From assembly GCA_025350625.1 (NCBI GenBank), contig JANXXL010000116.1, positions 27,157 to 91,156 on the forward strand: DNA of 64,000 nucleotides. Reading direction: 5' to 3'. Under the pieces are notes generated by a model. That model had not been told where the DNA came from. It ran no database searches and was given only the letters and a program-made list of their open reading frames with translations. The position numbers were made by a program, and so were the translations under genes. Each line of letters begins with the position of its first letter. Within the stretch, counting starts at the first letter, position 1. The stretch is from Bryobacterales bacterium. GTDB taxonomy: Bacteria > Acidobacteriota > Terriglobia > Bryobacterales > Bryobacteraceae. Shown here in pieces: positions 1 to 64,000 of this stretch.

Positions 1-1757
1 ATCCGAAGTTCTTAAAGGTTGTCGAAGCAATTCGTGCGGGAACCCCATCCCAGCAAACGCTCGAAACGGTCTATGGAAAGACTCTGAAGGCGATTGAAGA
101 CGACCTGCGGAGTTATATCGCGGGCAATAGCTTCCGTGGCGCCCTATTCCCGATCAAAATCGCAAACCGGACAGAACATACTGCCGCTGAGCCAGCCTCA
201 CCGTTTGACGTAAAGCTTGCTCTATTGGATCTAACAAACCGTTTGGGCAGGGAGGAGGAGACCAGGAAGCAACTGGAGGAGTTGGCCGGCAGCGATCCGA
301 AACGGCCGGAACCGTACGTCGGCCTCGGCTATCTTGCCGTGCGCGGCTCGCAAATGGAGGATGCGCGTAGATACTTCGCGAAGTCGCTCGAACTAGGCAG
401 CCGCAATCCAAACATGCTTTGGGACTACGGCCAAATCGCAGCGGAAACGGCGCCGGGTGAGTCGATCCGTGCCCTGGGTTTGCTACTGATCGATCAGCCG
501 GACCGCGCAGATGTACGCCTGGTGCTGGCGCAAGTTCAAGTGAATTCAAAACAATGGAGCGCAGCTCTCGATACGCTTCGTCCGATCCGGACGATTTCGA
601 TGGCAAACGCTCCCACCTATTTTCGGCAGACGGCTGTGGCGGATTTGAATCTCGGAAATCCGGAAGGCGCACGCGCCGCGGTGCAACAGTGGGCGCGACA
701 TGCCAAGGATCCCGCCGACCGCGAGAATGCGGAGCAGTTTCAAAAGTATCTGGATTTGCCGGGGGCCGCGGCTTCGCAGCCGGCTCCCTCCACTCCTGAG
801 CCGGCTCTCACCGTTTCCGGGTCCGCGCAGCCGGTCCCCGGACCGGAGGCGAACCCTGCTCCACCGCGGGCGCCGGTCGAGCCGGACAAGCCGACCTTTC
901 GATCCGATGCCAACTTTATCTCGGTCGACGCGCAGGTGCTGGCGAAGGGAAAATCAGTGGCCGGACTCAAGCTGGAGGATTTCGAGATCTGGGACAACGA
1001 TAGACTGCAACCCATTTCAAGCTTCGGCTCCGAAAATCAGCCACTCGATTTGATTCTTCTGCTGGATTACAGCGATAGCACGCACTTGATCGAAACCAGA
1101 GTTAAAAGCACGGCTGCCGAGGCGATGGCAAACTTGCATTCCACCGATCGGGTTGGCGTCATAGTTTTTGACACCGTGACCCGTCTGGTCGCTCCCCTGA
1201 GCTCGTACTTCCAACGGGTGGATGACTCCATCCGGGCAATCCCCTGGAACGGCCGCAATACCGAGTTAAATGGTACATTACTGAACGCCGTACGTTACCT
1301 TCGACAGCAGGGGCGCCCCGGGGCTCACCGGCATATCATTGTGCTTACCGATAATAAAGGTGATCTGGCGGTCAGTAACGAAACGGTGCGGGATGCTCTT
1401 TGGGAGTCGGACGCGGTCCTGAGCCTCATTCGATTCGACACGCGTGACCAAGCTTATATGCACCGCCTGGTCCATGCTGATCTCCGGCAATTCGTGACCG
1501 CCACCGGCGGGGATCTGCTGGACGACAGTCGAAAAGGGACAGGACTCGTCGAGATGTTTCAACGGCTCCACGAGCGGTACGTGATCCTGTACCGGGCTCC
1601 GCAAGATAAACCCGGAAGCGTTCATAAGATTCGGGTGAATCTCACCGAAAAAGCAAAGTCCGCGCTCGGGGATGTTCAGGTACACGCGCGCACTGGCTAC
1701 CTCGAGGGTCAAGCGAATTCGGATGGGCGATCAAAGTTAGGCAGGTCGAGTCATTGA
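1..1757 (+). CDS. TPR / VWFA-related (Acidobacteria-type) protein, 5' partial
   Basis: The reading frame is open from the first complete codon at base 3, so the gene starts left of the window; a TTG at 225 is inside it. The first 60 visible residues resemble the end of a DUF1570/peptidase-MA-like TPR protein. TPR-like helices follow, then a Pro/Ala linker (about bases 770-890), then a domain matching the VWFA-related family common in Acidobacteria, with a MIDAS-type DYSDS motif and a C-terminal strand ending in ARTGY. The order TPR plus linker plus VWFA suggests a secreted or periplasmic scaffold that binds metal and protein. The VWFA call is firm; the DUF1570 call is an inference from a short stretch. 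The last coding bases run into a short remnant downstream. Confidence 0.8.
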   Translation, partial: PKFLKVVEAIRAGTPSQQTLETVYGKTLKAIEDDLRSYIAGNSFRGALFPIKIANRTEHTAAEPASPFDVKLALLDLTNRLGREEETRKQLEELAGSDPKRPEPYVGLGYLAVRGSQMEDARRYFAKSLELGSRNPNMLWDYGQIAAETAPGESIRALGLLLIDQPDRADVRLVLAQVQVNSKQWSAALDTLRPIRTISMANAPTYFRQTAVADLNLGNPEGARAAVQQWARHAKDPADRENAEQFQKYLDLPGAAASQPAPSTPEPALTVSGSAQPVPGPEANPAPPRAPVEPDKPTFRSDANFISVDAQVLAKGKSVAGLKLEDFEIWDNDRLQPISSFGSENQPLDLILLLDYSDSTHLIETRVKSTAAEAMANLHSTDRVGVIVFDTVTRLVAPLSSYFQRVDDSIRAIPWNGRNTELNGTLLNAVRYLRQQGRPGAHRHIIVLTDNKGDLAVSNETVRDALWESDAVLSLIRFDTRDQAYMHRLVHADLRQFVTATGGDLLDDSRKGTGLVEMFQRLHERYVILYRAPQDKPGSVHKIRVNLTEKAKSALGDVQVHARTGYLEGQANSDGRSKLGRSSH

Positions 1758-2032
1758 GCGAAAGAATTGCTGCCGGGCGGTTTCGATGCCAATTCCCGGT
1801 TGCCGGGAGCGAGGGACGATCCTCGCGTCCCGCATCTCGAAGGCAAGGCGCGCTCGATACCGCGCAGACTTCAAAATGGCCTCTCGGGCGCACCACCTGC
1901 GACTTCGGCGATGTGCCGCTGGCCAACATCGCGCAATCCCTTTCGAACTTCCGTCCGGATGACGCCATCGCGCTCGCGAAGCTGAATCTCGAACACTATC
2001 CCGAGTCGATCGACACCCGCAGCGAAATTTAA
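1758..2032 (+). pseudogene. Remnant of a TPR-containing gene
   Basis: An open frame overlaps the stop of the preceding gene by a TTGA junction, but its first half is low-complexity Arg/Ser-rich and looks non-coding. The last 35 or so codons read FRPDDAIALAKLNLEHYPES, which matches the helix pair typical of TPR tails on Acidobacteria beta-lactamase-like or hydrolase proteins. It ends abruptly at TAA 2030-2032. I read this as the decayed end of a lost gene. Nothing else is visible in 2033-2107. Confidence 0.3.
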
Positions 2033-2107
2033 ATTCAGATTTGATCGAAGCCCCGACCTAACCTTGTCAAAATGCGTGGAGCGATAAACCGGTCCCTATT
2101 AACCCTC

Positions 2108-2281
2108 TCAGAATTTGATCCCCGCCTCGGTGTTCGCAGCGATCAGTGGGAATGTTCGCGCGTCTCCCGTAACCTGCTTCGTGGGGGTTTTGCTTGTCTG
2201 CGGAGGATCGCAACTCGGACATAACGGGACACCGCGATCGTATAATTCGGTTTCTTTGTTGCATTGTGAACACTGTGCCAT
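2108..2281 (-). CDS. Small Cys-rich (CxxC...CxxC) protein, 57 aa
   Basis: The start is set by a good AAGGAG eight bases before the ATG at 2279-2281; a longer open frame upstream has no supporting signal. The protein begins MAQCSQCNKETELYDRGVPL and continues to CPSCD, giving two CxxC pairs about 20 residues apart, as in a zinc knuckle. A charged/Thr tail follows. Similar 50-80 residue proteins with the pattern C-x2-C-x2-ETELY-x2-GVP-x-C-x2-C recur in Acidobacteriota and are of unknown function. Expected role: zinc-binding small cytoplasmic protein; function unknown. Confidence 0.65.
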   Translation of the reverse strand: MAQCSQCNKETELYDRGVPLCPSCDPPQTSKTPTKQVTGDARTFPLIAANTEAGIKF

Positions 2282-2691
2282 AACCGGACTCCTTGAAATC
2301 GCTTGATAGAACAGTCCGGGCGTTTGCTGTGCGGCGACTCTATAAGCGGTTAGGATAACTCTGAGCAGCACCTGTGGTGCCGAATTAACCTTCACATTCT
2401 CAAAGAGAACATCTAAATGGTGGTGACGCGGGAGCGGCAGATGACCATTGGTCGTCACGGATTTCTACCTTGCACCGCGGATTTAGATAGGATGAGAGGT
2501 ACTACCGTGGCTTGTCGCCAACCGACCAAGTTAAAGATAGCCGCAAGCGAAAGTTGACCTTCGAGGAAGTTCAACCTTCCAGGAACCTTCCAGGAAGTCT
2601 TGAAGACCCTGATCGCAGTGTGATACGATTTCAGCCGAATTAGTTTCTGCATCGGTTGCGAGAAATTTCTGACTAATACCGGGAGGGCATT
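2282..2691. other. Intergenic region, about 410 bp, with an 11-bp tandem repeat
   Basis: No convincing gene on either strand. It holds the divergent upstream regions of the 57-residue protein and the membrane-anchored protein at 2692. A perfect tandem repeat AACCTTCCAGG lies at 2573-2583 and 2584-2594, with a diverged third copy just upstream. No clear sigma-70 promoter was recognised. Confidence 0.5.
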
Positions 2692-3255
2692 GTGAAAAAA
2701 GCGTTGCAGGTAGGGGGATCGATACTGGCCGGCTTGCTGGTGGTGCTTGCTGTGCTGCGTGTGACGGGCTTCGAACCTCGGTTGTGCTACCACTCAGCCG
2801 ATTCTTGGACCTGCAAAGTACCCGGCTTGTGGCTTGCGGGAAACGTGGTTACCACTCCAGTCAGCGACTGGTCGTTCGTCGATAAATATCCCGAGATCAA
2901 AATTCAGACCCAAACCAGCTATCTGCTGCCTCTCTCCGTGACCACTTATTGCATGACCAATAACGGCCAGCTTTATGTAGAGTCCACCTACAACAAAAAG
3001 GGAAATGAGTATCCCACGTATCCGCACGGCAGAGTCTGGAACGAGAATGTGGCCCGCGATCCCCACGTGCGCCTGAAAATAGGCGATCAGTTGTATGACC
3101 GCACTTTGGTCCTCGTCACCGACCCTGCCGAGCAGGAAGCCGCCATCAAAGCCAAGGCGGCAAAATACGCCCCTGGCGCGAAAGAGAATTGGGGTGACTG
3201 GAAAGTTCCGCCGCCGGACGCCCCCGCCATCGTCTATCGGGTAGTTTCTAGTTAG
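2692..3255 (+). CDS. Membrane-anchored protein, possible split-barrel (PNPOx-like) fold
   Basis: A GTG start is preceded by GGGAGGG. One N-terminal hydrophobic segment (residues 5-25) predicts a signal anchor, followed by about 160 extracytoplasmic residues. The stretch around residues 95-130 (GRVWNENVARDPHVRLKIGD, then a valine-rich strand) resembles the flavin split-barrel proteins that carry WxxNLxxDPxVRLxIGxxxY. The alternative is a protein of unknown fold. The neighbours are unrelated small genes, and the next gene is convergent, overlapping by 4 bp at 3252-3255. Confidence 0.6.
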   Translation: MKKALQVGGSILAGLLVVLAVLRVTGFEPRLCYHSADSWTCKVPGLWLAGNVVTTPVSDWSFVDKYPEIKIQTQTSYLLPLSVTTYCMTNNGQLYVESTYNKKGNEYPTYPHGRVWNENVARDPHVRLKIGDQLYDRTLVLVTDPAEQEAAIKAKAAKYAPGAKENWGDWKVPPPDAPAIVYRVVSS

Positions 3256-3740
3256 CCGAAAATCGCCCACATTCCGCGCCTCGGCGCTCGGGCTACCCCC
3301 GGGATCTCAGCTTCGACCAGTTTCGCCAGAAGAATAAGCGATTCTTGCCAACCGAGGTAACATGCCTCAGCAGGAATGATGTCAGGCACTCCTTCCTGTA
3401 CAATGTTCAACTCGGTCCCTACAGAAACCTTCCTGAGAGTTATAGTGACCTGCATTTCTCCGGGCAGATTCGGGTCGTCGAATCTATCGGTGTACCGAAT
3501 GCGCTCGTACGGTGCCAATTCAACATATTCGCCGCCGAAGGAATGGCTCTGCCCTGTGGTGAAATTTGTGAACGACATCTTGTAGGTGCCACCGACCTTT
3601 GCTTCCAAGTGATGGACCTTGCCGGTGAAGCCGTTCGGCGGCAGCCATTTCGCCTTTGCGTCCGCATCGAGGAACGCCCGATAAATCCTCTCCGGAGTTG
3701 AACGGAGGACGCGATGAAGACGGATGGTATTTGTGGACAT
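3252..3740 (-). CDS. SRPBCC / AHSA1-family protein
   Basis: The 162 residues fit the SRPBCC (START-like) fold of the activator-of-Hsp90-ATPase-1-like family: an N-terminal strand IRLHRVLRSTPERIYRAFLD, the signature WLPPNGF, the GGxYxMSF strand, and the C-terminal amphipathic helix around LGWQESLILLAKLVEAEIP. The ATG at 3738-3740 is preceded by AAAGGAAAAC. These proteins bind hydrophobic ligands and often act with ArsR-type regulators, but no regulator is adjacent. The last 15 residues extend beyond the family's usual end. Confidence 0.85.
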   Translation of the reverse strand: MSTNTIRLHRVLRSTPERIYRAFLDADAKAKWLPPNGFTGKVHHLEAKVGGTYKMSFTNFTTGQSHSFGGEYVELAPYERIRYTDRFDDPNLPGEMQVTITLRKVSVGTELNIVQEGVPDIIPAEACYLGWQESLILLAKLVEAEIPGVARAPRRGMWAIFG

Positions 3741-3946
3741 GTTTTCCTTTCATAATTGTTGCCCAGAAACTCTTCTCAATGCAATTGGTGCGGCGGAGGA
3801 TTTACACGGGTAGCGCGCTACACGTCAATTGGATAACCGCCGGATGCACCATCAGTCAGGACTTGGGCACGTAATCGAGTAAACTGAGCTAAATCGAGCC
3901 TATGCCGCTTTCTGTGGCCGACAAATTTGCAAACGAGGAGAACAAC

Positions 3947-4261
3947 ATGAAATACATAATCAGCTGGTTCGAACGCCCGCAAGGTTCGCCTATCGAGTAT
4001 GAGAATGCCCAGAAGCGAATCCTCGAAGTGTTTGGCCAATGGAAGGCGCCGGCCAATTTCAAGATCGAGTTTTTCGTGATTCGGGTGGGCGAGTGGGGTG
4101 GGCACATGTTGGTCGACTGCGACGACCCACTAACCATTCACAAGTTTTGCTCCATGCTCCCCGCATTTGTATTCCAGGTGCACCCGGTAGTCAGCGTCGA
4201 GGACGCCGTCCGCGGCGAACTGGAAGTAATCGCCTGGCGCGACGGACTGAAAGGCAAGTAA
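3947..4261 (+). CDS. DUF3303-like small protein
   Basis: The start was chosen at the ATG preceded by GAGGAG eight bases away; an upstream ATG in frame lacks a ribosome site. The 104 residues begin MKYIISWFERPQGS and contain the FFVIRVGEWGGHMLVDCDDP core and VVSVEDAV end typical of DUF3303, an alpha/beta ferredoxin-like family of unknown function. It stands alone between a convergent SRPBCC gene and a secreted protein gene. Confidence 0.75.
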   Translation: MKYIISWFERPQGSPIEYENAQKRILEVFGQWKAPANFKIEFFVIRVGEWGGHMLVDCDDPLTIHKFCSMLPAFVFQVHPVVSVEDAVRGELEVIAWRDGLKGK

Positions 4262-4553
4262 ACACCCTTCGCGGGGTCACTTCCAACTTCCGCTGCGCGC
4301 CGTAACTCAGGACCTATCCAATTCCCGAGGCGAACGCCCGCAACTTTGAATGCAGATGCATAGACTATTCGATCTAACGGAGCCCGCCGCACTAGAATAC
4401 GTCGAAGTGGGACGACCGCGCCACTCGGTCGTGTGGTCGGCAAACCACCGAAGTGGAATGCCGTCTCCCTTTCCACCCAACAACCAGATCAGCCGTATCC
4501 GCATTAGCCGCCCCAGTTTCGCGCGGTTCCTGATTTGGAGTATACTTTGGCCC

Positions 4554-5354
4554 ATGGCAAGTCCAGAGATGACTTCATTTCGATGCTTACGGGAAGTGCA
4601 TCTAAGTTCCGCACTAGCCCTGATCCTTGTGACCGCGACCCACCTCAACGCCCAGTGGGTGAAGCCGCCGACGCCCGGTGCGCCGCACACGCCAGACGGC
4701 AAAGTGGATCTGCGCGGTCCAGCCCCGCGCACGGCCGATGGCAAGCCGGATCTCTCCGGCATGTGGCTATCGAGCGCCAAGTTCAATACCAACCTGGCAG
4801 CGGATTTCAAGGGCGAAGTGCCCATGACCGCCTGGGGCAAAGCCTTATACGATGAGCGCCGAGCCAACGATAGCCGCGACGACCCCGACACCTATTGCCT
4901 TCCCGACAGTGTCCCGCGCATCACCGCCGCAGGCGCTCTTCCCAACCGCATCGTTCAAACCCCCTTCATCGTAGCCATCCTCCACGAAAGGGGACTCTTC
5001 CGCCAGATCTTCATGGACGGCCGCACGCTCAAAAAAGATCCGGATCCCACTTGGATGGGCTATTCCGCCGGCGTCTGGGAAGGCGATGCGTTAGTCGTCA
5101 GAAGCAGCGGCTTCAATGACAAGACCTGGCTCGACGACGTGGGCCACCCCCATTCGGAATCTTTAAAAGTGATCGAGCGCTACCGCCGTCCCGACTATGG
5201 ACACCTGCTGCTCGAAATCACCATCGAAGATGAAAAAGCTTATACGCACCCGTGGACCGTCACCCAGGAACTGCGCTTGGATCCCACCGGCGACCTGATC
5301 GAATACGTCTGCAATGAAAACGAACGCGACGCGAAACACCTGTTGGGGAAATAA
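4554..5354 (+). CDS. Secreted conserved protein with the TADGKPDLSGMW motif
   Basis: I chose the ATG at 4554 because it is followed by a signal peptide (hydrophobic residues about 14-27, cleavage after LNA). A TATACT hexamer at 4541-4546 lies only 7 bases before this ATG, so the message may be leaderless; an ATG at 4569 is an alternative. The mature part carries PRTADGKPDLSGMW and a C-terminal region GYSAGVWEGDALVVRSSGFND. Both are hallmarks of a large secreted family abundant in Acidobacteriota and of unknown function, probably beta-rich. The protein is shorter (266 aa) than many family members. Confidence 0.75.
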   Translation: MASPEMTSFRCLREVHLSSALALILVTATHLNAQWVKPPTPGAPHTPDGKVDLRGPAPRTADGKPDLSGMWLSSAKFNTNLAADFKGEVPMTAWGKALYDERRANDSRDDPDTYCLPDSVPRITAAGALPNRIVQTPFIVAILHERGLFRQIFMDGRTLKKDPDPTWMGYSAGVWEGDALVVRSSGFNDKTWLDDVGHPHSESLKVIERYRRPDYGHLLLEITIEDEKAYTHPWTVTQELRLDPTGDLIEYVCNENERDAKHLLGK

Positions 5355-5380
5355 AAGACGCAATTCTAGACCTTTCCTAT

Positions 5381-6115
5381 ATGAAACACCCCACATCAAA
5401 ATGGATGCCGTTGTTTTCCGCGGCCGTCGTCGCGATGTTCGCAGTGCAGCCCGTCGCGGCGGAGCTGCTGGAGAAGACCACCAAGGTAGCCGGCGTCACC
5501 GTCCGCTATAAAGTCGTTCTTCCCAGCGGATACGATCCGGCGAAGACTTATCCCGCGATCCTCGCTTTCGGCGGAGGCCCGCAAAACATGACTACAGTCG
5601 ACACTGTTCTCACCCGCAACTTCCGCGCGGAGGCTGAAAAACGGGGCTACATTGTAATCGCTCCCGCCGCACCCGACGGTGAGTTGTTCTTTGAGGACGG
5701 GGCACGCATCTTCCCCGAATTTCTAAAAATGATCCTGGCGGATTATAAGATCCAAGACAATAAGTTCCATATCGCGGGACCATCCAACGGCGGCATCGCC
5801 GCCTTCCACGTCGCCGCCGCGAATCCCAAATACTTCTTGTCGGTTACCGCCTTTCCTGGATATATGTGGGAGCCCAGCCCGGCCAAACTCAATGCTATTT
5901 CAAAAATGTGCGTCTTCATGTACGTCGGCGAGAATGACGAATACCGATGGCATCCTGAGATGAAGAGGGAAGCCGAACTGCTGCGCACCATGGGCACGAC
6001 TGCCCGTTATACCGTCGAGAAGGGCCAGCCCCACCGCATGGAAACGCTGGCAGGCGCCTATGCCGGGCGCTTATTCGACGGATTTGAGGAAACCAAAAAC
6101 GGTTGCAGTAAGTAA
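5381..6115 (+). CDS. Secreted alpha/beta-hydrolase (esterase / PHB-depolymerase-like)
   Basis: The N-terminus has a signal peptide ending near VAA (residue 27). The body is an alpha/beta hydrolase: oxyanion strand ILAFGGG (60-66), nucleophile elbow GPSNGG with Ser135, acid in GENDEY (Asp186) and base in GQPHRM (His218). The size (244 aa) fits small esterases or the catalytic domain of polyhydroxybutyrate depolymerase and feruloyl esterase families. The substrate cannot be told from sequence. It follows the previous gene by 26 bases and may be cotranscribed. Confidence 0.8.
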   Translation: MKHPTSKWMPLFSAAVVAMFAVQPVAAELLEKTTKVAGVTVRYKVVLPSGYDPAKTYPAILAFGGGPQNMTTVDTVLTRNFRAEAEKRGYIVIAPAAPDGELFFEDGARIFPEFLKMILADYKIQDNKFHIAGPSNGGIAAFHVAAANPKYFLSVTAFPGYMWEPSPAKLNAISKMCVFMYVGENDEYRWHPEMKREAELLRTMGTTARYTVEKGQPHRMETLAGAYAGRLFDGFEETKNGCSK

Positions 6116-6147
6116 GGACGCGGTCCCGGCCCCAGCCCGAATACCGG

Positions 6148-6176
6148 TTGACACGGTGGCGATTTTGCGACACCAT
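6148..6176 (+). promoter_or_regulatory. Candidate promoter of the soxC-like gene
   Basis: A perfect TTGACA at 6148-6153 is followed after 17 bases by CACCAT at 6171-6176, a weak -10. Transcription would start about 30 bases before the ATG at 6214, which has GGGGAG as ribosome site. The -35 is strong, the -10 poor. Confidence 0.4.
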
Positions 6177-6213
6177 GTTGCGGTTGATATAACCATTTCA
6201 CGGGGAGAAAATT

Positions 6214-7485
6214 ATGGATTCCAATCGTTCTGACCGGCGGCGGTTTCTAAGAAGCGCTGCCTTGGCTGGTTTGGCCGTAGGAGCAGAACGTTCCGCCGGC
6301 GCCCAGGGCCTGACCGACACGTCCGCTCCCGGAGCGCCACCGAACACCCACGCCCACGGCCAGCTCGCCCCGCACGCGGCGCCGGAGGGACGCGGCGTTA
6401 CCAAGTCCATCACGCATACCACCTACTACACTCCACTGGCGGATTCCGTCGGCATCATCACGCCGTCCTCGTTGCACTTCATGCAGTCCCACTCCCGCCT
6501 GCCCGAAATCGATCCCGCGAAATACAGCTTCATCATTCACGGCCTGGTGGAGCGCCCTCTCGCATTCAATATGGACGATCTGAAGCGCCTGCCATCCGTA
6601 TCCAAAATCCGCTTCCTGGAGTGCCTGGGCAACACCTCTCCGCGGCGCCACGAGACCGAAGGAAAGCCCAACTCGACCCCGGTGACGGTACAGTTTACGC
6701 ACGGCATCATGAGCTGCAACGAATGGGGCGGGGTACCCTTGTCGGTCCTGTTAAAAGAGGTGGGCGTCAAGAAAGAGGCTACCTGGCTAGTGGCCGAAGG
6801 GGGGGACGGAAGCAAGTACACCTACGCGATTCCCTTGACGAAAGCCCTGGATGACTGCATGGTGGCCTACATGCAGAATGGCGAGCCGTTGCGCCAGGAA
6901 CAAGGTTTTCCGGCGCGCTTGTTCGTCCCCGGCTTTGGAGCCAACCACAGCGTGAAATGGCTGCGCCGCCTCATGATTGTGGATGAGCCCTACTTGACCT
7001 GGGATCAAAGCGTGCACCACGCCGCCGCGCGCGCGGACTTAGGTTACAAATCGCGCTGGTTCAATTTCGTGTGGCCGCCGAAATCGGTCATCACGCGTCC
7101 CTCCGCCGGCCTCAAGCTGAACGCGCCCGGCTATTACGAAATCACCGGCTTGGCATGGTCGGGCTGGGGCAAAGTCCGCAAAGTCGACATCTCGCTCGAT
7201 GGCGGCAAATCCTGGAAGGAAGCCAAACTCCAGGACCCGATCCTGCCTATGGCGCACACCCGCTTCAATTTCGACTGGACCTGGACCGGAGAAGACACCG
7301 TGATCATGTCCCGCTGCACCGATGACCAGGGCGAAGTGCAACCGACCCTCGCCGAGTTGAACCGGAACTGGGGCCGCACGGAGAAGGATCGCCTGGAGCC
7401 AAGAAGTAACACTCACTACTGGAATGCCATTCAACCCTGGAAGATCGCCAAGGATGGGAGCATCACCGATGTCCTATTCGCTTAA
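6214..7485 (+). CDS. soxC: Sulfite dehydrogenase, molybdenum subunit (SoxC/SorA type)
   Basis: A Tat signal (SDRRRFLRSAALAG, residues 6-19) predicts export of a folded cofactor protein. The molybdopterin domain contains the Mo-ligating cysteine in IRFLECLGN (Cys137), followed by NEWGGVPL and ARLFVPGFGANHSVKWLRR. The C-terminal Mo-co dimerisation domain (from about residue 285) has the Ig-like GYYEITGLAWSGWGKVRKV strands. SoxC works with the diheme cytochrome SoxD; the next gene is a mono-heme cytochrome c overlapping by 17 bases, a SoxCD- or SorAB-like pair. No soxAXYZB is nearby, so plain sulfite oxidation to sulfate is more likely than full thiosulfate oxidation. Confidence 0.88.
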   Translation: MDSNRSDRRRFLRSAALAGLAVGAERSAGAQGLTDTSAPGAPPNTHAHGQLAPHAAPEGRGVTKSITHTTYYTPLADSVGIITPSSLHFMQSHSRLPEIDPAKYSFIIHGLVERPLAFNMDDLKRLPSVSKIRFLECLGNTSPRRHETEGKPNSTPVTVQFTHGIMSCNEWGGVPLSVLLKEVGVKKEATWLVAEGGDGSKYTYAIPLTKALDDCMVAYMQNGEPLRQEQGFPARLFVPGFGANHSVKWLRRLMIVDEPYLTWDQSVHHAAARADLGYKSRWFNFVWPPKSVITRPSAGLKLNAPGYYEITGLAWSGWGKVRKVDISLDGGKSWKEAKLQDPILPMAHTRFNFDWTWTGEDTVIMSRCTDDQGEVQPTLAELNRNWGRTEKDRLEPRSNTHYWNAIQPWKIAKDGSITDVLFA

Positions 7486-8041
7486 ATTCTTCGCGCCATT
7501 AATCCTGCTAGCGGCGTCCGGAGCAGGGCAATCGCCACGCGCCTATAGCAATGTGGGCCGCACGCCGACCCCGGAAGAAATCCAGAACTTAGGCGTGATC
7601 GTCGACCCGTCCGGAAAAAACCTTCCGGCTGGCAAAGGAACCGTCAAAGAAGGCCAGGAACTCTACGCCAAGCAGTGCGCGGCCTGCCACGGCAAGACCG
7701 GCGAAGGCGGTGTTGCCGATCAGTTAGTGATGGGCAGCCCCGGCAACCCTCATAAAGGAACCTTCAAAGACACCGACCGGCACCCGGTATCCTTCTTCGC
7801 CTATTCGACCACGGTGTGGGATTATATCAACCGCGCCATGCCCGCCAATCGCGGCGGCTCGCTCAAACCCGACGAAGTTTACGCGGTGGTCGCATATCTG
7901 TTCTACATGAATGGCATCATTCAGGAGACCGACGTCATGGACGCCACCACCTTGCCGAAGGTGAAGATGCCCAACCACGATAACTTCGTGCCCGCCAAGC
8001 CGGTGTGGCCGCCAAGCCCCAAAAAACCCAGTTGGTACTGA
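7469..8041 (+). CDS. Mono-heme cytochrome c, SoxD/SorB-like partner
   Basis: The start at 7469 has GGGAG eight bases upstream and gives a signal peptide (LKFFAPLILLAASGAG). An N-terminal segment with TPTPEEI and VDPSGKNLPAG resembles the SoxD entry region. The heme motif CAACH is at residues 70-74 and the likely axial Met is in NRAMPANRGG (Met124), followed by LKPDEVYAVVAYLFYMNG. Only one CxxCH is present, whereas classical SoxD has two, so it matches the shorter SoxD/SorB form. It should take electrons from the molybdenum subunit in the periplasm. The overlap with soxC implies translational coupling. Confidence 0.82.
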   Translation: MSYSLKFFAPLILLAASGAGQSPRAYSNVGRTPTPEEIQNLGVIVDPSGKNLPAGKGTVKEGQELYAKQCAACHGKTGEGGVADQLVMGSPGNPHKGTFKDTDRHPVSFFAYSTTVWDYINRAMPANRGGSLKPDEVYAVVAYLFYMNGIIQETDVMDATTLPKVKMPNHDNFVPAKPVWPPSPKKPSWY

Positions 8042-8165
8042 GGGGATAGCCTGCTGACTGCCTAGGCCGCTTAAAGGTTGCCCATCTGCTCTATCAGAAC
8101 AGCATCATTCAATCATTCAGGAGATGGAGCGAGTTCATCGACATCGCGTGCGCCGCTAACTGCAA

Positions 8166-9341
8166 CTAACGGGTTGCTTCCGCAACTCTCAATCGCCCGT
8201 CGGTAGTGCGATCGACGAAATATCGCTTCACTCCATCGCCCTCGACGACCGCCAACCCGAGTTCCGTCGCTGCCAGAATCTTCCCGCCAGCCCGGGTGAT
8301 GCGCCAGACTATATCCGGGAGTTCGAACCGTCTCACCGCACCGGACTGCCGGTCGTATCGGAGCAGCCCACCGCCCGATCCTCCCCACTCGCCATTCGAT
8401 ATCAACGCTATCCATACCGCGTCCGGTCCCACGTCAATCGCCGATACGGACCAATCCGCAATCTCAGGCGTCGGGATCATGTGGAGTCGGCGTTCATTCA
8501 TATCGAAATAGCCGAACCCACCTACACCTGTGTGCAACTCCCCGTCGTAGAAGGTCTTCCCAAACCAGATTCGTCCATTTTCCTGCTCCCAGGGACCCAC
8601 GGATTCCTTGACCAGGGTGAACGCCCGTACTAATCCGTTTTCCACGCTCCGCGGACGGGCCGCGGCAAACTGGTCATACGTAGTTTGCGGAAGCGGAGGA
8701 AACGTTTTCGGCGGTGGCGCACTGTCGGCAAAACTCCGGACTCGATTTATCCACCGCCGCTCATCTGTCCCGCTGAGGACGCGAAAAGCAGGTTCCCGGT
8801 CTGTCTTGTATTCCACCGCGACCTGCCGCTCACTATTGGTGCCGACAAAAACCGCCCCGTCGGCGCTCGCGAAACTGCGGTTCATCGCGTACGGCATATA
8901 GGAGAACTGTCCGAGCAACCTTTTCGCTCGCACATCGTAAACCCACTTCTGGTGAGGATAGCGAGAGGATTTCTCGCCGAGGCAAGAAATTACCGTGTCT
9001 GTTGCGCTGACCCGCTCAATGTGACCGTCGCATTCCTCAAATCCTGACTTGATCCCGAGCGAATAGACCCGGTCCGGGCGCATCTTCTCCTGAAGGAACA
9101 ATCCGATCTTCTTCTCTTCGCTCAACCCGATCCATGGCGCCGGTTCGGTCGGAAGCGGCGTCGGACTACCGATCATGATGACCAAATCAAGTTCTTCCGT
9201 GACGCCGGCTCGTTTCAACACCGCAAAATGCGCCAAGCCGCTATCCGCCTGTTTGAAAACCAGCGAGACCGCCGAATCGGCCCGAGTCGCGGCGTGCACA
9301 AATGTGGCCCACAAGGTCAGGATGATGACGAAATAGACCAT
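8166..9341 (-). CDS. Secreted beta-propeller-like protein, unknown function
   Basis: The ATG at 9339-9341 is followed by a signal peptide (MVYFVIILTLWATFVHA). Its ribosome site is poor; an AGGAGG stands before an in-frame CTG about 24 bases upstream, so the true start is unsure. The C-terminal half has repeated short strands such as IWFGKTFYDG, AVWIALISN and ILAATELGLAVV, which look like blades of a two-component-regulator-type propeller. No enzymatic motif was recognised. It is divergent from the propeller gene at 9577, separated by 235 bp. Confidence 0.55.
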   Translation of the reverse strand: MVYFVIILTLWATFVHAATRADSAVSLVFKQADSGLAHFAVLKRAGVTEELDLVIMIGSPTPLPTEPAPWIGLSEEKKIGLFLQEKMRPDRVYSLGIKSGFEECDGHIERVSATDTVISCLGEKSSRYPHQKWVYDVRAKRLLGQFSYMPYAMNRSFASADGAVFVGTNSERQVAVEYKTDREPAFRVLSGTDERRWINRVRSFADSAPPPKTFPPLPQTTYDQFAAARPRSVENGLVRAFTLVKESVGPWEQENGRIWFGKTFYDGELHTGVGGFGYFDMNERRLHMIPTPEIADWSVSAIDVGPDAVWIALISNGEWGGSGGGLLRYDRQSGAVRRFELPDIVWRITRAGGKILAATELGLAVVEGDGVKRYFVDRTTDGRLRVAEATR

Positions 9342-9576
9342 ACCAGTCCAGTGTATCCCCAGCTGCTGCCTCCTCGACTCGAAGACTTTGCAGTTATTCC
9401 TGCGCAACCGGCTCCTCGCGAATCGCCTTCCAGCTTTCGAACGCCGGCGCGTACGGCAGGGGATGGGGCGAGAATTGGAAAGAAAGGCCGGGCCCGCCTT
9501 TACGTCGCCAAACCAAGCACGCCCTGCAAGGAAGCAGCGCTGTGGGCTTAAACTGTTCAGGAGTGAGGAGATAAAA

Positions 9577-10599
9577 ATGAACCTGTTGCGGGCCATGTTC
9601 GTCATGATCGTGTTGCTGTTTTTTTCCGTCTGCGGAGCGGCGCAGGCGCTGCCGTCCGATGAGTCCGCGCCACTGGTACTGGTCCGCATTATCCCGATCC
9701 CAGGCGTTGCCGGCCGCTTCGACCACATGGCTGTCGATAACAACGGCGGCCGTGTCTTCGCTGCCGTTTATGGCAATGACAGTATGGAGGTTGTGGATAC
9801 GGCACGCGGCCGGCGGGACCGTAGCGTGCAGGAAGGCTTCGAAAAGCCGCAAATGGTGCTTTACATTCCCGAGCTAAACCGCATCGTGGTCTCGAGCGAA
9901 GGCGACGGCTCCTGCAAGATCCTGGATTCCAATACCTATAAGCTGCTCGATACCGTGAAGTTTTCCGACGATGCCGATCAACTGCGCTACGACGCCGCTG
10001 CGAAACGCGTCTACGTAGGTTACGGTGACGGCGCGATCGGCGTGTTCGATGCGACTACCAACAAGAAAATCGGAGAGGACTTCCAAGTGGGAGCCCATCC
10101 CGAATCTTTCCAACTCGAGGAGCACGGCCCGAAGATTTTCGTCAACCTGGCATCCACAAGTCAAATCGCTGTCATTGACCGGAACACCCGCAAAATCGAG
10201 AAATGGAAACTGCAGAGTGCTGGCACGAATTTCCCCATGGCGCTCGATGAAACGCATCGCCGCTTGTTCGTAGCGGCGCGCAAACCGGCGCGCTTATTGG
10301 TGCTGGACATGGATACCGGCAAGGAAATCGCCAGCCTCCCCGGCGCAATCGACACCGACGATATGTCCTACGATCCCGACCGCAAGCGCATTTACGTTAC
10401 CAGCGGAGAAGGCTTCCTATTCGTTTACCAGCAGATTGATCCTGACCGCTACCAGCGCATTGCGAAAATCCCAACGGCCATCGGCGCCCGCACCAGCGCC
10501 TATACCGGACAGGTCGGGAAACATAACAGTTTCTACTTAGCCGTCCCCGCCCGTGCCGATCGCGGTGCGGAGTTGTGGGTTTACGAAACTCGGGATTGA
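9577..10599 (+). CDS. Secreted YncE/NHL-type beta-propeller protein
   Basis: The start is fixed by GAGGAG seven bases before the ATG. A signal peptide (residues 1-23, cleavage near AQA) precedes about seven repeats of a 40-45-residue blade with the pattern GGRVFAAVYGNDSMEVVDTA, RIVVSSEGDGSCKILDS, RVYVGYGDGAIGVFDATT and RIYVTSGEGFLFVYQQ. This is the YVTN/YncE family, extracytoplasmic binding platforms of mostly unknown ligands. It stands alone, divergent to another secreted propeller. Confidence 0.8.
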   Translation: MNLLRAMFVMIVLLFFSVCGAAQALPSDESAPLVLVRIIPIPGVAGRFDHMAVDNNGGRVFAAVYGNDSMEVVDTARGRRDRSVQEGFEKPQMVLYIPELNRIVVSSEGDGSCKILDSNTYKLLDTVKFSDDADQLRYDAAAKRVYVGYGDGAIGVFDATTNKKIGEDFQVGAHPESFQLEEHGPKIFVNLASTSQIAVIDRNTRKIEKWKLQSAGTNFPMALDETHRRLFVAARKPARLLVLDMDTGKEIASLPGAIDTDDMSYDPDRKRIYVTSGEGFLFVYQQIDPDRYQRIAKIPTAIGARTSAYTGQVGKHNSFYLAVPARADRGAELWVYETRD

Positions 10600-10769
10600 A
10601 GGCTACCGGCTTCGATACCCCGGCAACCAGCCGTATTGGTGCATTTCTCTATGGTGTAGAACGCGACCACGATGCGTGTGGACGTCAGCCAATGCGGCGC
10701 CGAATCAACTGCAACTCAGCTACCGGCCTCCGGAGGCTGCGGAGGTTCAATCCCCTGCCGCAACTCGAT

Positions 10770-10976
10770 TTACCGGAGCCGTCCTTCAACGATATTCACG
10801 CGGCCGGGGAGTGTTGCACCCAGGTTCGACTGATCCGCTTCAACCTTGCGTAGCCGGATCGTCTGACCCTCTGAGAACGCCGCGAAACCGCGTAGCAATT
10901 CGGTTTGCATGTCACGCATCTTCTCGACAAGCCGCTCCTCCATCGCTTCGAGGTATTGCTTTAGATCAGCGTCCAT
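10770..10976 (-). CDS. Small coiled-coil protein, 68 aa
   Basis: The protein begins MDADLKQYLEAMEERLVEKM and is almost entirely helical with heptad-like spacing, then RLRKVEADQSNLGATLPGRV. Similar 60-90-residue proteins starting with a negatively charged helix and a RxxxxEA coil recur in acidobacterial genomes; function unknown. The ribosome site is GGGAAGGGTGG, rather far upstream. It is divergent from the HicB-like gene. Confidence 0.5.
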   Translation of the reverse strand: MDADLKQYLEAMEERLVEKMRDMQTELLRGFAAFSEGQTIRLRKVEADQSNLGATLPGRVNIVEGRLR

Positions 10977-11035
10977 ATCCGTTGTATACCACCCTTCCCT
11001 GAAACGTGGTCAATCGCACGGCTGAGCTTCCTTAT

Positions 11036-11085
11036 CTAGTTTGGCATGTTCAAACGCCCACTGTCCTAGGTTTGAGGCAAACTAG
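11036..11085. promoter_or_regulatory. Nested inverted repeat upstream of the HicB-like gene
   Basis: Outer arms CTAGTTTG (11036-11043) and CAAACTAG (11078-11085) enclose inner arms TCAAAC (11050-11055) and GTTTGA (11070-11075). All four arms are perfect complements. The element ends 17 bases before the hicB-like ATG. An AAACTAGT matching the right end recurs at 11273-11280, just before the DUF433 gene. Such dyads are typical autoregulatory operators of antitoxin genes; direct proof is lacking. Confidence 0.5.
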
Positions 11086-11102
11086 TATCCAGGACCCAAA
11101 CC

Positions 11103-11279
11103 ATGACTCGTAAGTTCTCGCTCGTCATCGAAGGCGATCCCACCGGCTACAGTCCTTTCGTGCCGGAACTCCCCACCATTCTCGTGACCGGGCGATCCGT
11201 GGAAGAGCTGACCGACCGCGCGGCTGAAGCAATCCGCCTTTATTGGGAGAGCGTGCACCGCACCAAAGCGCTAAACTAG
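11103..11279 (+). CDS. HicB-like orphan antitoxin-fold protein, 58 aa
   Basis: The sequence begins MTRKFSLVIEGDPTGYSPFV and continues PELPTILVTGRSVEELTDRA then AAEAIRLYWES. This is the partial RNase-H fold of HicB antitoxins, with the substrate-like PELP loop. The C-terminal DNA-binding domain is missing and no hicA (dsRBD-fold mRNA interferase) lies next to it. The ribosome site is AGGA nine bases upstream. In many genomes this short form sits next to other antitoxin genes, as here, where the DUF433 gene follows after 15 bases. Confidence 0.8.
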   Translation: MTRKFSLVIEGDPTGYSPFVPELPTILVTGRSVEELTDRAAEAIRLYWESVHRTKALN

Positions 11280-11294
11280 TAAAAGATCGCCGCC

Positions 11295-11525
11295 ATGACC
11301 AAGGATCGCCTCACCCGCATCACCATCGACGACGCCCAGTGCGGCGGCCGTCCGTGTGTTCGCGGCATGAGAATCCGCGTGACCGACATCCTCGAATTGT
11401 TGAGCGCCGGAGCCAGCATTGAAGAAATTCTACAGGACTATCCCGGCCTTGAACGCGAAGACATCCTTGCGTCAATTGAGTATGCCGCCCACCAGACCGA
11501 TCACGCTATCCTCCTGTCCGCGTGA
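11295..11525 (+). CDS. DUF433 antitoxin
   Basis: The 76 residues fit DUF433: RITIDDAQCGGRPCVRGMRI, then TDILELLSAGASIEEILQDYPGLE and DILASIEYAAHQ, a winged-helix fold seen in VapB45-type antitoxins. It overlaps the downstream DUF5615 gene by GTGA at 11522-11525, the usual antitoxin-then-toxin order with translational coupling. A second, independent copy of the module lies at 32295. Confidence 0.88.
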   Translation: MTKDRLTRITIDDAQCGGRPCVRGMRIRVTDILELLSAGASIEEILQDYPGLEREDILASIEYAAHQTDHAILLSA

Positions 11526-11851
11526 AGTTCCTCGTCGACAATCAACTCCCTCCGGCACTGGCCCGCTTCATCTCCGAAGAATTCCGGACCGAAACGATGC
11601 ACGTAGTTGACGTCGGTCTTCGAGAAAGTAGTGACGCAGACGTGTGGGGCTATTCTTCCCTGAATGGCTTCGTACTGATTTCCAAGGACGATGACTTCGC
11701 GACTCTATACTCAAAGAGTCCTTCAGCCGGGCTGCTTTGGGTCCGACTGGGAAACTGTCGGCGAGTCGTCCTGTTGAAAGTCTTCAAGGAGCAGTGGCCG
11801 AGAATTCTAGAGCGATTCGAGAACGGCGAGAGGTTCGTCGAGCTTCGTTGA
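11522..11851 (+). CDS. DUF5615 PIN-like toxin (VapC45-like)
   Basis: GTG start in the overlap with the DUF433 antitoxin. The protein starts MKFLVDNQLPPALARFI with the conserved Asp of the PIN-like fold (Asp6), then HVVDVGLRESSDADVW and ISKDDDFATLY (acidic cluster), and GLLWVRLGNCRR. The family is a minimal PIN/Mut7-C-like nuclease, expected to cleave RNA when free of its antitoxin. At 109 residues it is full length. Intact, unlike the copy at 32516. Confidence 0.88.
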   Translation: MKFLVDNQLPPALARFISEEFRTETMHVVDVGLRESSDADVWGYSSLNGFVLISKDDDFATLYSKSPSAGLLWVRLGNCRRVVLLKVFKEQWPRILERFENGERFVELR

Positions 11852-11907
11852 GCGTGACGAAAAATGTTGCGGACTACCAAAACGAGCACCAAAAGGTTTC
11901 TGTAAGC

Positions 11908-11946
11908 CGTTCTCTCGCTTTTCAGTCAGCAAGAGACGCCTTTTTT
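11908..11946 (+). terminator. Possible intrinsic terminator after the DUF433/DUF5615 pair
   Basis: Bases 11911-11918 (TCTCTCGC) pair with 11929-11936 (GCAAGAGA) with one mismatch, extended by CG/CG outside a one-base bulge, then CC and six T at 11941-11946. It overlaps the last codons of the convergent kinase gene, so the match could partly be chance. Confidence 0.4.
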
Positions 11947-13169
11947 AGTCGCTCCATCGCACGGGCCTGTTCTTCTAGCCGTCCGCGCTCCTCCATTAAG
12001 CGCTGTAAGTTTAGGCGCTCCAGTTCCTCCCCTTTCTCTTTGAGAGATTTGCGATACTCCCGATTCGTCGAGGCGACCCATTCCCGAACCATTTGTGCGA
12101 CTTCAACCACTATGTCCTCGTTTGAGGGAACCGTTGCTGTTTTGTCTGAAACCATTTCCACACGTACGGGCTCCGCCAGCCCAACGTATGAACGATAATC
12201 CCCGAGAGCGTAAAGGATCCCTACCCATGTTGCAGGCGGTGCTGGTTCAAAGCGGAAACCTAAGCGCCCAGGCGTATATGAGAAGTTGGCCGCCGTCACA
12301 TCTCTCCCGCCCAAGGGATCTTCAGGCGAACTAGCGGGAACAACCATCTTTCGAACGGAATCTAGTTTTTGTCGCGTGACAAATTCGAAGCCGCTCGTAA
12401 TCATTTGATCCTTGACTGCGACAAGTGAAGAGGGTCTTCGCGCTGGGTCCTGGCGGATCATCCGCTCAATGATTGAATCAAGGTACGCAAATTGAGGAGT
12501 CACAGAGCTGACCAATTTGTATTCGCTCCCTTGGGGAACTTCTCCGGTGAACATTTCATTGAGGATCAGTCCCAAGGCGTATACATCAGCACGGTAGTCC
12601 ACTTGGCGGCCGAGCGCTCGTTGCTCCGGAGCAGAATATCTATAGTTTGCAAGTCTGTCGTGGGCACGAGTCTCGACCGCTGTCAGGAGATCCTCCTCTT
12701 CGAAGTGGGCCACTCCAAAGTCGGCAACGACGACACGCCTCTCAGGTATTCCCACGAGTAAATTTTCGGGTTTCAAATCTCGGTGAATAACACCTTGGAG
12801 ATGCGCGGCCTCAACGCCGTCCAGAACATCGCGAAATAAAACTGGGACGTCGTCATGAGAAAGATTGTTATTCATCAACTTTCGAAGCGTCATTTCGTAC
12901 AAGGGCATGACATAAAAGGGCAGACGCGTTGAACCTTCGTGCAGGATACCCTCGTCTAGCACTTTGATGATCCGTTCGTGTTGATTTTTTCGGCAGAACG
13001 CCAGTTCGTTCTTGAAACGCTTACGCTTGCTGGAGGTAGTCTCTCGCAGTAGCTTCAAAGCGAAAATAACGCCGTCATCGTCGGTGACCTGAAAGACGGT
13101 TCCGCAGCCGCCGTTACCGATCACGGGCCCCTCGGTGTATCTGTTCGTAACGGTCTCAAACAATCTCAC
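11922..13169 (-). CDS. Orphan cytoplasmic Ser/Thr protein kinase with C-terminal coiled coil
   Basis: GTG start. The kinase domain (about residues 10-265) has the Gly loop IGNGGCGTVF, Lys in FALKLL, catalytic loop HRDLKPENLL, DFGVAH, and the APEQ motif, so it should be active. Unlike the Pkn receptor kinase at 19055 there is no membrane segment or propeller. After a region of unknown fold (about 270-365) the protein ends in a charged coiled coil (about 375-415). Base composition is visibly lower in GC than the flanks, and the gene lies among toxin-antitoxin genes, which suggests transfer. Substrate unknown. Confidence 0.85.
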   Translation of the reverse strand: MRLFETVTNRYTEGPVIGNGGCGTVFQVTDDDGVIFALKLLRETTSSKRKRFKNELAFCRKNQHERIIKVLDEGILHEGSTRLPFYVMPLYEMTLRKLMNNNLSHDDVPVLFRDVLDGVEAAHLQGVIHRDLKPENLLVGIPERRVVVADFGVAHFEEEDLLTAVETRAHDRLANYRYSAPEQRALGRQVDYRADVYALGLILNEMFTGEVPQGSEYKLVSSVTPQFAYLDSIIERMIRQDPARRPSSLVAVKDQMITSGFEFVTRQKLDSVRKMVVPASSPEDPLGGRDVTAANFSYTPGRLGFRFEPAPPATWVGILYALGDYRSYVGLAEPVRVEMVSDKTATVPSNEDIVVEVAQMVREWVASTNREYRKSLKEKGEELERLNLQRLMEERGRLEEQARAMERLKKASLAD

Positions 13170-14037
13170 GATTTCTTATAGTTTACGCCGCCTTGCGATT
13201 ACTCGGACTTATGCCCACTGGATAGGTTAGTTGCAAAAATTAAAGTCAATCTCTCCAACCTCCCTGCGCAATCACCCACCGCCCCACTCCCCATCCTCCG
13301 TGCATCCAACCACTTCCCCTCCGCACCACCTGTCGCCTCGCCCGTCGAACCCGCCACCCTCATTCCCAGAGTCCAAAAATGTCATCTCAAAATAAATCCG
13401 TCACCGCCCGCGCCAACGGCGCCAAATCCCGCGGCCCCGTCACCCCCGCCGGCCGCGCCCGCTCCTCCAAAAACGCCACCCGCCACGGCCTAGCCACCCG
13501 CACCGCCGCCCTCCCGCCCGCCTCCGTCGTGCTCCCCGACGAATCCCGCGCCGCCTTCCAACGCCTCCTCGATTCCTATTTCGACCAGTTCTCCCCCGCC
13601 GGCCCCGTCGAAGTCGAATTGGTCGAAGCCATGGTCTCCGCCCGCTGGCGCCTGCGCCGCATCGCCGAAATCGAAACCGCCCTGCTCGGCAACGAAATCG
13701 TGCTCCAAACCGAGCGTATTGACGACGAGTTCGCCCAGCTCGATCTCGCGCCCGAACCAATCGATCGCGTCGCCTACGTCTTCAAGCACCTCGCCTACGG
13801 CCAAAGTCTCAGCCTGCTGATCCGCTACGAAGGCGCACTCACCCGCTCCTACAGCCGAGCCTTCAAACACTTGCAGATCCTCCAATCCGCCCGCACGCGC
13901 GTACAACCAAACGAACCCAAGCCCGCCGCGTTGCCCGTAATTACCGCGCCGCCTCGCCACCAAAACTCGCCCCGAAACCCAGCAAAACCCGGCCCGCCCC
14001 CCGCAACGTGCGACAATGAAGGTCTCCCCACGCATAA

Positions 14038-15831
<1,794 letters not shown>

Positions 15832-15850
15832 TTGTAGAATAAAAAGATCC

Positions 15851-15866
15851 CTGTTTTCAACAGTTT
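15851..15866 (+). terminator. Weak hairpin after typA
   Basis: CTGTT and AACAG form a five-base stem around TTC, followed by only three T. It lies 20 bases after the typA stop. Too short to be sure. Confidence 0.25.
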
Positions 15867-15923
15867 ACATCCCTTAACCTTTCCATTGCTGGCATCCCCG
15901 TGCGATACTAGCCTTCAGCCGCC

Positions 15924-17276
15924 ATGAGCCAAGTGAGCGAGGCGACAGCCCGTTATCACAAATTAATCGAAAGTGAACCGTACATTGACCTGGCATGGGC
16001 CGAGGCGCTGCAACAGCGCCTGCGCGCCGAAAAGCTAGTCAGCCGGCCCCTGTCACCGGTGCTGCGGCCCCACTTTCTAACCACCCGCGACTATGCCATC
16101 CTCGGCAAAGCCGCCGCGACGGTATTTTCCGCCATCGACCGCGCCGAGCAAATGATTCTGGCCACGCCCGCCTTGCTTACGCGCATGCAGTTGCTGCCCG
16201 CCGAGCGCATGCTGGCCGCAGTCGAGCCGGGCTATTCCTCGCAAGCCCTCTCCGGTTTGCTCGACGCGAACCTGCACAACGGCTCCACGCATTTCATCGG
16301 ACACCGCGTGGGCGCGCCTTCGAGCGTCATCTACAGCGACCTGCTGGCCGACATCTATTACGACGCCCCGCCCGTCAAAGAATTCCGCAAGAAACATAAG
16401 CTCTCAAAACTCGGCGGCACTAAGGCACTCACGCAGGCGATTCTCAAAGCCTACAAGGAATTCGGCGGCAAAAACAAAAAACCGTCCATCGCGTTCGTCG
16501 AAACCCGCGCCCCTTTTCAGCCCGTCGATTCGAGCGAGAACGCCCTGCTAGCCGAACAGCTCCGCCGCGATGGATTTCAGGCGGATGTGGTATCGCCCGA
16601 ACAGCTCGAATACAAGAACGGCCAGTTGCGCCGCGGCGATATGGTCATCGATATCGTCTACCGCTGCGTGCGCGTGCATGAATTCCTGGTGCGCTTCGAC
16701 CTCAACCACGCCCTGGTCCGCGCTTATAAAGATCGCGCCGTGTGCATGGTAAACAGCTTCCGGTCTGAGGTAGCCGCCAAGCGCAGCATGTTCGATCTGC
16801 TGACCGACGACTCCGTCACCGCCAAGTTCCCCGCCATCGAGCGCAAAGCCATCAAGGATTTCATTCCCTGGACCCGCATGGTGCAAGCCGCCAAGACCAC
16901 CTATAAGAACCACACCGTGGATCTGCCGGACTTCGTCATGAAGCACCGCAATAAGCTGGTGCTGAAGCCCAACGACGAAACCTCCGATCAGAACACCTTC
17001 CGCGGCGCCGAGCTCGACGAACTAGGCTGGGAAAAAGCCCTGCGCCAGGCGATGCGCAGCCCCTACGTAGTGCAGGAAGTAGCCGACCCCGCGCGCGCGG
17101 TCTTCCCGCTGTTGCAATACGGCAGCCTGGTGATGAAGGAAATGCAAGTGGAGGTTCACCCGCATTTCTTCGGCGGCAAAATCCACGGCGCCTCGAGTTG
17201 GCTGCACGTGGCCGGCTCGTCCGGCTTTTCCACGCTCTCCGGCCTCGCCCCGACATTCCTGCTGGAATCGAAGTAA
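15924..17276 (+). CDS. ATP-grasp-like conserved protein (circularly permuted type?)
   Basis: The 450-residue soluble protein has ANLHNGSTHFIGHRVGAP, a central alpha/beta domain (SIAFVETRAPFQ, then VVSPEQLEYKNGQL), and a C-terminal half with FVMKHRNKLVLKPNDETSDQ and YVVQEV, which look like the nucleotide-binding Lys strands of ATP-grasp enzymes such as circularly permuted or glutathionylspermidine-synthase-like ligases. The product cannot be named. It starts 93 bases after typA with a poor ribosome site, so it may have its own promoter. Confidence 0.55.
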   Translation: MSQVSEATARYHKLIESEPYIDLAWAEALQQRLRAEKLVSRPLSPVLRPHFLTTRDYAILGKAAATVFSAIDRAEQMILATPALLTRMQLLPAERMLAAVEPGYSSQALSGLLDANLHNGSTHFIGHRVGAPSSVIYSDLLADIYYDAPPVKEFRKKHKLSKLGGTKALTQAILKAYKEFGGKNKKPSIAFVETRAPFQPVDSSENALLAEQLRRDGFQADVVSPEQLEYKNGQLRRGDMVIDIVYRCVRVHEFLVRFDLNHALVRAYKDRAVCMVNSFRSEVAAKRSMFDLLTDDSVTAKFPAIERKAIKDFIPWTRMVQAAKTTYKNHTVDLPDFVMKHRNKLVLKPNDETSDQNTFRGAELDELGWEKALRQAMRSPYVVQEVADPARAVFPLLQYGSLVMKEMQVEVHPHFFGGKIHGASSWLHVAGSSGFSTLSGLAPTFLLESK

Positions 17277-17306
17277 GCCCGCAGTCGCGTAATCCAAAGT
17301 GGCCAT

Positions 17307-17325
17307 TTTGTCTATAATAGACAAA
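17307..17325. promoter_or_regulatory. Palindromic operator over the -10 box of the phd/PIN operon
   Basis: TTTGTCTA (17307-17314), spacer TAA, and TAGACAAA (17318-17325) form a perfect 8-bp dyad. It overlaps a consensus TATAAT at 17313-17318 and the AGGAGG at 17325-17330. Phd/YefM antitoxins repress their own promoter through such palindromes, so this is very likely the operator. No good -35 was found. Confidence 0.75.
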
Positions 17326-17343
17326 GGAGGCATTTTTGGATTT

Positions 17344-17589
17344 ATGCGCTATGTGACCGCCACAGATGCGAAGCAACAGCTCGCAGCGCTTCTCGACGCC
17401 GCCCAGCGCGAACCGGTGGTCATCCGCCGTCAGAAGCGCGATATCGCGGTGATTCTTTCGGCGGAGGAGTACGACCGCTTGCGCGCTTTCAACGTCGCTG
17501 AGTTTAACCATTTCTGCGATCGCGTGGCGGGCAAAGCGGCGGCGCGCGGATTGACGGCGAGAAAGCTACAGCAGATTCTTCACGACTGA
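17344..17589 (+). CDS. Phd/YefM-family antitoxin
   Basis: The ATG at 17344 gives MRYVTATDAKQQLAALLDAA, the typical Phd N-terminus that binds DNA as a dimer, followed by REPVVIRRQKRDIAVILSAEEYDRLR. The C-terminal part (NHFCDRVAGKAAARGLTARK) is the toxin-binding tail. AGGAGG lies 13 bases upstream, slightly far, and the codons before it are inside the operator. The PIN toxin follows after 11 bases. Confidence 0.9.
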   Translation: MRYVTATDAKQQLAALLDAAQREPVVIRRQKRDIAVILSAEEYDRLRAFNVAEFNHFCDRVAGKAAARGLTARKLQQILHD

Positions 17590-17600
17590 CGCCGAATTCC

Positions 17601-18011
17601 ATGGCGAAACGTGCGCGACGCATCGTGTTCGACACCAATGCGCTCATCAGCCGCCTGCTGCTTCCTCGGTCCGTCCCCGGCCATGCTGTTAGCAAGGCTG
17701 TCAACGCAGGCCAATTGCTGGTTTCCGAAGCGACTCTTGGCGAATTGGCCGATGTGCTGGCCCGATCCAAGTTCGCTCCTTACGTCACGATCCAGGACCG
17801 GCAGCAGTTCATCCGCTTACTAGGCAGAGTGGCGGAGATGGTGCCCATCACACACACGATTCGAGCCTGCCGCGATCCGAAGGATGACATGTTCCTGGAA
17901 CTTGCTGTAAATGGCGAAGCCCAGTTCATTGTCACCGCCGATAAGGACCTATTAGTTCTCAACCCGTTTCGTGAGATCCCGATCATTACGCCGGCCCAGT
18001 TGTTGAGTTAG
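17601..18011 (+). CDS. PIN-domain toxin (putative toxin component, PIN family)
   Basis: Residues match the PIN fold with the acidic metal site: Asp11 in VFDTNALIS, a Glu in SEATLGELADVL (residues 43-48), Asp92/Asp96 in RDPKDDMFLELA and Asp114 in FIVTADKDLL. The RDPKDD and TADKDLL motifs are diagnostic of the TIGR00305-type PIN toxins that pair with Phd or RHH antitoxins. All catalytic residues are present, so it should be an active RNase. Full length at 136 residues. Confidence 0.92.
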   Translation: MAKRARRIVFDTNALISRLLLPRSVPGHAVSKAVNAGQLLVSEATLGELADVLARSKFAPYVTIQDRQQFIRLLGRVAEMVPITHTIRACRDPKDDMFLELAVNGEAQFIVTADKDLLVLNPFREIPIITPAQLLS

Positions 18012-18026
18012 CATCCTGCGTGGCGC

Positions 18027-18977
18027 TCATAGCGTGTCGTCCTTCAGGGTCTCCACACTCACCTTTGCTCTAAGATTCGCCACGCCCGGAGTTCCTCGTT
18101 CATCGGCGACGGTGAACGCCACTGCATCGTCGAGCCAGTCGTGCGCGGTGCCATCGGGGTCGTGCGCAGCAAGGGTCAGCGTATAAGGCTGCGGACACAA
18201 GTCGCAGAGGAACTGGAAAACGACAGTCATCGTCTCACCCGCAGTCCGCGGACCCACTGTGACGTGTTCGAGCTCGGTATTGGTGCCGTATACTTCAAAG
18301 CCGATCTGCGTGCGGATCAGCATGCCGATCACCGGCTCGCTCACCGGCTCGTGGAAGCGAACGGTGGCGCGGACGCTCACGTATTCGCCGCTCTTCCACA
18401 CGATGGTGGGTTGGCCGTTGGCGCCCAGCGTCTCGATGGAGAGAACTTCGGCGCGTCCGTCGCCGCGCCGCGAGGAGGGCGCGAAGCGCGGCGGTATGGT
18501 CTCGCCCCAAGTGCGCACCTGATCGGCCACGAAGCGCCGGTAGCGGGTCATGGTTTCGCGCGGATCGCCTTTGGCGGCGATCTCGCCGGCTTCGAGCCAC
18601 CACACCTCGTCGCACAGCGTTTCGAGCAGGCGATCCTCGTGCGATGCCAGCAAAACCGTGGTGCCGGCGCGGCGTAAGCGGTCGAGTCCAATGAGTGTCC
18701 GGGTGCGTACCAGCGCATCCTGCGTGGCCAGCGCCTGATCGAGCGCCAGCACGTCTGAAGGGGCGAGATTCAGCGGCTCGCCCAGCGCAACCAAGCGCCG
18801 CGCGGTTCCCGCTTTCACTTCGCCCTGCTCCGCCTGCATCACGCCGCCGGCCAGCTTGAGCAACTCGGTAACGCCGGAGTTCTTCCCTCCGATCACGCCA
18901 ATGATCGCCCCCGCAGGTGCGCTGACGGTCACACCATTCAAAGGCCCCGCGGAGACGTTGCGAAATTCAATCGACAT
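18027..18977 (-). CDS. Degenerate Wzt-like ABC ATPase with Wzt C-terminal domain, orphan
   Basis: The C-terminal half (from about residue 170) matches the Wzt C-terminal carbohydrate-binding domain (FLCDLCPQPYTLTLAAHDPD, then DDAVAF). The N-terminal ATPase part is only about 155 residues and has lost its motifs: the Walker A position reads IGGKNSGVTELL with no Lys-Ser/Thr, the helical/LSGGQ region is missing, and Walker B reads LALDQALATQD, with Gln for the catalytic Glu. The H-loop SHEDRLLETLCDEVWWLEAG remains. No permease (Wzm) is adjacent. It is probably not an ATPase but a binding or scaffold protein derived from an O-antigen exporter. Confidence 0.75.
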   Translation of the reverse strand: MSIEFRNVSAGPLNGVTVSAPAGAIIGVIGGKNSGVTELLKLAGGVMQAEQGEVKAGTARRLVALGEPLNLAPSDVLALDQALATQDALVRTRTLIGLDRLRRAGTTVLLASHEDRLLETLCDEVWWLEAGEIAAKGDPRETMTRYRRFVADQVRTWGETIPPRFAPSSRRGDGRAEVLSIETLGANGQPTIVWKSGEYVSVRATVRFHEPVSEPVIGMLIRTQIGFEVYGTNTELEHVTVGPRTAGETMTVVFQFLCDLCPQPYTLTLAAHDPDGTAHDWLDDAVAFTVADERGTPGVANLRAKVSVETLKDDTL

Positions 18978-19054
18978 TCATCACTAAGGATACGCCACGG
19001 GAACAACACCTCAGCCGGAGCCTAACCGGCAGCGACGCTATTGCCGGTGCGCCT

Positions 19055-21667
19055 TTATTTCCTGAGCGCAGTTCGCCAGTTGACGACGATGTTGACCGGC
19101 GACGATGTCGCTTCTTCGAGCGCGGTGTTGATCAGGAAGCGCTGACCGTCGAGGGACACGTCGTAGCGCCACGCAACGCTGGGGCCGCCGCCGGTGCCGC
19201 CCAGAATAGTGGTGCGGAACAAGGCTTGCGGAACACCCAACTGAAATGTCGAGGCTCCGGTGACGGGCACCGCCATCAGCGTCGTGTCAGGAGCGAAGTA
19301 AAACAGTTCCTTGCCATCGCGTCGCCAACGGGGCTGGCTGCCACCGCCATTCGAGACCGGCCATTTCCCGCCGGAGGACATCGGAAACGGCCGCACATAT
19401 ACTTCCTTGGTTCCCGTCTCATCGGAGGTATAAACCACCCAGCGCCCGTCCGGCGAGAATTGGGCCTGACCCTCGGAAAAAGGCGTGACCAGGTAGGGGA
19501 CCGGCTTGTGGTCACCCTCCATGGGAAGCACCCATAAATCGAGGCCGGTCCCGTTCCCGCGCTGCGAGAACAACAGGGAACGGCCGTCGTGGGACCAGTC
19601 CATGGGCGTCTTGGTTTCGGCTGAATGCAGCAGCAGTTCCGCTTGGCCTGCGCCATTCGCGGGCTTGCGAAAGAGATCCGCCGACTGCCCCCCGCCGGGA
19701 GCATAGGCGATCTGGGCGCCATCGGGCGACCAGGTGCCGTTGCCCGCGCCCGCTCCATCGAAGGTAAGCCGCGTGTTAGCGCCGCGCGCCAGATCGAGCA
19801 GCCACACCACCCAGGTCCCGCGTTCGTTCACGCGGCCTTCGGCCACTCGCGTTCCATCGGGCGAGAGCGACAACTCGTCGCGCGCGGCAGGCTCGCCCGC
19901 GTGCCCGACGACTTTCCCCTGCCGGTCATACCACGTCAACTGGCGGCTGTTACCTCCCGTGACCGCATACGCCAGCAGGCCGTTGGCCGAGACCGAAAAC
20001 AATCCGGCAAAAGTATCGGCGCTCACGCGGTCGGCAATTTGAGTTGCGCTTCCGGTCAATTCGAGGCGGCCAGCGTCGAACGGCTGGGCGAGCAGCGCCT
20101 CGCCCCGTTGAAACAGGAGATAGCCATCTGATGCGCCCGCCGGCGGGGCGTAAATGACTCCGGAAGGACTGGCTAATAAACGCTTCTTATCCTGCTCCGC
20201 CGGCTTGGCGTCCAGAGAGCCAAAGTAAATGCCGGTTCTGTCTTCGCTCCCCGCCAGGCGGTAATACAGAAAGTGTTTTCCATCGGGCAGGAAGAAGGGA
20301 CGGCCCTGTCCCAGTTCAGACATTTGCGGATCGAGCGCGGTAACTACCGACACATCGCCCCCGCCGGCCGGGACCCGCGACAAAGTGCCGTTGGTGCCGT
20401 AAAGAATTACGTCCTGAGGGCTCCAGGAAATTCCGGGTGCGGGAGGGGCGTAGGTCGCGAGCGTTTGCGGAGTTCCTCCGGCGATGTCGATCTTCTTGAC
20501 ATTGCCTTGCGCGAGAAAAGCCACATATTGGCTGTCAGGGGACCACGCCACGTCCTGGTTCACGCCCTGGGTTCCGGGCAGCTCCCGCACCTGGAGCGAA
20601 TCCATCATGCGCACCCACAGGGTGTTGCGTCCGTCCTGACCACGGGCATTGATCACCGCTTTGCGTCCGTCGGGCGACATGGTAAAGGTGTTGAGGGTGG
20701 TCTTGGGCGGTGGAAAGATTTCAAACCGCATCTGTTCGAGCGCGGCGGGCTTTTCGCGAAAGTGAATGAAGCCTAGCGCGGCGGTTGCGATCAGCAAGAG
20801 TGCAGCTACGGCGGGCCAGAGCCAATTCATTTTTGAGGAGGCCACCGCCACCGGCTGCGCGGAGGGAACGCCGGCCGGGGGCACCTCCTCGAGCAACCTC
20901 CAGACATCGCCGATATCGCGCAGACGTTTTCGCGGATCTTTCTGCAGACAATCCGCGAGCAAACGCTGGACGCTGGAGGGCACATCGCTCAAGTCGGGCT
21001 GATCGCGGATCACCTTGGCCAGAATTTCGCCGACATCGTCGCCGCCGAAGAGGCGCTTGCCGGTGATCAGCTCATGCAGCACCACGCCGAAAGCGAAGAT
21101 GTCGGCGCGCTTGTCGGTGTCCTTGCCGCGGGCTTGCTCGGGGGCCATGTAGGAGGCGGTGCCGAGGATCATGCCGGCTTCGGTCATGCCCATGGTCAGC
21201 GTGGGCGAATGTTCGGCGCTCGAGCCCGCAGCGGCGGTCACCTTGGCGAGTCCGAAGTCGAGCACTTTTACAGTGCCGTCGGGTTTCAGCTTGATATTGG
21301 CGGGTTTGAGGTCGCGGTGCGTGATGCCTCTTTCGTGCGCGGCTTCGAGCGCGTCGGCAATCTGGTGGGCGATGCGGAGAGCGGCGTCGAGAGGCATCGG
21401 GCCTTTGGGCGACTCACCCTCGATATACTCCATGACCAGGTAGTTCGGGCCGACATCGTAAATCTGGCAGATATTCGGATGATTGAGCGCGGCGATGGCT
21501 TTGGCTTCGCGCTCGAAGCGCTCAGAGAACTGGGCGGCGGAAACCTTGATGGCCACGTCGCGATTCAAGCGCGGATCGCGCGCGCGGTAGACCTCGCCCA
21601 TGCCGCCCGCGCCGATGGGCGAGAGAATCTCATAGGGTCCCAGGTGGTCGCCGGCGGAAAGGGACAT
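19055..21667 (-). CDS. Membrane Ser/Thr kinase with TolB/PD40 propeller sensor domain
   Basis: 870 residues. The N-terminal kinase (about 10-270) has GAGGMGEVY, AIKV, HRDLKPANIKL, DFGLAK and GTASYMAPEQARG. One membrane segment (WLWPAVAALLLIATAALGFI, about residues 290-310) follows, then a periplasmic seven-blade propeller of PD40/WD40 repeats with SPDG signatures (MSPDGRKAV, SLSPDGTRV, QFSPDGRWVVYTSDETGT). This is the standard acidobacterial receptor kinase. Substrate and signal are unknown. Confidence 0.95.
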   Translation of the reverse strand: MSLSAGDHLGPYEILSPIGAGGMGEVYRARDPRLNRDVAIKVSAAQFSERFEREAKAIAALNHPNICQIYDVGPNYLVMEYIEGESPKGPMPLDAALRIAHQIADALEAAHERGITHRDLKPANIKLKPDGTVKVLDFGLAKVTAAAGSSAEHSPTLTMGMTEAGMILGTASYMAPEQARGKDTDKRADIFAFGVVLHELITGKRLFGGDDVGEILAKVIRDQPDLSDVPSSVQRLLADCLQKDPRKRLRDIGDVWRLLEEVPPAGVPSAQPVAVASSKMNWLWPAVAALLLIATAALGFIHFREKPAALEQMRFEIFPPPKTTLNTFTMSPDGRKAVINARGQDGRNTLWVRMMDSLQVRELPGTQGVNQDVAWSPDSQYVAFLAQGNVKKIDIAGGTPQTLATYAPPAPGISWSPQDVILYGTNGTLSRVPAGGGDVSVVTALDPQMSELGQGRPFFLPDGKHFLYYRLAGSEDRTGIYFGSLDAKPAEQDKKRLLASPSGVIYAPPAGASDGYLLFQRGEALLAQPFDAGRLELTGSATQIADRVSADTFAGLFSVSANGLLAYAVTGGNSRQLTWYDRQGKVVGHAGEPAARDELSLSPDGTRVAEGRVNERGTWVVWLLDLARGANTRLTFDGAGAGNGTWSPDGAQIAYAPGGGQSADLFRKPANGAGQAELLLHSAETKTPMDWSHDGRSLLFSQRGNGTGLDLWVLPMEGDHKPVPYLVTPFSEGQAQFSPDGRWVVYTSDETGTKEVYVRPFPMSSGGKWPVSNGGGSQPRWRRDGKELFYFAPDTTLMAVPVTGASTFQLGVPQALFRTTILGGTGGGPSVAWRYDVSLDGQRFLINTALEEATSSPVNIVVNWRTALRK

Positions 21668-21733
21668 TGCAAATAAGTTTACTCGATCATGAGTCCCTTC
21701 AGATATTCACGGCTGGCGTGAGACAGGTCGAAA

Positions 21734-22189
21734 TCAATTGGTTAAGCCCAGACTCTGGGCGGGCATGGTCGCGACGATCGGCGCCAGCGTGTAAGACCCG
21801 GAAATGCCGGGAATCCAGGTAATGGCCGGGACACCCGATACCTTCACTTGCAAGCGATAGTCGGCCGTTCCGGAAGTGCCAAGAGTCTGGTAGGTCACCT
21901 GGGAGGTCTGCAGCCCCAAAAAACCAGCGCCCCCGCCGGTGGGCGCAGTGGTCGAGTTGTAGACCAGATAATTTTTGATGGCAGTAGCGCTCCAGTTGTT
22001 GACCACCGCGCTTCTCGCCGTGATGCGCGCCCGCTCGGTGATAAATTGCTGAATCATTAATATCCGTCCCATGTCCATGATGAAGAGCACCATGCCGAGC
22101 ACGGTGAGCAGAACCAACGCCGATTCGAGTATGTTGGCGCCCTTCTGATTTTTTCGCCGGCGGTTCTTGCAACTCAATTTCAAAGTCAT
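21734..22189 (-). CDS. TadE-like pilus assembly protein (second)
   Basis: The ATG at 22187-22189 is preceded by AAGGACAAGGAA. Residues 15-45 show the TadE signature: a basic arm, then KGANILESALVLLTVLGMVL (Gly-x3-Leu-Glu prepilin-like motif and membrane segment) and MDMGRIL. The rest is extracytoplasmic and ends in MPAQSLGLTN. It is the last gene of a tadG-tadE-tadE block transcribed leftwards, and would be a minor pilin of a Flp/Tad-type system. Confidence 0.78.
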   Translation of the reverse strand: MTLKLSCKNRRRKNQKGANILESALVLLTVLGMVLFIMDMGRILMIQQFITERARITARSAVVNNWSATAIKNYLVYNSTTAPTGGGAGFLGLQTSQVTYQTLGTSGTADYRLQVKVSGVPAITWIPGISGSYTLAPIVATMPAQSLGLTN

Positions 22190-22214
22190 TTCCTTGTCCT
22201 TATTAACCGGCGCT

Positions 22215-22691
22215 TTAACAACCCGAACAATTGATTTGCCCGTAATACTTAGTGGTCGCCCCGGGCTTATTGGGCAAGGTGAAAGAGGTGAACAACGCAT
22301 TGATCGTGTAACCGGTGATGTTGACCGTGATATAGCGCGGCATACCGTTCGCATCCGGGTGGTAGTTTACATTCACGTTGCTGGCCGTCAGATTCGGCAC
22401 CAGCGTCTTGGCGCCGGCGGTTTCATCGCCATAGAGCACCATATTTTTCAGGGTGGTGGTAAAGGCGCTGGTATTGCCCGTGTCGAACGCCAGCCGTGAG
22501 CCCAGCGCCGCGGCGTTGGAGGTGGATTCCAGCATGACGTTGTATAAATAGTAGGCGTAGCCGATCTGGTACAAGCCGGAAAACACCATCCACAGAATGG
22601 ACCAGCCCAAGGCGAACTCCAGCATGGCGTTGCCGCGTTCAGATTTCGATTGTAAGGGTTTCATATTTGCTCGTTTATTGGTAGAGGACAT
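22215..22691 (-). CDS. TadE-like pilus assembly protein (first)
   Basis: The ATG at 22689-22691 has AAGGTG eight bases upstream; a second ATG at 22662-22664 is an alternative. The prepilin-like motif RGNAMLEFALGWSILWMVFS (residues 19-38) with a Glu at +5 and one membrane helix is typical of TadE. The following region (YYLYNVMLESTSNAAALGSR) and a Cys pair near the C-terminus (INCSGC) complete it. If the TAG in the tadG gene were read through, that gene would overlap this start by 17 bases. Confidence 0.8.
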   Translation of the reverse strand: MSSTNKRANMKPLQSKSERGNAMLEFALGWSILWMVFSGLYQIGYAYYLYNVMLESTSNAAALGSRLAFDTGNTSAFTTTLKNMVLYGDETAGAKTLVPNLTASNVNVNYHPDANGMPRYITVNITGYTINALFTSFTLPNKPGATTKYYGQINCSGC

Positions 22692-22791
22692 CCGAATACA
22701 CCTTGGTGCTATCCGTTCCGCCGGAGCTGTTTCCGGTCAGGTTCGCAGGACCGATGTAGGTTGCGCAGATCCCTCCGGAACTTCCTGACTA
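22675..22791 (-). other. In-frame continuation of the tadG-like gene after its TAG stop
   Basis: After TAG (22789-22791) the same frame runs 37 codons to TAA (22675-22677). The encoded tail contains CATYIGPANLTG and ends KVYSDVLYQ, matching the usual CxxYIGP...V-x-LxQ end of acidobacterial TadG proteins (family pattern from memory). So the TAG looks like a recent nonsense change, an error, or a recoded codon rather than the ancestral end. Confidence 0.7.
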
Positions 22792-23964
22792 GGAAGTATC
22801 CAGAAGGAAATTCGCGAAGCCAAGCACGGTGGTGTGGGCGTTGTTGCCGTTTCCGCTCCAGGTTGCTCCGATCGCGACCGTAACCACGCGACGCCCATTG
22901 CCGGTGCCGGACGCCTTATATTGCGTCCAGGTGGTAGAAACGTCGTCTGTGTCCTGAAGCGCCCGGGTATCGAGGGCGTCGAAGATGGAGGAGCCGCGGT
23001 TCCCTGGAACGCCGCCCAGCGTGTCTCCGCTTGAGACCGAGGAGGGGTTGGAGTTGGGATTCGGATAACCCCCGGAAATGATCGCGCTGCGAACGTTGCT
23101 ATTACTATTCCCTTCACCAATGTCTACGAACCCGTGCTCAGAGGGAGGCGAGCCTGGCACGATGAAACCGGCGTCGCCCGCGCAGGGGCTGTTGCCGTTT
23201 TTGGGCCACTTCAGCGAGTATTCGATGCCGGGGGTTAAGCCAAAGTTCGTGAGGTCGGCTTGGGTGTGAGCGTCGGGGGCAAAAGGCAGCAAACCACCGT
23301 TTGCGATTGTGTCCCCCGGCGCCTGACCGGCGGTTGCCGATGCGGTGATGGTATAAGCGTTTGAAATTCCCGGAAGCATGGGAAGAAAATTCAAGGGGAC
23401 GTTCGCCGAAGCAGCGACTTTGATGAACCGGTAAGAATTAGTTGCCGGTGAACTGGCGGTAGTGTAATTGTCGTAGGTGCCTGTGAAGCTGGTGGCGTAA
23501 CTGGTGGCGACAGTTGAAACGGTGGTGGAGTCAAAGTTGTATTTATTCGGATTGGTGGCGCCACTAGGGCCGGTCAGCGCGGTGGCATTGGCTCCTTGCA
23601 GGCCAGTTTGGGTGCCGTCCATCTGTGCCGCGGCAGCAAGGGCGGAGGCATCGGCGAAAGTCTGCAGCTCATTCTTATAAACGAACATCCGGCCGAGGTC
23701 AACCGCTAATCCCAGCATTCCAAGCATCACGAACAGCGAAAGGCTGAGCAGGATAAGGCTAAAGCCTCGCTCGGCGCGTTTCCGAATAGGATGCCTGCGG
23801 CCGGCGTGGGTAATTATCTCAGCGGTGGGGGCCGGTCTCCCATTGTCAAGCCGCAGACAAAAGCCGTTAGAGTGCGCCCGCCGAAAAGGGGCGCTATCCC
23901 CCTTCGGCGTGCATTTACAGACAAGCGGTGGCCCAAGGGGCCGCGGCTCAGGAAGCCTAATCAT
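22789..23964 (-). CDS. TadG-like pilus assembly protein (Tad domain), possibly truncated by TAG
   Basis: GGAGG five bases before the ATG fixes the start. A 60-residue basic cytoplasmic arm precedes the Tad motif ERGFSLILLSLSLFVMLGML with GLAVDLGRMFVYKNELQTFA and DASALAAAAQMDG, the classical TadG N-terminus. The rest (about 300 residues) is Ser/Thr/Asn-rich beta, with putative cell-surface function, and has an NSNSNPSS-type low-complexity stretch. The frame ends at TAG 22789-22791, 37 codons before the ancestral-looking stop. First gene of the operon. Confidence 0.8.
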   Translation of the reverse strand: MIRLPEPRPLGPPLVCKCTPKGDSAPFRRAHSNGFCLRLDNGRPAPTAEIITHAGRRHPIRKRAERGFSLILLSLSLFVMLGMLGLAVDLGRMFVYKNELQTFADASALAAAAQMDGTQTGLQGANATALTGPSGATNPNKYNFDSTTVSTVATSYATSFTGTYDNYTTASSPATNSYRFIKVAASANVPLNFLPMLPGISNAYTITASATAGQAPGDTIANGGLLPFAPDAHTQADLTNFGLTPGIEYSLKWPKNGNSPCAGDAGFIVPGSPPSEHGFVDIGEGNSNSNVRSAIISGGYPNPNSNPSSVSSGDTLGGVPGNRGSSIFDALDTRALQDTDDVSTTWTQYKASGTGNGRRVVTVAIGATWSGNGNNAHTTVLGFANFLLDTS

Positions 23965-24300
23965 TTTTCCTCCGATGAAACTTGAAATAAGCTTACCCGT
24001 TGAAGCGTTGGTGAGCCATTAGTCATGTGCAGGCAAGTTGGTACTTTTGTGTCCCTAGTAATGGCACCAGAAAACTCCTAGTACTATGCAACAGTCGATG
24101 CCAGTGTAAGGCGGCTTACGTCGCGGGGTAAAAACATCGGGTGCTCGCGTTCGAGGCGCTCAGTCTTCACGTCCACGTCGCAACTCAAAGGTTTAGGCGC
24201 TTTGGCACACGTAAAGTGGAGGAGACGACTTGCCGATGGTATGGGTCGTACTTCTATACTAGAAAAAGTGCAAGACGCCGGGTGCCCGGCAGGAGAATTC
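23965..24300. other. Divergent intergenic region, 336 bp
   Basis: It separates the leftward tad operon from the rightward secreted-protein gene. A candidate promoter for the latter is TTGCCG (24230-24235), 19 bases, TATACT (24255-24260). Nothing else recognisable; no small gene or repeat. Confidence 0.5.
24230..24260 (+). promoter_or_regulatory. Candidate sigma-70 promoter for the gene at 24301
   Basis: TTGCCG and TATACT with a 19-bp spacer. The -10 is good, the spacer slightly long. Transcription would start near 24267, leaving a 34-base leader with AGGAG before the GTG start. Confidence 0.4.
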
Positions 24301-26457
24301 GTGCAATCAAAACAAATTACATCATTACTATTTGCCGCAGCTGCGTCTGTCTGGATGGCGGGAGCGGCTAGGGCGCAGACTTTGACGGTGACCTACCCGT
24401 CGGCCACCGCAGTGACGCCGCCGCTTTCGCAGTTGCCGGACGGCCCCAGGCCGCAAGGGAACACGGAACACATGCATCACCCGGTTCCTTCACACGCGGG
24501 TAAGGGCGGTGGGCAGGATACGGCGGTGCAAGGCTCTGCGGGGGCGCTGATCGCGGCTACCGGAGGGACCAGCTTCGATGGCCCGGGCGCAAACGGCTAT
24601 GCTCCTTCGGATAACAATATGGCGGTGGGACCGAACCACATTTTCGCGGCGGTAAATTCGGTTTATCAGATCTTCAATAAGACCGGCGGATCGCTGCTGG
24701 GACCGAAGACTCTGAGTTCACTGTGGACGGGTGTTGGGGGTGGATGCGCGAGCGCCAACGCGGGAGACGTGGTGGTGCAGTACGACAAGCTGGCCGACCG
24801 CTGGATACTCACCCAGTTATCCTCGCTTTCGAGCCCCTATGGGGAATGCATTGCGGTTTCAAAGACCAGTGACCCGACCGGGGCTTATAACGTTTACTAC
24901 TACACGTTCAACTCAAACCTGCCGGACTATCCGAAATTTGGAGTGTGGCCCACGGCGACCAATGGGGCGTATCTGGCCACTTATAATCAGTTCGCCAATG
25001 GCTCGAGTTTCGCCGGCGCGGCGCTGTGCGCTTACGACCGGACCAAGATGCTGGCCGGGAACGCCAGTCCGGGGCAAATCTGCTTCACGCTTGCCAACGA
25101 TGGGAACTATCTGCCGGCCGATCTGGATGGCTCGACGCCGCCCGCAGACGGGACGCCCGGATCGTTTCTGACCTACGAGACGCTTAGCAGCCTGCGCATC
25201 TGGCAGCTCACGCCCAATTTTGCGACGCCTGCATCCTCGACGCTGACGCAGGCGACTCCGGACCTGGCGGTGACTGCGTTTACCGAACTGTGCGGCGGCG
25301 GCACCTGCGTGCCGCAATCGGGAACCAGCAACCAGCTCGATTCTCTGGCGGACCGGCCGATGTACCGGCTGGCTTATCGCAACTTCGGCGACCATCAGGC
25401 GCTGGTGTTCAATCATTCGGTTACGGCCGGGCCGCGCTGGTACGAACTGCGCGCGGGTTCGGGCGCAGCGGCTGCATTCAGCGTTTATCAGCAGGGGACT
25501 TTTGCGCCGGATGCGACTTATCGATGGATGGGCAGCGCTGCGATGGATCAGGCGGGCGACTTGGCTTTGGGGTATAGCGCGTCGAGCGGCAGCGTTCACC
25601 CGGCGGTCCGCTATAGCGGCCGGGTTCCCGGCGATCCGCTTAACACTCTCGAAAGCGAACTCAGCATCATCGAAGGCACGGGCTCGCAGACCAACGGGCT
25701 GCACCGCTGGGGCGACTACAGCTCTTTGCGCATCGATCCGTCGGACGATTGTACTTTCTGGTATATCAACGAGTATCTGAAAGCGGATGGCGCGTTTAAC
25801 TGGAGCACACGCGTCGGTTCGTTTAAGTTCACAGGATGCGGGACTGCTGCGTCGCCGGATTTTTCGGTCTCCGCCAACCCGTCCCAGGTGAGCGTCACGC
25901 AGGGCAACGCGGCTAGTTCCACTATCACGGTGGCTTCGTCGGCGGGATATAGCAAAGCGGTAACTTTGTCGGTGCCGAATTGCCCCAGCAGCGCGCTTTG
26001 TAGCTTTGCATCGAATCCGGTTACCCCGCTCGCAAATGGATCCGGAACCTCCGCTCTTTCGATCACCGGCTTGCGGCCGGGAACTTATTCGCTGACGATT
26101 CAAGGCAACGATGGAACCGTCACACGTACTACTTCGCTGTCGGTGACCGTAAATGCCGCCGCCGGGGACTTCTCGATCGCGGCGCCTGCATCGGTTACGG
26201 TAAACCGCAGGTCGAGCAATTCCGTCACTGTAACGTTGACTGCTATCGGAGCCAACAGCTCGGTTAATCTAAGTATTTCTGGGTTGCCTTCCAGAGTCTC
26301 GGCGGCGTTTGCGCCGAACCCGGCGACTGCCACCGGCAGTTCCACACTGACTATTTCGGCGACCAAGAATGCTGCGCCAGGGACGTACTCATTAACCATT
26401 ACAGGCTCTAATGGCAGCGCTACGCACACTGCTCCGTTGAGTTTGACGATTCAATAA
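24301..26457 (+). CDS. Large secreted protein with two C-terminal Ig-like repeats
   Basis: The GTG at 24301 has AGGAG six bases upstream and a signal peptide (LLFAAAASVWMAGAARAQ). The central 450 residues (GGTSFDGPGANGYAPSDNNM, then VGPNHIFAAVNSVYQIFNK) form a propeller-like domain with Asp-rich turns, known in many acidobacterial secreted proteins. The C-terminus has two tandem 95-residue beta domains starting DFSVSANPSQVSV and DFSIAAPASVTV, each ending PGTYSLTI-x-G-[NS], an Ig-like fold found in surface adhesins and glycan-binding proteins. No catalytic site seen. Monocistronic; convergent with the S9 peptidase. Confidence 0.75.
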   Translation: MQSKQITSLLFAAAASVWMAGAARAQTLTVTYPSATAVTPPLSQLPDGPRPQGNTEHMHHPVPSHAGKGGGQDTAVQGSAGALIAATGGTSFDGPGANGYAPSDNNMAVGPNHIFAAVNSVYQIFNKTGGSLLGPKTLSSLWTGVGGGCASANAGDVVVQYDKLADRWILTQLSSLSSPYGECIAVSKTSDPTGAYNVYYYTFNSNLPDYPKFGVWPTATNGAYLATYNQFANGSSFAGAALCAYDRTKMLAGNASPGQICFTLANDGNYLPADLDGSTPPADGTPGSFLTYETLSSLRIWQLTPNFATPASSTLTQATPDLAVTAFTELCGGGTCVPQSGTSNQLDSLADRPMYRLAYRNFGDHQALVFNHSVTAGPRWYELRAGSGAAAAFSVYQQGTFAPDATYRWMGSAAMDQAGDLALGYSASSGSVHPAVRYSGRVPGDPLNTLESELSIIEGTGSQTNGLHRWGDYSSLRIDPSDDCTFWYINEYLKADGAFNWSTRVGSFKFTGCGTAASPDFSVSANPSQVSVTQGNAASSTITVASSAGYSKAVTLSVPNCPSSALCSFASNPVTPLANGSGTSALSITGLRPGTYSLTIQGNDGTVTRTTSLSVTVNAAAGDFSIAAPASVTVNRRSSNSVTVTLTAIGANSSVNLSISGLPSRVSAAFAPNPATATGSSTLTISATKNAAPGTYSLTITGSNGSATHTAPLSLTIQ

Positions 26458-26474
26458 CGCTGGGGGAATTGCCG

Positions 26475-28508
26475 CTACTTCTTGGTCCACTCACCGAGCC
26501 AATCGAGGACGGTGTGGTACCACAGCAGGCTGTTCTGCGGTTTTAGAACCCAGTGGCCTTCGTCGGGGAAGAGCAGGAGTTTCGACGGCACCTTCTGTTG
26601 CTGCAGCACGGTGAAGAGTTGCAGGCCCTGGCCGGTGACGTCGCGAAAGTCCTGCTCGCCGTGAATCACCAGCGTGGGGGTTTTGAACTCGCGGGCGTAG
26701 GTAGCCGGCGAAAACTTCTCGTAGAGATCGGGATTGTCGGCGGGGGTTCCCTTCATTTCCCAGAGTGGGAACCACTGCTCCTCGGTTTCGCGCGCCCAAC
26801 TGGCGAGATCGAAGACGCCGCCATGCGACACGATGGCCTTGAAGCGGTTGGTGTGGCCGTTCATCCAGTTCACCATGTAACCGCCGTAAGACGCTCCGGC
26901 CACGGCCATGCGGGTGTTATCTATATAAGGTTGCGCGCCGACGGCGTCGACCACCGCCATGATGTCGTCGAAGGGTTTGCCGCCCCAGTCACCGTTGATC
27001 TCATCGATGAATTTCTGGCCGTAGCCGGTCGAGCCGCGCGGGTTCGGCTGCACTACGACGAAGCCGGCGGAGGCGAACACCTGGGCGTTCCAGCGGTAGG
27101 TCCACGATTCACCCCAGGCTCCTTGCGGGCCGCCGTGAATGAGAAATACCACCGGGTATTTGCGTGCGGGAGTGAAGTCGGGGGGCTTGGTGATGAAGGA
27201 ATGCACGCGTGACCTGTCAGGGGTATCGACCCACATTTCTTCGAGCGGGGTGAGCGTGGCCGAGGCCAGCAGCGCGTCGTTCGTGTGGGTGAGCGGGATG
27301 CCGGCGCCGCCAGCCGAGGTCGCGCGGAAAATCTCCAGGGGACGCGAGCCGCTTTCTTCGGTATAGATCATGGTGCGGCCGTCGGCGGTGAACTGCACGT
27401 CGTCGAGACTCGATTGGCCGCTGATGATGCTGCGCACGCCGCCGCCGGTGGCCGAGATCATTTGGAGGCTGGTGCGGCCGCGGTCTTCGGTGGTAAAGAA
27501 CAGGCGCGTCGAATCGGGGGACCAGGTGAAGCTTTCGACCCAGCGATCGAGCGACTCGGTCAGATTCGCGGTATGGCCGGAGGCGAGTTCGAGCACCAGC
27601 AGACGCCAGCGGTCGCTTTCATACCCGGCGCGGGGCTGCGAGCGGAATGCGAGATACTTTCCGTCGGGTGAATAGAGAGGGCTGTCGTCGGCGCCGGGGC
27701 CGGCGGTGATTTTACGGGCGTCGCCGCCGTCGATGGGGACCGTGTAAATATCGGAGTTGGTGCTGGCGGCGGGCACGGGGTCGAGGTTGACGACGAAGGC
27801 GAGCTCCTGCGAATCGGGCGAAATCGCGTAGCCATCGGGGCCGCCGAGCGAGAACGGCGGCACGTCATACTTGCCGGGCGTGAGGTCCTTGACGCCGGTG
27901 CCGTCGGTTGATGCGACCAGCAGGTGCTGGCGGCGGCGGGTTTGCCATTCGGTCCAATGACGGTAGAGCAGAGAAGTGTAGATGCGGGCTTTCGAAGGCG
28001 ATTTGGCGTCGTAGTCCAGGTTTCTCTGATTACAGTTATTGTCGGCGCCGCACTCGGGATAGACGTTCGACTGGAACACAATCTTTTTTCCGTCGGGCGA
28101 GACCAGCAGGCCGCCGGCTTCGGTGGCGAGGCGGGTGATCAAGCGCGGGTGCTCGCCGTCGGCATCCATCACCCACACCTGCGACGATCCGCTGCGGCTG
28201 GAGATGAAGTAGATCTGTTTTGAATCCGGCGACCAACGCGGGCGCTGGTTATCGTCTCCATCGTGCGTCAGCAAGCGGGGGGCGCCGTTGTTTACCGGAA
28301 CGACGTAGATCTGTCTATTTAGTTTGTTGTTGGAGAGGTCGGGCGTGGCCACGGTGTAGGCCACCAGTTTGCCGTCTGGCGAGAGCGCGGGTTCGCCGAT
28401 GCGCTGGATGCGCAGCAGGGTTTCGACGTCGAAAGGGCGCTTCTGGGCGAAGGACGCGGGGGCGCAAAGGAGTGCTGCGCAGAGAAGCATGGAGGGAGGG
28501 CGGATCAA
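26475..28508 (-). CDS. Secreted prolyl-oligopeptidase-family (S9) peptidase
   Basis: Signal peptide (residues 1-21). An N-terminal seven-blade propeller with SPDG motifs (ALSPDGKLVAY, YSPDGKYLAF) gates a C-terminal alpha/beta hydrolase. Catalytic residues: Ser540 in GASYGG, Asp620 in GEQDFR and His652 in DEGHW. The architecture and 677-residue size match the acyl-aminoacyl peptidase/DPP-like S9C group in the periplasm. The start overlaps the end of the Uma2 gene by 4 bases, so it is translationally coupled to cca-Uma2. Confidence 0.93.
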   Translation of the reverse strand: MIRPPSMLLCAALLCAPASFAQKRPFDVETLLRIQRIGEPALSPDGKLVAYTVATPDLSNNKLNRQIYVVPVNNGAPRLLTHDGDDNQRPRWSPDSKQIYFISSRSGSSQVWVMDADGEHPRLITRLATEAGGLLVSPDGKKIVFQSNVYPECGADNNCNQRNLDYDAKSPSKARIYTSLLYRHWTEWQTRRRQHLLVASTDGTGVKDLTPGKYDVPPFSLGGPDGYAISPDSQELAFVVNLDPVPAASTNSDIYTVPIDGGDARKITAGPGADDSPLYSPDGKYLAFRSQPRAGYESDRWRLLVLELASGHTANLTESLDRWVESFTWSPDSTRLFFTTEDRGRTSLQMISATGGGVRSIISGQSSLDDVQFTADGRTMIYTEESGSRPLEIFRATSAGGAGIPLTHTNDALLASATLTPLEEMWVDTPDRSRVHSFITKPPDFTPARKYPVVFLIHGGPQGAWGESWTYRWNAQVFASAGFVVVQPNPRGSTGYGQKFIDEINGDWGGKPFDDIMAVVDAVGAQPYIDNTRMAVAGASYGGYMVNWMNGHTNRFKAIVSHGGVFDLASWARETEEQWFPLWEMKGTPADNPDLYEKFSPATYAREFKTPTLVIHGEQDFRDVTGQGLQLFTVLQQQKVPSKLLLFPDEGHWVLKPQNSLLWYHTVLDWLGEWTKK

Positions 28509-29053
28509 ACTACGAATAACTCCTCCACGCGGGCGGAAAATCCGGGCAGTAGCGCGGCGTCTTCTAGCAGGTCGCCCGCAACCAGGATGGCGGGATGGGA
28601 GGTGGCGCTATAGACGTGAATCTCGCGCATGGCGGTAACGAAAATCCACACGGCGTGGGAGCCGGCGTCGAGATATTGCCGGGTCTTGCGGGCTAATTCG
28701 TCGAAGGTATTCGAAGGCGAAGTGATCTCGATGGCCAGCGCGGGGGAGAAGGGCTGGATGGGGCGCTCCGGTTCCAGCAGGGGAAGTTGCGATGGAGCGA
28801 TCAGCGCCAGGTCGGGGGCGCGAACGGTATCGTCGCTTAGACGAAACCATTGTTCGGCTACCACTTCGCCCGGGTCCTTTTGAGCGTCCAGATGATTCAT
28901 CAATCGCTGCATCAGACGGTCGCGAATGCGGTTGTGTAAATAGGTTGCGGAAGACACCTCGACCAGTTCTCCTTGGTCGAGCTCGTAGGAGACGTCGCCG
29001 GTCTCCGGGAGCCGCTCGAGGTGTTCGACGGTCAACAGCGTCTTTGCGCCCAT
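28505..29053 (-). CDS. Uma2-family (DUF820) PD-(D/E)XK nuclease-like protein
   Basis: 182 residues with the PD-(D/E)xK core: APDLALIAP supplies the Asp, and ALAIEITSPSNTFDELARKT supplies the Glu and Lys positions. The N-terminal TVEHLERLPETGDVSYELDQG and the C-terminal HAVWIFVTAMREIHVYS complete the family. Uma2 proteins are numerous in cyanobacteria, Acidobacteria and others; cellular role unknown, possibly mobile. It sits 12 bases after cca and overlaps the S9 peptidase gene by 4. Confidence 0.88.
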   Translation of the reverse strand: MGAKTLLTVEHLERLPETGDVSYELDQGELVEVSSATYLHNRIRDRLMQRLMNHLDAQKDPGEVVAEQWFRLSDDTVRAPDLALIAPSQLPLLEPERPIQPFSPALAIEITSPSNTFDELARKTRQYLDAGSHAVWIFVTAMREIHVYSATSHPAILVAGDLLEDAALLPGFSARVEELFVV

Positions 29054-29065
29054 GCTTGAATTCTA

Positions 29066-30484
29066 CTATCTTCCGGTCGCGGGGGGCCGCGAGGCCATGT
29101 AATCGCCGAGCCAGCGCAGGGCTTCTTCCGGCGTCGAAAAAGCGCCGTCGGCTTGCGCTTCGTAAGCGGCGTGGGTCACTTCGCCGATGTGGACGCCGGG
29201 GAGATCGTCGAAATAGGGGAGCACGTGGCGTCCCAGGATCAGCGGCGGCTGGGGGCGCGATTCGACGGCTTCGGATTCGGCGGCGTCTAGAATACGCGCG
29301 GCGGCGGGAGGCAACCCGGGTTCGAGCGGCGGGCGGCCGGAGGCGTCGGCTTCTATCAAGCGGACCAGTTGTGCGATAGAGGCCGGAGCAAGACGCATCG
29401 CTAGACGGCGCACGGCTCGCGGTGAGACTTCGCGGCCGATGCTGTGATGCGCCAGATGATTTTCGACTAGCGGGACTACTTGGTCGACAATGGCGCTCTT
29501 GATGCCGATGCGTTCGAGGAAGGCGCGCGCGAGAGGGCCGCCGGCGGGTTCGTGTCCCCAGGAAGTCCAGCGGGTGCGGCCTTCGCGCTCGCGGAGCTCG
29601 GTTGTCGCGGGCTTGGCGAAGTCGTGGGCGAGTGAGGCGAACAATAGCACGGCGCGGTCGTCGGCGGGGAGCGCGTCGCGTGCGGCAATGCGCGCGGCGT
29701 GATTCAAGACGTGCATGGTGTGGATGCCGACGTCGCCTTCGGGGTGCCACTCGGGGTCCTGTGGCACGCCGAAGAGATTTTCGATTTCGGCGAAGTGCGC
29801 GATCCAGCCGGTGGCTTTGAGATATTCGCCGATGCGGCCGGGGTGTGTGCTTTTGACGGCCCACTTCATGAATTCTTCGGCCACTCGTTCGCGCGCCAGG
29901 GTCGCGTATTGGTTCGCGATGGAGCGGGACATGGCGGCGGTCGACGGGTCGATGGTGAGATTGAAGCGGCAGGCGAACTGCATCCCGCGCAGGACGCGCA
30001 AGGGGTCTTCGGCAAAGGCATCGCTGGTGGCGCGCAGGATGCCGTGGTTAAGATCGACTTGGCCGCCGAAGAAGTCCCACACATCGCCGGTGAGCGGATC
30101 GAAACTCATGGCGTTGATGGTGAAGTCGCGGCGGGACGCGGCTTGGCGCGGCGTTATGGACGGATCAAATTGGGTTTGGAAATCGCGATGGGCGGGGCCG
30201 GTTTTACTGTCGCGGCGGGGGACGCTGAAGTCGCATGTGTCGAAGCCGAACCCGGAAAATTTCACGACGCCGAAACTCTTGCCTACCAGATCCACGCGGC
30301 CGCGGGTAGCCAGAAATGCGGCCAGATCATCGTAAGAAATACCGTAGACTTCGATATCGAAATCTTTGGGATCGAGGCCCAGCAGGGCATCGCGCACCGA
30401 TCCGCCCACCACTACTGCCACAAAGCCCGACGCGTGCAGCTCGCGCACGATGGTTTCGAGCGCAACTGGTAGTGGAAGCACCAT
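29066..30484 (-). CDS. cca: CCA tRNA nucleotidyltransferase / poly(A) polymerase family
   Basis: The head domain has VVVGGSVRDALLGLDPKDFD (GG-x-VRD and the DxD metal pair), then RRDFTINAMSFDP and EDPLRVLRGMQFACRF, the canonical class II nucleotidyltransferase motifs. An HD-type domain follows (LFASLAHDFAKP). It adds or repairs the 3' CCA of tRNA. The start codon is 17 bases from the divergent cpsB start, so the promoters must lie within the opposite coding regions or very close. First gene of the cca-Uma2-S9 operon. Confidence 0.92.
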   Translation of the reverse strand: MVLPLPVALETIVRELHASGFVAVVVGGSVRDALLGLDPKDFDIEVYGISYDDLAAFLATRGRVDLVGKSFGVVKFSGFGFDTCDFSVPRRDSKTGPAHRDFQTQFDPSITPRQAASRRDFTINAMSFDPLTGDVWDFFGGQVDLNHGILRATSDAFAEDPLRVLRGMQFACRFNLTIDPSTAAMSRSIANQYATLARERVAEEFMKWAVKSTHPGRIGEYLKATGWIAHFAEIENLFGVPQDPEWHPEGDVGIHTMHVLNHAARIAARDALPADDRAVLLFASLAHDFAKPATTELREREGRTRWTSWGHEPAGGPLARAFLERIGIKSAIVDQVVPLVENHLAHHSIGREVSPRAVRRLAMRLAPASIAQLVRLIEADASGRPPLEPGLPPAAARILDAAESEAVESRPQPPLILGRHVLPYFDDLPGVHIGEVTHAAYEAQADGAFSTPEEALRWLGDYMASRPPATGR

Positions 30485-30501
30485 CCTGGTTAAGATTGTA
30501 C

Positions 30502-31266
30502 TTGGTAGACATTCACAGTCACGTGTTATACGGCATGGACGACGGCTCGAAAACGCTCGAGCAGTCGATAGAAATGCTGCAAATGGCGGCGGCGGCGGGG
30601 ACTACGGAGCTGGTGTGCACGCCACATGCGAATCGCGATTTCAAGTTCGAGCCGCTGGTGATTCGGGAGCGCTTGAAGGAGCTCGAAGAAGGCATCGCCG
30701 GTGCGGTGCGGCTTTATACGGGGTGCGATTTCCATTTGAGCTACGAGAATATTCAGGATGCGATTACGCATCCGCGCAAGTACACCATTAATCAGGATCG
30801 CTACCTGCTGGTGGAATTTTCCGAACTCATGGTGTTCCGCAATACCGGCGAGATTTTTGGGCGGCTGCAGGAGGCGGGAATGATGCCGATCATTACGCAT
30901 CCGGAGCGAAATCACCTCCTGCAAATGCGCCTGGAGGAGATTGCGCTGTGGGTCGAGGCCGGGGCGTACGTGCAGGTGACCGGGCAGAGCCTGCTCGGCG
31001 GCTTTGGAAAGAAGGCGGCGGAGTGCGCGCGCACGCTGCTCGACCGGCGTCTGGTGCACTTCATCGCGAGCGATGGGCATGACCTGAAGTACCGGCCTCC
31101 CACCATGAATGAAGCGCACGCCTGGCTCGTGAAGAACTACGGGCAAGGGGTGGCGGATGCGCTGTGCATCGACAATCCGCGCGCGACGCTCGACGGGCAT
31201 GCGGTGCATCTGCCGTATATGGAAATGGAGAATCGGGGGAAGAAATGGTATCAGATCTGGCGGTAA
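30502..31266 (+). CDS. cpsB: PHP-type protein-tyrosine phosphatase (CpsB/YwqE-like)
   Basis: I chose the TTG at 30502 because it gives the family N-terminus VDIHSHVLYGMDDGSK; a TTG two codons upstream is possible and no good ribosome site exists for either. Metal ligands of the PHP fold are seen: DIHSH, CTPHANR, the Glu in LVEFSE, THPERNH and ASDGHD. In CpsB/YwqE this domain dephosphorylates the Tyr tail of a BY-kinase, fitting the Wzc-like gene at 34390, though two modules lie between. Its last 111 bases are duplicated at 32164-32258. Confidence 0.88.
   Translation: MVDIHSHVLYGMDDGSKTLEQSIEMLQMAAAAGTTELVCTPHANRDFKFEPLVIRERLKELEEGIAGAVRLYTGCDFHLSYENIQDAITHPRKYTINQDRYLLVEFSELMVFRNTGEIFGRLQEAGMMPIITHPERNHLLQMRLEEIALWVEAGAYVQVTGQSLLGGFGKKAAECARTLLDRRLVHFIASDGHDLKYRPPTMNEAHAWLVKNYGQGVADALCIDNPRATLDGHAVHLPYMEMENRGKKWYQIWR
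31154..31264 (+). repeat. Direct repeat copy 1: 3' end of cpsB
   Basis: This stretch recurs at 32164-32258 with two C/T differences in the shared part and two small deletions (about 13 and 3 bases) near its end. The two copies are 1,010 bp apart, start to start. Confidence 0.9.
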
Positions 31267-31286
31267 AGTAGACTAACGGGTAACTT

Positions 31287-31562
31287 ATGAAGCTTGCCTT
31301 CGAGCTTGAGCTTCCAGACGGCGCGGTGGACCAAATGGCCGAAGCTGAACTTGTACGTTCGGTCAAAGAACAAACCGTGCTAAAGCTTTACTCTGAAGAG
31401 CGGGTAACTACCGGCGAAGCGGCAGAGATGCTGGGGTTAACGCGGATCGAGTTCCTCGAACTCCTGGGGCGGAGCGGCGTCGGTTTTCAAGTGGAGATCG
31501 ACGTCGAAGACTTGCAGATGCTCCGGCGTTGGCGTGAGGATGGCGCCGAGGGCGGGCGGTGA
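31287..31562 (+). CDS. UPF0175-family antitoxin-like protein
   Basis: 91 residues with VKEQTVLKLYSEERVTTGEA and AEMLGLTRIEFLELLGRSGV, the UPF0175 helix-turn-helix that usually accompanies a DUF3368 PIN toxin. No such toxin follows. The N-terminal FELELPDGAVDQM strand and the C-terminal EIDVEDLQMLRRW are family features. Start 20 bases after cpsB, with a weak ribosome site. Part of the cassette flanked by cpsB end copies. Confidence 0.75.
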   Translation: MKLAFELELPDGAVDQMAEAELVRSVKEQTVLKLYSEERVTTGEAAEMLGLTRIEFLELLGRSGVGFQVEIDVEDLQMLRRWREDGAEGGR

Positions 31563-31705
31563 GTGCAGTTGTTTCCGACAGCAGCCATCACTTGCCCATC
31601 CTTTCTTCAACTTCCATCGTGGGGCCGCTGGCCGAATGTTTTTCATACATTGGCTTCATTTTCTTGCCTAAACCGCCACCCATTTAGGACACCACTGCAT
31701 ACGCA
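31563..31705. other. Gap between UPF0175 and the next gene
   Basis: 143 bp with no gene, dyad or promoter I can support. Confidence 0.5.
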
Positions 31706-32137
31706 ATGAATCCAAGGCAAGAATCGGAAACACTCATGAATGCAATGCTGCCCCTTGCAGAAAAGATGCTGAGGCAGTATGGAGAGTTCTATCCGTACGG
31801 CGGCTATATGAAGGCGGACGGAGCCATTGTGGAAGTGGGTGCAACCGTGCCCGATACAGATCGGCCAAAATCTAAAGATTTAATTTACATCTTGCGTAAT
31901 TCCCTTCAAGATGCCGCACAACGGAACGAGTGCAAGGTTGTTGCAATGGTATTCGATGTGACAGTGACGTTGCCGAATTCCAATCGCAAGAGCGATGCTA
32001 TTCAGGTTTCTGTTGAACATTCAAATCACTATTCTGTGGAAGTCTTTTTCCCGTACCAACTCATTGAGAACGATTTGGTTTATGGAGAGACATTTGCTCA
32101 ATCGGGCAAGATTGAGGTCTTTGGCAGAGCTAGTTAA
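31706..32137 (+). CDS. Conserved hypothetical protein in the cassette, low GC
   Basis: 143 residues starting MNPRQESETLMNAMLPLAEK with a helical N-terminus, then EFYPYGGYMKADGAIVEVGA, an alternation of strands, and NHYSVEVFFPYQLIENDLVY near the end. The MLPLAEKML...EFYPYGG-x-MK-x-DG pattern is seen in small proteins near mobile genes and possible immunity genes (recalled, not checked). Base composition is clearly less GC-rich than cpsB or nusG. No function assigned. Lies between the two copies of the cpsB 3' end. Confidence 0.6.
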   Translation: MNPRQESETLMNAMLPLAEKMLRQYGEFYPYGGYMKADGAIVEVGATVPDTDRPKSKDLIYILRNSLQDAAQRNECKVVAMVFDVTVTLPNSNRKSDAIQVSVEHSNHYSVEVFFPYQLIENDLVYGETFAQSGKIEVFGRAS

Positions 32138-32163
32138 GGAGCGTTTGGTCACACGTCACCGCC

Positions 32164-32258
32164 CGGATGCGCTGCGCATCGACAATCCGCGCGCGACGCT
32201 CGACGGGCATGCGGTGCATTTGCCGTATATGGAAGGAAGTGGTATCAGATCTGGCGGT
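32164..32258 (+). repeat. Direct repeat copy 2: truncated duplicate of the cpsB 3' end
   Basis: It matches 31154-31264. The cpsB reading frame (RIDNPRATLDGHAVHLPYME) is intact through most of the copy, then shifts because of the small deletions. No start or upstream cpsB portion accompanies it. It sits between the hypothetical gene and DUF433 copy 2 and marks a duplication boundary. Confidence 0.9.
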
Positions 32259-32294
32259 GATAGCGTCCCAAATAATTGGTGTTAAGGTGAGATT

Positions 32295-32531
32295 GTGACG
32301 GCAGAGCAATGGTCGCGGCTGGATCAAATCGTGTGGGTCGATCCCGGCCGCATGAGTGGGACTGTTTGTTTTCGCGGCACTCGCGTGCCCGTCGAAACGC
32401 TGATCGACCACATCGAGGGAAACGCGACGCTCGATCAGTTTCTCGCCGGGTTCCCGTCCGTAAGCCGTGAACAGGCCATTCAATTTATTGAGCTAGCCAA
32501 AGAATCGCTGCTCGCGTGCGTATCCTCTTAG
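32295..32531 (+). CDS. DUF433 antitoxin, second copy
   Basis: GTG start with AAGGTGAG close upstream. The sequence RLDQIVWVDPGRMSGTVCFR, then GTRVPVETLIDHIEGNATLD and FLAGFPSVSREQAIQFIELA fits DUF433. It differs strongly from the copy at 11295, so the two modules are not a recent duplication. It overlaps the reading frame of the DUF5615 toxin that begins at 32516. Confidence 0.85.
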   Translation: MTAEQWSRLDQIVWVDPGRMSGTVCFRGTRVPVETLIDHIEGNATLDQFLAGFPSVSREQAIQFIELAKESLLACVSS

Positions 32532-32847
32532 ACGAATGTGTTCACGCCGGCGTGCGTGTTGCATTCCTGGTCATTCTGTTTCGACCGTGAGTGAAGCTGG
32601 TTGGCGAAGCAGTAAAGACAACACTTTCCTGGGCCTTGCCGAACGCGAGTTCGACGTCTTCGTGACTATAGACCGCAAACTTGAACATCAAATCGACCTG
32701 CGCAGGTTCGCGCTGGCCTTTGTCATGGTTCGCGTGACCAGCAACACCCTCGCCGCGTATCTTCCGAGCTTTGATCGGCTGCGGCAAGCGGTGGAGACAG
32801 TGCGCAAGGGCGAAGTGATTCATCTGGATGCTCGCCCGCGCCATTAG
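32516..32847 (+). pseudogene. DUF5615 PIN-like toxin, frameshifted
   Basis: The GTG at 32516 starts MRILLDECVHAGVRVAF, the classical toxin N-terminus with the catalytic Asp, but this frame is lost after about 17 codons. The rest continues in another frame as PGHSVSTVSEAGW, FDVFVTIDRKLEHQIDL and ALAFVMVRVTSNTLAAY. Adding one C to TTCCTGG (about 32567) restores the exact family spacing. Likely a one-base deletion in a C run; a sequencing error is possible. As it stands the toxin is inactive while the antitoxin is intact. Confidence 0.8.
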
Positions 32848-32894
32848 CGCAATCCTCCCGAACCTATTCCCCGATTTCCCCTAAGTGCTGCTGA

Positions 32895-32906
32895 GACGAA
32901 TTCGTC
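32895..32906. promoter_or_regulatory. 12-bp palindrome in the leader of the polysaccharide operon
   Basis: GACGAATTCGTC is a perfect palindrome 61 bases before the NusG-like start, and ACGAATCG occurs again at 32928. It could be an operator, but no clear -10/-35 was found in the 119-bp gap. Function inferred from position only. Confidence 0.3.
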
Positions 32907-32966
32907 CCGATAGGCACAAATTGAGGTACGAATCGTTTTGAGAAAGGCTCCCCGCTGGGACTCACA

Positions 32967-33470
32967 ATGCGCGAGCTGTGCCCATGGTACGCACTTAGCG
33001 TGAAACATCAACATGAACGGGCGGTGCGATTGGCGCTTGAATTCAATGGGTTCGAGGCGCTGGCGCCCACCTATCGCGCGCGCCGGCGCTGGTCGGATCG
33101 GGTGAAGGAAGTAGACCTGCCGTTGTTTGCGGGATACGTGTTTTGCCGGTTTGCATTTTCTGAGCGGGTGCGGGTGATGGATGCACCTGGTGTGGCGAAA
33201 GTGGTCGAGTTTGGGGGCACTCCGGCGGAGGTTTCTGAGGCGGAGGTTGCGGCGATCCGGGCTGTGATGGATTCGAGGTTGCCGGTGCGTCCGTGGCCCT
33301 ATCTGAAGTTGGGGGACCGGGTGCGCGTGGAGCATGGACCGCTGCGAGGGCTTGAAGGCACCCTGCTGCGGGAAGTGGTGCGGGAGCGATGGCAATTGGT
33401 GATTGGCGTCGAGATGCTACAGCGGTCGCTCGCGGTGGAGTTGGAACCGGAAATGGTGGCGGCGGTATGA
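32967..33470 (+). CDS. NusG-like specialised antiterminator (UpxY/RfaH type)
   Basis: 167 residues: the NGN domain starts with PWYALSVKHQHERAVRLALE and has the FAGYVFCRF motif, and the KOW domain is GDRVRVEHGPLRGLEGTLL. Its place as first gene of an 18-gene exopolysaccharide operon is that of UpxY/LoaP/RfaH-type factors, which let RNA polymerase read through long operons. It overlaps the next gene by ATGA. Whether a leader RNA element (ops-like) is used could not be seen. Confidence 0.88.
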   Translation: MRELCPWYALSVKHQHERAVRLALEFNGFEALAPTYRARRRWSDRVKEVDLPLFAGYVFCRFAFSERVRVMDAPGVAKVVEFGGTPAEVSEAEVAAIRAVMDSRLPVRPWPYLKLGDRVRVEHGPLRGLEGTLLREVVRERWQLVIGVEMLQRSLAVELEPEMVAAV

Positions 33471-34390
33471 GGATGATTGTTGCGGTCATCATATTGGCTC
33501 TGCGACTGATGGCGCAGACGGAACCGGCTTCGGCGAATCTGCCGGCCCAAGCTATCGGACCCATGGATTTGCTCGCGATCTCGGTTTACGGCGCGCCGGA
33601 GCTCACGCGATCCGTGCGGGTGAGCGACGAGGGACAGATCCGCCTGCCGATGGTGCGCCGGAAGATCGACGTGGGAGGTCGCATGCCGGTCGAAGTGGAG
33701 GAGCGGATCGCGGCGGCGCTGATCGAGGAAGACATTCTGGTGGATCCTGCGGTTAGCGTTACCATCGCGGAGTATCATAGCCGGCCCATCAGCGTGGCCG
33801 GGGCGGTGAAAGCGCCGCTCACGTTTCAGGCAGTGGGCAAAACTACGCTGCTCGAAGCCCTGACCCGCGCTCAGGGATTAAGTGAAGATGCGGGTCCGGA
33901 GATTCTGTTGACGCGGCCCGCGGCGGGGGGCGTCTCGCTGCCGGTGGAGCGCATACCTGTAAAGAAATTAATCGATGCCGCGGACCCTTCGTTCAACGTG
34001 GCGCTGGCAGGGGGCGAAGAAGTGCGCGTGCCCCAGGCGGGACGCGTGTTCGTGGCGGGAAACGTCAAGCATCCGGGGGGATTTCGTATTGATAACGGAG
34101 GCGAGACTACGGTGCTGAAGGCGATTGCCCTGGCCGAAGGGCTGGCGCCTTTCGCGACTAAAACCGCCTATATTTTCCGGGCCGGCGGGGAAGCAGGGCG
34201 TGCGGAGATCGCGATTGAGTTGGCCAAAATCATGGACCGCAAAGCGCAGGACGTGGCGCTGGCGGCGAACGACATCCTTTATATACCCGATAACCGCACG
34301 CGGCGCACTACCATGAGTGCGATCGAGAAGGCCATTGGTTTCGCGGCCGGCACTGCTTCGGGCGCTTTGATTTTGGGACTGAATCATTGA
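33467..34390 (+). CDS. Polysaccharide export protein (Wza-like, outer membrane)
   Basis: A signal peptide (residues 1-23) without lipobox Cys is followed by the Poly_export domain (PMDLLAISVYGAPELTRSVR, DEGQIRLPMV) and two SLBB-type beta-grasp repeats (RPISVAGAVKAPLTFQAVGK, and VFVAGNVKHPGGFRIDNGGE). The C-terminus has a hydrophobic Gly-rich end (AIGFAAGTASGALILGL) that may insert into the membrane. It exports the polymer together with the Wzc-like gene that follows. Confidence 0.9.
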   Translation: MRMIVAVIILALRLMAQTEPASANLPAQAIGPMDLLAISVYGAPELTRSVRVSDEGQIRLPMVRRKIDVGGRMPVEVEERIAAALIEEDILVDPAVSVTIAEYHSRPISVAGAVKAPLTFQAVGKTTLLEALTRAQGLSEDAGPEILLTRPAAGGVSLPVERIPVKKLIDAADPSFNVALAGGEEVRVPQAGRVFVAGNVKHPGGFRIDNGGETTVLKAIALAEGLAPFATKTAYIFRAGGEAGRAEIAIELAKIMDRKAQDVALAANDILYIPDNRTRRTTMSAIEKAIGFAAGTASGALILGLNH

Positions 34391-36582
34391 TGAATCGCAA
34401 TGAGTCCGAGAGGCTGCCGGTGGTGGCGGATATGCAACGAGGGGTGTTGCCTTATTATCTGGCGCCTCCTTACCAGGGCGGAGAGGAGGAGGCTGAGGAG
34501 ACTAAGCTTCCGCTTTCGCAATATCTGTGGATTCTGAAGCGTCATCGCTGGCGGATCGGCGGATTTGTGGCAGCTGCGATGCTTGGGACGCTGCTGGTCT
34601 CGGCGCGGCTGACGCCGATTTACGAATCGACAGCCACGGTGGATATCGACCGCCAGTCGCCCGCAGGTGTGGTGGGCGAGGAGGCGGCGCGCAGTGCGCT
34701 CAACGACGCCGACCAGTTTATGGCGACGCAGATTAAGCTGGTCGAATCCGACTCAGTACTGCGTCCTGTCGATCAGCGGTTCGAATTGCGCAGGCTGGAG
34801 GGGCAGTCGGCGGCGCTGTCACCGCGCGGGGAGGCGGCTCCGGTGACGCTGAAGCAATTGAAGGTAGCGCGTCCGCCGAACACTTATTTGATGCAGATCG
34901 GCTACCGTTCGGCCAATCCGCAGCTGGCGGCCGATGCGGCCAACGCCATTACGGAATCTTATCTCGAGCACCGCTATGAGATCCGCTTGCGCAGTTCGGC
35001 GGGCGTCGCCAGCTTCATGGAGCGGCAAATCGAAGAGCTGAAGGCCAAGATGGAGCGGTCGAGTCACGCATTGAACGGGTTTGAGCGGGAGCTCAACGTC
35101 ATCAACCCGGAAGAGAAGACCAATATCCTGTCGGCGCGGCTGTTGCAACTCAATACGGAATTCACCAACGCACAAACCGAACGCTTGAAACAGGAGGCGG
35201 GGTATCAATCGGTGAGTGGAGGATCGTTTGAAGCGGCGCTGGCGGCACAGCAGGGCGAGGCGTTGCGGAAACTCGCCGATCATCGCAACGACGCGGCCGA
35301 GCACTTTGCGGAGATCCAGTCGCATTATGGTTCGAACCATCCGGAATATCGTAAGGCGCGAGCGCAGTTGGACCAGGTGGAGGCGTCGATCGCGGCTACG
35401 CGGAAGCAAATCGTCGATCGCGTCGAGATCGGCTACCGCGAAGCGCAACGGCGGGAGGCCATGGTGGGCGACGCGGTGACGGCCGCCAAAGCGGAGTTTG
35501 ACCGGATGAATGCGAGGTCCTTCGAATACCAGGCGCTGAAGCGCGAAGCTGACGCGGACAAAAATCTTTACGAGCAACTGGTGCGCAAGATCCGGGAAGC
35601 GGGGATTAATGCGGGGTTTCAGAACAGTTCCATCCGCATCGCCGACGCCGCGCGGCCGGCGCTGAGGCCGGTATATCCCAATCACATCTTGAATGTTCTC
35701 TTGGCGGGTTTGTTGTCGGCGCTCGCGGCGGTGGGGGCGGCGGTGGTGGGCGACCTGTTGGATAAAACGGTGCGCGATCCCGAGCAGGTGGCGCGCACTC
35801 TGCGGACTGAGGTGATCGGCAGTTTGCCGCTGATGAAAGACCGGCGCGCGGGTGCGCTTGCGGGGCTGAAGGATGGGGGCGGGGGCGGGCGCGATGAGCA
35901 GGACTTGTCGGGATTCCGGGAATCCGTGCGCACGCTGCGCAATTCCATTCTGCTCGGCAACTTCGACTGCCACTACCGTTCGCTGCTGGTGACCAGCGCG
36001 GCTCCGGGCGACGGCAAGACCACTACGGCGGCCAACTTGGCTGCCGCACACTCCGAACAAGGGCAACGCACGCTGCTGATCGACGGCGATCTGCGGCGTC
36101 CCAGCGTGCACCGTAATTTCAACCTGCCGGGGGTGGTGGGATTATCGAACGCGCTCTTGGGGGAAATCGCCTGGCGCGATGCTCTGATCCAGACGGAAGC
36201 GCTGCCACATCTGTTTATTTTGCCGGCGGGGCCGCCGTCGAGGCGCGCTTCGGATCTGGTGGGGCGGGGGCTGATCGAGTTGCTCAAAGAAGCGTCGTCG
36301 GAATATGACCTGGTGATTCTGGACGCTCCGCCGCTACTGGGTTTTGCCGAGCCCCTGCAAATGGCGACGGCGGTAGATGGAGTAGTGGTGGTGGCGCGCG
36401 CGGCGCGCACCAGCCGCAAGGCGGTGGCGAGCGTGCTGGCGACGCTCACCCGGTTGCGGGCGAAGGTGGTCGGGTTAGTGCTTAACGAAGTGCATAAGGA
36501 ACTGAGCGACAGCTATTACTATTACGGGCACTATCGTTCCTACTATCGCCCGCGGGAAGAAGAGCGAGCCGGGTCTTCATGA
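34390..36582 (+). CDS. Wzc-like polysaccharide co-polymerase and BY-kinase
   Basis: ATG shares a base with the stop of the previous gene (TGATG). Wzz domain with a membrane segment near residue 60 and a long periplasmic coiled coil (about 200-400), a second membrane segment near 450, then the BY-kinase domain: Walker A GDGKTTTAANLA (about residue 540), Walker A' LLIDGDLRRPS and Walker B LVILDAPPLLG. The Tyr cluster DSYYYYGHYRSYYRPRE at the C-terminus is the autophosphorylation tail. It controls chain length and export, likely reversed by the CpsB-type phosphatase. Confidence 0.93.
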   Translation: MNRNESERLPVVADMQRGVLPYYLAPPYQGGEEEAEETKLPLSQYLWILKRHRWRIGGFVAAAMLGTLLVSARLTPIYESTATVDIDRQSPAGVVGEEAARSALNDADQFMATQIKLVESDSVLRPVDQRFELRRLEGQSAALSPRGEAAPVTLKQLKVARPPNTYLMQIGYRSANPQLAADAANAITESYLEHRYEIRLRSSAGVASFMERQIEELKAKMERSSHALNGFERELNVINPEEKTNILSARLLQLNTEFTNAQTERLKQEAGYQSVSGGSFEAALAAQQGEALRKLADHRNDAAEHFAEIQSHYGSNHPEYRKARAQLDQVEASIAATRKQIVDRVEIGYREAQRREAMVGDAVTAAKAEFDRMNARSFEYQALKREADADKNLYEQLVRKIREAGINAGFQNSSIRIADAARPALRPVYPNHILNVLLAGLLSALAAVGAAVVGDLLDKTVRDPEQVARTLRTEVIGSLPLMKDRRAGALAGLKDGGGGGRDEQDLSGFRESVRTLRNSILLGNFDCHYRSLLVTSAAPGDGKTTTAANLAAAHSEQGQRTLLIDGDLRRPSVHRNFNLPGVVGLSNALLGEIAWRDALIQTEALPHLFILPAGPPSRRASDLVGRGLIELLKEASSEYDLVILDAPPLLGFAEPLQMATAVDGVVVVARAARTSRKAVASVLATLTRLRAKVVGLVLNEVHKELSDSYYYYGHYRSYYRPREEERAGSS

Positions 36583-38303
36583 GCGCGGACGCAAACATAG
36601 TGTTGGGCGTCCACGACGGGCATAACGCTGCGGTGGCGCTGGTGCGGAACGGGCGCGTCGAATTCGCACTGCAGGAGGAGCGGATCACTCGTGTGAAGAA
36701 TCAGGGCGATGTCCCTGCGAACGCCCTGAAGGCAGCGGTGGCCGGGGGAGCGGGAAGCAACGTGCGCGTGGCGCTGAACGGTCGTTATATGAATTACGGC
36801 CAGTGGCGGCGGGAGGACATTCTCGAGGACTATGGCCGCTCTTCCGGGTTCTCGAGCAGGATCAAGCAGCCCTTCAAAGGCACGCTGCTCGACCGGGTGT
36901 ACCAGCGGCGGAAAGCGGTGTTGCGCGAGGAGCGGTTTGGCGAGTTGGGCATCGGCCGCGAGCGCCTGGCGACGGTGGAACATCATCTGGCGCATGCTTC
37001 GGCCGCTTACTACACCTGTCCCTGGCCGGACGAGCCGGTGCTGGTGCTTACCTGCGATGGCTCGGGGGATCGTTTATCGGCCACGGTCAGTGTCGGCGAG
37101 CGCGGAGATTTGCGGCGTATCGCGGAGATCCCGGAGCAGGATTCGATCGGGCGGCTGTACGCTCTGGTGACGCACTACCTGGGCATGGCTCCGCTAGAGC
37201 ACGAATACAAAGTGATGGGGCTCGCGCCTTATGTCCCCGCGGAGGGCAAGATCGCTGGCGCGGCGGAGATGTTTGAGAAACTCTTCGAATTCACTCGCGA
37301 TCCGCTGGTGTGGCGGCGGCGGCGAGGAGTGCCTTCGATGTACTCGGCGGGCGCGTTCCTGGAAAACTTGCTGGGCGGGCGGCGCTTCGACCTGATTGCG
37401 GCGGGGGTGCAGCGGTTTATCGAAAACTGGCTGGTTACCTGGACGCGCAATGCCATTCGCGAAACCGGGATTCGGAAAGTGGCCTGCAGCGGAGGCGTCT
37501 TCATGAACGTCAAAGCGAATTTGCGATTGCTGGAGATGCCGGAGCTGGAAGAAATGTATGTTTTCCCTTCCTGCGGGGATGAATCGAACAGCATCGGCGC
37601 GGCGTTGCGTCTGGCGTCGCAAATGGGGGACGCCCCAGCGGGACCGTTGGGGCCAATCTATTATGGCGAGCCAATCACCGACGGGGAGGTCGAGACGGCG
37701 CTCACCAGCGCCGCGAGAGGCGGGCGATTCCGCAGTTTTTATCTGAGCGACATCGAGCGCAAGACGGCGGAGAAACTGGCGCAGGGAAAAATCGTGGCAC
37801 GCGCGCAGGGCAGGGCGGAGTTCGGGGCGCGGGCGCTGGGCAATCGCTCGATTCTGGCGCGGGCCGATTCGCCCTCGGCGGTGCGTGTGATCAACGAAAT
37901 GGTAAAGAGCCGGGATTTCTGGATGCCGTTTGCGCCTTCGGTGCTGGCGGAGCGGGCTGACGAGTATTACGCGAAGCCGAAGCCGGTGGCGTCTCCGCAT
38001 ATGATGTTTGCGTTCCGGTCGCGGCCGGAGAAGCGCGCGGCTTTCCCGGCGGCGCAGCATCCTTACGATTCGACGACGCGTCCGCAGGAAGTGACGGCGG
38101 CGCACAATCCGGACTACTACCGCCTGTTGAAAGAGTTCGAAGCGCGCACGGGCGAAGGTATCCTGCTGAATACTTCGTTCAACCTGCACGGCGAGCCGAT
38201 GGTGTACCGGGCGCGCGATGCGGTCGACGTATTCCTGCGCAGCGGCCTTGAATACATGGCGCTGGGCAATTGGTGGGTGGAAAAGGTCGCGAAGAGAGCA
38301 TGA
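36579..38303 (+). CDS. O-carbamoyltransferase (NodU/CmcH-like)
   Basis: 574 residues: the N-terminal Kae1-like domain has GVHDGHNAAVALV and the metal motif EHHLAHASAAYY (about residue 132-143), and the YrdC-like C-terminus has FGARALGNRSILA and NTSFNLHGEPMV. These enzymes make carbamoyladenylate and transfer the carbamoyl group to a sugar hydroxyl, as in nodulation factors or antibiotics. In this operon the acceptor is probably a sugar of the exopolysaccharide. Start overlaps the previous stop by ATGA. Confidence 0.92.
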   Translation: MSADANIVLGVHDGHNAAVALVRNGRVEFALQEERITRVKNQGDVPANALKAAVAGGAGSNVRVALNGRYMNYGQWRREDILEDYGRSSGFSSRIKQPFKGTLLDRVYQRRKAVLREERFGELGIGRERLATVEHHLAHASAAYYTCPWPDEPVLVLTCDGSGDRLSATVSVGERGDLRRIAEIPEQDSIGRLYALVTHYLGMAPLEHEYKVMGLAPYVPAEGKIAGAAEMFEKLFEFTRDPLVWRRRRGVPSMYSAGAFLENLLGGRRFDLIAAGVQRFIENWLVTWTRNAIRETGIRKVACSGGVFMNVKANLRLLEMPELEEMYVFPSCGDESNSIGAALRLASQMGDAPAGPLGPIYYGEPITDGEVETALTSAARGGRFRSFYLSDIERKTAEKLAQGKIVARAQGRAEFGARALGNRSILARADSPSAVRVINEMVKSRDFWMPFAPSVLAERADEYYAKPKPVASPHMMFAFRSRPEKRAAFPAAQHPYDSTTRPQEVTAAHNPDYYRLLKEFEARTGEGILLNTSFNLHGEPMVYRARDAVDVFLRSGLEYMALGNWWVEKVAKRA

Positions 38304-39262
38304 GTAGCGCAGCGCGGTTCTTCATGCATCCCGAGGGACGGGTTGAATCGAGCGATATCGGGCCGGGAACGCGGGTGTGGGCTTTCGCCCACATTCTGGA
38401 GGGCGCGCGCATCGGGGCCGATTGCAATATCTGCGACCACACTTTCATAGAGGGCGGCGCGGTAGTGGGCGATCGCGTGACTATCAAATGCGGCGTGCAG
38501 CTATGGAACGGCGTGACGCTCGAAGACGATGTGTTTGTCGGACCCAACGCCACTTTCACCAACGATCCGTTGCCGCGGAGCCGGCGGGCGCCCGCCGAAT
38601 ACGCCCGCACCTTAGTAAAGCGGGGCGCGTCGATTGGAGCTAATGCGACTCTGCTCCCCGGCATTACGGTGGGCGCGGGGGCGATGGTGGGCGCGGGGGC
38701 GGTAGTCACGCGGGATGTTCCGCCGCGCGCCATTGTGGTGGGGAATCCGGCGGCGGTCAGCGGTTTTGTGAACGATGTAAATGAAGGAATCGAGCCGCGT
38801 GAGCCCAGGGCACCGGCCGCTTCTTGGGGGAAGACGCCCTTGATTGCGGGCGCCGGACTCTACGAATTGCCGCGCGTCACCGATGGGCGGGGGCATCTGT
38901 CGTTTGCCGAGACCAACCACTCGCTGCCCTTTCCGGTAGTGCGCTACTTTCTGGTGTTCGGGGTGCCGAGCCGGGAGATCCGCGGCGAGCACGCGCACCG
39001 CACGCTCGATCAGTTTCTGGTGTGTGTGCATGGGAATTGCTCGGTGCGCCTGTTTGACGGCGACGCGAGCGAAGAGATTCTGCTCAACCGGCCGGACCTG
39101 GGACTGCACGTGCCGCCGCTGGTGTGGACCACCGAATACAAGTATTCGCCGGATGCGGTGCTGCTGGTGCTGGCGTCCGATGTTTATCGCGAGGAGGATT
39201 ACATCCGCGAGGTGGATGAATACCTGGCGTTGAAGGGAGAAGTGCATGATCCCGTTTCTTGA
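38300..39262 (+). CDS. Sugar 3,4-ketoisomerase / N-acyltransferase fusion (FdtD/WxcM-like)
   Basis: The N-terminal half (1 to about 165) is a left-handed beta-helix acyltransferase with hexapeptide repeats (RIGADCNICDHTFIEGGAVV, IGANATLLPGITVGAGAMVG). The C-terminal half (about 185-320) is a cupin of the FdtA/WxcM family (RYFLVFGVPSREIRGEHAHR, then TLDQFLVCVHG). The order acyltransferase then isomerase is that of FdtD. With the DegT gene that follows it predicts a dTDP-3-acylamino-3,6-dideoxyhexose (Fuc3N or Qui3N type). The donor dTDP-4-keto-6-deoxyglucose must come from rml genes elsewhere. Confidence 0.85.
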   Translation: MSSAARFFMHPEGRVESSDIGPGTRVWAFAHILEGARIGADCNICDHTFIEGGAVVGDRVTIKCGVQLWNGVTLEDDVFVGPNATFTNDPLPRSRRAPAEYARTLVKRGASIGANATLLPGITVGAGAMVGAGAVVTRDVPPRAIVVGNPAAVSGFVNDVNEGIEPREPRAPAASWGKTPLIAGAGLYELPRVTDGRGHLSFAETNHSLPFPVVRYFLVFGVPSREIRGEHAHRTLDQFLVCVHGNCSVRLFDGDASEEILLNRPDLGLHVPPLVWTTEYKYSPDAVLLVLASDVYREEDYIREVDEYLALKGEVHDPVS

Positions 39263-40346
39263 TCTGCGGGAGGCGAGCGCGGAGTTGGGGCCGGAAATGG
39301 AGCGGGCGATCGAGCGGGTGGTGCAGTCGGGGCGGTACATTCTGGGCCCGGAGGTGGAGGCTTTTGAGGAGGAATTCGCCGGCTATTGCGGGATGCGTTA
39401 TTGCGTGGGAACCGGCAATGGCCTGGATGCGTTGACGCTGCTGCTGCGGGGGTTCGGGATCGGCGTGGGCGATGACGTGATTGTGCCGTCGAACACTTAT
39501 ATTGCAACCTGGCTCGCGGTATCGGCGGTGGGCGCGGGGGTGGTACCGGTAGAACCGGACCCGGTCACTTACAATCTCGACCCGGAGCGGGTGGAAGCGG
39601 CGATCGGTCCGCGGACTCGCGCGATTGTCGCGGTGCATTTGTTTGGGCAGAGGGCGGCCATGGAAACGCTCGGCGCGATAGCGCGACGGCGGGGCGTGGC
39701 GTTGGTGGCGGATGCGGCGCAGGCTCACGGGGCGGATTTGGGCGGCTATTCTTCGGCATTCAGTTTTTATCCCAGCAAGAATCTGGGGGCGCTTGGCGAC
39801 GGTGGCGCCGTGGTTACCGACGACGGGGCGCTGGCGGGACGCATCCGGCAACTGGCGAACTATGGGGCGCGCGAGAAATACCTGCATGAAGTGAGGGGAG
39901 TGAACTCGCGCCTGGATCCATTGCAGGCTGCCGTGCTGCGCGTCAAGCTCAAGCATCTGGACCAGTGGAATCTGCGAAGACTGCGGATTGCGGCGCGCTA
40001 CCTGGATCAACTGGACGGAATTCCGGGTCTGGTGTTGCCCGGCGTAGACGATGGCGGCGACTCGGTGTGGCATATTTTCGCGGTCCGGCATCCGCAGCGC
40101 GATTGGCTGGCGCGCCGGCTGCGCGAGAAGGGGATCGGCACGATGATCCACTATCCGGTGCCGCCGCATCTTTCCGGAGCGTATCGCGATGCGGGGTTCG
40201 GGCGGGGCTCGTTTCCGATCGCCGAAGAGATGGCTGAGGAGGAACTGAGCTTGCCGCTCCATCCGCATCTCACTGGGAAACAGGTGGACGAAATCATTCA
40301 ATCGGTATGTCTGGCGGCCTGTCCGCCGGCGGGGGCGGCGGCATGA
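39246..40346 (+). CDS. DegT/DnrJ/EryC1 sugar aminotransferase (FdtB-like)
   Basis: PLP-dependent, 366 residues. The phosphate and ring sites are in GNGLDALTLLL and VADAAQAHGA, and the PLP Lys is in FYPSKNLGALGDGGAV. It overlaps the isomerase-acyltransferase gene by 17 bases, so it is probably the transaminase that puts NH2 on C3 of the keto sugar before acylation. The C-terminal HYPVPPHLSGAY helps define the sugar pocket. Confidence 0.92.
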   Translation: MIPFLDLREASAELGPEMERAIERVVQSGRYILGPEVEAFEEEFAGYCGMRYCVGTGNGLDALTLLLRGFGIGVGDDVIVPSNTYIATWLAVSAVGAGVVPVEPDPVTYNLDPERVEAAIGPRTRAIVAVHLFGQRAAMETLGAIARRRGVALVADAAQAHGADLGGYSSAFSFYPSKNLGALGDGGAVVTDDGALAGRIRQLANYGAREKYLHEVRGVNSRLDPLQAAVLRVKLKHLDQWNLRRLRIAARYLDQLDGIPGLVLPGVDDGGDSVWHIFAVRHPQRDWLARRLREKGIGTMIHYPVPPHLSGAYRDAGFGRGSFPIAEEMAEEELSLPLHPHLTGKQVDEIIQSVCLAACPPAGAAA

Positions 40347-41746
40347 CGCGTGGGGCGAGCGTTGCGGTCGAACGAGCGGAGGCGAAGGCTTGGATTCACA
40401 CTCCGGTGGTTCGGGCGATGAGTGTGACCGGCTCAGCTTCGCTTTTGAGCGGACTTTTGAGCGCGGTGGCGGCGAAGACCATGGCTACTGTGGGCGGCCC
40501 GGCGGCGGTGGCCATGCTGACCACGCTGCAGCAGCTTCGTCAAGCGGCGGTGGTGGGTGCGACTGCTAACGGGCACACGGCTCTGGTGCAAGGATCGAGC
40601 GCGCTTTCGGGCGTCAGGCGCGCCGAATATGTGCGGACTGTCGCTTTGATGTTTACCGGGATGACGAGTTTGGTGGTGGCCGCGATGGTCTTCTGGCCGC
40701 AGCCGCTGGGAATGATGGCTGGATTGAGGCGGCTTGGGACCGATATGATCCCGTGGCTGGCGGTGTCCGTGATTTTGTCGAGTGTGGCGGTCTTTTTAGG
40801 CGCGCTGCTCAACACACTAGGCGGGGTGGGGCGGCTTGCGGTGCTCTCGGTGGTGGCATCCGGCGCCATGGCAGTAGGGACGTGGCCGGCGGCGCGGGCC
40901 TTCGCGCGAGGGCAGTCTAACGCTCTGGTAGCGCTGCTCATTTTTGCGCCGGCGGTGATGGGCGCGGGAGCGGTGGCGGCGCTGGCAGGCTTTCGCCGCG
41001 AACTCGCGAGCTGGTTCTGGGGAGCGGGGCGGTGGTGGATCTCGCGGGAGGCGCGCAGCTTCGGCGCGATGTCGGCGGCAATGTTCGCGAGCGGATTGAT
41101 CTCATCGGGGGCGCTGCTGCTGGTGCGCGGGCATATTGCCGGCGCTCAGGGCATGGCTGTGACCGGACAATTTGACGCGGCCTGGGGGCTCAGCATGAAT
41201 CAGGTCACGGTGGTGCTCTCGTCGCTGCAAACCTATTACTTTCCGGCGGTGGCGCGGTCGCGCTCCGCCGCCGAGCGGGATGCCCACATTTCGAGCGTTC
41301 TCACGGTGGCGGCGCTGGCGGGGGCTGCGGCGATTGCCGCGATCGCGGTGCTGAAGCCGTGGCTGCTCACGTTGTTTTACTCCGCTGCGTTTCGTCCGGC
41401 GGCGGTTTATTTGCGCTGGACTCTGCTGGGCGATTACCTGAAAATCAGCAGCTGGATTTTATCCATCCCCATCCTCGCGGCAGCGGACATGAAGATGTTC
41501 CTGGCGGCGGACGTGGCGGCTTTTGGCGTATTTGTGACGGTAGCGTTTGGGCTCGCCTCCTCTTTGACAGCGGCGGTGAGTGCGGCAGTGGCTTTTGTGG
41601 CGATGTACGCCGTACATCTATTACTCTGTGGTCTCTATTTGTGGGGAAAGCTGCGCTATGTTCCTACGCTTCGGGCGACGGCCGCCTGGGCCAGCGGACT
41701 TTGCCTGGTGGCGGCGGTTTCGGCGTTGACCTGGAGGCAGACGTGA
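40343..41746 (+). CDS. Flippase / polysaccharide transport membrane protein (Wzx-like)
   Basis: ATG in the ATGA overlap. 467 residues with about 12-14 hydrophobic segments and very few long loops, as in the MVF/MATE superfamily (Wzx). The GYxxxxR-type motifs are not obvious. Position in the operon and topology support lipid-linked repeat unit translocation. Distinct from the polymerase at 46472. Confidence 0.78.
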   Translation: MTRGASVAVERAEAKAWIHTPVVRAMSVTGSASLLSGLLSAVAAKTMATVGGPAAVAMLTTLQQLRQAAVVGATANGHTALVQGSSALSGVRRAEYVRTVALMFTGMTSLVVAAMVFWPQPLGMMAGLRRLGTDMIPWLAVSVILSSVAVFLGALLNTLGGVGRLAVLSVVASGAMAVGTWPAARAFARGQSNALVALLIFAPAVMGAGAVAALAGFRRELASWFWGAGRWWISREARSFGAMSAAMFASGLISSGALLLVRGHIAGAQGMAVTGQFDAAWGLSMNQVTVVLSSLQTYYFPAVARSRSAAERDAHISSVLTVAALAGAAAIAAIAVLKPWLLTLFYSAAFRPAAVYLRWTLLGDYLKISSWILSIPILAAADMKMFLAADVAAFGVFVTVAFGLASSLTAAVSAAVAFVAMYAVHLLLCGLYLWGKLRYVPTLRATAAWASGLCLVAAVSALTWRQT

Positions 41747-42759
41747 GCCTGTCGGTGGCCATTGCAACCTATAATCGCGCCGCCATGGTGCGGCAGGCTA
41801 TACAGGCGGCACTCGGGCAATCGCAGGCCCCCGATGAGATTGTGGTGGCGGACGACGCTTCGACAGACGACACCATACCGGTGTTGGATCAATTCGCTGC
41901 CGGGGACCGGCGGGTGCGGGTGATCCGGCGGACGGTAAACTCCGGCGGAGTGGCGAACTGGAACCAGGCGATGGCGGCAACGCGCGGGGATCTTATTGCG
42001 TGGTGCTCCGACGATGACCGTTTTCTGCCGGGTCACTTAGAAGCTTCGGCCGCTTACCTGGCCACTCATCCGGAGATTGACATGGTGCATTCGGGTTTTG
42101 TCGATACCTGGGAAACTCCGCGTGGCACGGGCGAGGAAGCTCGTATGCTGCGGAGTGCGCGGCCGCTGCTGCTCGACCGGCGAAACTTGTGGGGCTACCT
42201 GATTCGTTATTACGACTGGCCGTTTCATCCTTCCACGCTGGTGATGCGCCGTGCCGTCTGGGAGCAGACCGGTCCCTTCGATCCGGCGTACGCCCTCGCC
42301 GACACGGATTGGTTTGTGCGGGCTGCCGAGCGGTTCCGCATCGCCATGCTGCCGCGCTATGGGGTTTTGAACCGGCGTCATCCGGGCAACTGGAGCAATC
42401 GCGTGGGCAGTGCGCGGATGCAAGCTGAAATCTTTGAGATTGTGGAGTGGGCGTTAGTACGGCGCTGGCCGCGGTGGTGCATCCGGCGAGTGGGGTGGCG
42501 TGCGCTGTGGCGGGCGAACGTGCGCCTACGGCTGCTGCTGACCGTTAATGCCCGCATCCGCAGCGGACACGGCGATGCCGCGAAAGCCGCCTGGGAGACG
42601 CTCACGCGCCATACGGGCATGCGGGTAGGGGCGGGTTTTGATGGTGCTATGAGCGCATGGATACTACGACGCGCTGCGGGGTATGAGAACTGGACGCCGG
42701 CGCAAGGGTGTGAGTCCGCTTTAACGTATTTCCGCTTATGTGTGCCATTGCAGGTTTAA
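41743..42759 (+). CDS. Family-2 glycosyltransferase
   Basis: GTG in the GTGA overlap with the flippase. GT-A fold: SVAIATYNRAAMVRQAIQAA, VVADDASTDDT, and the metal site in WCSDDDRF (DDD). Acceptor region near DTDWFVRAAERF. 338 residues, inverting type; donor unknown. The end is 22 bases inside the asnB gene. Confidence 0.88.
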   Translation: MSLSVAIATYNRAAMVRQAIQAALGQSQAPDEIVVADDASTDDTIPVLDQFAAGDRRVRVIRRTVNSGGVANWNQAMAATRGDLIAWCSDDDRFLPGHLEASAAYLATHPEIDMVHSGFVDTWETPRGTGEEARMLRSARPLLLDRRNLWGYLIRYYDWPFHPSTLVMRRAVWEQTGPFDPAYALADTDWFVRAAERFRIAMLPRYGVLNRRHPGNWSNRVGSARMQAEIFEIVEWALVRRWPRWCIRRVGWRALWRANVRLRLLLTVNARIRSGHGDAAKAAWETLTRHTGMRVGAGFDGAMSAWILRRAAGYENWTPAQGCESALTYFRLCVPLQV

Positions 42760-44495
42760 TGCGATTGGACGGCCGACCGGACCCGCGCGCAGTATCGTGC
42801 GTCGAAGAGATGCTTCTGCTCCAGCGCCATCGCGGGCCGGATGGAAGCGGAGTGTTGGCGGATGGGGAGACAGTGATCGGTCACTCCCGACTGGCGATTC
42901 TTGGGTTGGGAGACGCCGGCCGGCAGCCGATGACGTCCCGCGATGGACGCTGGAGCATGGTATTCAACGGCGAGATGTTCAATTATCTGGAGTTGAAGGG
43001 GCAACTGCAGACGGCGCTTAGCGGCCCATTCCGGAGCGGAACGGACACCGAGGTCCTGCTCGAAGCCATTGCAGCTTGGGGGGTTGAAGCGGCGCTGGAG
43101 TGTGCGGCCGGAATGTTTGCCTTGGCGGCTTGGGACCATCGTGACCGGGAGTTGACGCTCGCGCGCGACCGTTTGGGGGAGAAGCCGCTGGTCTACTTTT
43201 CAGACGGCCGGAGCTTGGCGTTCGCGAGTGAGATGAAAGCCCTGCGCGGGTTTCACGCGGGGAGGCTCGATCCGGCGGCGGTCGACGCCTACCTGGCGCT
43301 GGGGTATATACCCGCGCCCCTGTCGATTTTTCGGGAATGCCGGAAACTCGAGCCCGGCTATTTAATACGCGCGAAAAAAGGCAGCGAGCCGCGGCCGGTG
43401 CGCTGGTGGTATGCGGAGCGGATGGCGGAGTTGCGCGAATGCGTTCCAGATTCGCGCGCGGCGCTGAGCGAAAATCTGCGAGAGGCGGTGGGACAGCGCT
43501 TACGGGCGGACGTCCCGGTGGCGCTTAGTCTGAGCGGCGGCGTGGATTCATCGGTGATTGCCGCGGAATGCCTGCGACAAGGGGCGTCGCCTGAAGCCTT
43601 CACGGTGTCCTTTGGGGAGCGATCGGGCGATGTCGAGAGCGCGTGTTGCGTGGCGCGGCATCTGGGACTTCGCCACCGGGTGCTAGAGGCTGAGAGTGCC
43701 CTCGATGGTCAGGGGATCGAGCAGATATGGCGGCATTATGACGAGCCGTTTGCGGATAGTTCCGCGGTTCCCTCGCTCGCGTTGGCGAAGGCGATCGCAG
43801 GCCGCTACAAGGTGATCTTGAATGGCGATGGAGGCGATGAGGTGTTCGGCGGGTACCGGCATTACCAACATATACAACTCAAGCAGACGCTTAAAGCGGC
43901 CGCGGCGGCGGTGGGATTATGCGACGGGCGTAATGCCGGCAGTGTGGGCGTGTATGTGCAATCGAAGGTTACGTTTCGGGCCCGTGAGCGCGGCCGCTTC
44001 TCACATCGCCACGCGACCGGTAATTCGCTGGCAGAGTTAACGGCAGCGGCGGCGCTATCCGCTGCTCCCACGGGCGCCTTGGAGCAAGCGTTGTGGGTGG
44101 ATCGTTATCTGCCGCTCGCGAATGGCTTGAACTATAAGACGGACATCGCCTATGGAGCCTATGGCATCGAGGGGCGAGCGCCGTTTCTGGATCACCGGCT
44201 GGGGCGGTGGGCGCAAACGCTGGCGGCGCGCCATCTGGTCCGCGGGCGCGAAAAAAAGATTCTGCTGCGGGCGGCGTATGCGGACGATTTGCCGGCGGGG
44301 GTGCTGAGCCGGCCCAAGCAGGGATTCGGCGCGCCGATCGAGCAATGGCTGTGCGGTCCGCTGCGGGAACTGGCGGGGGATGTGCTCCCCTGCCCGCTGC
44401 TTGACCCCCAGCAACAACGCGGGCGAAGCGGACAACAGTTGTGGACGCTGCTGATGTTCGCGCTGTGGGCGCGCGAATGGAAGGCGTCATGGTAA
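42738..44495 (+). CDS. asnB: Glutamine-hydrolysing asparagine synthase family amidotransferase
   Basis: The N-terminal glutaminase has Cys2 (MCAIAGL), RHRGPDGSG and FNGEMFNYLEL. The synthetase part has the PP-loop LSGGVDSS (about 264-271) and NGDGGDEVFGGYRHY. 585 residues. In O-antigen and capsule clusters AsnB/WbpS-type enzymes turn a uronic acid into its amide; here this is more likely than Asn synthesis because of the operon. Not proven by sequence. Confidence 0.9.
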   Translation: MCAIAGLMRLDGRPDPRAVSCVEEMLLLQRHRGPDGSGVLADGETVIGHSRLAILGLGDAGRQPMTSRDGRWSMVFNGEMFNYLELKGQLQTALSGPFRSGTDTEVLLEAIAAWGVEAALECAAGMFALAAWDHRDRELTLARDRLGEKPLVYFSDGRSLAFASEMKALRGFHAGRLDPAAVDAYLALGYIPAPLSIFRECRKLEPGYLIRAKKGSEPRPVRWWYAERMAELRECVPDSRAALSENLREAVGQRLRADVPVALSLSGGVDSSVIAAECLRQGASPEAFTVSFGERSGDVESACCVARHLGLRHRVLEAESALDGQGIEQIWRHYDEPFADSSAVPSLALAKAIAGRYKVILNGDGGDEVFGGYRHYQHIQLKQTLKAAAAAVGLCDGRNAGSVGVYVQSKVTFRARERGRFSHRHATGNSLAELTAAAALSAAPTGALEQALWVDRYLPLANGLNYKTDIAYGAYGIEGRAPFLDHRLGRWAQTLAARHLVRGREKKILLRAAYADDLPAGVLSRPKQGFGAPIEQWLCGPLRELAGDVLPCPLLDPQQQRGRSGQQLWTLLMFALWAREWKASW

Positions 44496-45433
44496 CGGTG
44501 CTGATGGCGGTGCGCGATACGCCGTCCGGAATGCTGGGCGAAGCCATCGCTTCCATTCGCCAGCAGACTTTGCGGGATTTTGAGTTTCTCATTTTGGACG
44601 ATGGCAGCGAGCGGACGGACACGCTCGCAGAACTGGACCGGCAGGCGACTGCCGATTCGCGGATCCGGTTGGTGCGGGGAGTGGCGGCGGGCTTGACGGC
44701 GACGCTCAATCGAGGGCTGGCGTTGGCCCACTGCGGGCTGATCGCGCGGCAGGATGCCGATGACTGGAGTGAACCGGAACGGCTGGACCGGCAGGCGGGG
44801 TTCCTGCGCGAACATTCCGAGTTGAGTTTGTGCGGCAGCAATGCCTGGACCCACCGCCAGGATGGGCGGCCGTTGTGGGCCACGCGTTTACCCGAAAACG
44901 CGGCAGCAATCCGCGCGGCGCTATGGCGTGGGAATCCGTTTACGCATGGCTCTACGATGTTTCGCCGGGAAGCGGCGCGCGCGGTGGGCGGGTACCGGCA
45001 GGAGTTTTCCTGCTCGCAAGACTACGACTTTTTCTGGCGATTGAGTGACGCGGGCGGCGGCGCGAATTTGCGGGAGCCTCTCTATCACTATCGCTACGGC
45101 AGTGGGACGGTGAGCGCCCGCCGCGCGGCGCAGCAGGCGCTCACGCACCGGGCGGCGCAGTTTCTGGGCGAGGCACGGCGGTTGGGAGTGGCGGAAGACG
45201 TGGCCGGCTCGATCGAGCGCGCGGCCGAGGAGATTCAAAAAGGTGGCGTGCCGTTGCGTCTAGCGCTGAAACAAATCGACCACCGCATGCTGGCGGGGGA
45301 ATTGAGGGCCTCAGGACGCGCTTACGCCGAACTTCTGGCGGAGCATCCGGCAAGCTGCATGGCTTGGGGAAAACTGTTGCGGTGGGCGGTGTTTTCGGGT
45401 GTGCCGCCGGCGCGAAGCTGGTGCTTCCAATGA
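44489..45433 (+). CDS. Family-2 glycosyltransferase
   Basis: The ATG at 44489 overlaps the asnB stop; an ATG at 44477 is also possible. TVLMAVRDTPSGMLGEAI, FLILDDGSERTDT and LIARQDADDWSEP are the GT-A nucleotide and metal motifs, and SCSQDYDFFWRLS is the acceptor/catalytic part. The last 90 residues are a helical tail. Acts on the lipid-linked repeat unit. Confidence 0.88.
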   Translation: MVTVLMAVRDTPSGMLGEAIASIRQQTLRDFEFLILDDGSERTDTLAELDRQATADSRIRLVRGVAAGLTATLNRGLALAHCGLIARQDADDWSEPERLDRQAGFLREHSELSLCGSNAWTHRQDGRPLWATRLPENAAAIRAALWRGNPFTHGSTMFRREAARAVGGYRQEFSCSQDYDFFWRLSDAGGGANLREPLYHYRYGSGTVSARRAAQQALTHRAAQFLGEARRLGVAEDVAGSIERAAEEIQKGGVPLRLALKQIDHRMLAGELRASGRAYAELLAEHPASCMAWGKLLRWAVFSGVPPARSWCFQ

Positions 45434-45443
45434 GGCGTTGCCG

Positions 45444-46493
45444 ATGACGACGCGGGCTCCGCAGGTGGGGGCTGCGCGCGTACAGCCAATGCGGGTTCTG
45501 TTCGTCATTCCCGGGGAAGCTCACGGCAGCTCCATGATTTTTGCGCGGCGGCAAGCGAAGAGTCTGGAGCGGGAAGGTGTGGAAGTAGATTTGTTTCACC
45601 TGCGCTCGCGGACATCCCTGCGGGAAATGGTCCGCGAATGGCTGCGGTTCAGGCGCCGGGTGCGGCGCACGGCTCCGCACGTGATCCACGCGCACTTTGG
45701 AACGGTGACAGCGCTGTTTACGGCTCTAGCGGCGCCGGGGAAACCGCTGGTGATTACGTTTCGCGGCGGCGACCTCAATCCGGTTTCTTCGACGGCGGGG
45801 TGGGGCCCGCGAGTCCGCGCCTTCGCGGGGCATACGTTTTCGCAACTGGCCGCTCTGCGCGCCGGGCATATCGTCTGTGTCAGCCGTCAGCTGCGGGACC
45901 GCCTGTGGTGGCGGCGGGGGAGCGTCACGGTGCTGCCGAGCGGCGTCGATCCCGAAATATTCCGGCCGGAACCGCGAGCACGCGCCCGTGAGCGCCTGGG
46001 TTGGAGCGACACCGAGCGCGTGGTGGTGTTTAACGCGGGGCATCATCCGGGGGTGAAGCGGCTGGATCTGGCGAACGCTGCCCTGGCGCTCACGCAGGGT
46101 CTTTTAGAACGCGTGCGCATGGTGGTTTTGTACGGCGGTACACCGCCCTCGCAGATCCCGAGCCTGTTTAACGCGGCCGATTGCTTTTTGCTTACCAGCG
46201 ATAGCGAGGGATCGCCCACCGTCATTCAGGAGGCGCTGGCCTGCAATCTGCCGGTAGTGAGCGTGGACGCGGGCGATACCGGGGAACGATTGAGCGGGGT
46301 GAGCTGGTCGGCGATTGTGCCGCGCGATCCTGCGGCCATCGCCGCGGAACTGGTGCGAGTTTTGGCGGTGCCCGGCAGAAGCAACGGGCGGCGCAAAGTG
46401 GACGAGTTCTCGGCGCGAAAGATTGCCGGCGAATTGCGGCGGATCTATAGCGGGCTCGATGCGGGTGGAGCATGGAATATTTCACGTTACTAG
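45444..46493 (+). CDS. Family-4 glycosyltransferase (retaining, GT-B)
   Basis: The start at 45444 lies 11 bases after the preceding stop; the ATG at 45489 (MRVLFVIPGEAHG) is another candidate. The GT-B fold shows HAHFGTVTALFTALAAPGK, VLPSGVDPEIFRP and SDSEGSPTVIQEALACNLPV, the EX7E-type donor site of GT4. This is the only intercistronic gap larger than a few bases in the operon. Confidence 0.88.
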   Translation: MTTRAPQVGAARVQPMRVLFVIPGEAHGSSMIFARRQAKSLEREGVEVDLFHLRSRTSLREMVREWLRFRRRVRRTAPHVIHAHFGTVTALFTALAAPGKPLVITFRGGDLNPVSSTAGWGPRVRAFAGHTFSQLAALRAGHIVCVSRQLRDRLWWRRGSVTVLPSGVDPEIFRPEPRARARERLGWSDTERVVVFNAGHHPGVKRLDLANAALALTQGLLERVRMVVLYGGTPPSQIPSLFNAADCFLLTSDSEGSPTVIQEALACNLPVVSVDAGDTGERLSGVSWSAIVPRDPAAIAAELVRVLAVPGRSNGRRKVDEFSARKIAGELRRIYSGLDAGGAWNISRY

Positions 46494-47848
46494 GAGCAGC
46501 TACGCTGGTCATCGCCCTGCTGGCAGCGGTGTTGTATCGCCAGCACCGGGAATTGAGCGTGGTGGTGGGGATAGCGGCGCTGTATTACTGGTCGCTCTAC
46601 GGGGCTTGGTCGATTGTGATTGACAAGACCGGTGGATTTAGCGGCCAACACTATCAATACCTGGAATATAAGATGTTCCCGATCGCGCTCGACGGGCATT
46701 ATCTGCTTACCATCGGGCTGTACGCGGGATTCATCATTCTGGTGGAACTGACGCTGCTCGGAGCGCTGTCGCGCCGGCGTCCGCAGCGGATTCCTCGCCT
46801 GGTGCTGCGGCATGAAGCGATCCTGCTGGCGGGTTTTGCGGCGGGAATTGCCAGCTACCTGGTTATTCGCGACAAGTTAAGCATGGCGTGGGCTGTCAAC
46901 ACTTCGGTTTACTGGTACACGCGATCGCAGGGCGACCAGTGGTTCACGCTGCATCAGGTGCTGAATCGCGCAGCGCTCATTCCGCCGGCGATTGGCATGG
47001 CGACGCTTGCCGCCGGCCGGCGCTCGCGATTTTTCGTGAATGTAGAGCGGCGTTATACCTGGCCGGGTTACGCGCTGCTAATGGCGTCTATGTGCACGTT
47101 TACTTTCATCCTGGGAAACAAGAACGAAATCTTGACGGCACTGGTGGCGGGCATTCTGGCGTATGCGGGATCGGTACGGCGGCCGCAGTGGTGGAAGATC
47201 GGGCTGGTGCTGGCTTGTGGGCTGTGGTTTTTGGCGGCGGTGGATTTCTTTCGCGCGACTCCCATCGCGGGGATTGGGGAGGCGCTGCTGGCGCGGGGTC
47301 AGGATGCGGGCGATGTGAGCCACTTTGTGACCACCAGCAACGAGGCTTTCGCGGCGCATTTCTCGATGTATGGCGTGCTGGCTGCCGGGACGGAGCCGCA
47401 GTTCGGCTACAGCCTGTATAGTCTGGCGTTGTCGGTGGTGCCGCGGGTCCTCTGGCCGGAGCGGCCGCGGGACATTTACCGGTACTACAGCGAGAGCGTG
47501 GGCACCATCCAAAACCAAGGGTATTCACTGCATCATGCTACCGGCTGGTATTTGAATTTCGGCTATGCGGGGGTGGCGGTGGGCGCGGTGGTATTGGGAC
47601 TGGTCTGGGCGGGATGTTTGAATGCGCATCAAAAAATCCGGCGGCGCTCCGGACTGCTCTATCGTCTCTACGCGACGATCGCGCCGTGGGTGCTGGTGGC
47701 GGGATTGCCGCCGTTGATTCGCGCCGGACCCGAGGGCTACAAGGGCCTGATCTTAGAAAGCTTTCTGATTCCGCTAGCGGTATTAGTGTTTGCCTGCCGG
47801 CCGGAGAGAGCAACGCGCCGGGTGCTGGCGGGGGCGGGGATCTCATGA
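46472..47848 (+). CDS. O-antigen/exopolysaccharide polymerase-like membrane protein (Wzy)
   Basis: 458 residues with about 10-12 membrane segments and one large loop containing VDFFRATPIAGIGEALLARG and an NQGYSLHHATGWYLNFGY motif, which resembles the polymerase family's His/Arg loop. Overlaps the GT4 gene by 22 bases. With the flippase and the Wzc-like protein it completes a Wzy-dependent system. Confidence 0.78.
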   Translation: MEYFTLLGAATLVIALLAAVLYRQHRELSVVVGIAALYYWSLYGAWSIVIDKTGGFSGQHYQYLEYKMFPIALDGHYLLTIGLYAGFIILVELTLLGALSRRRPQRIPRLVLRHEAILLAGFAAGIASYLVIRDKLSMAWAVNTSVYWYTRSQGDQWFTLHQVLNRAALIPPAIGMATLAAGRRSRFFVNVERRYTWPGYALLMASMCTFTFILGNKNEILTALVAGILAYAGSVRRPQWWKIGLVLACGLWFLAAVDFFRATPIAGIGEALLARGQDAGDVSHFVTTSNEAFAAHFSMYGVLAAGTEPQFGYSLYSLALSVVPRVLWPERPRDIYRYYSESVGTIQNQGYSLHHATGWYLNFGYAGVAVGAVVLGLVWAGCLNAHQKIRRRSGLLYRLYATIAPWVLVAGLPPLIRAGPEGYKGLILESFLIPLAVLVFACRPERATRRVLAGAGIS

Positions 47849-49656
47849 CGCCGTTTCTTTCGGTGCTGATCCCATGCCGCAACGAAGTACGGTCTTTGGG
47901 GCGTTGCCTGGCTTCGGTGATCGCGAATGACTATCCCCCGGAGCGCATGGAAGTGTTGGTGGTTGACGGGGCAAGCACGGATGGCACGCGCGAAGTGATC
48001 GCGGCCTGGGCGGCTAGCGATGAGCGCGTGCGGATGGTGGAGAATCCGCGAGGGACTACGCCGGCGGCGCTCAATCTGGGCATTGATGCGGCGCGTGGGG
48101 ATGTGATCGCCCGCGTGGATGCCCACGCAGCGCTTGCGCCCAACTACCTTTCGCGCGCGGTGGCGTATCTCGAAGCGGGCCGCGCCGATAACGTGGGCGG
48201 TGTCATGCGCACGCGCGCCCAGCGCGAGGGTCCCTGGGCGGGGCCGGTGATCGCGGCACTCACGCATCCCTTTGGGGTAGGCGGATCGCAATTCCGCATC
48301 GGCCTGCCCGAAGCGGGAGAGGAGCCACGCTCGGTTGACACAGTCTATGGAGGGTGCTGGCGGCGCGATGTGTTCGAGCAGATCGGCCGCTTCAACGAAC
48401 GGCTGGTGCGCGGGCAGGATATGGAGTTCAATCTGCGTCTGCGAAGAGCTGGCGGAAGAGTCCTGCTGGCGCCCGATTTAGTAAGCGAGTATTACGCGCA
48501 CACCGAATTACGGTCTTTTTGGAGGCACAACTGGACTAATGGAGTGTGGGCGGTGTTGCCGTTTGCTTACTCGCGGGGTGTGCCGGTGCGCGCGCGCCAC
48601 CTGGCGCCGCTGTCCTTGGTGCTGGCGATGCTGATCGTTCCCTGGATGGCCGTGGTTTATTTCGCGGCGAATCTGGCGGCCTCGGCTGAGGTAGCGGCCA
48701 GGCGGCGGAACTGGCGTTATCTGGCGCAGATGCCGGTGGCTTTCGCCAGTTTGCATTTGTCTTACGGCGCGGGAAGTTTATGGGGAGCGCTGGCGTTGGC
48801 AGGGATCGCACTGCGGCGGGTTGGCGCGGGGCTGAGGGGGAAGGCGGGTAGGATGCGTCGAAGCAGCGCGGCGAAGGCTCCGGATTATGCGCGCGTGACG
48901 GAACAACCCGGGCAGGGTGCGACGCGAACGCAGATGGCTATGCTGCGGACCCGTTACGCGTGGGCGGCGGAAAAGGCTTCGGGAAAAGATGTGCTGGAGG
49001 TTGCTGCGGGCGCGGGCCTCGGCTTGGGGTGGCTGGCGGCTGGGGCGCGGCGGGTTGAAGCCGGCGATATCGAGGAGCAAAATTGCTGCATTGCGCGGGA
49101 GACGTATCGCACGCAAGCGAATGTTTGTGTCGGGCGAATGGACGCGCAGGAGCTGCCGTTTGAAGAGGGGTCCTTCGATCTGGCTGTGTTGTTCGAGGCG
49201 TTATATTACCTGGCGGACGTTCCGCGGTTTCTTCGGGAAACGCTGCGGGTGCTGCGGCCGGGCGGGACGCTGCTTATTTCGAGCGTCAACTGCGAGTGGA
49301 AGGGGTTTCATCCAAGTCCTTTTCACACCAGGTATTGGACTGCCGCGGAGCTTCTGGAAGCTTTCGATCAGGCAGGCTTCGAGGCGCGTCTCTTTGCCGG
49401 TTTCCCTGACGGTGAGGCGAGCGCGGGCGATCTGCGAAACCGCATGCGCTGGTGGGCGGCGCGCTGCGGGTGTTTGCCGCGGACGATGCGCGGAAAGGCG
49501 GTTTTGAAACGAATCTTCTATGGGCGGCTGGAGAGCATTCCCACCCGGCTCGAACCGGGTGAACTCGAGCCGGAACCAATGATTCCGGTTTATTCCGACA
49601 CCAATCTGACGCAATACCGGAATCTTTATTTCGAAGCGCGGAGGGCTGCGCCATGA
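47845..49656 (+). CDS. Fusion of family-2 glycosyltransferase and SAM methyltransferase
   Basis: ATGA overlap with the polymerase. Residues 1 to about 240 are a GT-A (FLSVLIPCRNEVRSLGRCLA, VDGASTDGT, ARVDAHAA, GQDMEFNLRLRRAG). About 250-330 holds two or three membrane segments (LSLVLAMLIVPWMAVVYFAA). After a basic linker the C-terminal part (about 345-600) is a class I methyltransferase with VLEVAAGAGLGLGWLAAGA (motif I, about 382-400) and LRVLRPGGTLLISSV. An ATG at 48853 could give a separate methyltransferase, but it has no clear ribosome site and the frame is continuous. Likely methylates the sugar it, or a neighbour, transfers. Confidence 0.85.
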   Translation: MTPFLSVLIPCRNEVRSLGRCLASVIANDYPPERMEVLVVDGASTDGTREVIAAWAASDERVRMVENPRGTTPAALNLGIDAARGDVIARVDAHAALAPNYLSRAVAYLEAGRADNVGGVMRTRAQREGPWAGPVIAALTHPFGVGGSQFRIGLPEAGEEPRSVDTVYGGCWRRDVFEQIGRFNERLVRGQDMEFNLRLRRAGGRVLLAPDLVSEYYAHTELRSFWRHNWTNGVWAVLPFAYSRGVPVRARHLAPLSLVLAMLIVPWMAVVYFAANLAASAEVAARRRNWRYLAQMPVAFASLHLSYGAGSLWGALALAGIALRRVGAGLRGKAGRMRRSSAAKAPDYARVTEQPGQGATRTQMAMLRTRYAWAAEKASGKDVLEVAAGAGLGLGWLAAGARRVEAGDIEEQNCCIARETYRTQANVCVGRMDAQELPFEEGSFDLAVLFEALYYLADVPRFLRETLRVLRPGGTLLISSVNCEWKGFHPSPFHTRYWTAAELLEAFDQAGFEARLFAGFPDGEASAGDLRNRMRWWAARCGCLPRTMRGKAVLKRIFYGRLESIPTRLEPGELEPEPMIPVYSDTNLTQYRNLYFEARRAAP

Positions 49657-50783
49657 CTCCTCTGCTGTCGCGCGCGATTCCCTTTTTCCCGTATGCCCAA
49701 GTGTTTCAGCCGGAGGAAGACCGGTTAGTCGGGATTTTACGCGATGTGGGCCGGCGCGGGGCTTTTATCCTGCAGGAAGATCTGCGGCGGTTTGAAGAAA
49801 ATCTCGCGCGGTTTTTGGGAGCGCGGTGGGCGATCGGCGTGGCGAATGCCACCGACGGTCTGTTGATCGCGCTGCTGGCGGCGGGTGTGGAGCCGGGGAG
49901 CGAGGTCATTTTCAGTTCGCACACTATGGTGGCGACGGCGGCGGCCATTCATTTCGCCGGCGCGATTCCGGTGCCGGTCGATTGCGGATCCGATCATTTG
50001 ATGGACGCGGCGGCGGCCGAGGCGGCGATAACACCGCGCACTTCCGCGATTCTGCCGACGCAGTTGAACGGGCGAACGGCGGACATGGATGCGCTGGGAG
50101 AAGCGGCCTCGCGGCATGGATTAGTGTTGATCGAAGACGCGGCGCAGGCGCTGGGTTCGCGTTTTAGAGGACAATGCGCGGGAACTTTCGGGGCGGCTGC
50201 GGCCGTCAGCTTTTTTCCGGCCAAGCTGCTGGGTTGTTTGGGGGATGGCGGGGCGGTAATCGCCAACGACGATGGCGTGGCGAAGCGCGTAGCCGCACTG
50301 CACAACCACGGATTCGATGCGGAGGGGAACGTCACCGGGTGGGGTTTCAATTCGCGCCTCGACAACCTACAGGCGGCGATTTTGGATTACCGTTTGCGGA
50401 AATATGACGCTGCGATCGAGAGGCGGCGCCACCTGGCGCGGGCGTACGAGGCGGCTCTCGAAGACCTGGCGGAGGTGGTGCGTCCTGCGGCGCCGGATGC
50501 CGATGCGGCCCACTTTGACGTGTATCAGAACTATGAGATTGAAGCCGAGCGGCGCGACGGGCTCCGGGAATTTTTGAGAGCGCGGGGGATTGGGACGCTG
50601 CTTCCGTGGGGCGGCGAGGCGGTCCATCAACTCCAAGCGCTGGGCCTGGGAAGCTGGCGCTTACCTGAGACCGAAAGATTATTTGAAAGAGTGCTACTGC
50701 TGCCGATGCATGTCTGGCTCACGGATGACGAAGTCGAGATGATCGCGGCTTCAATGCGTGAATTTTACAGGGGGCGAGTATGA
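49653..50783 (+). CDS. DegT/DnrJ/EryC1 sugar aminotransferase (second)
   Basis: 376 residues; PLP Lys in FFPAKLLGCLGDGG, ligands in ANATDGLLIALL and LIEDAAQALGS. It is a different subtype from the first DegT gene. With the CapD/PglF-like dehydratase at 53462, which yields a UDP-4-keto-6-deoxy sugar, it could make a 4-amino-4,6-dideoxy-HexNAc (bacillosamine/QuiNAc4N type). Overlaps both neighbours (ATGA, and TATGA at 50780). Confidence 0.9.
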   Translation: MTPLLSRAIPFFPYAQVFQPEEDRLVGILRDVGRRGAFILQEDLRRFEENLARFLGARWAIGVANATDGLLIALLAAGVEPGSEVIFSSHTMVATAAAIHFAGAIPVPVDCGSDHLMDAAAAEAAITPRTSAILPTQLNGRTADMDALGEAASRHGLVLIEDAAQALGSRFRGQCAGTFGAAAAVSFFPAKLLGCLGDGGAVIANDDGVAKRVAALHNHGFDAEGNVTGWGFNSRLDNLQAAILDYRLRKYDAAIERRRHLARAYEAALEDLAEVVRPAAPDADAAHFDVYQNYEIEAERRDGLREFLRARGIGTLLPWGGEAVHQLQALGLGSWRLPETERLFERVLLLPMHVWLTDDEVEMIAASMREFYRGRV

Positions 50784-51754
50784 TCGACACGCGGAGGCTC
50801 ATCGGATTGTGGGAGACCATGACGCTAATTCGGCGCGTGGAGGAACGCATCGCGCAGATGGTTGAGACGGGCGAGGTGGGGTGCCCTTGTCATCTCTATA
50901 TCGGGCAGGAGGCGATTGCTGCGGGAGTTTGCGCGGTGCTCGAAAGGGAGGACACGGTGTGGGGAGGGCATCGCTCGCACGGCCACTATCTGGCCAAAGG
51001 CGGTTCGCTTACAGGGTTGTTCGGCGAAGTGCTGCTCAGGACCACGGGGTGCGCCGAAGGGCGCGGCGGCTCCATGCACCTGGCTGCGCCGGAGGTGGGC
51101 ATCTTGGGAACGGTGCCGATTGTCGCGGGGACGGTGCCGCTTGCGGCAGGCGCGGCTTTCGCCTACAAAATGCGCGGCGAGAAGACAGTGGCGGTGGCGT
51201 TTTTTGGCGACGGGACGCTGGAGGAGGGGCACGTGCATGAGTCCATGAATCTGGCGGCGCTTTACCGGCTGCCGCTGGTGTTGGTCTGCGAAAACAATCT
51301 GTACGCCAGCCACCTGCACTGGACGGAGCGGCGGGTGGCGGATAACCTCTATCGCGCGGGCGAATTTCATTCCATACCCGGGGAACGGGTGGATGGCAAC
51401 GATGTAGAGGCGGTCGAAGAGGCGGCACGCGGGGCGGTGGAGCGAGCGCGGCGCGGCGGCGGACCGGCGTTGATCGAGTGCCGGACGTTTCGCTGGCGGG
51501 GACACGTGGGCGCGAGCTTTGACCTGGACGTGGGAGTGGAGCGGCGCGGGGAACTTTCGGAATGGCTGCCTCGCGATCCGTTGGGGAGGCTGCGGGAGCG
51601 GTTGATCGAGCGTGGAGTAATGGATTTGGCGTCGCGGGAACAAGAGATCGGGATCCGGATCAATGGCGCGGTGGCGGCGGCTCGCAGCGCCGCGCGCCCC
51701 GATGCCAGCCGGGTTAACCAATATGTCTGGAGGGAGGCGGCATGCGGCGGCTGA
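50780..51754 (+). CDS. TPP-dependent dehydrogenase/transketolase E1 alpha-like subunit
   Basis: 324 residues resembling E1 alpha of pyruvate, acetoin or branched-chain keto acid dehydrogenases. TPP motif GDGTLEEGHVHESMNLAALY to CENN (residues about 153-185), FRWRGHVG near the end, and the substrate region RSHGHYLAKGG. It stands in an operon for sugars, next to its beta partner, without E2 or E3 genes. It may therefore not feed a dehydrogenase complex but transfer an activated two-carbon aldehyde onto a keto sugar. Function is an inference. Confidence 0.88.
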   Translation: MIDTRRLIGLWETMTLIRRVEERIAQMVETGEVGCPCHLYIGQEAIAAGVCAVLEREDTVWGGHRSHGHYLAKGGSLTGLFGEVLLRTTGCAEGRGGSMHLAAPEVGILGTVPIVAGTVPLAAGAAFAYKMRGEKTVAVAFFGDGTLEEGHVHESMNLAALYRLPLVLVCENNLYASHLHWTERRVADNLYRAGEFHSIPGERVDGNDVEAVEEAARGAVERARRGGGPALIECRTFRWRGHVGASFDLDVGVERRGELSEWLPRDPLGRLRERLIERGVMDLASREQEIGIRINGAVAAARSAARPDASRVNQYVWREAACGG

Positions 51755-52746
51755 CCTACGCGCAGGCGATTCGCGAAGCGCACGCGCAGATGCTTGCGCT
51801 CGACCCGCGCGTGTTTATCGTGGGCCAGGGGTTGTGGAGTCCGTGGTATGCGGGATCGAGTCTGGAGGGACTGGATCGCGAATTCGGGCGCGAGCGTATA
51901 GTGGACAGCCCGGTTTCTGAGAACGCGGTGACTGGCATGGCGGTGGGGGCGGCGCTGGCGGGCCTGCGGCCTGTCGTGTTTCATCCGCGCATGGATTTCA
52001 TGCTGCTGGCGATGGACCCCATCGTAAATCAGGCGGCGAACTGGTCGTATTTGTTTGCGGGTAAGAGCGGGGTCCCGCTGGTGATTCGCGCGGTGATCAA
52101 TCGCGGCGGCGAGCAAGGGGCGCAACATTCGCAGGCCTTGCACGCCCTGTTCATGCACGTGCCGGGGTTGAAGGTAGTGATGCCGGCGACGCCCTATGAT
52201 GCCAAGGGACTACTGATGGCGGCGATGGCGGATCCGAACCCGGTCCTTTATATAGACGACCGCTGGTTGTATGGGGAGAGCGGCGAGGTTCCAGCGGAGC
52301 CTTTTACGGTGCCGATTGGGGAAGCGGCGGTGCGGCGCAGCGGGTCCGATGTGACGTTAATCGGGGTGTCTTGGATGGCTTCCGAGTGCCTGCGGGCGGC
52401 GGGGATTCTGGAACGCGAAGGGATCGACGCTGAAGTCATCGACTTGCGCAGCTTAAAGCCTTGGGATAAAGCCACGGTGGCGGCGAGTGTCGCACGCACC
52501 GGAAGAGCCGTGGTGGCGGATGGGGGATGGCGCACTGCGGGAGCTTCGGCGGAAATTGCTGCAGAGGTGGCCGAGCGCGCCTTTGACGATCTGCTTGCAC
52601 CCATCGCGCGGGTGACACTGCCGGACGCGCCCGCGCCCGCTAGCCGCGCAGAAGAGCAGGCATATTATCCGGGGGCGGATCAGATCGTCTCGGCGGCGCG
52701 GGGCTTACTCGCACGGAGCCGGCGGGCGAGACGGGTGGCGGCTTGA
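51742..52746 (+). CDS. TPP-dependent E1 beta / transketolase C-terminal-like subunit
   Basis: 334 residues; the pyrimidine-binding domain has the VDSPVSENAVTGMAVGAALA (Glu for TPP activation) and HPRMDFMLLAMDPIVNQAAN motifs. The C-terminal domain GVSWMASECLRAAGILEREG and RAVVADGGWRTAG is the transketolase_C fold. Overlaps the alpha gene by 13 bases and the next gene by TTGA, so alpha and beta are made together. Forms an alpha2beta2 enzyme. Confidence 0.88.
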   Translation: MRRLTYAQAIREAHAQMLALDPRVFIVGQGLWSPWYAGSSLEGLDREFGRERIVDSPVSENAVTGMAVGAALAGLRPVVFHPRMDFMLLAMDPIVNQAANWSYLFAGKSGVPLVIRAVINRGGEQGAQHSQALHALFMHVPGLKVVMPATPYDAKGLLMAAMADPNPVLYIDDRWLYGESGEVPAEPFTVPIGEAAVRRSGSDVTLIGVSWMASECLRAAGILEREGIDAEVIDLRSLKPWDKATVAASVARTGRAVVADGGWRTAGASAEIAAEVAERAFDDLLAPIARVTLPDAPAPASRAEEQAYYPGADQIVSAARGLLARSRRARRVAA

Positions 52747-53465
52747 AACGCTTGCTGGACTTGTCGCTCGCAGGGTGCGGATTGCTGGTGCTCGCACCCG
52801 CGTTTTTCTGTATCGCGCTGGCGGTGTGGCTCGAAGATCGCGGCTCGCCCTGGTTTCGCGGCGTACGGGTGGGGCGCGCGGGCCGGGAATTCCGAATGCT
52901 GAAATTTCGCAGCATGCGGCCGGGGGCGTCGAAGGCCGGAGTAAACTCTACCGCGATTGGGGATCGACGCATCACGCGAGTGGGACGGTTCCTGCGCGCG
53001 CTGAAACTCGACGAATTGCCGCAACTGTGGAACGTAATCGCGGGGGACATGAGTCTGGTGGGTCCACGGCCGCAAGTACCTTCGGAGGTGGCGCTCTATA
53101 CGGATGAAGAACTACGAATGTTGGACGTGCGGCCGGGAATTACGGACCTGGCGTCGATTGTGTTCTCCGATGAAGGTGAAATCCTTGAAGGAAGCGTCGA
53201 TCCGGATCTGCTGTACAACCAGATCATCCGGCCGTGGAAAAGCCGGCTTGCATTACTTTACGTGGACCGGGTTTGCTGGACCACCGATCTGCGAATTCTC
53301 GCATGGACCGCCGGTGCGCTGGTCTCGCGGCCGTGGGCGCTGCGGCGCGTCGTGAAATTTCTCGACGGTTGGGGCGTGGGAGAGCCGCTGCTGGGTATAG
53401 CCGGGCGCGGAGTGCCGTTGAGGGCGTATCCGCCGCCGCAGAAGTATCGGACAAAAACGGCATGA
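52743..53465 (+). CDS. Initiating phosphosugar transferase (PglC/WcaJ-type, bacterial sugar transferase)
   Basis: Rare TTG start inside TTGA. One N-terminal hydrophobic hairpin (CGLLVLAPAFFCIALAVWLE), then the domain with KFRSMRPGA, TRVGRFLRALKLDELPQLWN and MSLVGPRPQ. It transfers a sugar-1-phosphate to undecaprenyl phosphate to begin the repeat unit. 240 residues, the small monotopic type. With the dehydratase that follows, the first sugar is probably a diamino- or acetamido-deoxy sugar. Confidence 0.9.
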   Translation: MKRLLDLSLAGCGLLVLAPAFFCIALAVWLEDRGSPWFRGVRVGRAGREFRMLKFRSMRPGASKAGVNSTAIGDRRITRVGRFLRALKLDELPQLWNVIAGDMSLVGPRPQVPSEVALYTDEELRMLDVRPGITDLASIVFSDEGEILEGSVDPDLLYNQIIRPWKSRLALLYVDRVCWTTDLRILAWTAGALVSRPWALRRVVKFLDGWGVGEPLLGIAGRGVPLRAYPPPQKYRTKTA

Positions 53466-55354
53466 CGGCAATTCTATGGCGGCATCGGCGCGCGGCATGC
53501 GCCGTGTTTCACGCGATGGTGGTCGCGGGCGCACTTACCGCCGCATTTCTATTGCGCTTTGAATTTATGCTGGATGCGGGCTACGGCCGGATGCTGGCGC
53601 TGGCGCTGCCACTCGCCGTGGTGCTCAAACTGGCGGTATTCCGAGGGTTCGGACTCAGCGATTTGCCGTGGCGCTATATCGGGATCGAAGGAATCACGCG
53701 CATGACGGCGGCTAACGCTGTGGCGAGCCTTCTCGCCGTGCCGCTGCTGCGCTGGCAACTCGGCTCGGGATTTCCGCGCTCCGTTCATTTGCTGGATTTT
53801 CTGCTATGCCTCGCGTTCATGACCGGAATGCGGCTGGCAGTTCGTCTCCAACTCGAACGGAGCCGTAGCGTGCGGGCAGGGGGACGCCGCATTCTGATTT
53901 ACGGAGCGGGCAGGGCCGGGGTCACGCTGCTTTCTGAAATCCGCGCGCATCCGGAACTGGGTTATCAAGTCGCTGGATTTCTGGATGACAATCCGCTTAA
54001 ACGCGATTTGCGTATGCGCGGAGTGCGCGTGTGGGGCGGGCGCGCGGTGCTCGCTGAGGTGGTTCGAAGGGAGCGCATTGAAGAAGTGCTGCTGGCACTG
54101 CCGGCGGCTTCGGGAACCGAGATCGCGTCGATTTTTGAACAGTGCCACGCGGTCAAGGTGACGACGCGGCGAATTCCGCCGCTGGCGGAGTTGATGGAGG
54201 ACCGTGTCCTGGTCGGTCAGATCCGCGAAGTGCGTGTGGAGGACCTACTGGGGCGGCCGGCGGTTCAACTGGATGAGACTTCCATCTCTTCGGGGTTGGC
54301 CGGCAAAGTGGTTTTGGTGACCGGGGCGGGCGGGTCCATTGGGAGCGAACTGTGCCGGCAGATTGCGCGCTATCAGCCGGCGGCGATTGTGGGACTGGAT
54401 CAATCCGAGACGGCGCTTTATCACATCGATCAGGAAATGCACGAACGGTTTCCGCGCGCAGCGTTCCGCGCGGAGGTGGGCAGCGTTCAAAACCGGCGGC
54501 GTTTGGAAGAGATTTTTCGCGAACATCGGCCGCGGGTGGTGTATCACGCTGCGGCTTATAAGCATGTGCCTCTGATGGAGGCGCATGTGTTTGAGGCAAT
54601 CGAAAATAATGTCCTGGGGACCCACGAAGTGGCGCGCGCGGCGATCATCGCGGGCGCTGCGTCCGTGGTGCTGGTAAGTTCCGACAAGGCTGTACGGCCG
54701 GTGAATATTATGGGCGCGAGCAAACGCATGGCTGAGCTGGTATGGCTCTCCGCCGCAGAAGCGGAGCCACGAATCAAATTTTTGGCGGTCCGTTTCGGCA
54801 ACGTGCTGGGGTCGAGCGGCAGCGTGATTCCACGATTCCAGCGGCAGATCGCGGCGGGCGGGCCGGTGACGGTCACGCATCCGGAGATGCGGCGTTTCTT
54901 CATGACCATTCCGGAGGCGGCTCAACTGGTGCTGCAGTCGGCCGCTATGGGATCGGGCGGGGAGGTATTGGTGCTCAACATGGGCGAGCCGGTGCGCATT
55001 CTGGATCTGGCGCGAAAAATGGTGTTACTCAGCGGGCTGCGGCCGGACATCGATATTCGCATTGAATTTTCCGGCGTCCGGCCGGGAGAGAAATTGTACG
55101 AGGAATTAAGCGCGTATGAAGAGGACACGCTGCCCACGCGACATTCGCAGGTCCGCATTTTTAACGGAAAGGGCGTGGCGCAGGAAGTCCTGATGGGATA
55201 TTTGGGCAAACTCCGCAAATGCGTTGACGCGCGCGACGCGGCGGGTGTGGTGTTGTGTTTGAAGGAGTTGATCCCGGACTACAATCCGAGCACGTTTATA
55301 TTACGGCGGGCTCTGGCGCAGCCGTCTGACCGCGCCATGGCGAGAGCCGTTTAG
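53462..55354 (+). CDS. NDP-sugar 4,6-dehydratase/epimerase (CapD/PglF/WbpM-like), membrane
   Basis: 630 residues. Four hydrophobic segments in the first 130 residues, then two Rossmann folds: GAGRAGVTLL, and VTGAGGSIGSELCRQI (NAD site), followed by VSSDKAVRPVNIMGASKRMA, in which Lys and Asp replace the Tyr-x3-Lys pattern as in PglF/WbpM. Acts on UDP-GlcNAc to give the 4-keto-6-deoxy sugar. Last gene of the operon; its end overlaps a convergent gene by 4 bases. Confidence 0.93.
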   Translation: MTAILWRHRRAACAVFHAMVVAGALTAAFLLRFEFMLDAGYGRMLALALPLAVVLKLAVFRGFGLSDLPWRYIGIEGITRMTAANAVASLLAVPLLRWQLGSGFPRSVHLLDFLLCLAFMTGMRLAVRLQLERSRSVRAGGRRILIYGAGRAGVTLLSEIRAHPELGYQVAGFLDDNPLKRDLRMRGVRVWGGRAVLAEVVRRERIEEVLLALPAASGTEIASIFEQCHAVKVTTRRIPPLAELMEDRVLVGQIREVRVEDLLGRPAVQLDETSISSGLAGKVVLVTGAGGSIGSELCRQIARYQPAAIVGLDQSETALYHIDQEMHERFPRAAFRAEVGSVQNRRRLEEIFREHRPRVVYHAAAYKHVPLMEAHVFEAIENNVLGTHEVARAAIIAGAASVVLVSSDKAVRPVNIMGASKRMAELVWLSAAEAEPRIKFLAVRFGNVLGSSGSVIPRFQRQIAAGGPVTVTHPEMRRFFMTIPEAAQLVLQSAAMGSGGEVLVLNMGEPVRILDLARKMVLLSGLRPDIDIRIEFSGVRPGEKLYEELSAYEEDTLPTRHSQVRIFNGKGVAQEVLMGYLGKLRKCVDARDAAGVVLCLKELIPDYNPSTFILRRALAQPSDRAMARAV

Positions 55355-55839
55355 TGGAGGCCGTAATTGTGGACGGCCAGACCGGTGGTTGCGCCCGCGG
55401 TGGTCCAGTTGACGATGGTAAAGACTTTCGCCGAACGGGGATATTTCTTGACCAGGAGATATTCGACGCCGGCCAGCGCGCCGATCACGCCAAACTTAAT
55501 GCCGGTTGCTTTCATGCCGAAACCTCCGTTGGAGCCGGCGAGCAGAGGGTTGAGCTCGCGCATTCCGTAGGAACTGGCGGCGTCGAGCGCTTCGCTGGCG
55601 AATAGCGGCGCGAGGCTGATGGCCCACTGGCGGCGCCACTTGGCGTCGCTCTTTGAAACGCTTTCTTCGGTGGACGCAGTCACGAATTGGCTACTCGATA
55701 GTTGATCGATGGTCGATCGAGGCGGGAGAATGGCCGCGGCGGCAGCCGGGAGGAAAGTGACAGCGTCGCTCGCCCGAGCTGTCGGGATCAGCACGCCGAG
55801 GAGTATAACCGGGGTCAATAAGGTAGTAAGTATTTTCAT
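55351..55839 (-). CDS. Small exported/membrane protein, unknown
   Basis: 162 residues. Signal peptide (residues 1-23), an extracytoplasmic linker, and two weak hydrophobic segments in the C-terminal half (GMKATGIKFGVIGALAGVEYL and FTIVNWTTAGATTGLAVHN). The SEALDAASSYGMRELNPLLA stretch resembles DUF5658-like small membrane proteins. Often placed next to exopolysaccharide genes in related genomes (recalled). Convergent with the capD-like gene, divergent from the ligase-like gene. Confidence 0.6.
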   Translation of the reverse strand: MKILTTLLTPVILLGVLIPTARASDAVTFLPAAAAAILPPRSTIDQLSSSQFVTASTEESVSKSDAKWRRQWAISLAPLFASEALDAASSYGMRELNPLLAGSNGGFGMKATGIKFGVIGALAGVEYLLVKKYPRSAKVFTIVNWTTAGATTGLAVHNYGLH

Positions 55840-55878
55840 GAGTGGCTCCTTTATCCCACGCGGGGACGGTCTTAAGTC

Positions 55879-57142
55879 GTGAGAGTAATCCTAGTCGGGA
55901 AACCCTTCCACCGAATTGGTTTGAGTACGCTCTGGATCGAAAGTACTTGCGCGCTTGCCGGAAGGGCGACAAACGTTAACGCCATTGGGCTTTTTGGCTT
56001 AGCCGTGGGCGCAACCCTCACGATTTTTTTGCGCAATTCGTTCGGAAGCTGGATTTATGAGCTAGGGATATTCCTATTAGGGGGATACTCCGCGGCGAGG
56101 CAAATTCTGATGCCAACGACCTTCCGCGTGAACGTCACCGGGGTGGCTCTGGCGGTGATCGCGCTCGCGGGCTTCTTAGAGCTCGCCGCCGGAACTACGG
56201 TATACTGCTACGCGACCTGGAACGCCTCGCTGCAGGCGGCGGCGCTGGCCGCGACGGCGTGGATCGCGGCGGGAACCTTTTATAACACTAGTTTGCGGCT
56301 CCGCTTCCTGCGCTGGTTTGCGTGGTTCGGATTTGGGGTGAGCCTGATTTCCGTGGTGTCCTATTTCACGTCGCCGGGACGAGTGTTGTGGTTTTTCTTC
56401 AGTCCTTATCCGGACGTGTGGGGTCCATTTTTGAGCCGCAACGATTTTGCGGGATTTATGGAACTGAGTTTTCCGGTGGCTTTATGGTTGTCAATTTCGC
56501 AAACGGCGGGTCGAGTTCCAATATGGGTTCCGGCTTGGATGCTCGCGGCAGGGCTGGCTGCGGGCTCACGGGCGGGGGCGATCCTGTTGCTGTCGGAAGC
56601 GGGAGTGATTGGCGCTAAGTTGCAGGCTGCAACCGGCGGTGAGATTTGCAATACTCGCGGGCGCGCTGGCGGTGGTGGCGGGTGCGGGCACTTTGGCGGG
56701 GCGTTTTGCTGAAAAGGACCCGTGGCGCTACCGCCGCGAGATGGCGGCCTCGACGGTAGCGATGATTGCGGAACATCCTTGGCGGGGATTCGGACTAGGC
56801 ACCTATGCCAATGTCTATCCGGCGTACGCCACCTTCGACATAGGGGGAGTGGTCGAACACGCGCATAATCAATGGCTCGAATGGGCTGCCGAGGGGGGGA
56901 TTCCGTTCGCGCTGGCTTGGCTGGCGCTGGCGCTGGGAGTTTCGGGGCCGGCGGTGCGATCGGTTTGGGCCATTGGAATCGTCGCGGCGTTTTTACATGC
57001 CCTGGTGGATTATCCGTTTGCGCGATTTGGCTTGACCGCGTGGAATTTCATGCTCCTGGGCGCAGTAAGTTCGGCCCCGGTGAGAGAAGAGAAGCGGTGG
57101 GTCCACTCAACTAGAGACGGAGAGAAGAGGCCTCGAGACTAG
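55879..57142 (+). pseudogene. O-antigen-ligase-like membrane protein, frameshifted
   Basis: The first frame (55879-56712) gives about six to seven membrane segments and FLSRNDFAGFMELSFPVALW. The second (to 57142) begins near 56610 as RFAILAGALAVVAGAGTLAG and continues with the Wzy_C motif EHPWRGFGLGTYANVYPAYA and VVEHAHNQWLEWAAEGGIPF. A one-base insertion somewhere in 56600-56660 would explain it. Restoring the frame gives a protein of roughly 420 residues, the usual O-antigen ligase size. Either a true pseudogene or a sequencing error. Confidence 0.82.
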
Positions 57143-57147
57143 AATCT

Positions 57148-58098
57148 ATGCGGGCATCATTGGCGGTCTTGGTGATTCTACAACTGGGAAGCGGCCCGGG
57201 ATGGGGGGCGGAACCTCGGTCTGGCGCCATCGGAACTATCGTGACGAATGGGGCGTTCCGCTTGAACCAGGCGACCGTGATCAACAACGCGACATTATTT
57301 GAGGGAGCCACGATTGAAACCGGAGCCGTGGTCTCACGCGTGACCTTTTCAAGCGGCACGCGGCTGCTCATGGGAACTGAGTCCAAGGGCCGGGTTTTCG
57401 GCGACCATCTGGTGCTCGATCGCGGCCAAAGCTGGATCGACAAGGCCGACGGATTCCGCGTCGAAGCGCGGGGGTTGACGATTCTTCCGGAGACCGGCGC
57501 TTCCACCGGGCGGGTTCTCCTGGCAGGCACTGCGCGAGTGGAAGTGGCGGCGCTGACGGGTTCTTTGCGGGTGCTGAATTCCCGGGGATTGACGGTGGCC
57601 AATGTGGCTGCGGGGACGGCGCTCGCGCTCGAGCCGCAGCCGGTCATGGGCCCGTCACGATTGACCGGACGGCTGATGAATCGCGGCGGCCATTACCTGC
57701 TGAAGGACGAGACTACCCGGGTAACAGTGGAGGTCACGGGTCCTCAACTGAAGGGAAATACGGGACGGCGCGTGGAGGTGACGGGAGTGACGGACGCCGC
57801 GGCAACGCCGGTGAGCGACGCTACGCAAGTGATCCGGGTAGCCCGAGTCATGCAGGCGCCTGACGGGACCGCGCCCGGCGGAGCAGGAGGCGGAACGGCG
57901 CCGGCCGGATCCGGCGGTACGGGTGGAGGCGCGGCGGGCGGTACGGCAGGAGGCGGAACCGGCGGAGCGGCCTCTGGTTCGGCTGTATCCGTAACCTTGA
58001 TCGCGATCATTGGGGGCGTCGCTGCCGCTGCTGTAGTCGGCGGTCTGGCGGCTACCGGCGGCCTGGGGGGTGGCGCTGCGGCGCCGGTGAGCCGTTGA
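57148..58098 (+). CDS. FecR-like exported protein with Gly-rich linker and C-terminal membrane segment
   Basis: 316 residues. Signal peptide (1-20), a beta-helix/FecR-like domain (IVTNGAFRLNQATVINNATL, GTRVEVAALTGSLRVL), an OB-like part near 200-240, then a Gly/Ala/Thr-rich linker (bases about 57876-57980) and one membrane helix (SAVSVTLIAIIGGVAAAAVV). Such proteins recur in acidobacterial exopolysaccharide loci; role unknown. It follows the ligase-like gene by 5 bases. Confidence 0.65.
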   Translation: MRASLAVLVILQLGSGPGWGAEPRSGAIGTIVTNGAFRLNQATVINNATLFEGATIETGAVVSRVTFSSGTRLLMGTESKGRVFGDHLVLDRGQSWIDKADGFRVEARGLTILPETGASTGRVLLAGTARVEVAALTGSLRVLNSRGLTVANVAAGTALALEPQPVMGPSRLTGRLMNRGGHYLLKDETTRVTVEVTGPQLKGNTGRRVEVTGVTDAAATPVSDATQVIRVARVMQAPDGTAPGGAGGGTAPAGSGGTGGGAAGGTAGGGTGGAASGSAVSVTLIAIIGGVAAAAVVGGLAATGGLGGGAAAPVSR

Positions 58099-58102
58099 AC
58101 GG

Positions 58103-59215
58103 ATGCTGCGGACACGTCTATTCGCGGGGGTGTTCTTTCTAGGTTTTGTTTTCGCGGTGGGAGGCACGCTGCGATTGGCGATCTCCGAATCAATGTCGCG
58201 CCCGGCAGGAAACGCCGGTGATTACCAAGAGCGCGCCGCTCGGCAGCCACAGCTAGCCAGGACCTGGTTACGCGAGGCGGTACGGCTAAATCCACGGGCG
58301 GCTAGTGCGTGGATCGCGCTGGGCCTCGAGGCGGAACAGGCGGGCGATCTAAAGGAAGCTGAGAGCTGCTTGTTAGAAGCGGAGAAAATCGACCGGCAGT
58401 ATCTGCCGGCGTGGAGCTCCGCCAATTTCTTCTTCCGCCAAGCCAACGATCCCCAGTTCTGGCGGGCTGCGGCGCGCGCGGCGGCGATGTCCTACGATGA
58501 CCCCGCGCCGCTGATTGCGCTGGCCGACCGCCGGGAGCCACGGGCAATGGCTGCTCTCGAACGCCTGGGGGATAGCGCGCGCCTGGAACGTGGATATTTG
58601 CATTTTCTGATCCGCGAAAACCGGTGGCGGGAGGCACAGGACGTAGCAGCGCGATTGATTTCGCGCCACCACCCGCAGGACTCCGAACTGCTGCTGGCCT
58701 TAGCCGATCGTCTGATCGCAGCCGGAGAGGGAAGCGCGGCGTGGGAGGTATGGACCGGAGTTCGCAGCGGCGGTGCGCGCGGTTTGACCAATGGCGACCT
58801 GAAGACCAACCCGTCAGGGCATGGCTTTGACTGGAGGATGACAGCGCCGCCAGCGGGATCGGCTCACTGGGATGCTGCCAGAATCCGCTTCACCTTGACG
58901 GAGTTAACGCCGGATACATGTGGCTTACTCGACCAGTGGATCTTGCTAGGGCGAGGGAGCTATCGCCTAAAGTTTTTCTACCGGAGCGAAGGACTGGCGC
59001 CGCAGACGGGGCTCCGCTGGAGCCTGGTCAGGAACGCGCGCGAGGAGGCGCAGAGCGGGGTGTTGGCGGCGGGGGGTGGTGGAACGACGGAGTGGAATTT
59101 TCAGGTCGCCCAATCCGGCTTGTTCGAGCTGCGATTAGTTTACAGCCGAGTGCCGGGAACCACGCACCGGCAAGGCCGCGCGGAATTTGGTTCTCTCGGA
59201 CTGGCAATTTTATGA
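58103..59215 (+). CDS. TPR-containing membrane-anchored protein
   Basis: One N-terminal membrane segment (LFAGVFFLGFVFAVGGTLRL), then TPR-like helices (AASAWIALGLEAEQAGDLKE, AESCLLEAEKIDRQYLPAWS, and others to about residue 220). The C-terminal 150 residues are beta-rich (FDWRMTAPPAGSAHW, QWILLGRGSYRLKFFYRSEG), possibly a carbohydrate-binding sandwich. Starts 4 bases after the FecR-like gene and overlaps the next by ATGA. Probably acts at the cell surface with the polymer. Confidence 0.72.
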   Translation: MLRTRLFAGVFFLGFVFAVGGTLRLAISESMSRPAGNAGDYQERAARQPQLARTWLREAVRLNPRAASAWIALGLEAEQAGDLKEAESCLLEAEKIDRQYLPAWSSANFFFRQANDPQFWRAAARAAAMSYDDPAPLIALADRREPRAMAALERLGDSARLERGYLHFLIRENRWREAQDVAARLISRHHPQDSELLLALADRLIAAGEGSAAWEVWTGVRSGGARGLTNGDLKTNPSGHGFDWRMTAPPAGSAHWDAARIRFTLTELTPDTCGLLDQWILLGRGSYRLKFFYRSEGLAPQTGLRWSLVRNAREEAQSGVLAAGGGGTTEWNFQVAQSGLFELRLVYSRVPGTTHRQGRAEFGSLGLAIL

Positions 59216-59505
59216 CCGGCACTGAAAATCTGGTTCGGCACTGTCCCAAGTGTGGTTCGGTGCGGGTAAGGGGTTCGCGATGCCGTGGTCCGCTCGAAGC
59301 GTTGATCGCGTCACTGGGCGGTGAAATCTGCCGCTGCCACGATTGTTGCGCGAGAAAGGCCTGGTTTGGGGTCTCGCCTATGCCGATCGGAAATCGCGAC
59401 CCGGAGGGCTCGCCGTGGGTGGGGATCGCGATCCTCGGCAGCGGGGGCGCACTGTTGGTGCTGGTGGTTTGGATGATCGCGCGGTTTGCAGTGAGGCCTT
59501 CCTGA
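59212..59505 (+). CDS. Zinc-ribbon membrane protein, 97 aa
   Basis: ATGA overlap with the TPR gene. Two Cys pairs, CPKC at residues 11-14 and CRCHDC near 42, form a zinc ribbon; one C-terminal membrane segment (GIAILGSGGALLVLVVWMIA). A small membrane protein of unknown role. Confidence 0.7.
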   Translation: MTGTENLVRHCPKCGSVRVRGSRCRGPLEALIASLGGEICRCHDCCARKAWFGVSPMPIGNRDPEGSPWVGIAILGSGGALLVLVVWMIARFAVRPS

Positions 59506-59537
59506 AGCGTTCAAACTTTCGCGGCTCTATCCGATGC

Positions 59538-60500
59538 GTGTCTAAAGAGATTCCGGTGCCCGCAAAAGTGTGCGAATTCATAGTTGACCCGAATCCTCGG
59601 GCGCCTCGGCGTGCTGCTTTACCGCTGGTAATCAGCCTGGCGGTTCACGCGATGGGCGTGATGGCGCTCTTCACGATCAGCCTGACGGATGCACCGATCG
59701 CGGCGCCGCGCCCTCGAATGCGCGCGATGACTTTGCTCGAGCCGGTCCCGACACCAGTTCACATTGCCGCGCCGGTTCGGATGGCGAGTCGCCGTGCACC
59801 TGCGCCACTGCTGCGTGTGTTTCATCCGGCGGTGGTGCCGGGCGCCCCGGCGCCCAGCGCTCCACTGGTGTTTGCTCCGGCGCTCGACATCCCCCGGCCG
59901 CTGCTTCCCGTTGTGGAACTGAGGCCCGTTGCCGCAGTTGCGCCGCCGGCGCTTAAAATCGACAACCTGGCGGGGCCAGTAGTGGTGTCTCAGGTGGGGA
60001 CGCCGCGGGCGGCAGTACAGTTAGCCGGATTTACTACTGCCCAACCAGTGGAGGCAACCACGCGAGGGTCGCGGCGCACTGGCGGCTTTGCGAGCGTCGC
60101 AACCGCGGATGACACGGCGCGGCGCCGGACGCAATCGCCGATTTCGCGCGCGGGATTCGGAGACGCTGTGATGGCCGACGCGGCCATCGATCCGGCTCGC
60201 AGTGCGGTGATGCCGGCTGCGCGCGGCGCAACCAGGCCGGTGGAAGTTCTTTCGAAACCGAGGCCGGTTTATAGCGACGAAGCGCGACGCTTGCAAATTG
60301 AGGGGGAAGTCTTGCTGGAAGTATTGTTTTCGGCCGGGGGCCAAGTACACATCCTCAGGATTGTTCGCGGATTGGGACATGGCCTGGATGAAAACGCCAT
60401 CGCGGCCGCTGCAGCCATCCGCTTCCGGCCCGCGGAACAGGCCCTCGTGGCGACTGACTCGACTGCTATCGTGCACATTGTTTTTCAGTTGGCTTATTGA
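59538..60500 (+). CDS. TonB-family protein
   Basis: The start is uncertain between GTG 59538 and GTG 59556. One N-terminal membrane segment (LPLVISLAVHAMGVMALFTI), a long Pro/Ala-rich periplasmic region, and the C-terminal TonB domain (SKPRPVYSDEARRLQIEGEV, then LLEVLFSAGGQVHILRIVRG). The family links the inner membrane proton motive force to outer membrane transporters; single TonB proteins without ExbBD also occur. No receptor adjacent. It overlaps no gene and is followed immediately by the M48-like gene. Confidence 0.85.
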   Translation: MSKEIPVPAKVCEFIVDPNPRAPRRAALPLVISLAVHAMGVMALFTISLTDAPIAAPRPRMRAMTLLEPVPTPVHIAAPVRMASRRAPAPLLRVFHPAVVPGAPAPSAPLVFAPALDIPRPLLPVVELRPVAAVAPPALKIDNLAGPVVVSQVGTPRAAVQLAGFTTAQPVEATTRGSRRTGGFASVATADDTARRRTQSPISRAGFGDAVMADAAIDPARSAVMPAARGATRPVEVLSKPRPVYSDEARRLQIEGEVLLEVLFSAGGQVHILRIVRGLGHGLDENAIAAAAAIRFRPAEQALVATDSTAIVHIVFQLAY

Positions 60501-62150
60501 ATGAAAACTGCGCTAGTCTTTATCCTTTTCGGCGCTACGGCGCTTCGGGCAACGGAAACTGCAGACCTGGCGGTGGAGAAACTTCTCGACCGGATCATCG
60601 AGCGGGAGCGCGCGTTTTTGGAGGCGATCGCTACGCGGACTCCGTTAGTGGAAACCTACATCCAGGAGACGCCCGAAAATGGCGGCGATGCGGCGCGGCC
60701 TACGAAAGACCATTATTTCCTGGGCCGTTTCGGCCTTACCGGCGCCGTCACTTATGAGTCGCTGGTGGAGCGCACGGATGCCCCAGCGCAGAAATCCGGT
60801 TCGCGGCTGTTGTTTCGCTCCAGCGCTCCGAAGAGGCGTGCGATCACATTCCTGCCGCGGGGTTTCGCGCAGATGGCGGTGGTCGATCTGCACGATTTCA
60901 ATCGCGACACCTACCGCTTTGAGTACGTGCGGCGGGAATTCCTGGGGGAAGTGCGCTGCCTGGTGTTCGATGTGACGCCGATTCATCGCCAGGCGGCCGG
61001 CAAATTTGTCGGCCGACTATGGGTGGAAGAACGCGATGCCGCGATTGTCCGTTTCAATGGGACTTATGTGCAGCCTGCTGCCCGCAAAGGCGTGGTCATC
61101 GAGCGTTACTTCCACTTCGATAGCTGGCGCGTGAATGTGGCGGGCGCGCTCTGGGTTCCCGCCCAGATCTACACCGAGGAAGAGGCCTCGCCGGGACGCG
61201 AGGCGAACGGCGCCGGCGCCATACCGCGTTTCAAGGCGCAAACGCGCATCTGGGATTATGCGGCTGCGCCTTCGCGCAAAATTGACGAACTGACCAGTAT
61301 CCTGATCGAAAGCGATTCCGCGGTCAAAGATCGGGACGCGCCGACCGACGTTTCGCCGCTTGAAAGCCAGCGGTCCTGGGAGCGGCAGGCCGAAGACAAT
61401 TTGATGGCGCGCCTCGAAAAGGGCGGCCTTCTCGCGCCCCCGGGAGCGGTGGATGACGTTTTGAATACCGTGGTCCAAAATCTGATCGTATCGGCCAAGC
61501 TGAATGTCGAGGCCCGTTGCCGGGTGCTGCTTACCACGCCATTTGAAACGTTCACGGTCGGCCATACTATCGTCATCAGCCGCGGGTTGATCGATGTGCT
61601 GCCGGACGAAGCCAGTCTGGCGGTGGCGCTCGCCAGTGAATTGGCGCATATTGCGCTGGCGCATCGCACGCCTACTCAGTTTGCGTTCACCAACCGGACG
61701 ATGATGAGCGATTTCGACGTTTTGCAACATCTTCGGTTTCAGCACCCGAGTGCGGAGATGCAGGCTGCCTCGGATAAAACCATTTCTATCATGCAGTCTT
61801 CGCCGTATCAGAATACTGCGAATGCGGGTCTGTTCCTGAAAGCGCTGGGGGCGCGCAACGCGGCCCTTCCGCGACTGCTGCAGGCCAATCTCGGCGACCA
61901 GGTGGCAGACCCGGAAGCGCTCGCGCGTCTGGCGGGGTTCGCGGCTTCCGCGCCGCCCTTGGAAGAAAATAAGCTGGAACAGATTGCGGCGCTGCCTTTG
62001 GGGTCGCGCGTGAAAGTGAATCCGTGGAATAACCAGTTGGACCTGGTGAAGACCCGGCCGCTTGCGCTGCTCGCGCCGCGCGAGAAAATGCCGTTCGAGG
62101 TCACGCCTTTCGTTTTGTATTTGACGCGGACTGTTAGCGCGCCGAAATAG
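60501..62150 (+). CDS. M48-like exported protein lacking the first zinc histidine
   Basis: Begins one base after the TonB stop. Signal peptide (residues 1-17), an N-terminal beta-domain of outer membrane lipoprotein-sorting type (VRREFLGEVRCLVFDVTPIH, GRLWVEERDAAIVRFNGTYV) up to about 270, then an M48-like core with the helix VALASELAHIALAH. The usual HExxH here is SELAH (residues 379-383), so the first His is Ser; the Glu and second His remain, and a second zinc-site His may lie in QHLRFQHPS. Probably not an active metallopeptidase. Overlaps the convergent fumarase gene by 17 bases. Confidence 0.7.
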   Translation: MKTALVFILFGATALRATETADLAVEKLLDRIIERERAFLEAIATRTPLVETYIQETPENGGDAARPTKDHYFLGRFGLTGAVTYESLVERTDAPAQKSGSRLLFRSSAPKRRAITFLPRGFAQMAVVDLHDFNRDTYRFEYVRREFLGEVRCLVFDVTPIHRQAAGKFVGRLWVEERDAAIVRFNGTYVQPAARKGVVIERYFHFDSWRVNVAGALWVPAQIYTEEEASPGREANGAGAIPRFKAQTRIWDYAAAPSRKIDELTSILIESDSAVKDRDAPTDVSPLESQRSWERQAEDNLMARLEKGGLLAPPGAVDDVLNTVVQNLIVSAKLNVEARCRVLLTTPFETFTVGHTIVISRGLIDVLPDEASLAVALASELAHIALAHRTPTQFAFTNRTMMSDFDVLQHLRFQHPSAEMQAASDKTISIMQSSPYQNTANAGLFLKALGARNAALPRLLQANLGDQVADPEALARLAGFAASAPPLEENKLEQIAALPLGSRVKVNPWNNQLDLVKTRPLALLAPREKMPFEVTPFVLYLTRTVSAPK

Positions 62151-63666
62151 TCTCCAGCGCTTGCAGATTTTCGCCGGTTTCCCGCTCCAGATCCGCATGC
62201 AGGCTGTGGCCGTGGGCATCCATGGTTACGATGGCCATGAAGTCGTGCACGTGGAGTTTCCACATGGCTTCGGGGATTCCAAAGTCGAGCAGGCTTACCC
62301 CCAGCACACGGTCGATCGCGCGCGCGTAATATTGGGCCGCGCCGCCGATGCCGTTGAGATAAACCGCGCCGTGCTCCTCGAGCGCGGCCAGGGTCTTCTT
62401 GCCCATGCCACCCTTGCCCATCACGGCGCGCACTCCGAAGTTCTTGATGATATCGGCCTGATAAGGTTCTTCGCGAATACTGGTGGTCGGTCCGGCGGCC
62501 TTGACGGTCCACTGGCCGCCGCTCTGGAGCATGACGGGGCCGCAGTGGTAGAGCAGCGCGCCTGTGAGATCGACGCCTTCGGGCAGCGGGTGGTTCATCA
62601 GGTGCGCGTGCACGGCGTCGCGTCCGGTGTAGCACTCGCCGGTGATCAGGACCACATCGCCGACCTTCAGCGCGCGGACTTGCCCCTCTGTGAGCGGCGT
62701 CCGCAGAACGATTTCGCGTCCGGTAAGCGGGAAGCCGGAACCGGCGGCCATTTTTTCGGCAGGGCGCGACGGATCGCGGTAAAGCCACTGAGTGATGGCG
62801 CCGCTCGCGGGATCGAGCCGCACTCCTAAGCGGCGAAAGGCCCAGCATTCATAGGCCACCGATACGAAGAAAGACGCAGGCAGACGGTTGGCCGCGGTGA
62901 CCTTGCAGCCGATCAGCGACACTTTGCCGCCAAAACCCATGGCGCCGATTCCCAGGCGGTTGGCTTCGTCCATGATTTCGGTTTCGAGCGCAGCCAGCTC
63001 AGGAATGGGATTCACATCGTCCAAAGTGCGAAACAACTGGTCTTTCGCGAGCACGTAGCCGTGCGCGCGATCGCTGCCGATGCATACGCCGAGCGCGCCC
63101 GGTGCGCAGCCTTGTCCCTGCGCCTGCCACACCGCATGCAGAATGCACTTGCGAACGCCTGCGAGGTCGCGTCCGGCCTTGCCCAGGTGCTCCAGACTGC
63201 AGGGCAGCGAATACTGGATGTTTTTGTTCTCGCAGCCGCCGCCTTTGAGGATCAGTTTGACTTCGATCTGATCCTGCTCCCACTGCTCGAAGTGAATGAC
63301 GGGAGTTTCCGGACCGAGGTTGTCGCCGCTGTTCTTACCGGTTAGAGAATCGACGGAGTTGGGGCGCAGTTTGCCGCGCCGGGTGGCTTCCGCCACGGCT
63401 TCGCGGATCGCCATTTTGAGCACCATCTGGCTCACGCCTACGGGAGTGTGCACCACGAAGGTGGGCATGCCGGTGTCCTGGCACATGGGGCCTTCGTCTT
63501 CGGCTGCCATGTCGATATTCGAGGCGATAATGTTCAGCGCTTGCGAGGCCTGGGTGTGAGGCGATTCCTTCGCTAGCGCGCCGCCCATGGCTTCGCGGAC
63601 GTCGGGAGGCAAATTGGTGGACGTCTGGGTGATCAGTTCGATGAGGCTCTCGGAAAGAAATTGCAT
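62134..63666 (-). CDS. Fumarate hydratase class I (4Fe-4S), alpha and beta domains in one chain
   Basis: The ATG at 63664-63666 opens MQFLSESLIELITQTSTNLP. The alpha half has PMCQDTGMPTF, GGGCENKN and GCAPGALGVCIGSDRAHGYV, whose Cys residues bind the cluster; the beta half has the GECYTGRDAVHAHL, YHCGPVM and VMGKGGMG motifs. 510 residues, oxygen-sensitive, TCA cycle. The start is 46 bases from the Cys-rich gene, with the same direction. Confidence 0.94.
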   Translation of the reverse strand: MQFLSESLIELITQTSTNLPPDVREAMGGALAKESPHTQASQALNIIASNIDMAAEDEGPMCQDTGMPTFVVHTPVGVSQMVLKMAIREAVAEATRRGKLRPNSVDSLTGKNSGDNLGPETPVIHFEQWEQDQIEVKLILKGGGCENKNIQYSLPCSLEHLGKAGRDLAGVRKCILHAVWQAQGQGCAPGALGVCIGSDRAHGYVLAKDQLFRTLDDVNPIPELAALETEIMDEANRLGIGAMGFGGKVSLIGCKVTAANRLPASFFVSVAYECWAFRRLGVRLDPASGAITQWLYRDPSRPAEKMAAGSGFPLTGREIVLRTPLTEGQVRALKVGDVVLITGECYTGRDAVHAHLMNHPLPEGVDLTGALLYHCGPVMLQSGGQWTVKAAGPTTSIREEPYQADIIKNFGVRAVMGKGGMGKKTLAALEEHGAVYLNGIGGAAQYYARAIDRVLGVSLLDFGIPEAMWKLHVHDFMAIVTMDAHGHSLHADLERETGENLQALETISAR

Positions 63667-63712
63667 TTCGATCAATTCTATCGCGAGGGACCCTCGCACC
63701 GGCGGCGCGCGG

Positions 63713-63871
63713 CTAATCGTTATTGCGCCGGAAGTCGCACTGGCAGCAATCGCTGCAGCGTTTGCATTTCTCGCACAGGTGGTTGTTGCAAGTGTCCTTG
63801 GTGCAATAAACGCAGATTTCGCTAGAGGGTTCGTCACATATACTGCACACGAAAATGAGAGTGTCGGCCAT
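63713..63871 (-). CDS. Cys-rich small protein, 52 aa
   Basis: ATG at 63869-63871. The protein has 12 Cys in 52 residues: FVCSICDEPSSEICVYC, then CNNHLCEKCKRCSDCCQC. This is a likely multi-zinc or treble-clef/B-box-like protein of unknown function. Ribosome site weak. It lies 46 bases upstream of the fumarase gene and 15 after the preceding stop, so it may share their transcript. Confidence 0.6.
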   Translation of the reverse strand: MADTLIFVCSICDEPSSEICVYCTKDTCNNHLCEKCKRCSDCCQCDFRRNND

Positions 63872-63886
63872 GAGTCTGGTTCTGGA

Positions 63887-64000
63887 TTACTTGGCGGGCG
63901 CCGGCTTGGGGGCCGCAGGAGCGGGTTTTGCGGGCGGCTGGCGCATGAGCACTCCCCGGCACCGCTGGGCTTCGCCGTCTACAATCTGGAATTCCTGTTC
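63887..64000 (-). CDS. C-terminal end of an unknown gene, partial
   Basis: Only the last 37 codons are in the window: EQEFQIVDGEAQRCRGVLM, then a Pro/Ala/Lys-rich tail ending KPAPAK and TAA at 63887-63889. The gene starts right of the window. Family not recognised; the tail suggests a flexible end of a membrane or secreted protein. Confidence 0.55.
   Translation of the reverse strand, partial: EQEFQIVDGEAQRCRGVLMRQPPAKPAPAAPKPAPAK

Follow-up and report, generated by a model that had tools for sequence, protein, structure and literature searches.

The 3′ end of a cpsB/CapC-type gene is duplicated around a small, apparently broken cassette of toxin–antitoxin (TA) type in the 64,000-nucleotide stretch that we analysed (the window), the site is empty in related genomes, and direct repeats occur in excess around TA genes of the same bacterial family. 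TA genes likely insert by duplicating an extended target segment, without encoding a recombinase themselves.

The cpsB gene, the target of the duplication, is complete (30502–31266, plus strand; Pfam CpsB_CapC, E = 1.8e-53) and ends in copy 1 of the repeat (31154–31264, plus strand), which is its terminal coding part and extends one base into its stop codon. Copy 2 lies at 32164–32258 (plus strand) with a spacing of 1,010 bp, and alignment of the copies (E = 6e-29) reproduced the duplication with the two C/T differences and two deletions, here gaps of 13 and 3 bases, given in a preliminary description of this DNA. Composition and genome searches marked the 899 bp between them (31265–32163, plus strand) as inserted DNA with 50.7% GC, against 57.8% in the flanks. 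The locus has the layout of a long target duplication, with an insert between direct copies of target sequence of tens to hundreds of bp. This pair is the sole direct repeat in the window of at least 40 bp and at least 75% identity with copies no more than 5 kb apart, and a genome search with the 1,010-bp unit gave a single match in the window's own assembly, which is a draft (417 contigs, 5.54% contamination) and apparently a metagenome-assembled genome (MAG). In copy 2, 16 bases are missing relative to copy 1, a frame-breaking loss, and the first T/C difference turns a cysteine codon into an arginine codon. Because copy 1 and 15 of the 15 relatives displayed keep the cysteine, decay appears to have set in at copy 2, and copy 1 is the working cpsB end.

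The right-hand neighbour of the locus in the window is a NusG/UpxY-type antiterminator gene (32967–33470, plus strand). In tblastn searches with the local proteins, nusG followed cpsB directly in 11 of 19 cpsB loci of the same genus (L004, L005, L006, L008, L009, L010, L011, L012, L016, L018 and L021, out of L003–L021), with the two alignments ending about 150–460 bp apart, and UPF0175, the orphan gene, DUF433 and DUF5615 had no tblastn match in these 11 loci. In the other eight, the closest relative (G003) among them, no nusG was found, nor in longer stretches of these loci. Across the 22 further genomes of the genus, the insert DNA had a match at one place only, over 98 bp at 69% inside the orphan gene in G012. 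Among 29 cpsB loci of relatives, none carried a repeated cpsB end (direct repeats of at least 50 bp and at least 75% identity), and the one locus with any direct repeat (L019) had it outside cpsB. A single-copy site in a related genome was thus found for the window case, the one case for which it was checked. Since the relatives show cpsB and nusG side by side without either insert, both the 1,010-bp unit and the DUF433–DUF5615 genes are, judged from these alignments, additions. The preliminary description had proposed an insertion at the cpsB 3′ end accompanied by duplication of that end, and the empty cpsB–nusG sites agree with it, as do the two comparisons it had suggested, of the unit beside cpsB in relatives and of the unit against other genomes. 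The order cpsB–DUF433–DUF5615–nusG, which it took as ancestral, can stand at best as an intermediate, and falls as the ancestor.

The first gene of the insert (31287–31562, plus strand) belongs to the UPF0175 antitoxin family by its Pfam match (E = 1.7e-15). A UPF0175 gene is as a rule one member of a pair, and UPF0175–DUF3368 toxin–antitoxin pairs are VapBC-like. In the window, a GTG start overlaps the UPF0175 stop by 4 bp and opens a frame that reads MSAVVSDSS and continues into unrelated sequence (31559–31687, plus strand), probably the remnant of a DUF3368 toxin start. We scanned 63 UPF0175 loci for such a start (7 of 70 were left out); a DUF3368-like opening (e.g. VVSDTSP) stood near the UPF0175 stop in 49 of them, 24 of which showed the 4-bp overlap, and at one locus (L213) the downstream gene has a confirmed Pfam match to DUF3368. 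No complete toxin gene was met downstream of UPF0175 in the window, where the DUF3368-like start alone remains. Because the overlap and VVSDSS are kept and unrelated sequence follows, the toxin has probably been lost except for a few codons. The window gene is therefore like other UPF0175–DUF3368 pairs in its coupled downstream start, but unlike them in that the toxin is missing past its first codons and an orphan gene stands in its place. The toxin remnant is followed, ahead of the orphan gene, by a 31-aa open frame on the minus strand (MGGGLGKKMKPMYEK..., 31588–31683), perhaps the tail of another carried-in gene. The second insert includes a DUF433 antitoxin-type gene (32295–32531, plus strand; Pfam E = 3e-14), which appears to form a second pair with a DUF5615 toxin-type gene (32516–32847, plus strand; Pfam E = 0.022, weak and below the cut-off) that seems split over two frames. 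Both toxin genes of the cpsB locus look broken, and both antitoxin genes are open.

The orphan gene (31706–32137, plus strand) encodes 143 aa and belongs to a function-unassigned family with 368 homologues; searches of Pfam, NCBIfam, PADLOC and PHROGs assigned it to no family above the cut-off. The family is strongly conserved (as in the stretch GEFYPYGGYM), is spread over Acidobacteriota, Verrucomicrobiota and a few others, and was present in 11 of 257 genomes searched within the order. An AlphaFold2 model of the protein reached pLDDT 81, and a fold search of the PDB returned no match at E 0.001 or better. No attC-like pair of core sites, as for an integron cassette, was recognised by eye. 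Two verrucomicrobial relatives of the gene (L056 and L057) have repeats nearby. We compared 23 distinct orphan-gene loci (17, the window and L107–L111), and flanking repeats of at least 40 bp were present in three of the 22 testable ones (the window, L056 and L111); the orphan gene was therefore rejected as driver of the repeats, and TA genes were tested instead. The layout of L111 (also recorded as L048), from genome G203 of another genus, also led to this test. There, a distant, broken orphan-gene relative, a HicB gene and what we take to be a HicA-like gene (by eye) sit between 127-bp repeats that are 93% alike and found only twice in the genome.

Direct flanking repeats, under a final rule of 40 bp, 80% identity, E 1e-6 and both copies within 1.5 kb, were found at 11 of 116 TA loci (7/70 UPF0175 and 4/46 testable HicA, out of 50 HicA given), a non-random set of best-scoring loci plus 40 UPF0175 and 20 HicA places hand-picked for contig room, three of these HicA places being from the window's own genome. 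The remaining 105 of the 116 had none. Control genes showed 0/59 (0/29 cpsB and 0/30 GNAT), and a background grid over 1.21 Mb showed direct repeats at 9 of 1,989 positions, arising from six recorded repeats (Fisher p = 0.009 for the comparison with the control genes and 1e-9 for that with the grid). Inverted flanking repeats occurred at 0/116 TA loci versus 2/1,989 grid positions. Two of the six grid repeats enclose TA genes themselves, both in L177, a control stretch with another TA locus elsewhere on its contig; the others are L178, L277 and the two that were inspected, L267 and L273, in which we recognised no TA gene. A looser test (E 1e-4) gave repeats at 8/30 UPF0175, 4/30 HicA and 0/29 cpsB loci, and another version gave 3/40 UPF0175 and 2/20 HicA over a higher background (grid at 3.5-kb spacing, 21/1,513 direct and 9 inverted); the counts differ between versions through different thresholds or flanks. 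A 2.1-kb duplication at L218 drops out under the final rule. Dispersed repeats were ruled out by genome search for L111 and the window only.

When the 11 positive TA loci were sorted by eye, after they had been seen, eight proved to be copies of neighbouring host sequence. Host 3′ ends were duplicated at L148 (M20 peptidase gene), L213 (amino-acid permease gene), L240 (912-aa gene) and L126, and convergent gene ends at L113. At the other three loci, the duplicated sequence is the junction preceding a Y-family polymerase gene (L127), intergenic DNA between divergent genes (L216) and the 5′ end of a competence gene (L242). Among the three non-host positives, the repeat is tRNA-like in L145 and a shared TA promoter region in L117 and L130. 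In L177, copies of the metH 3′ end (596 bp) enclose a PemK/MazF-type toxin gene, and copies of a 70-bp stretch close to the lnt 3′ end enclose a BrnA antitoxin gene. These two, the eight host-derived loci, the window and L111, whose repeat is located between genes, make up 12 cases, eight of them at gene 3′ ends. Left copies measured 64 to 595 bp and inserts 540 to 2,066 bp; the GC content of the insert was below that of the repeat in 12/12 and below that of the flanks in 11/12. The duplicated stretch had a different sequence in each case, and no common sequence was noticed by eye at the insert ends of the 12. The copies differed by about 3–16%, all pairs having diverged and none being identical. 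In cases other than the window, TA family matches were to DUF3368, HicA, PemK/MazF-type and BrnA; the window pair looks broken. The names imuA/imuB, ComEC and BrnT, the HicA-like gene of L111, HicB in L148 and the penicillin-binding protein in L328 are presumptive, having been given wholly or partly by motif. At L126 (14–2621), apparently three stacked TA modules, presumably MazF-like, UPF0175–DUF3368 and ParDE-like from their motifs, lie between 276-bp repeats.

We favour, with somewhat better than even confidence, the reading that the UPF0175 cassette, whose toxin has probably been lost, arrived as a linear fragment by an insertion that duplicated the cpsB end. The fragment was probably captured at a break whose ends were long and staggered, or through a template switch, and filling in the staggered ends would yield a long target duplication and an intact cpsB. 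As long as toxin and antitoxin both worked, excision of the insert by recombination of the two copies would have been punished, and the insertion was probably kept through this addiction. Later, after loss of the toxin, the orphan gene would have replaced it and the surplus cpsB end would have begun to decay. The same type of event would explain the other host-derived cases in the phylum. We infer three points: the origin of the repeat during insertion, its formation by a staggered break or a template switch, and its retention by addiction. The end-joining protein Ku was found in 7 of the 10 genomes with cases. Since it was not detected in the other three, which are draft genomes, Ku-dependent end joining was rejected as a required route and is unlikely to be the only one.

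The main and serious rival is homology-facilitated illegitimate recombination, in which a relative's cpsB with the cassette pairs on one side and a chance join forms inside the recipient cpsB, so that the copies are two alleles. One-sided homologous recombination of this kind yields an identical layout, and the 3–16% divergence of the 12 cases, without an identical pair, suits two alleles; such events have been described in bacteria (PMC3240628, in excerpt) and invoked for effector–immunity arrays (PMC5361080, in excerpt). Copy 2, with its changed cysteine and its frame-breaking loss, is nevertheless unlike a working allele, and cases between genes and at a 5′ end exist. Identical copies may have gone unseen because recent ones can escape short-read assemblies. 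We hold this explanation to be unlikely on balance, though a substantial contender.

Long duplication upon insertion also has to be set against readings to which we give little credence. Entry of the cassette between the arms of a plain tandem duplication of the cpsB end, formed earlier, is improbable, though conceivable for the window taken alone: a tandem duplication without TA genes does exist in the family, as the sole local repeat in 400 kb of G109, a genome of four contigs, but none of the 29 cpsB loci from relatives shows a repeated end, and the excess at TA genes would require TA entry into many unrelated duplications. That duplication, at 2357–3498 of L267, comprises what we take to be a surface-protein-like gene and the start of a yggU-like gene. 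The decayed mini-element of the preliminary description, left over from a site-specific integrative element able to restore the end of its target gene, would suit an insert at a gene 3′ end, and one TA locus does lie between tRNA-like repeats. Yet, as that description itself stated, no integrase is encoded among the ORFs of the unit; a constant attachment core is likewise lacking, since the 12 cases have 12 different repeats, target and repeat length vary up to 595 bp, and no insert ends are shared (by eye). Nothing points to such an element, and we regard it as highly improbable. The tRNA-like locus itself (L145, 950–2541, G162), a HicA locus between two 52-bp repeats that resemble the end of a tRNA-Pro gene (by eye), is possibly a classical tRNA-site element. 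An artefact of mixed strains in a metagenome, conceivable for a contaminated draft in many contigs, is hardly credible at all, as the two copies are not identical, the assembly matches the unit only once and similar cases were found in many unrelated assemblies.

Insertion of restriction–modification genes with long target duplication was reportedly the subject of Nobusato 2000 and Furuta 2010. Excerpts of the literature describe some restriction–modification systems as inserting with long, variable target duplications of the order of 100 bp and as appearing to be mobile elements themselves (PMC3874152); the same type of insertion is treated in excerpts of PMC3031569 and PMC1643837. Here, by comparison, the genes are TA genes, the hosts are Acidobacteriota, the site is a host gene 3′ end in 8/12 cases and the copies have already diverged. 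The cpsB locus is also like the effector–immunity arrays of Vibrio cholerae, in which toxin–immunity cargo is placed beside existing genes by a proposed one-sided illegitimate join, but the V. cholerae module displaces a gene (excerpt of PMC5361080), whereas target DNA is duplicated at cpsB. What we find is the long-target-duplication anatomy for TA genes in Acidobacteriota, known before for restriction–modification genes. No paper title was found that describes TA genes with long target duplications, or duplication or insertion of TA genes in Acidobacteria, which leaves unpublished status unproven. The long direct repeats of host DNA that surround TA modules visibly record the insertion step, hint at why such inserts would rarely hold non-addictive genes, and make insertion and retention both testable. 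More tentatively, and with doubt prevailing, TA modules across Acidobacteriota might be recombinase-free mobile elements. Inserts with long duplications could pop out through their repeats, only addictive cargo would survive as losers die, and selection would favour chromosomal TA genes as guards of the unstable insertions that carry them; the cpsB locus would then be an end stage, with broken toxins and a decaying repeat.

Beyond the family, a phylum sample of 30 UPF0175 loci, which had no control genes, gave direct flanking repeats at 6 of the 22 loci with full flanks and inverted ones at 0/22. Among the six, the repeat of L329 may represent paralogues, and those of L322, L338 and L344 look like dispersed repeats. 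A further locus, L328, has 417-bp copies and lies outside this count owing to a truncated flank. Two loci show clear host gene ends: at L334, which belongs to a different family of the phylum, a PP-loop gene has its final 54 bp, stop codon included, repeated, and at L340 the ccmF end is repeated.
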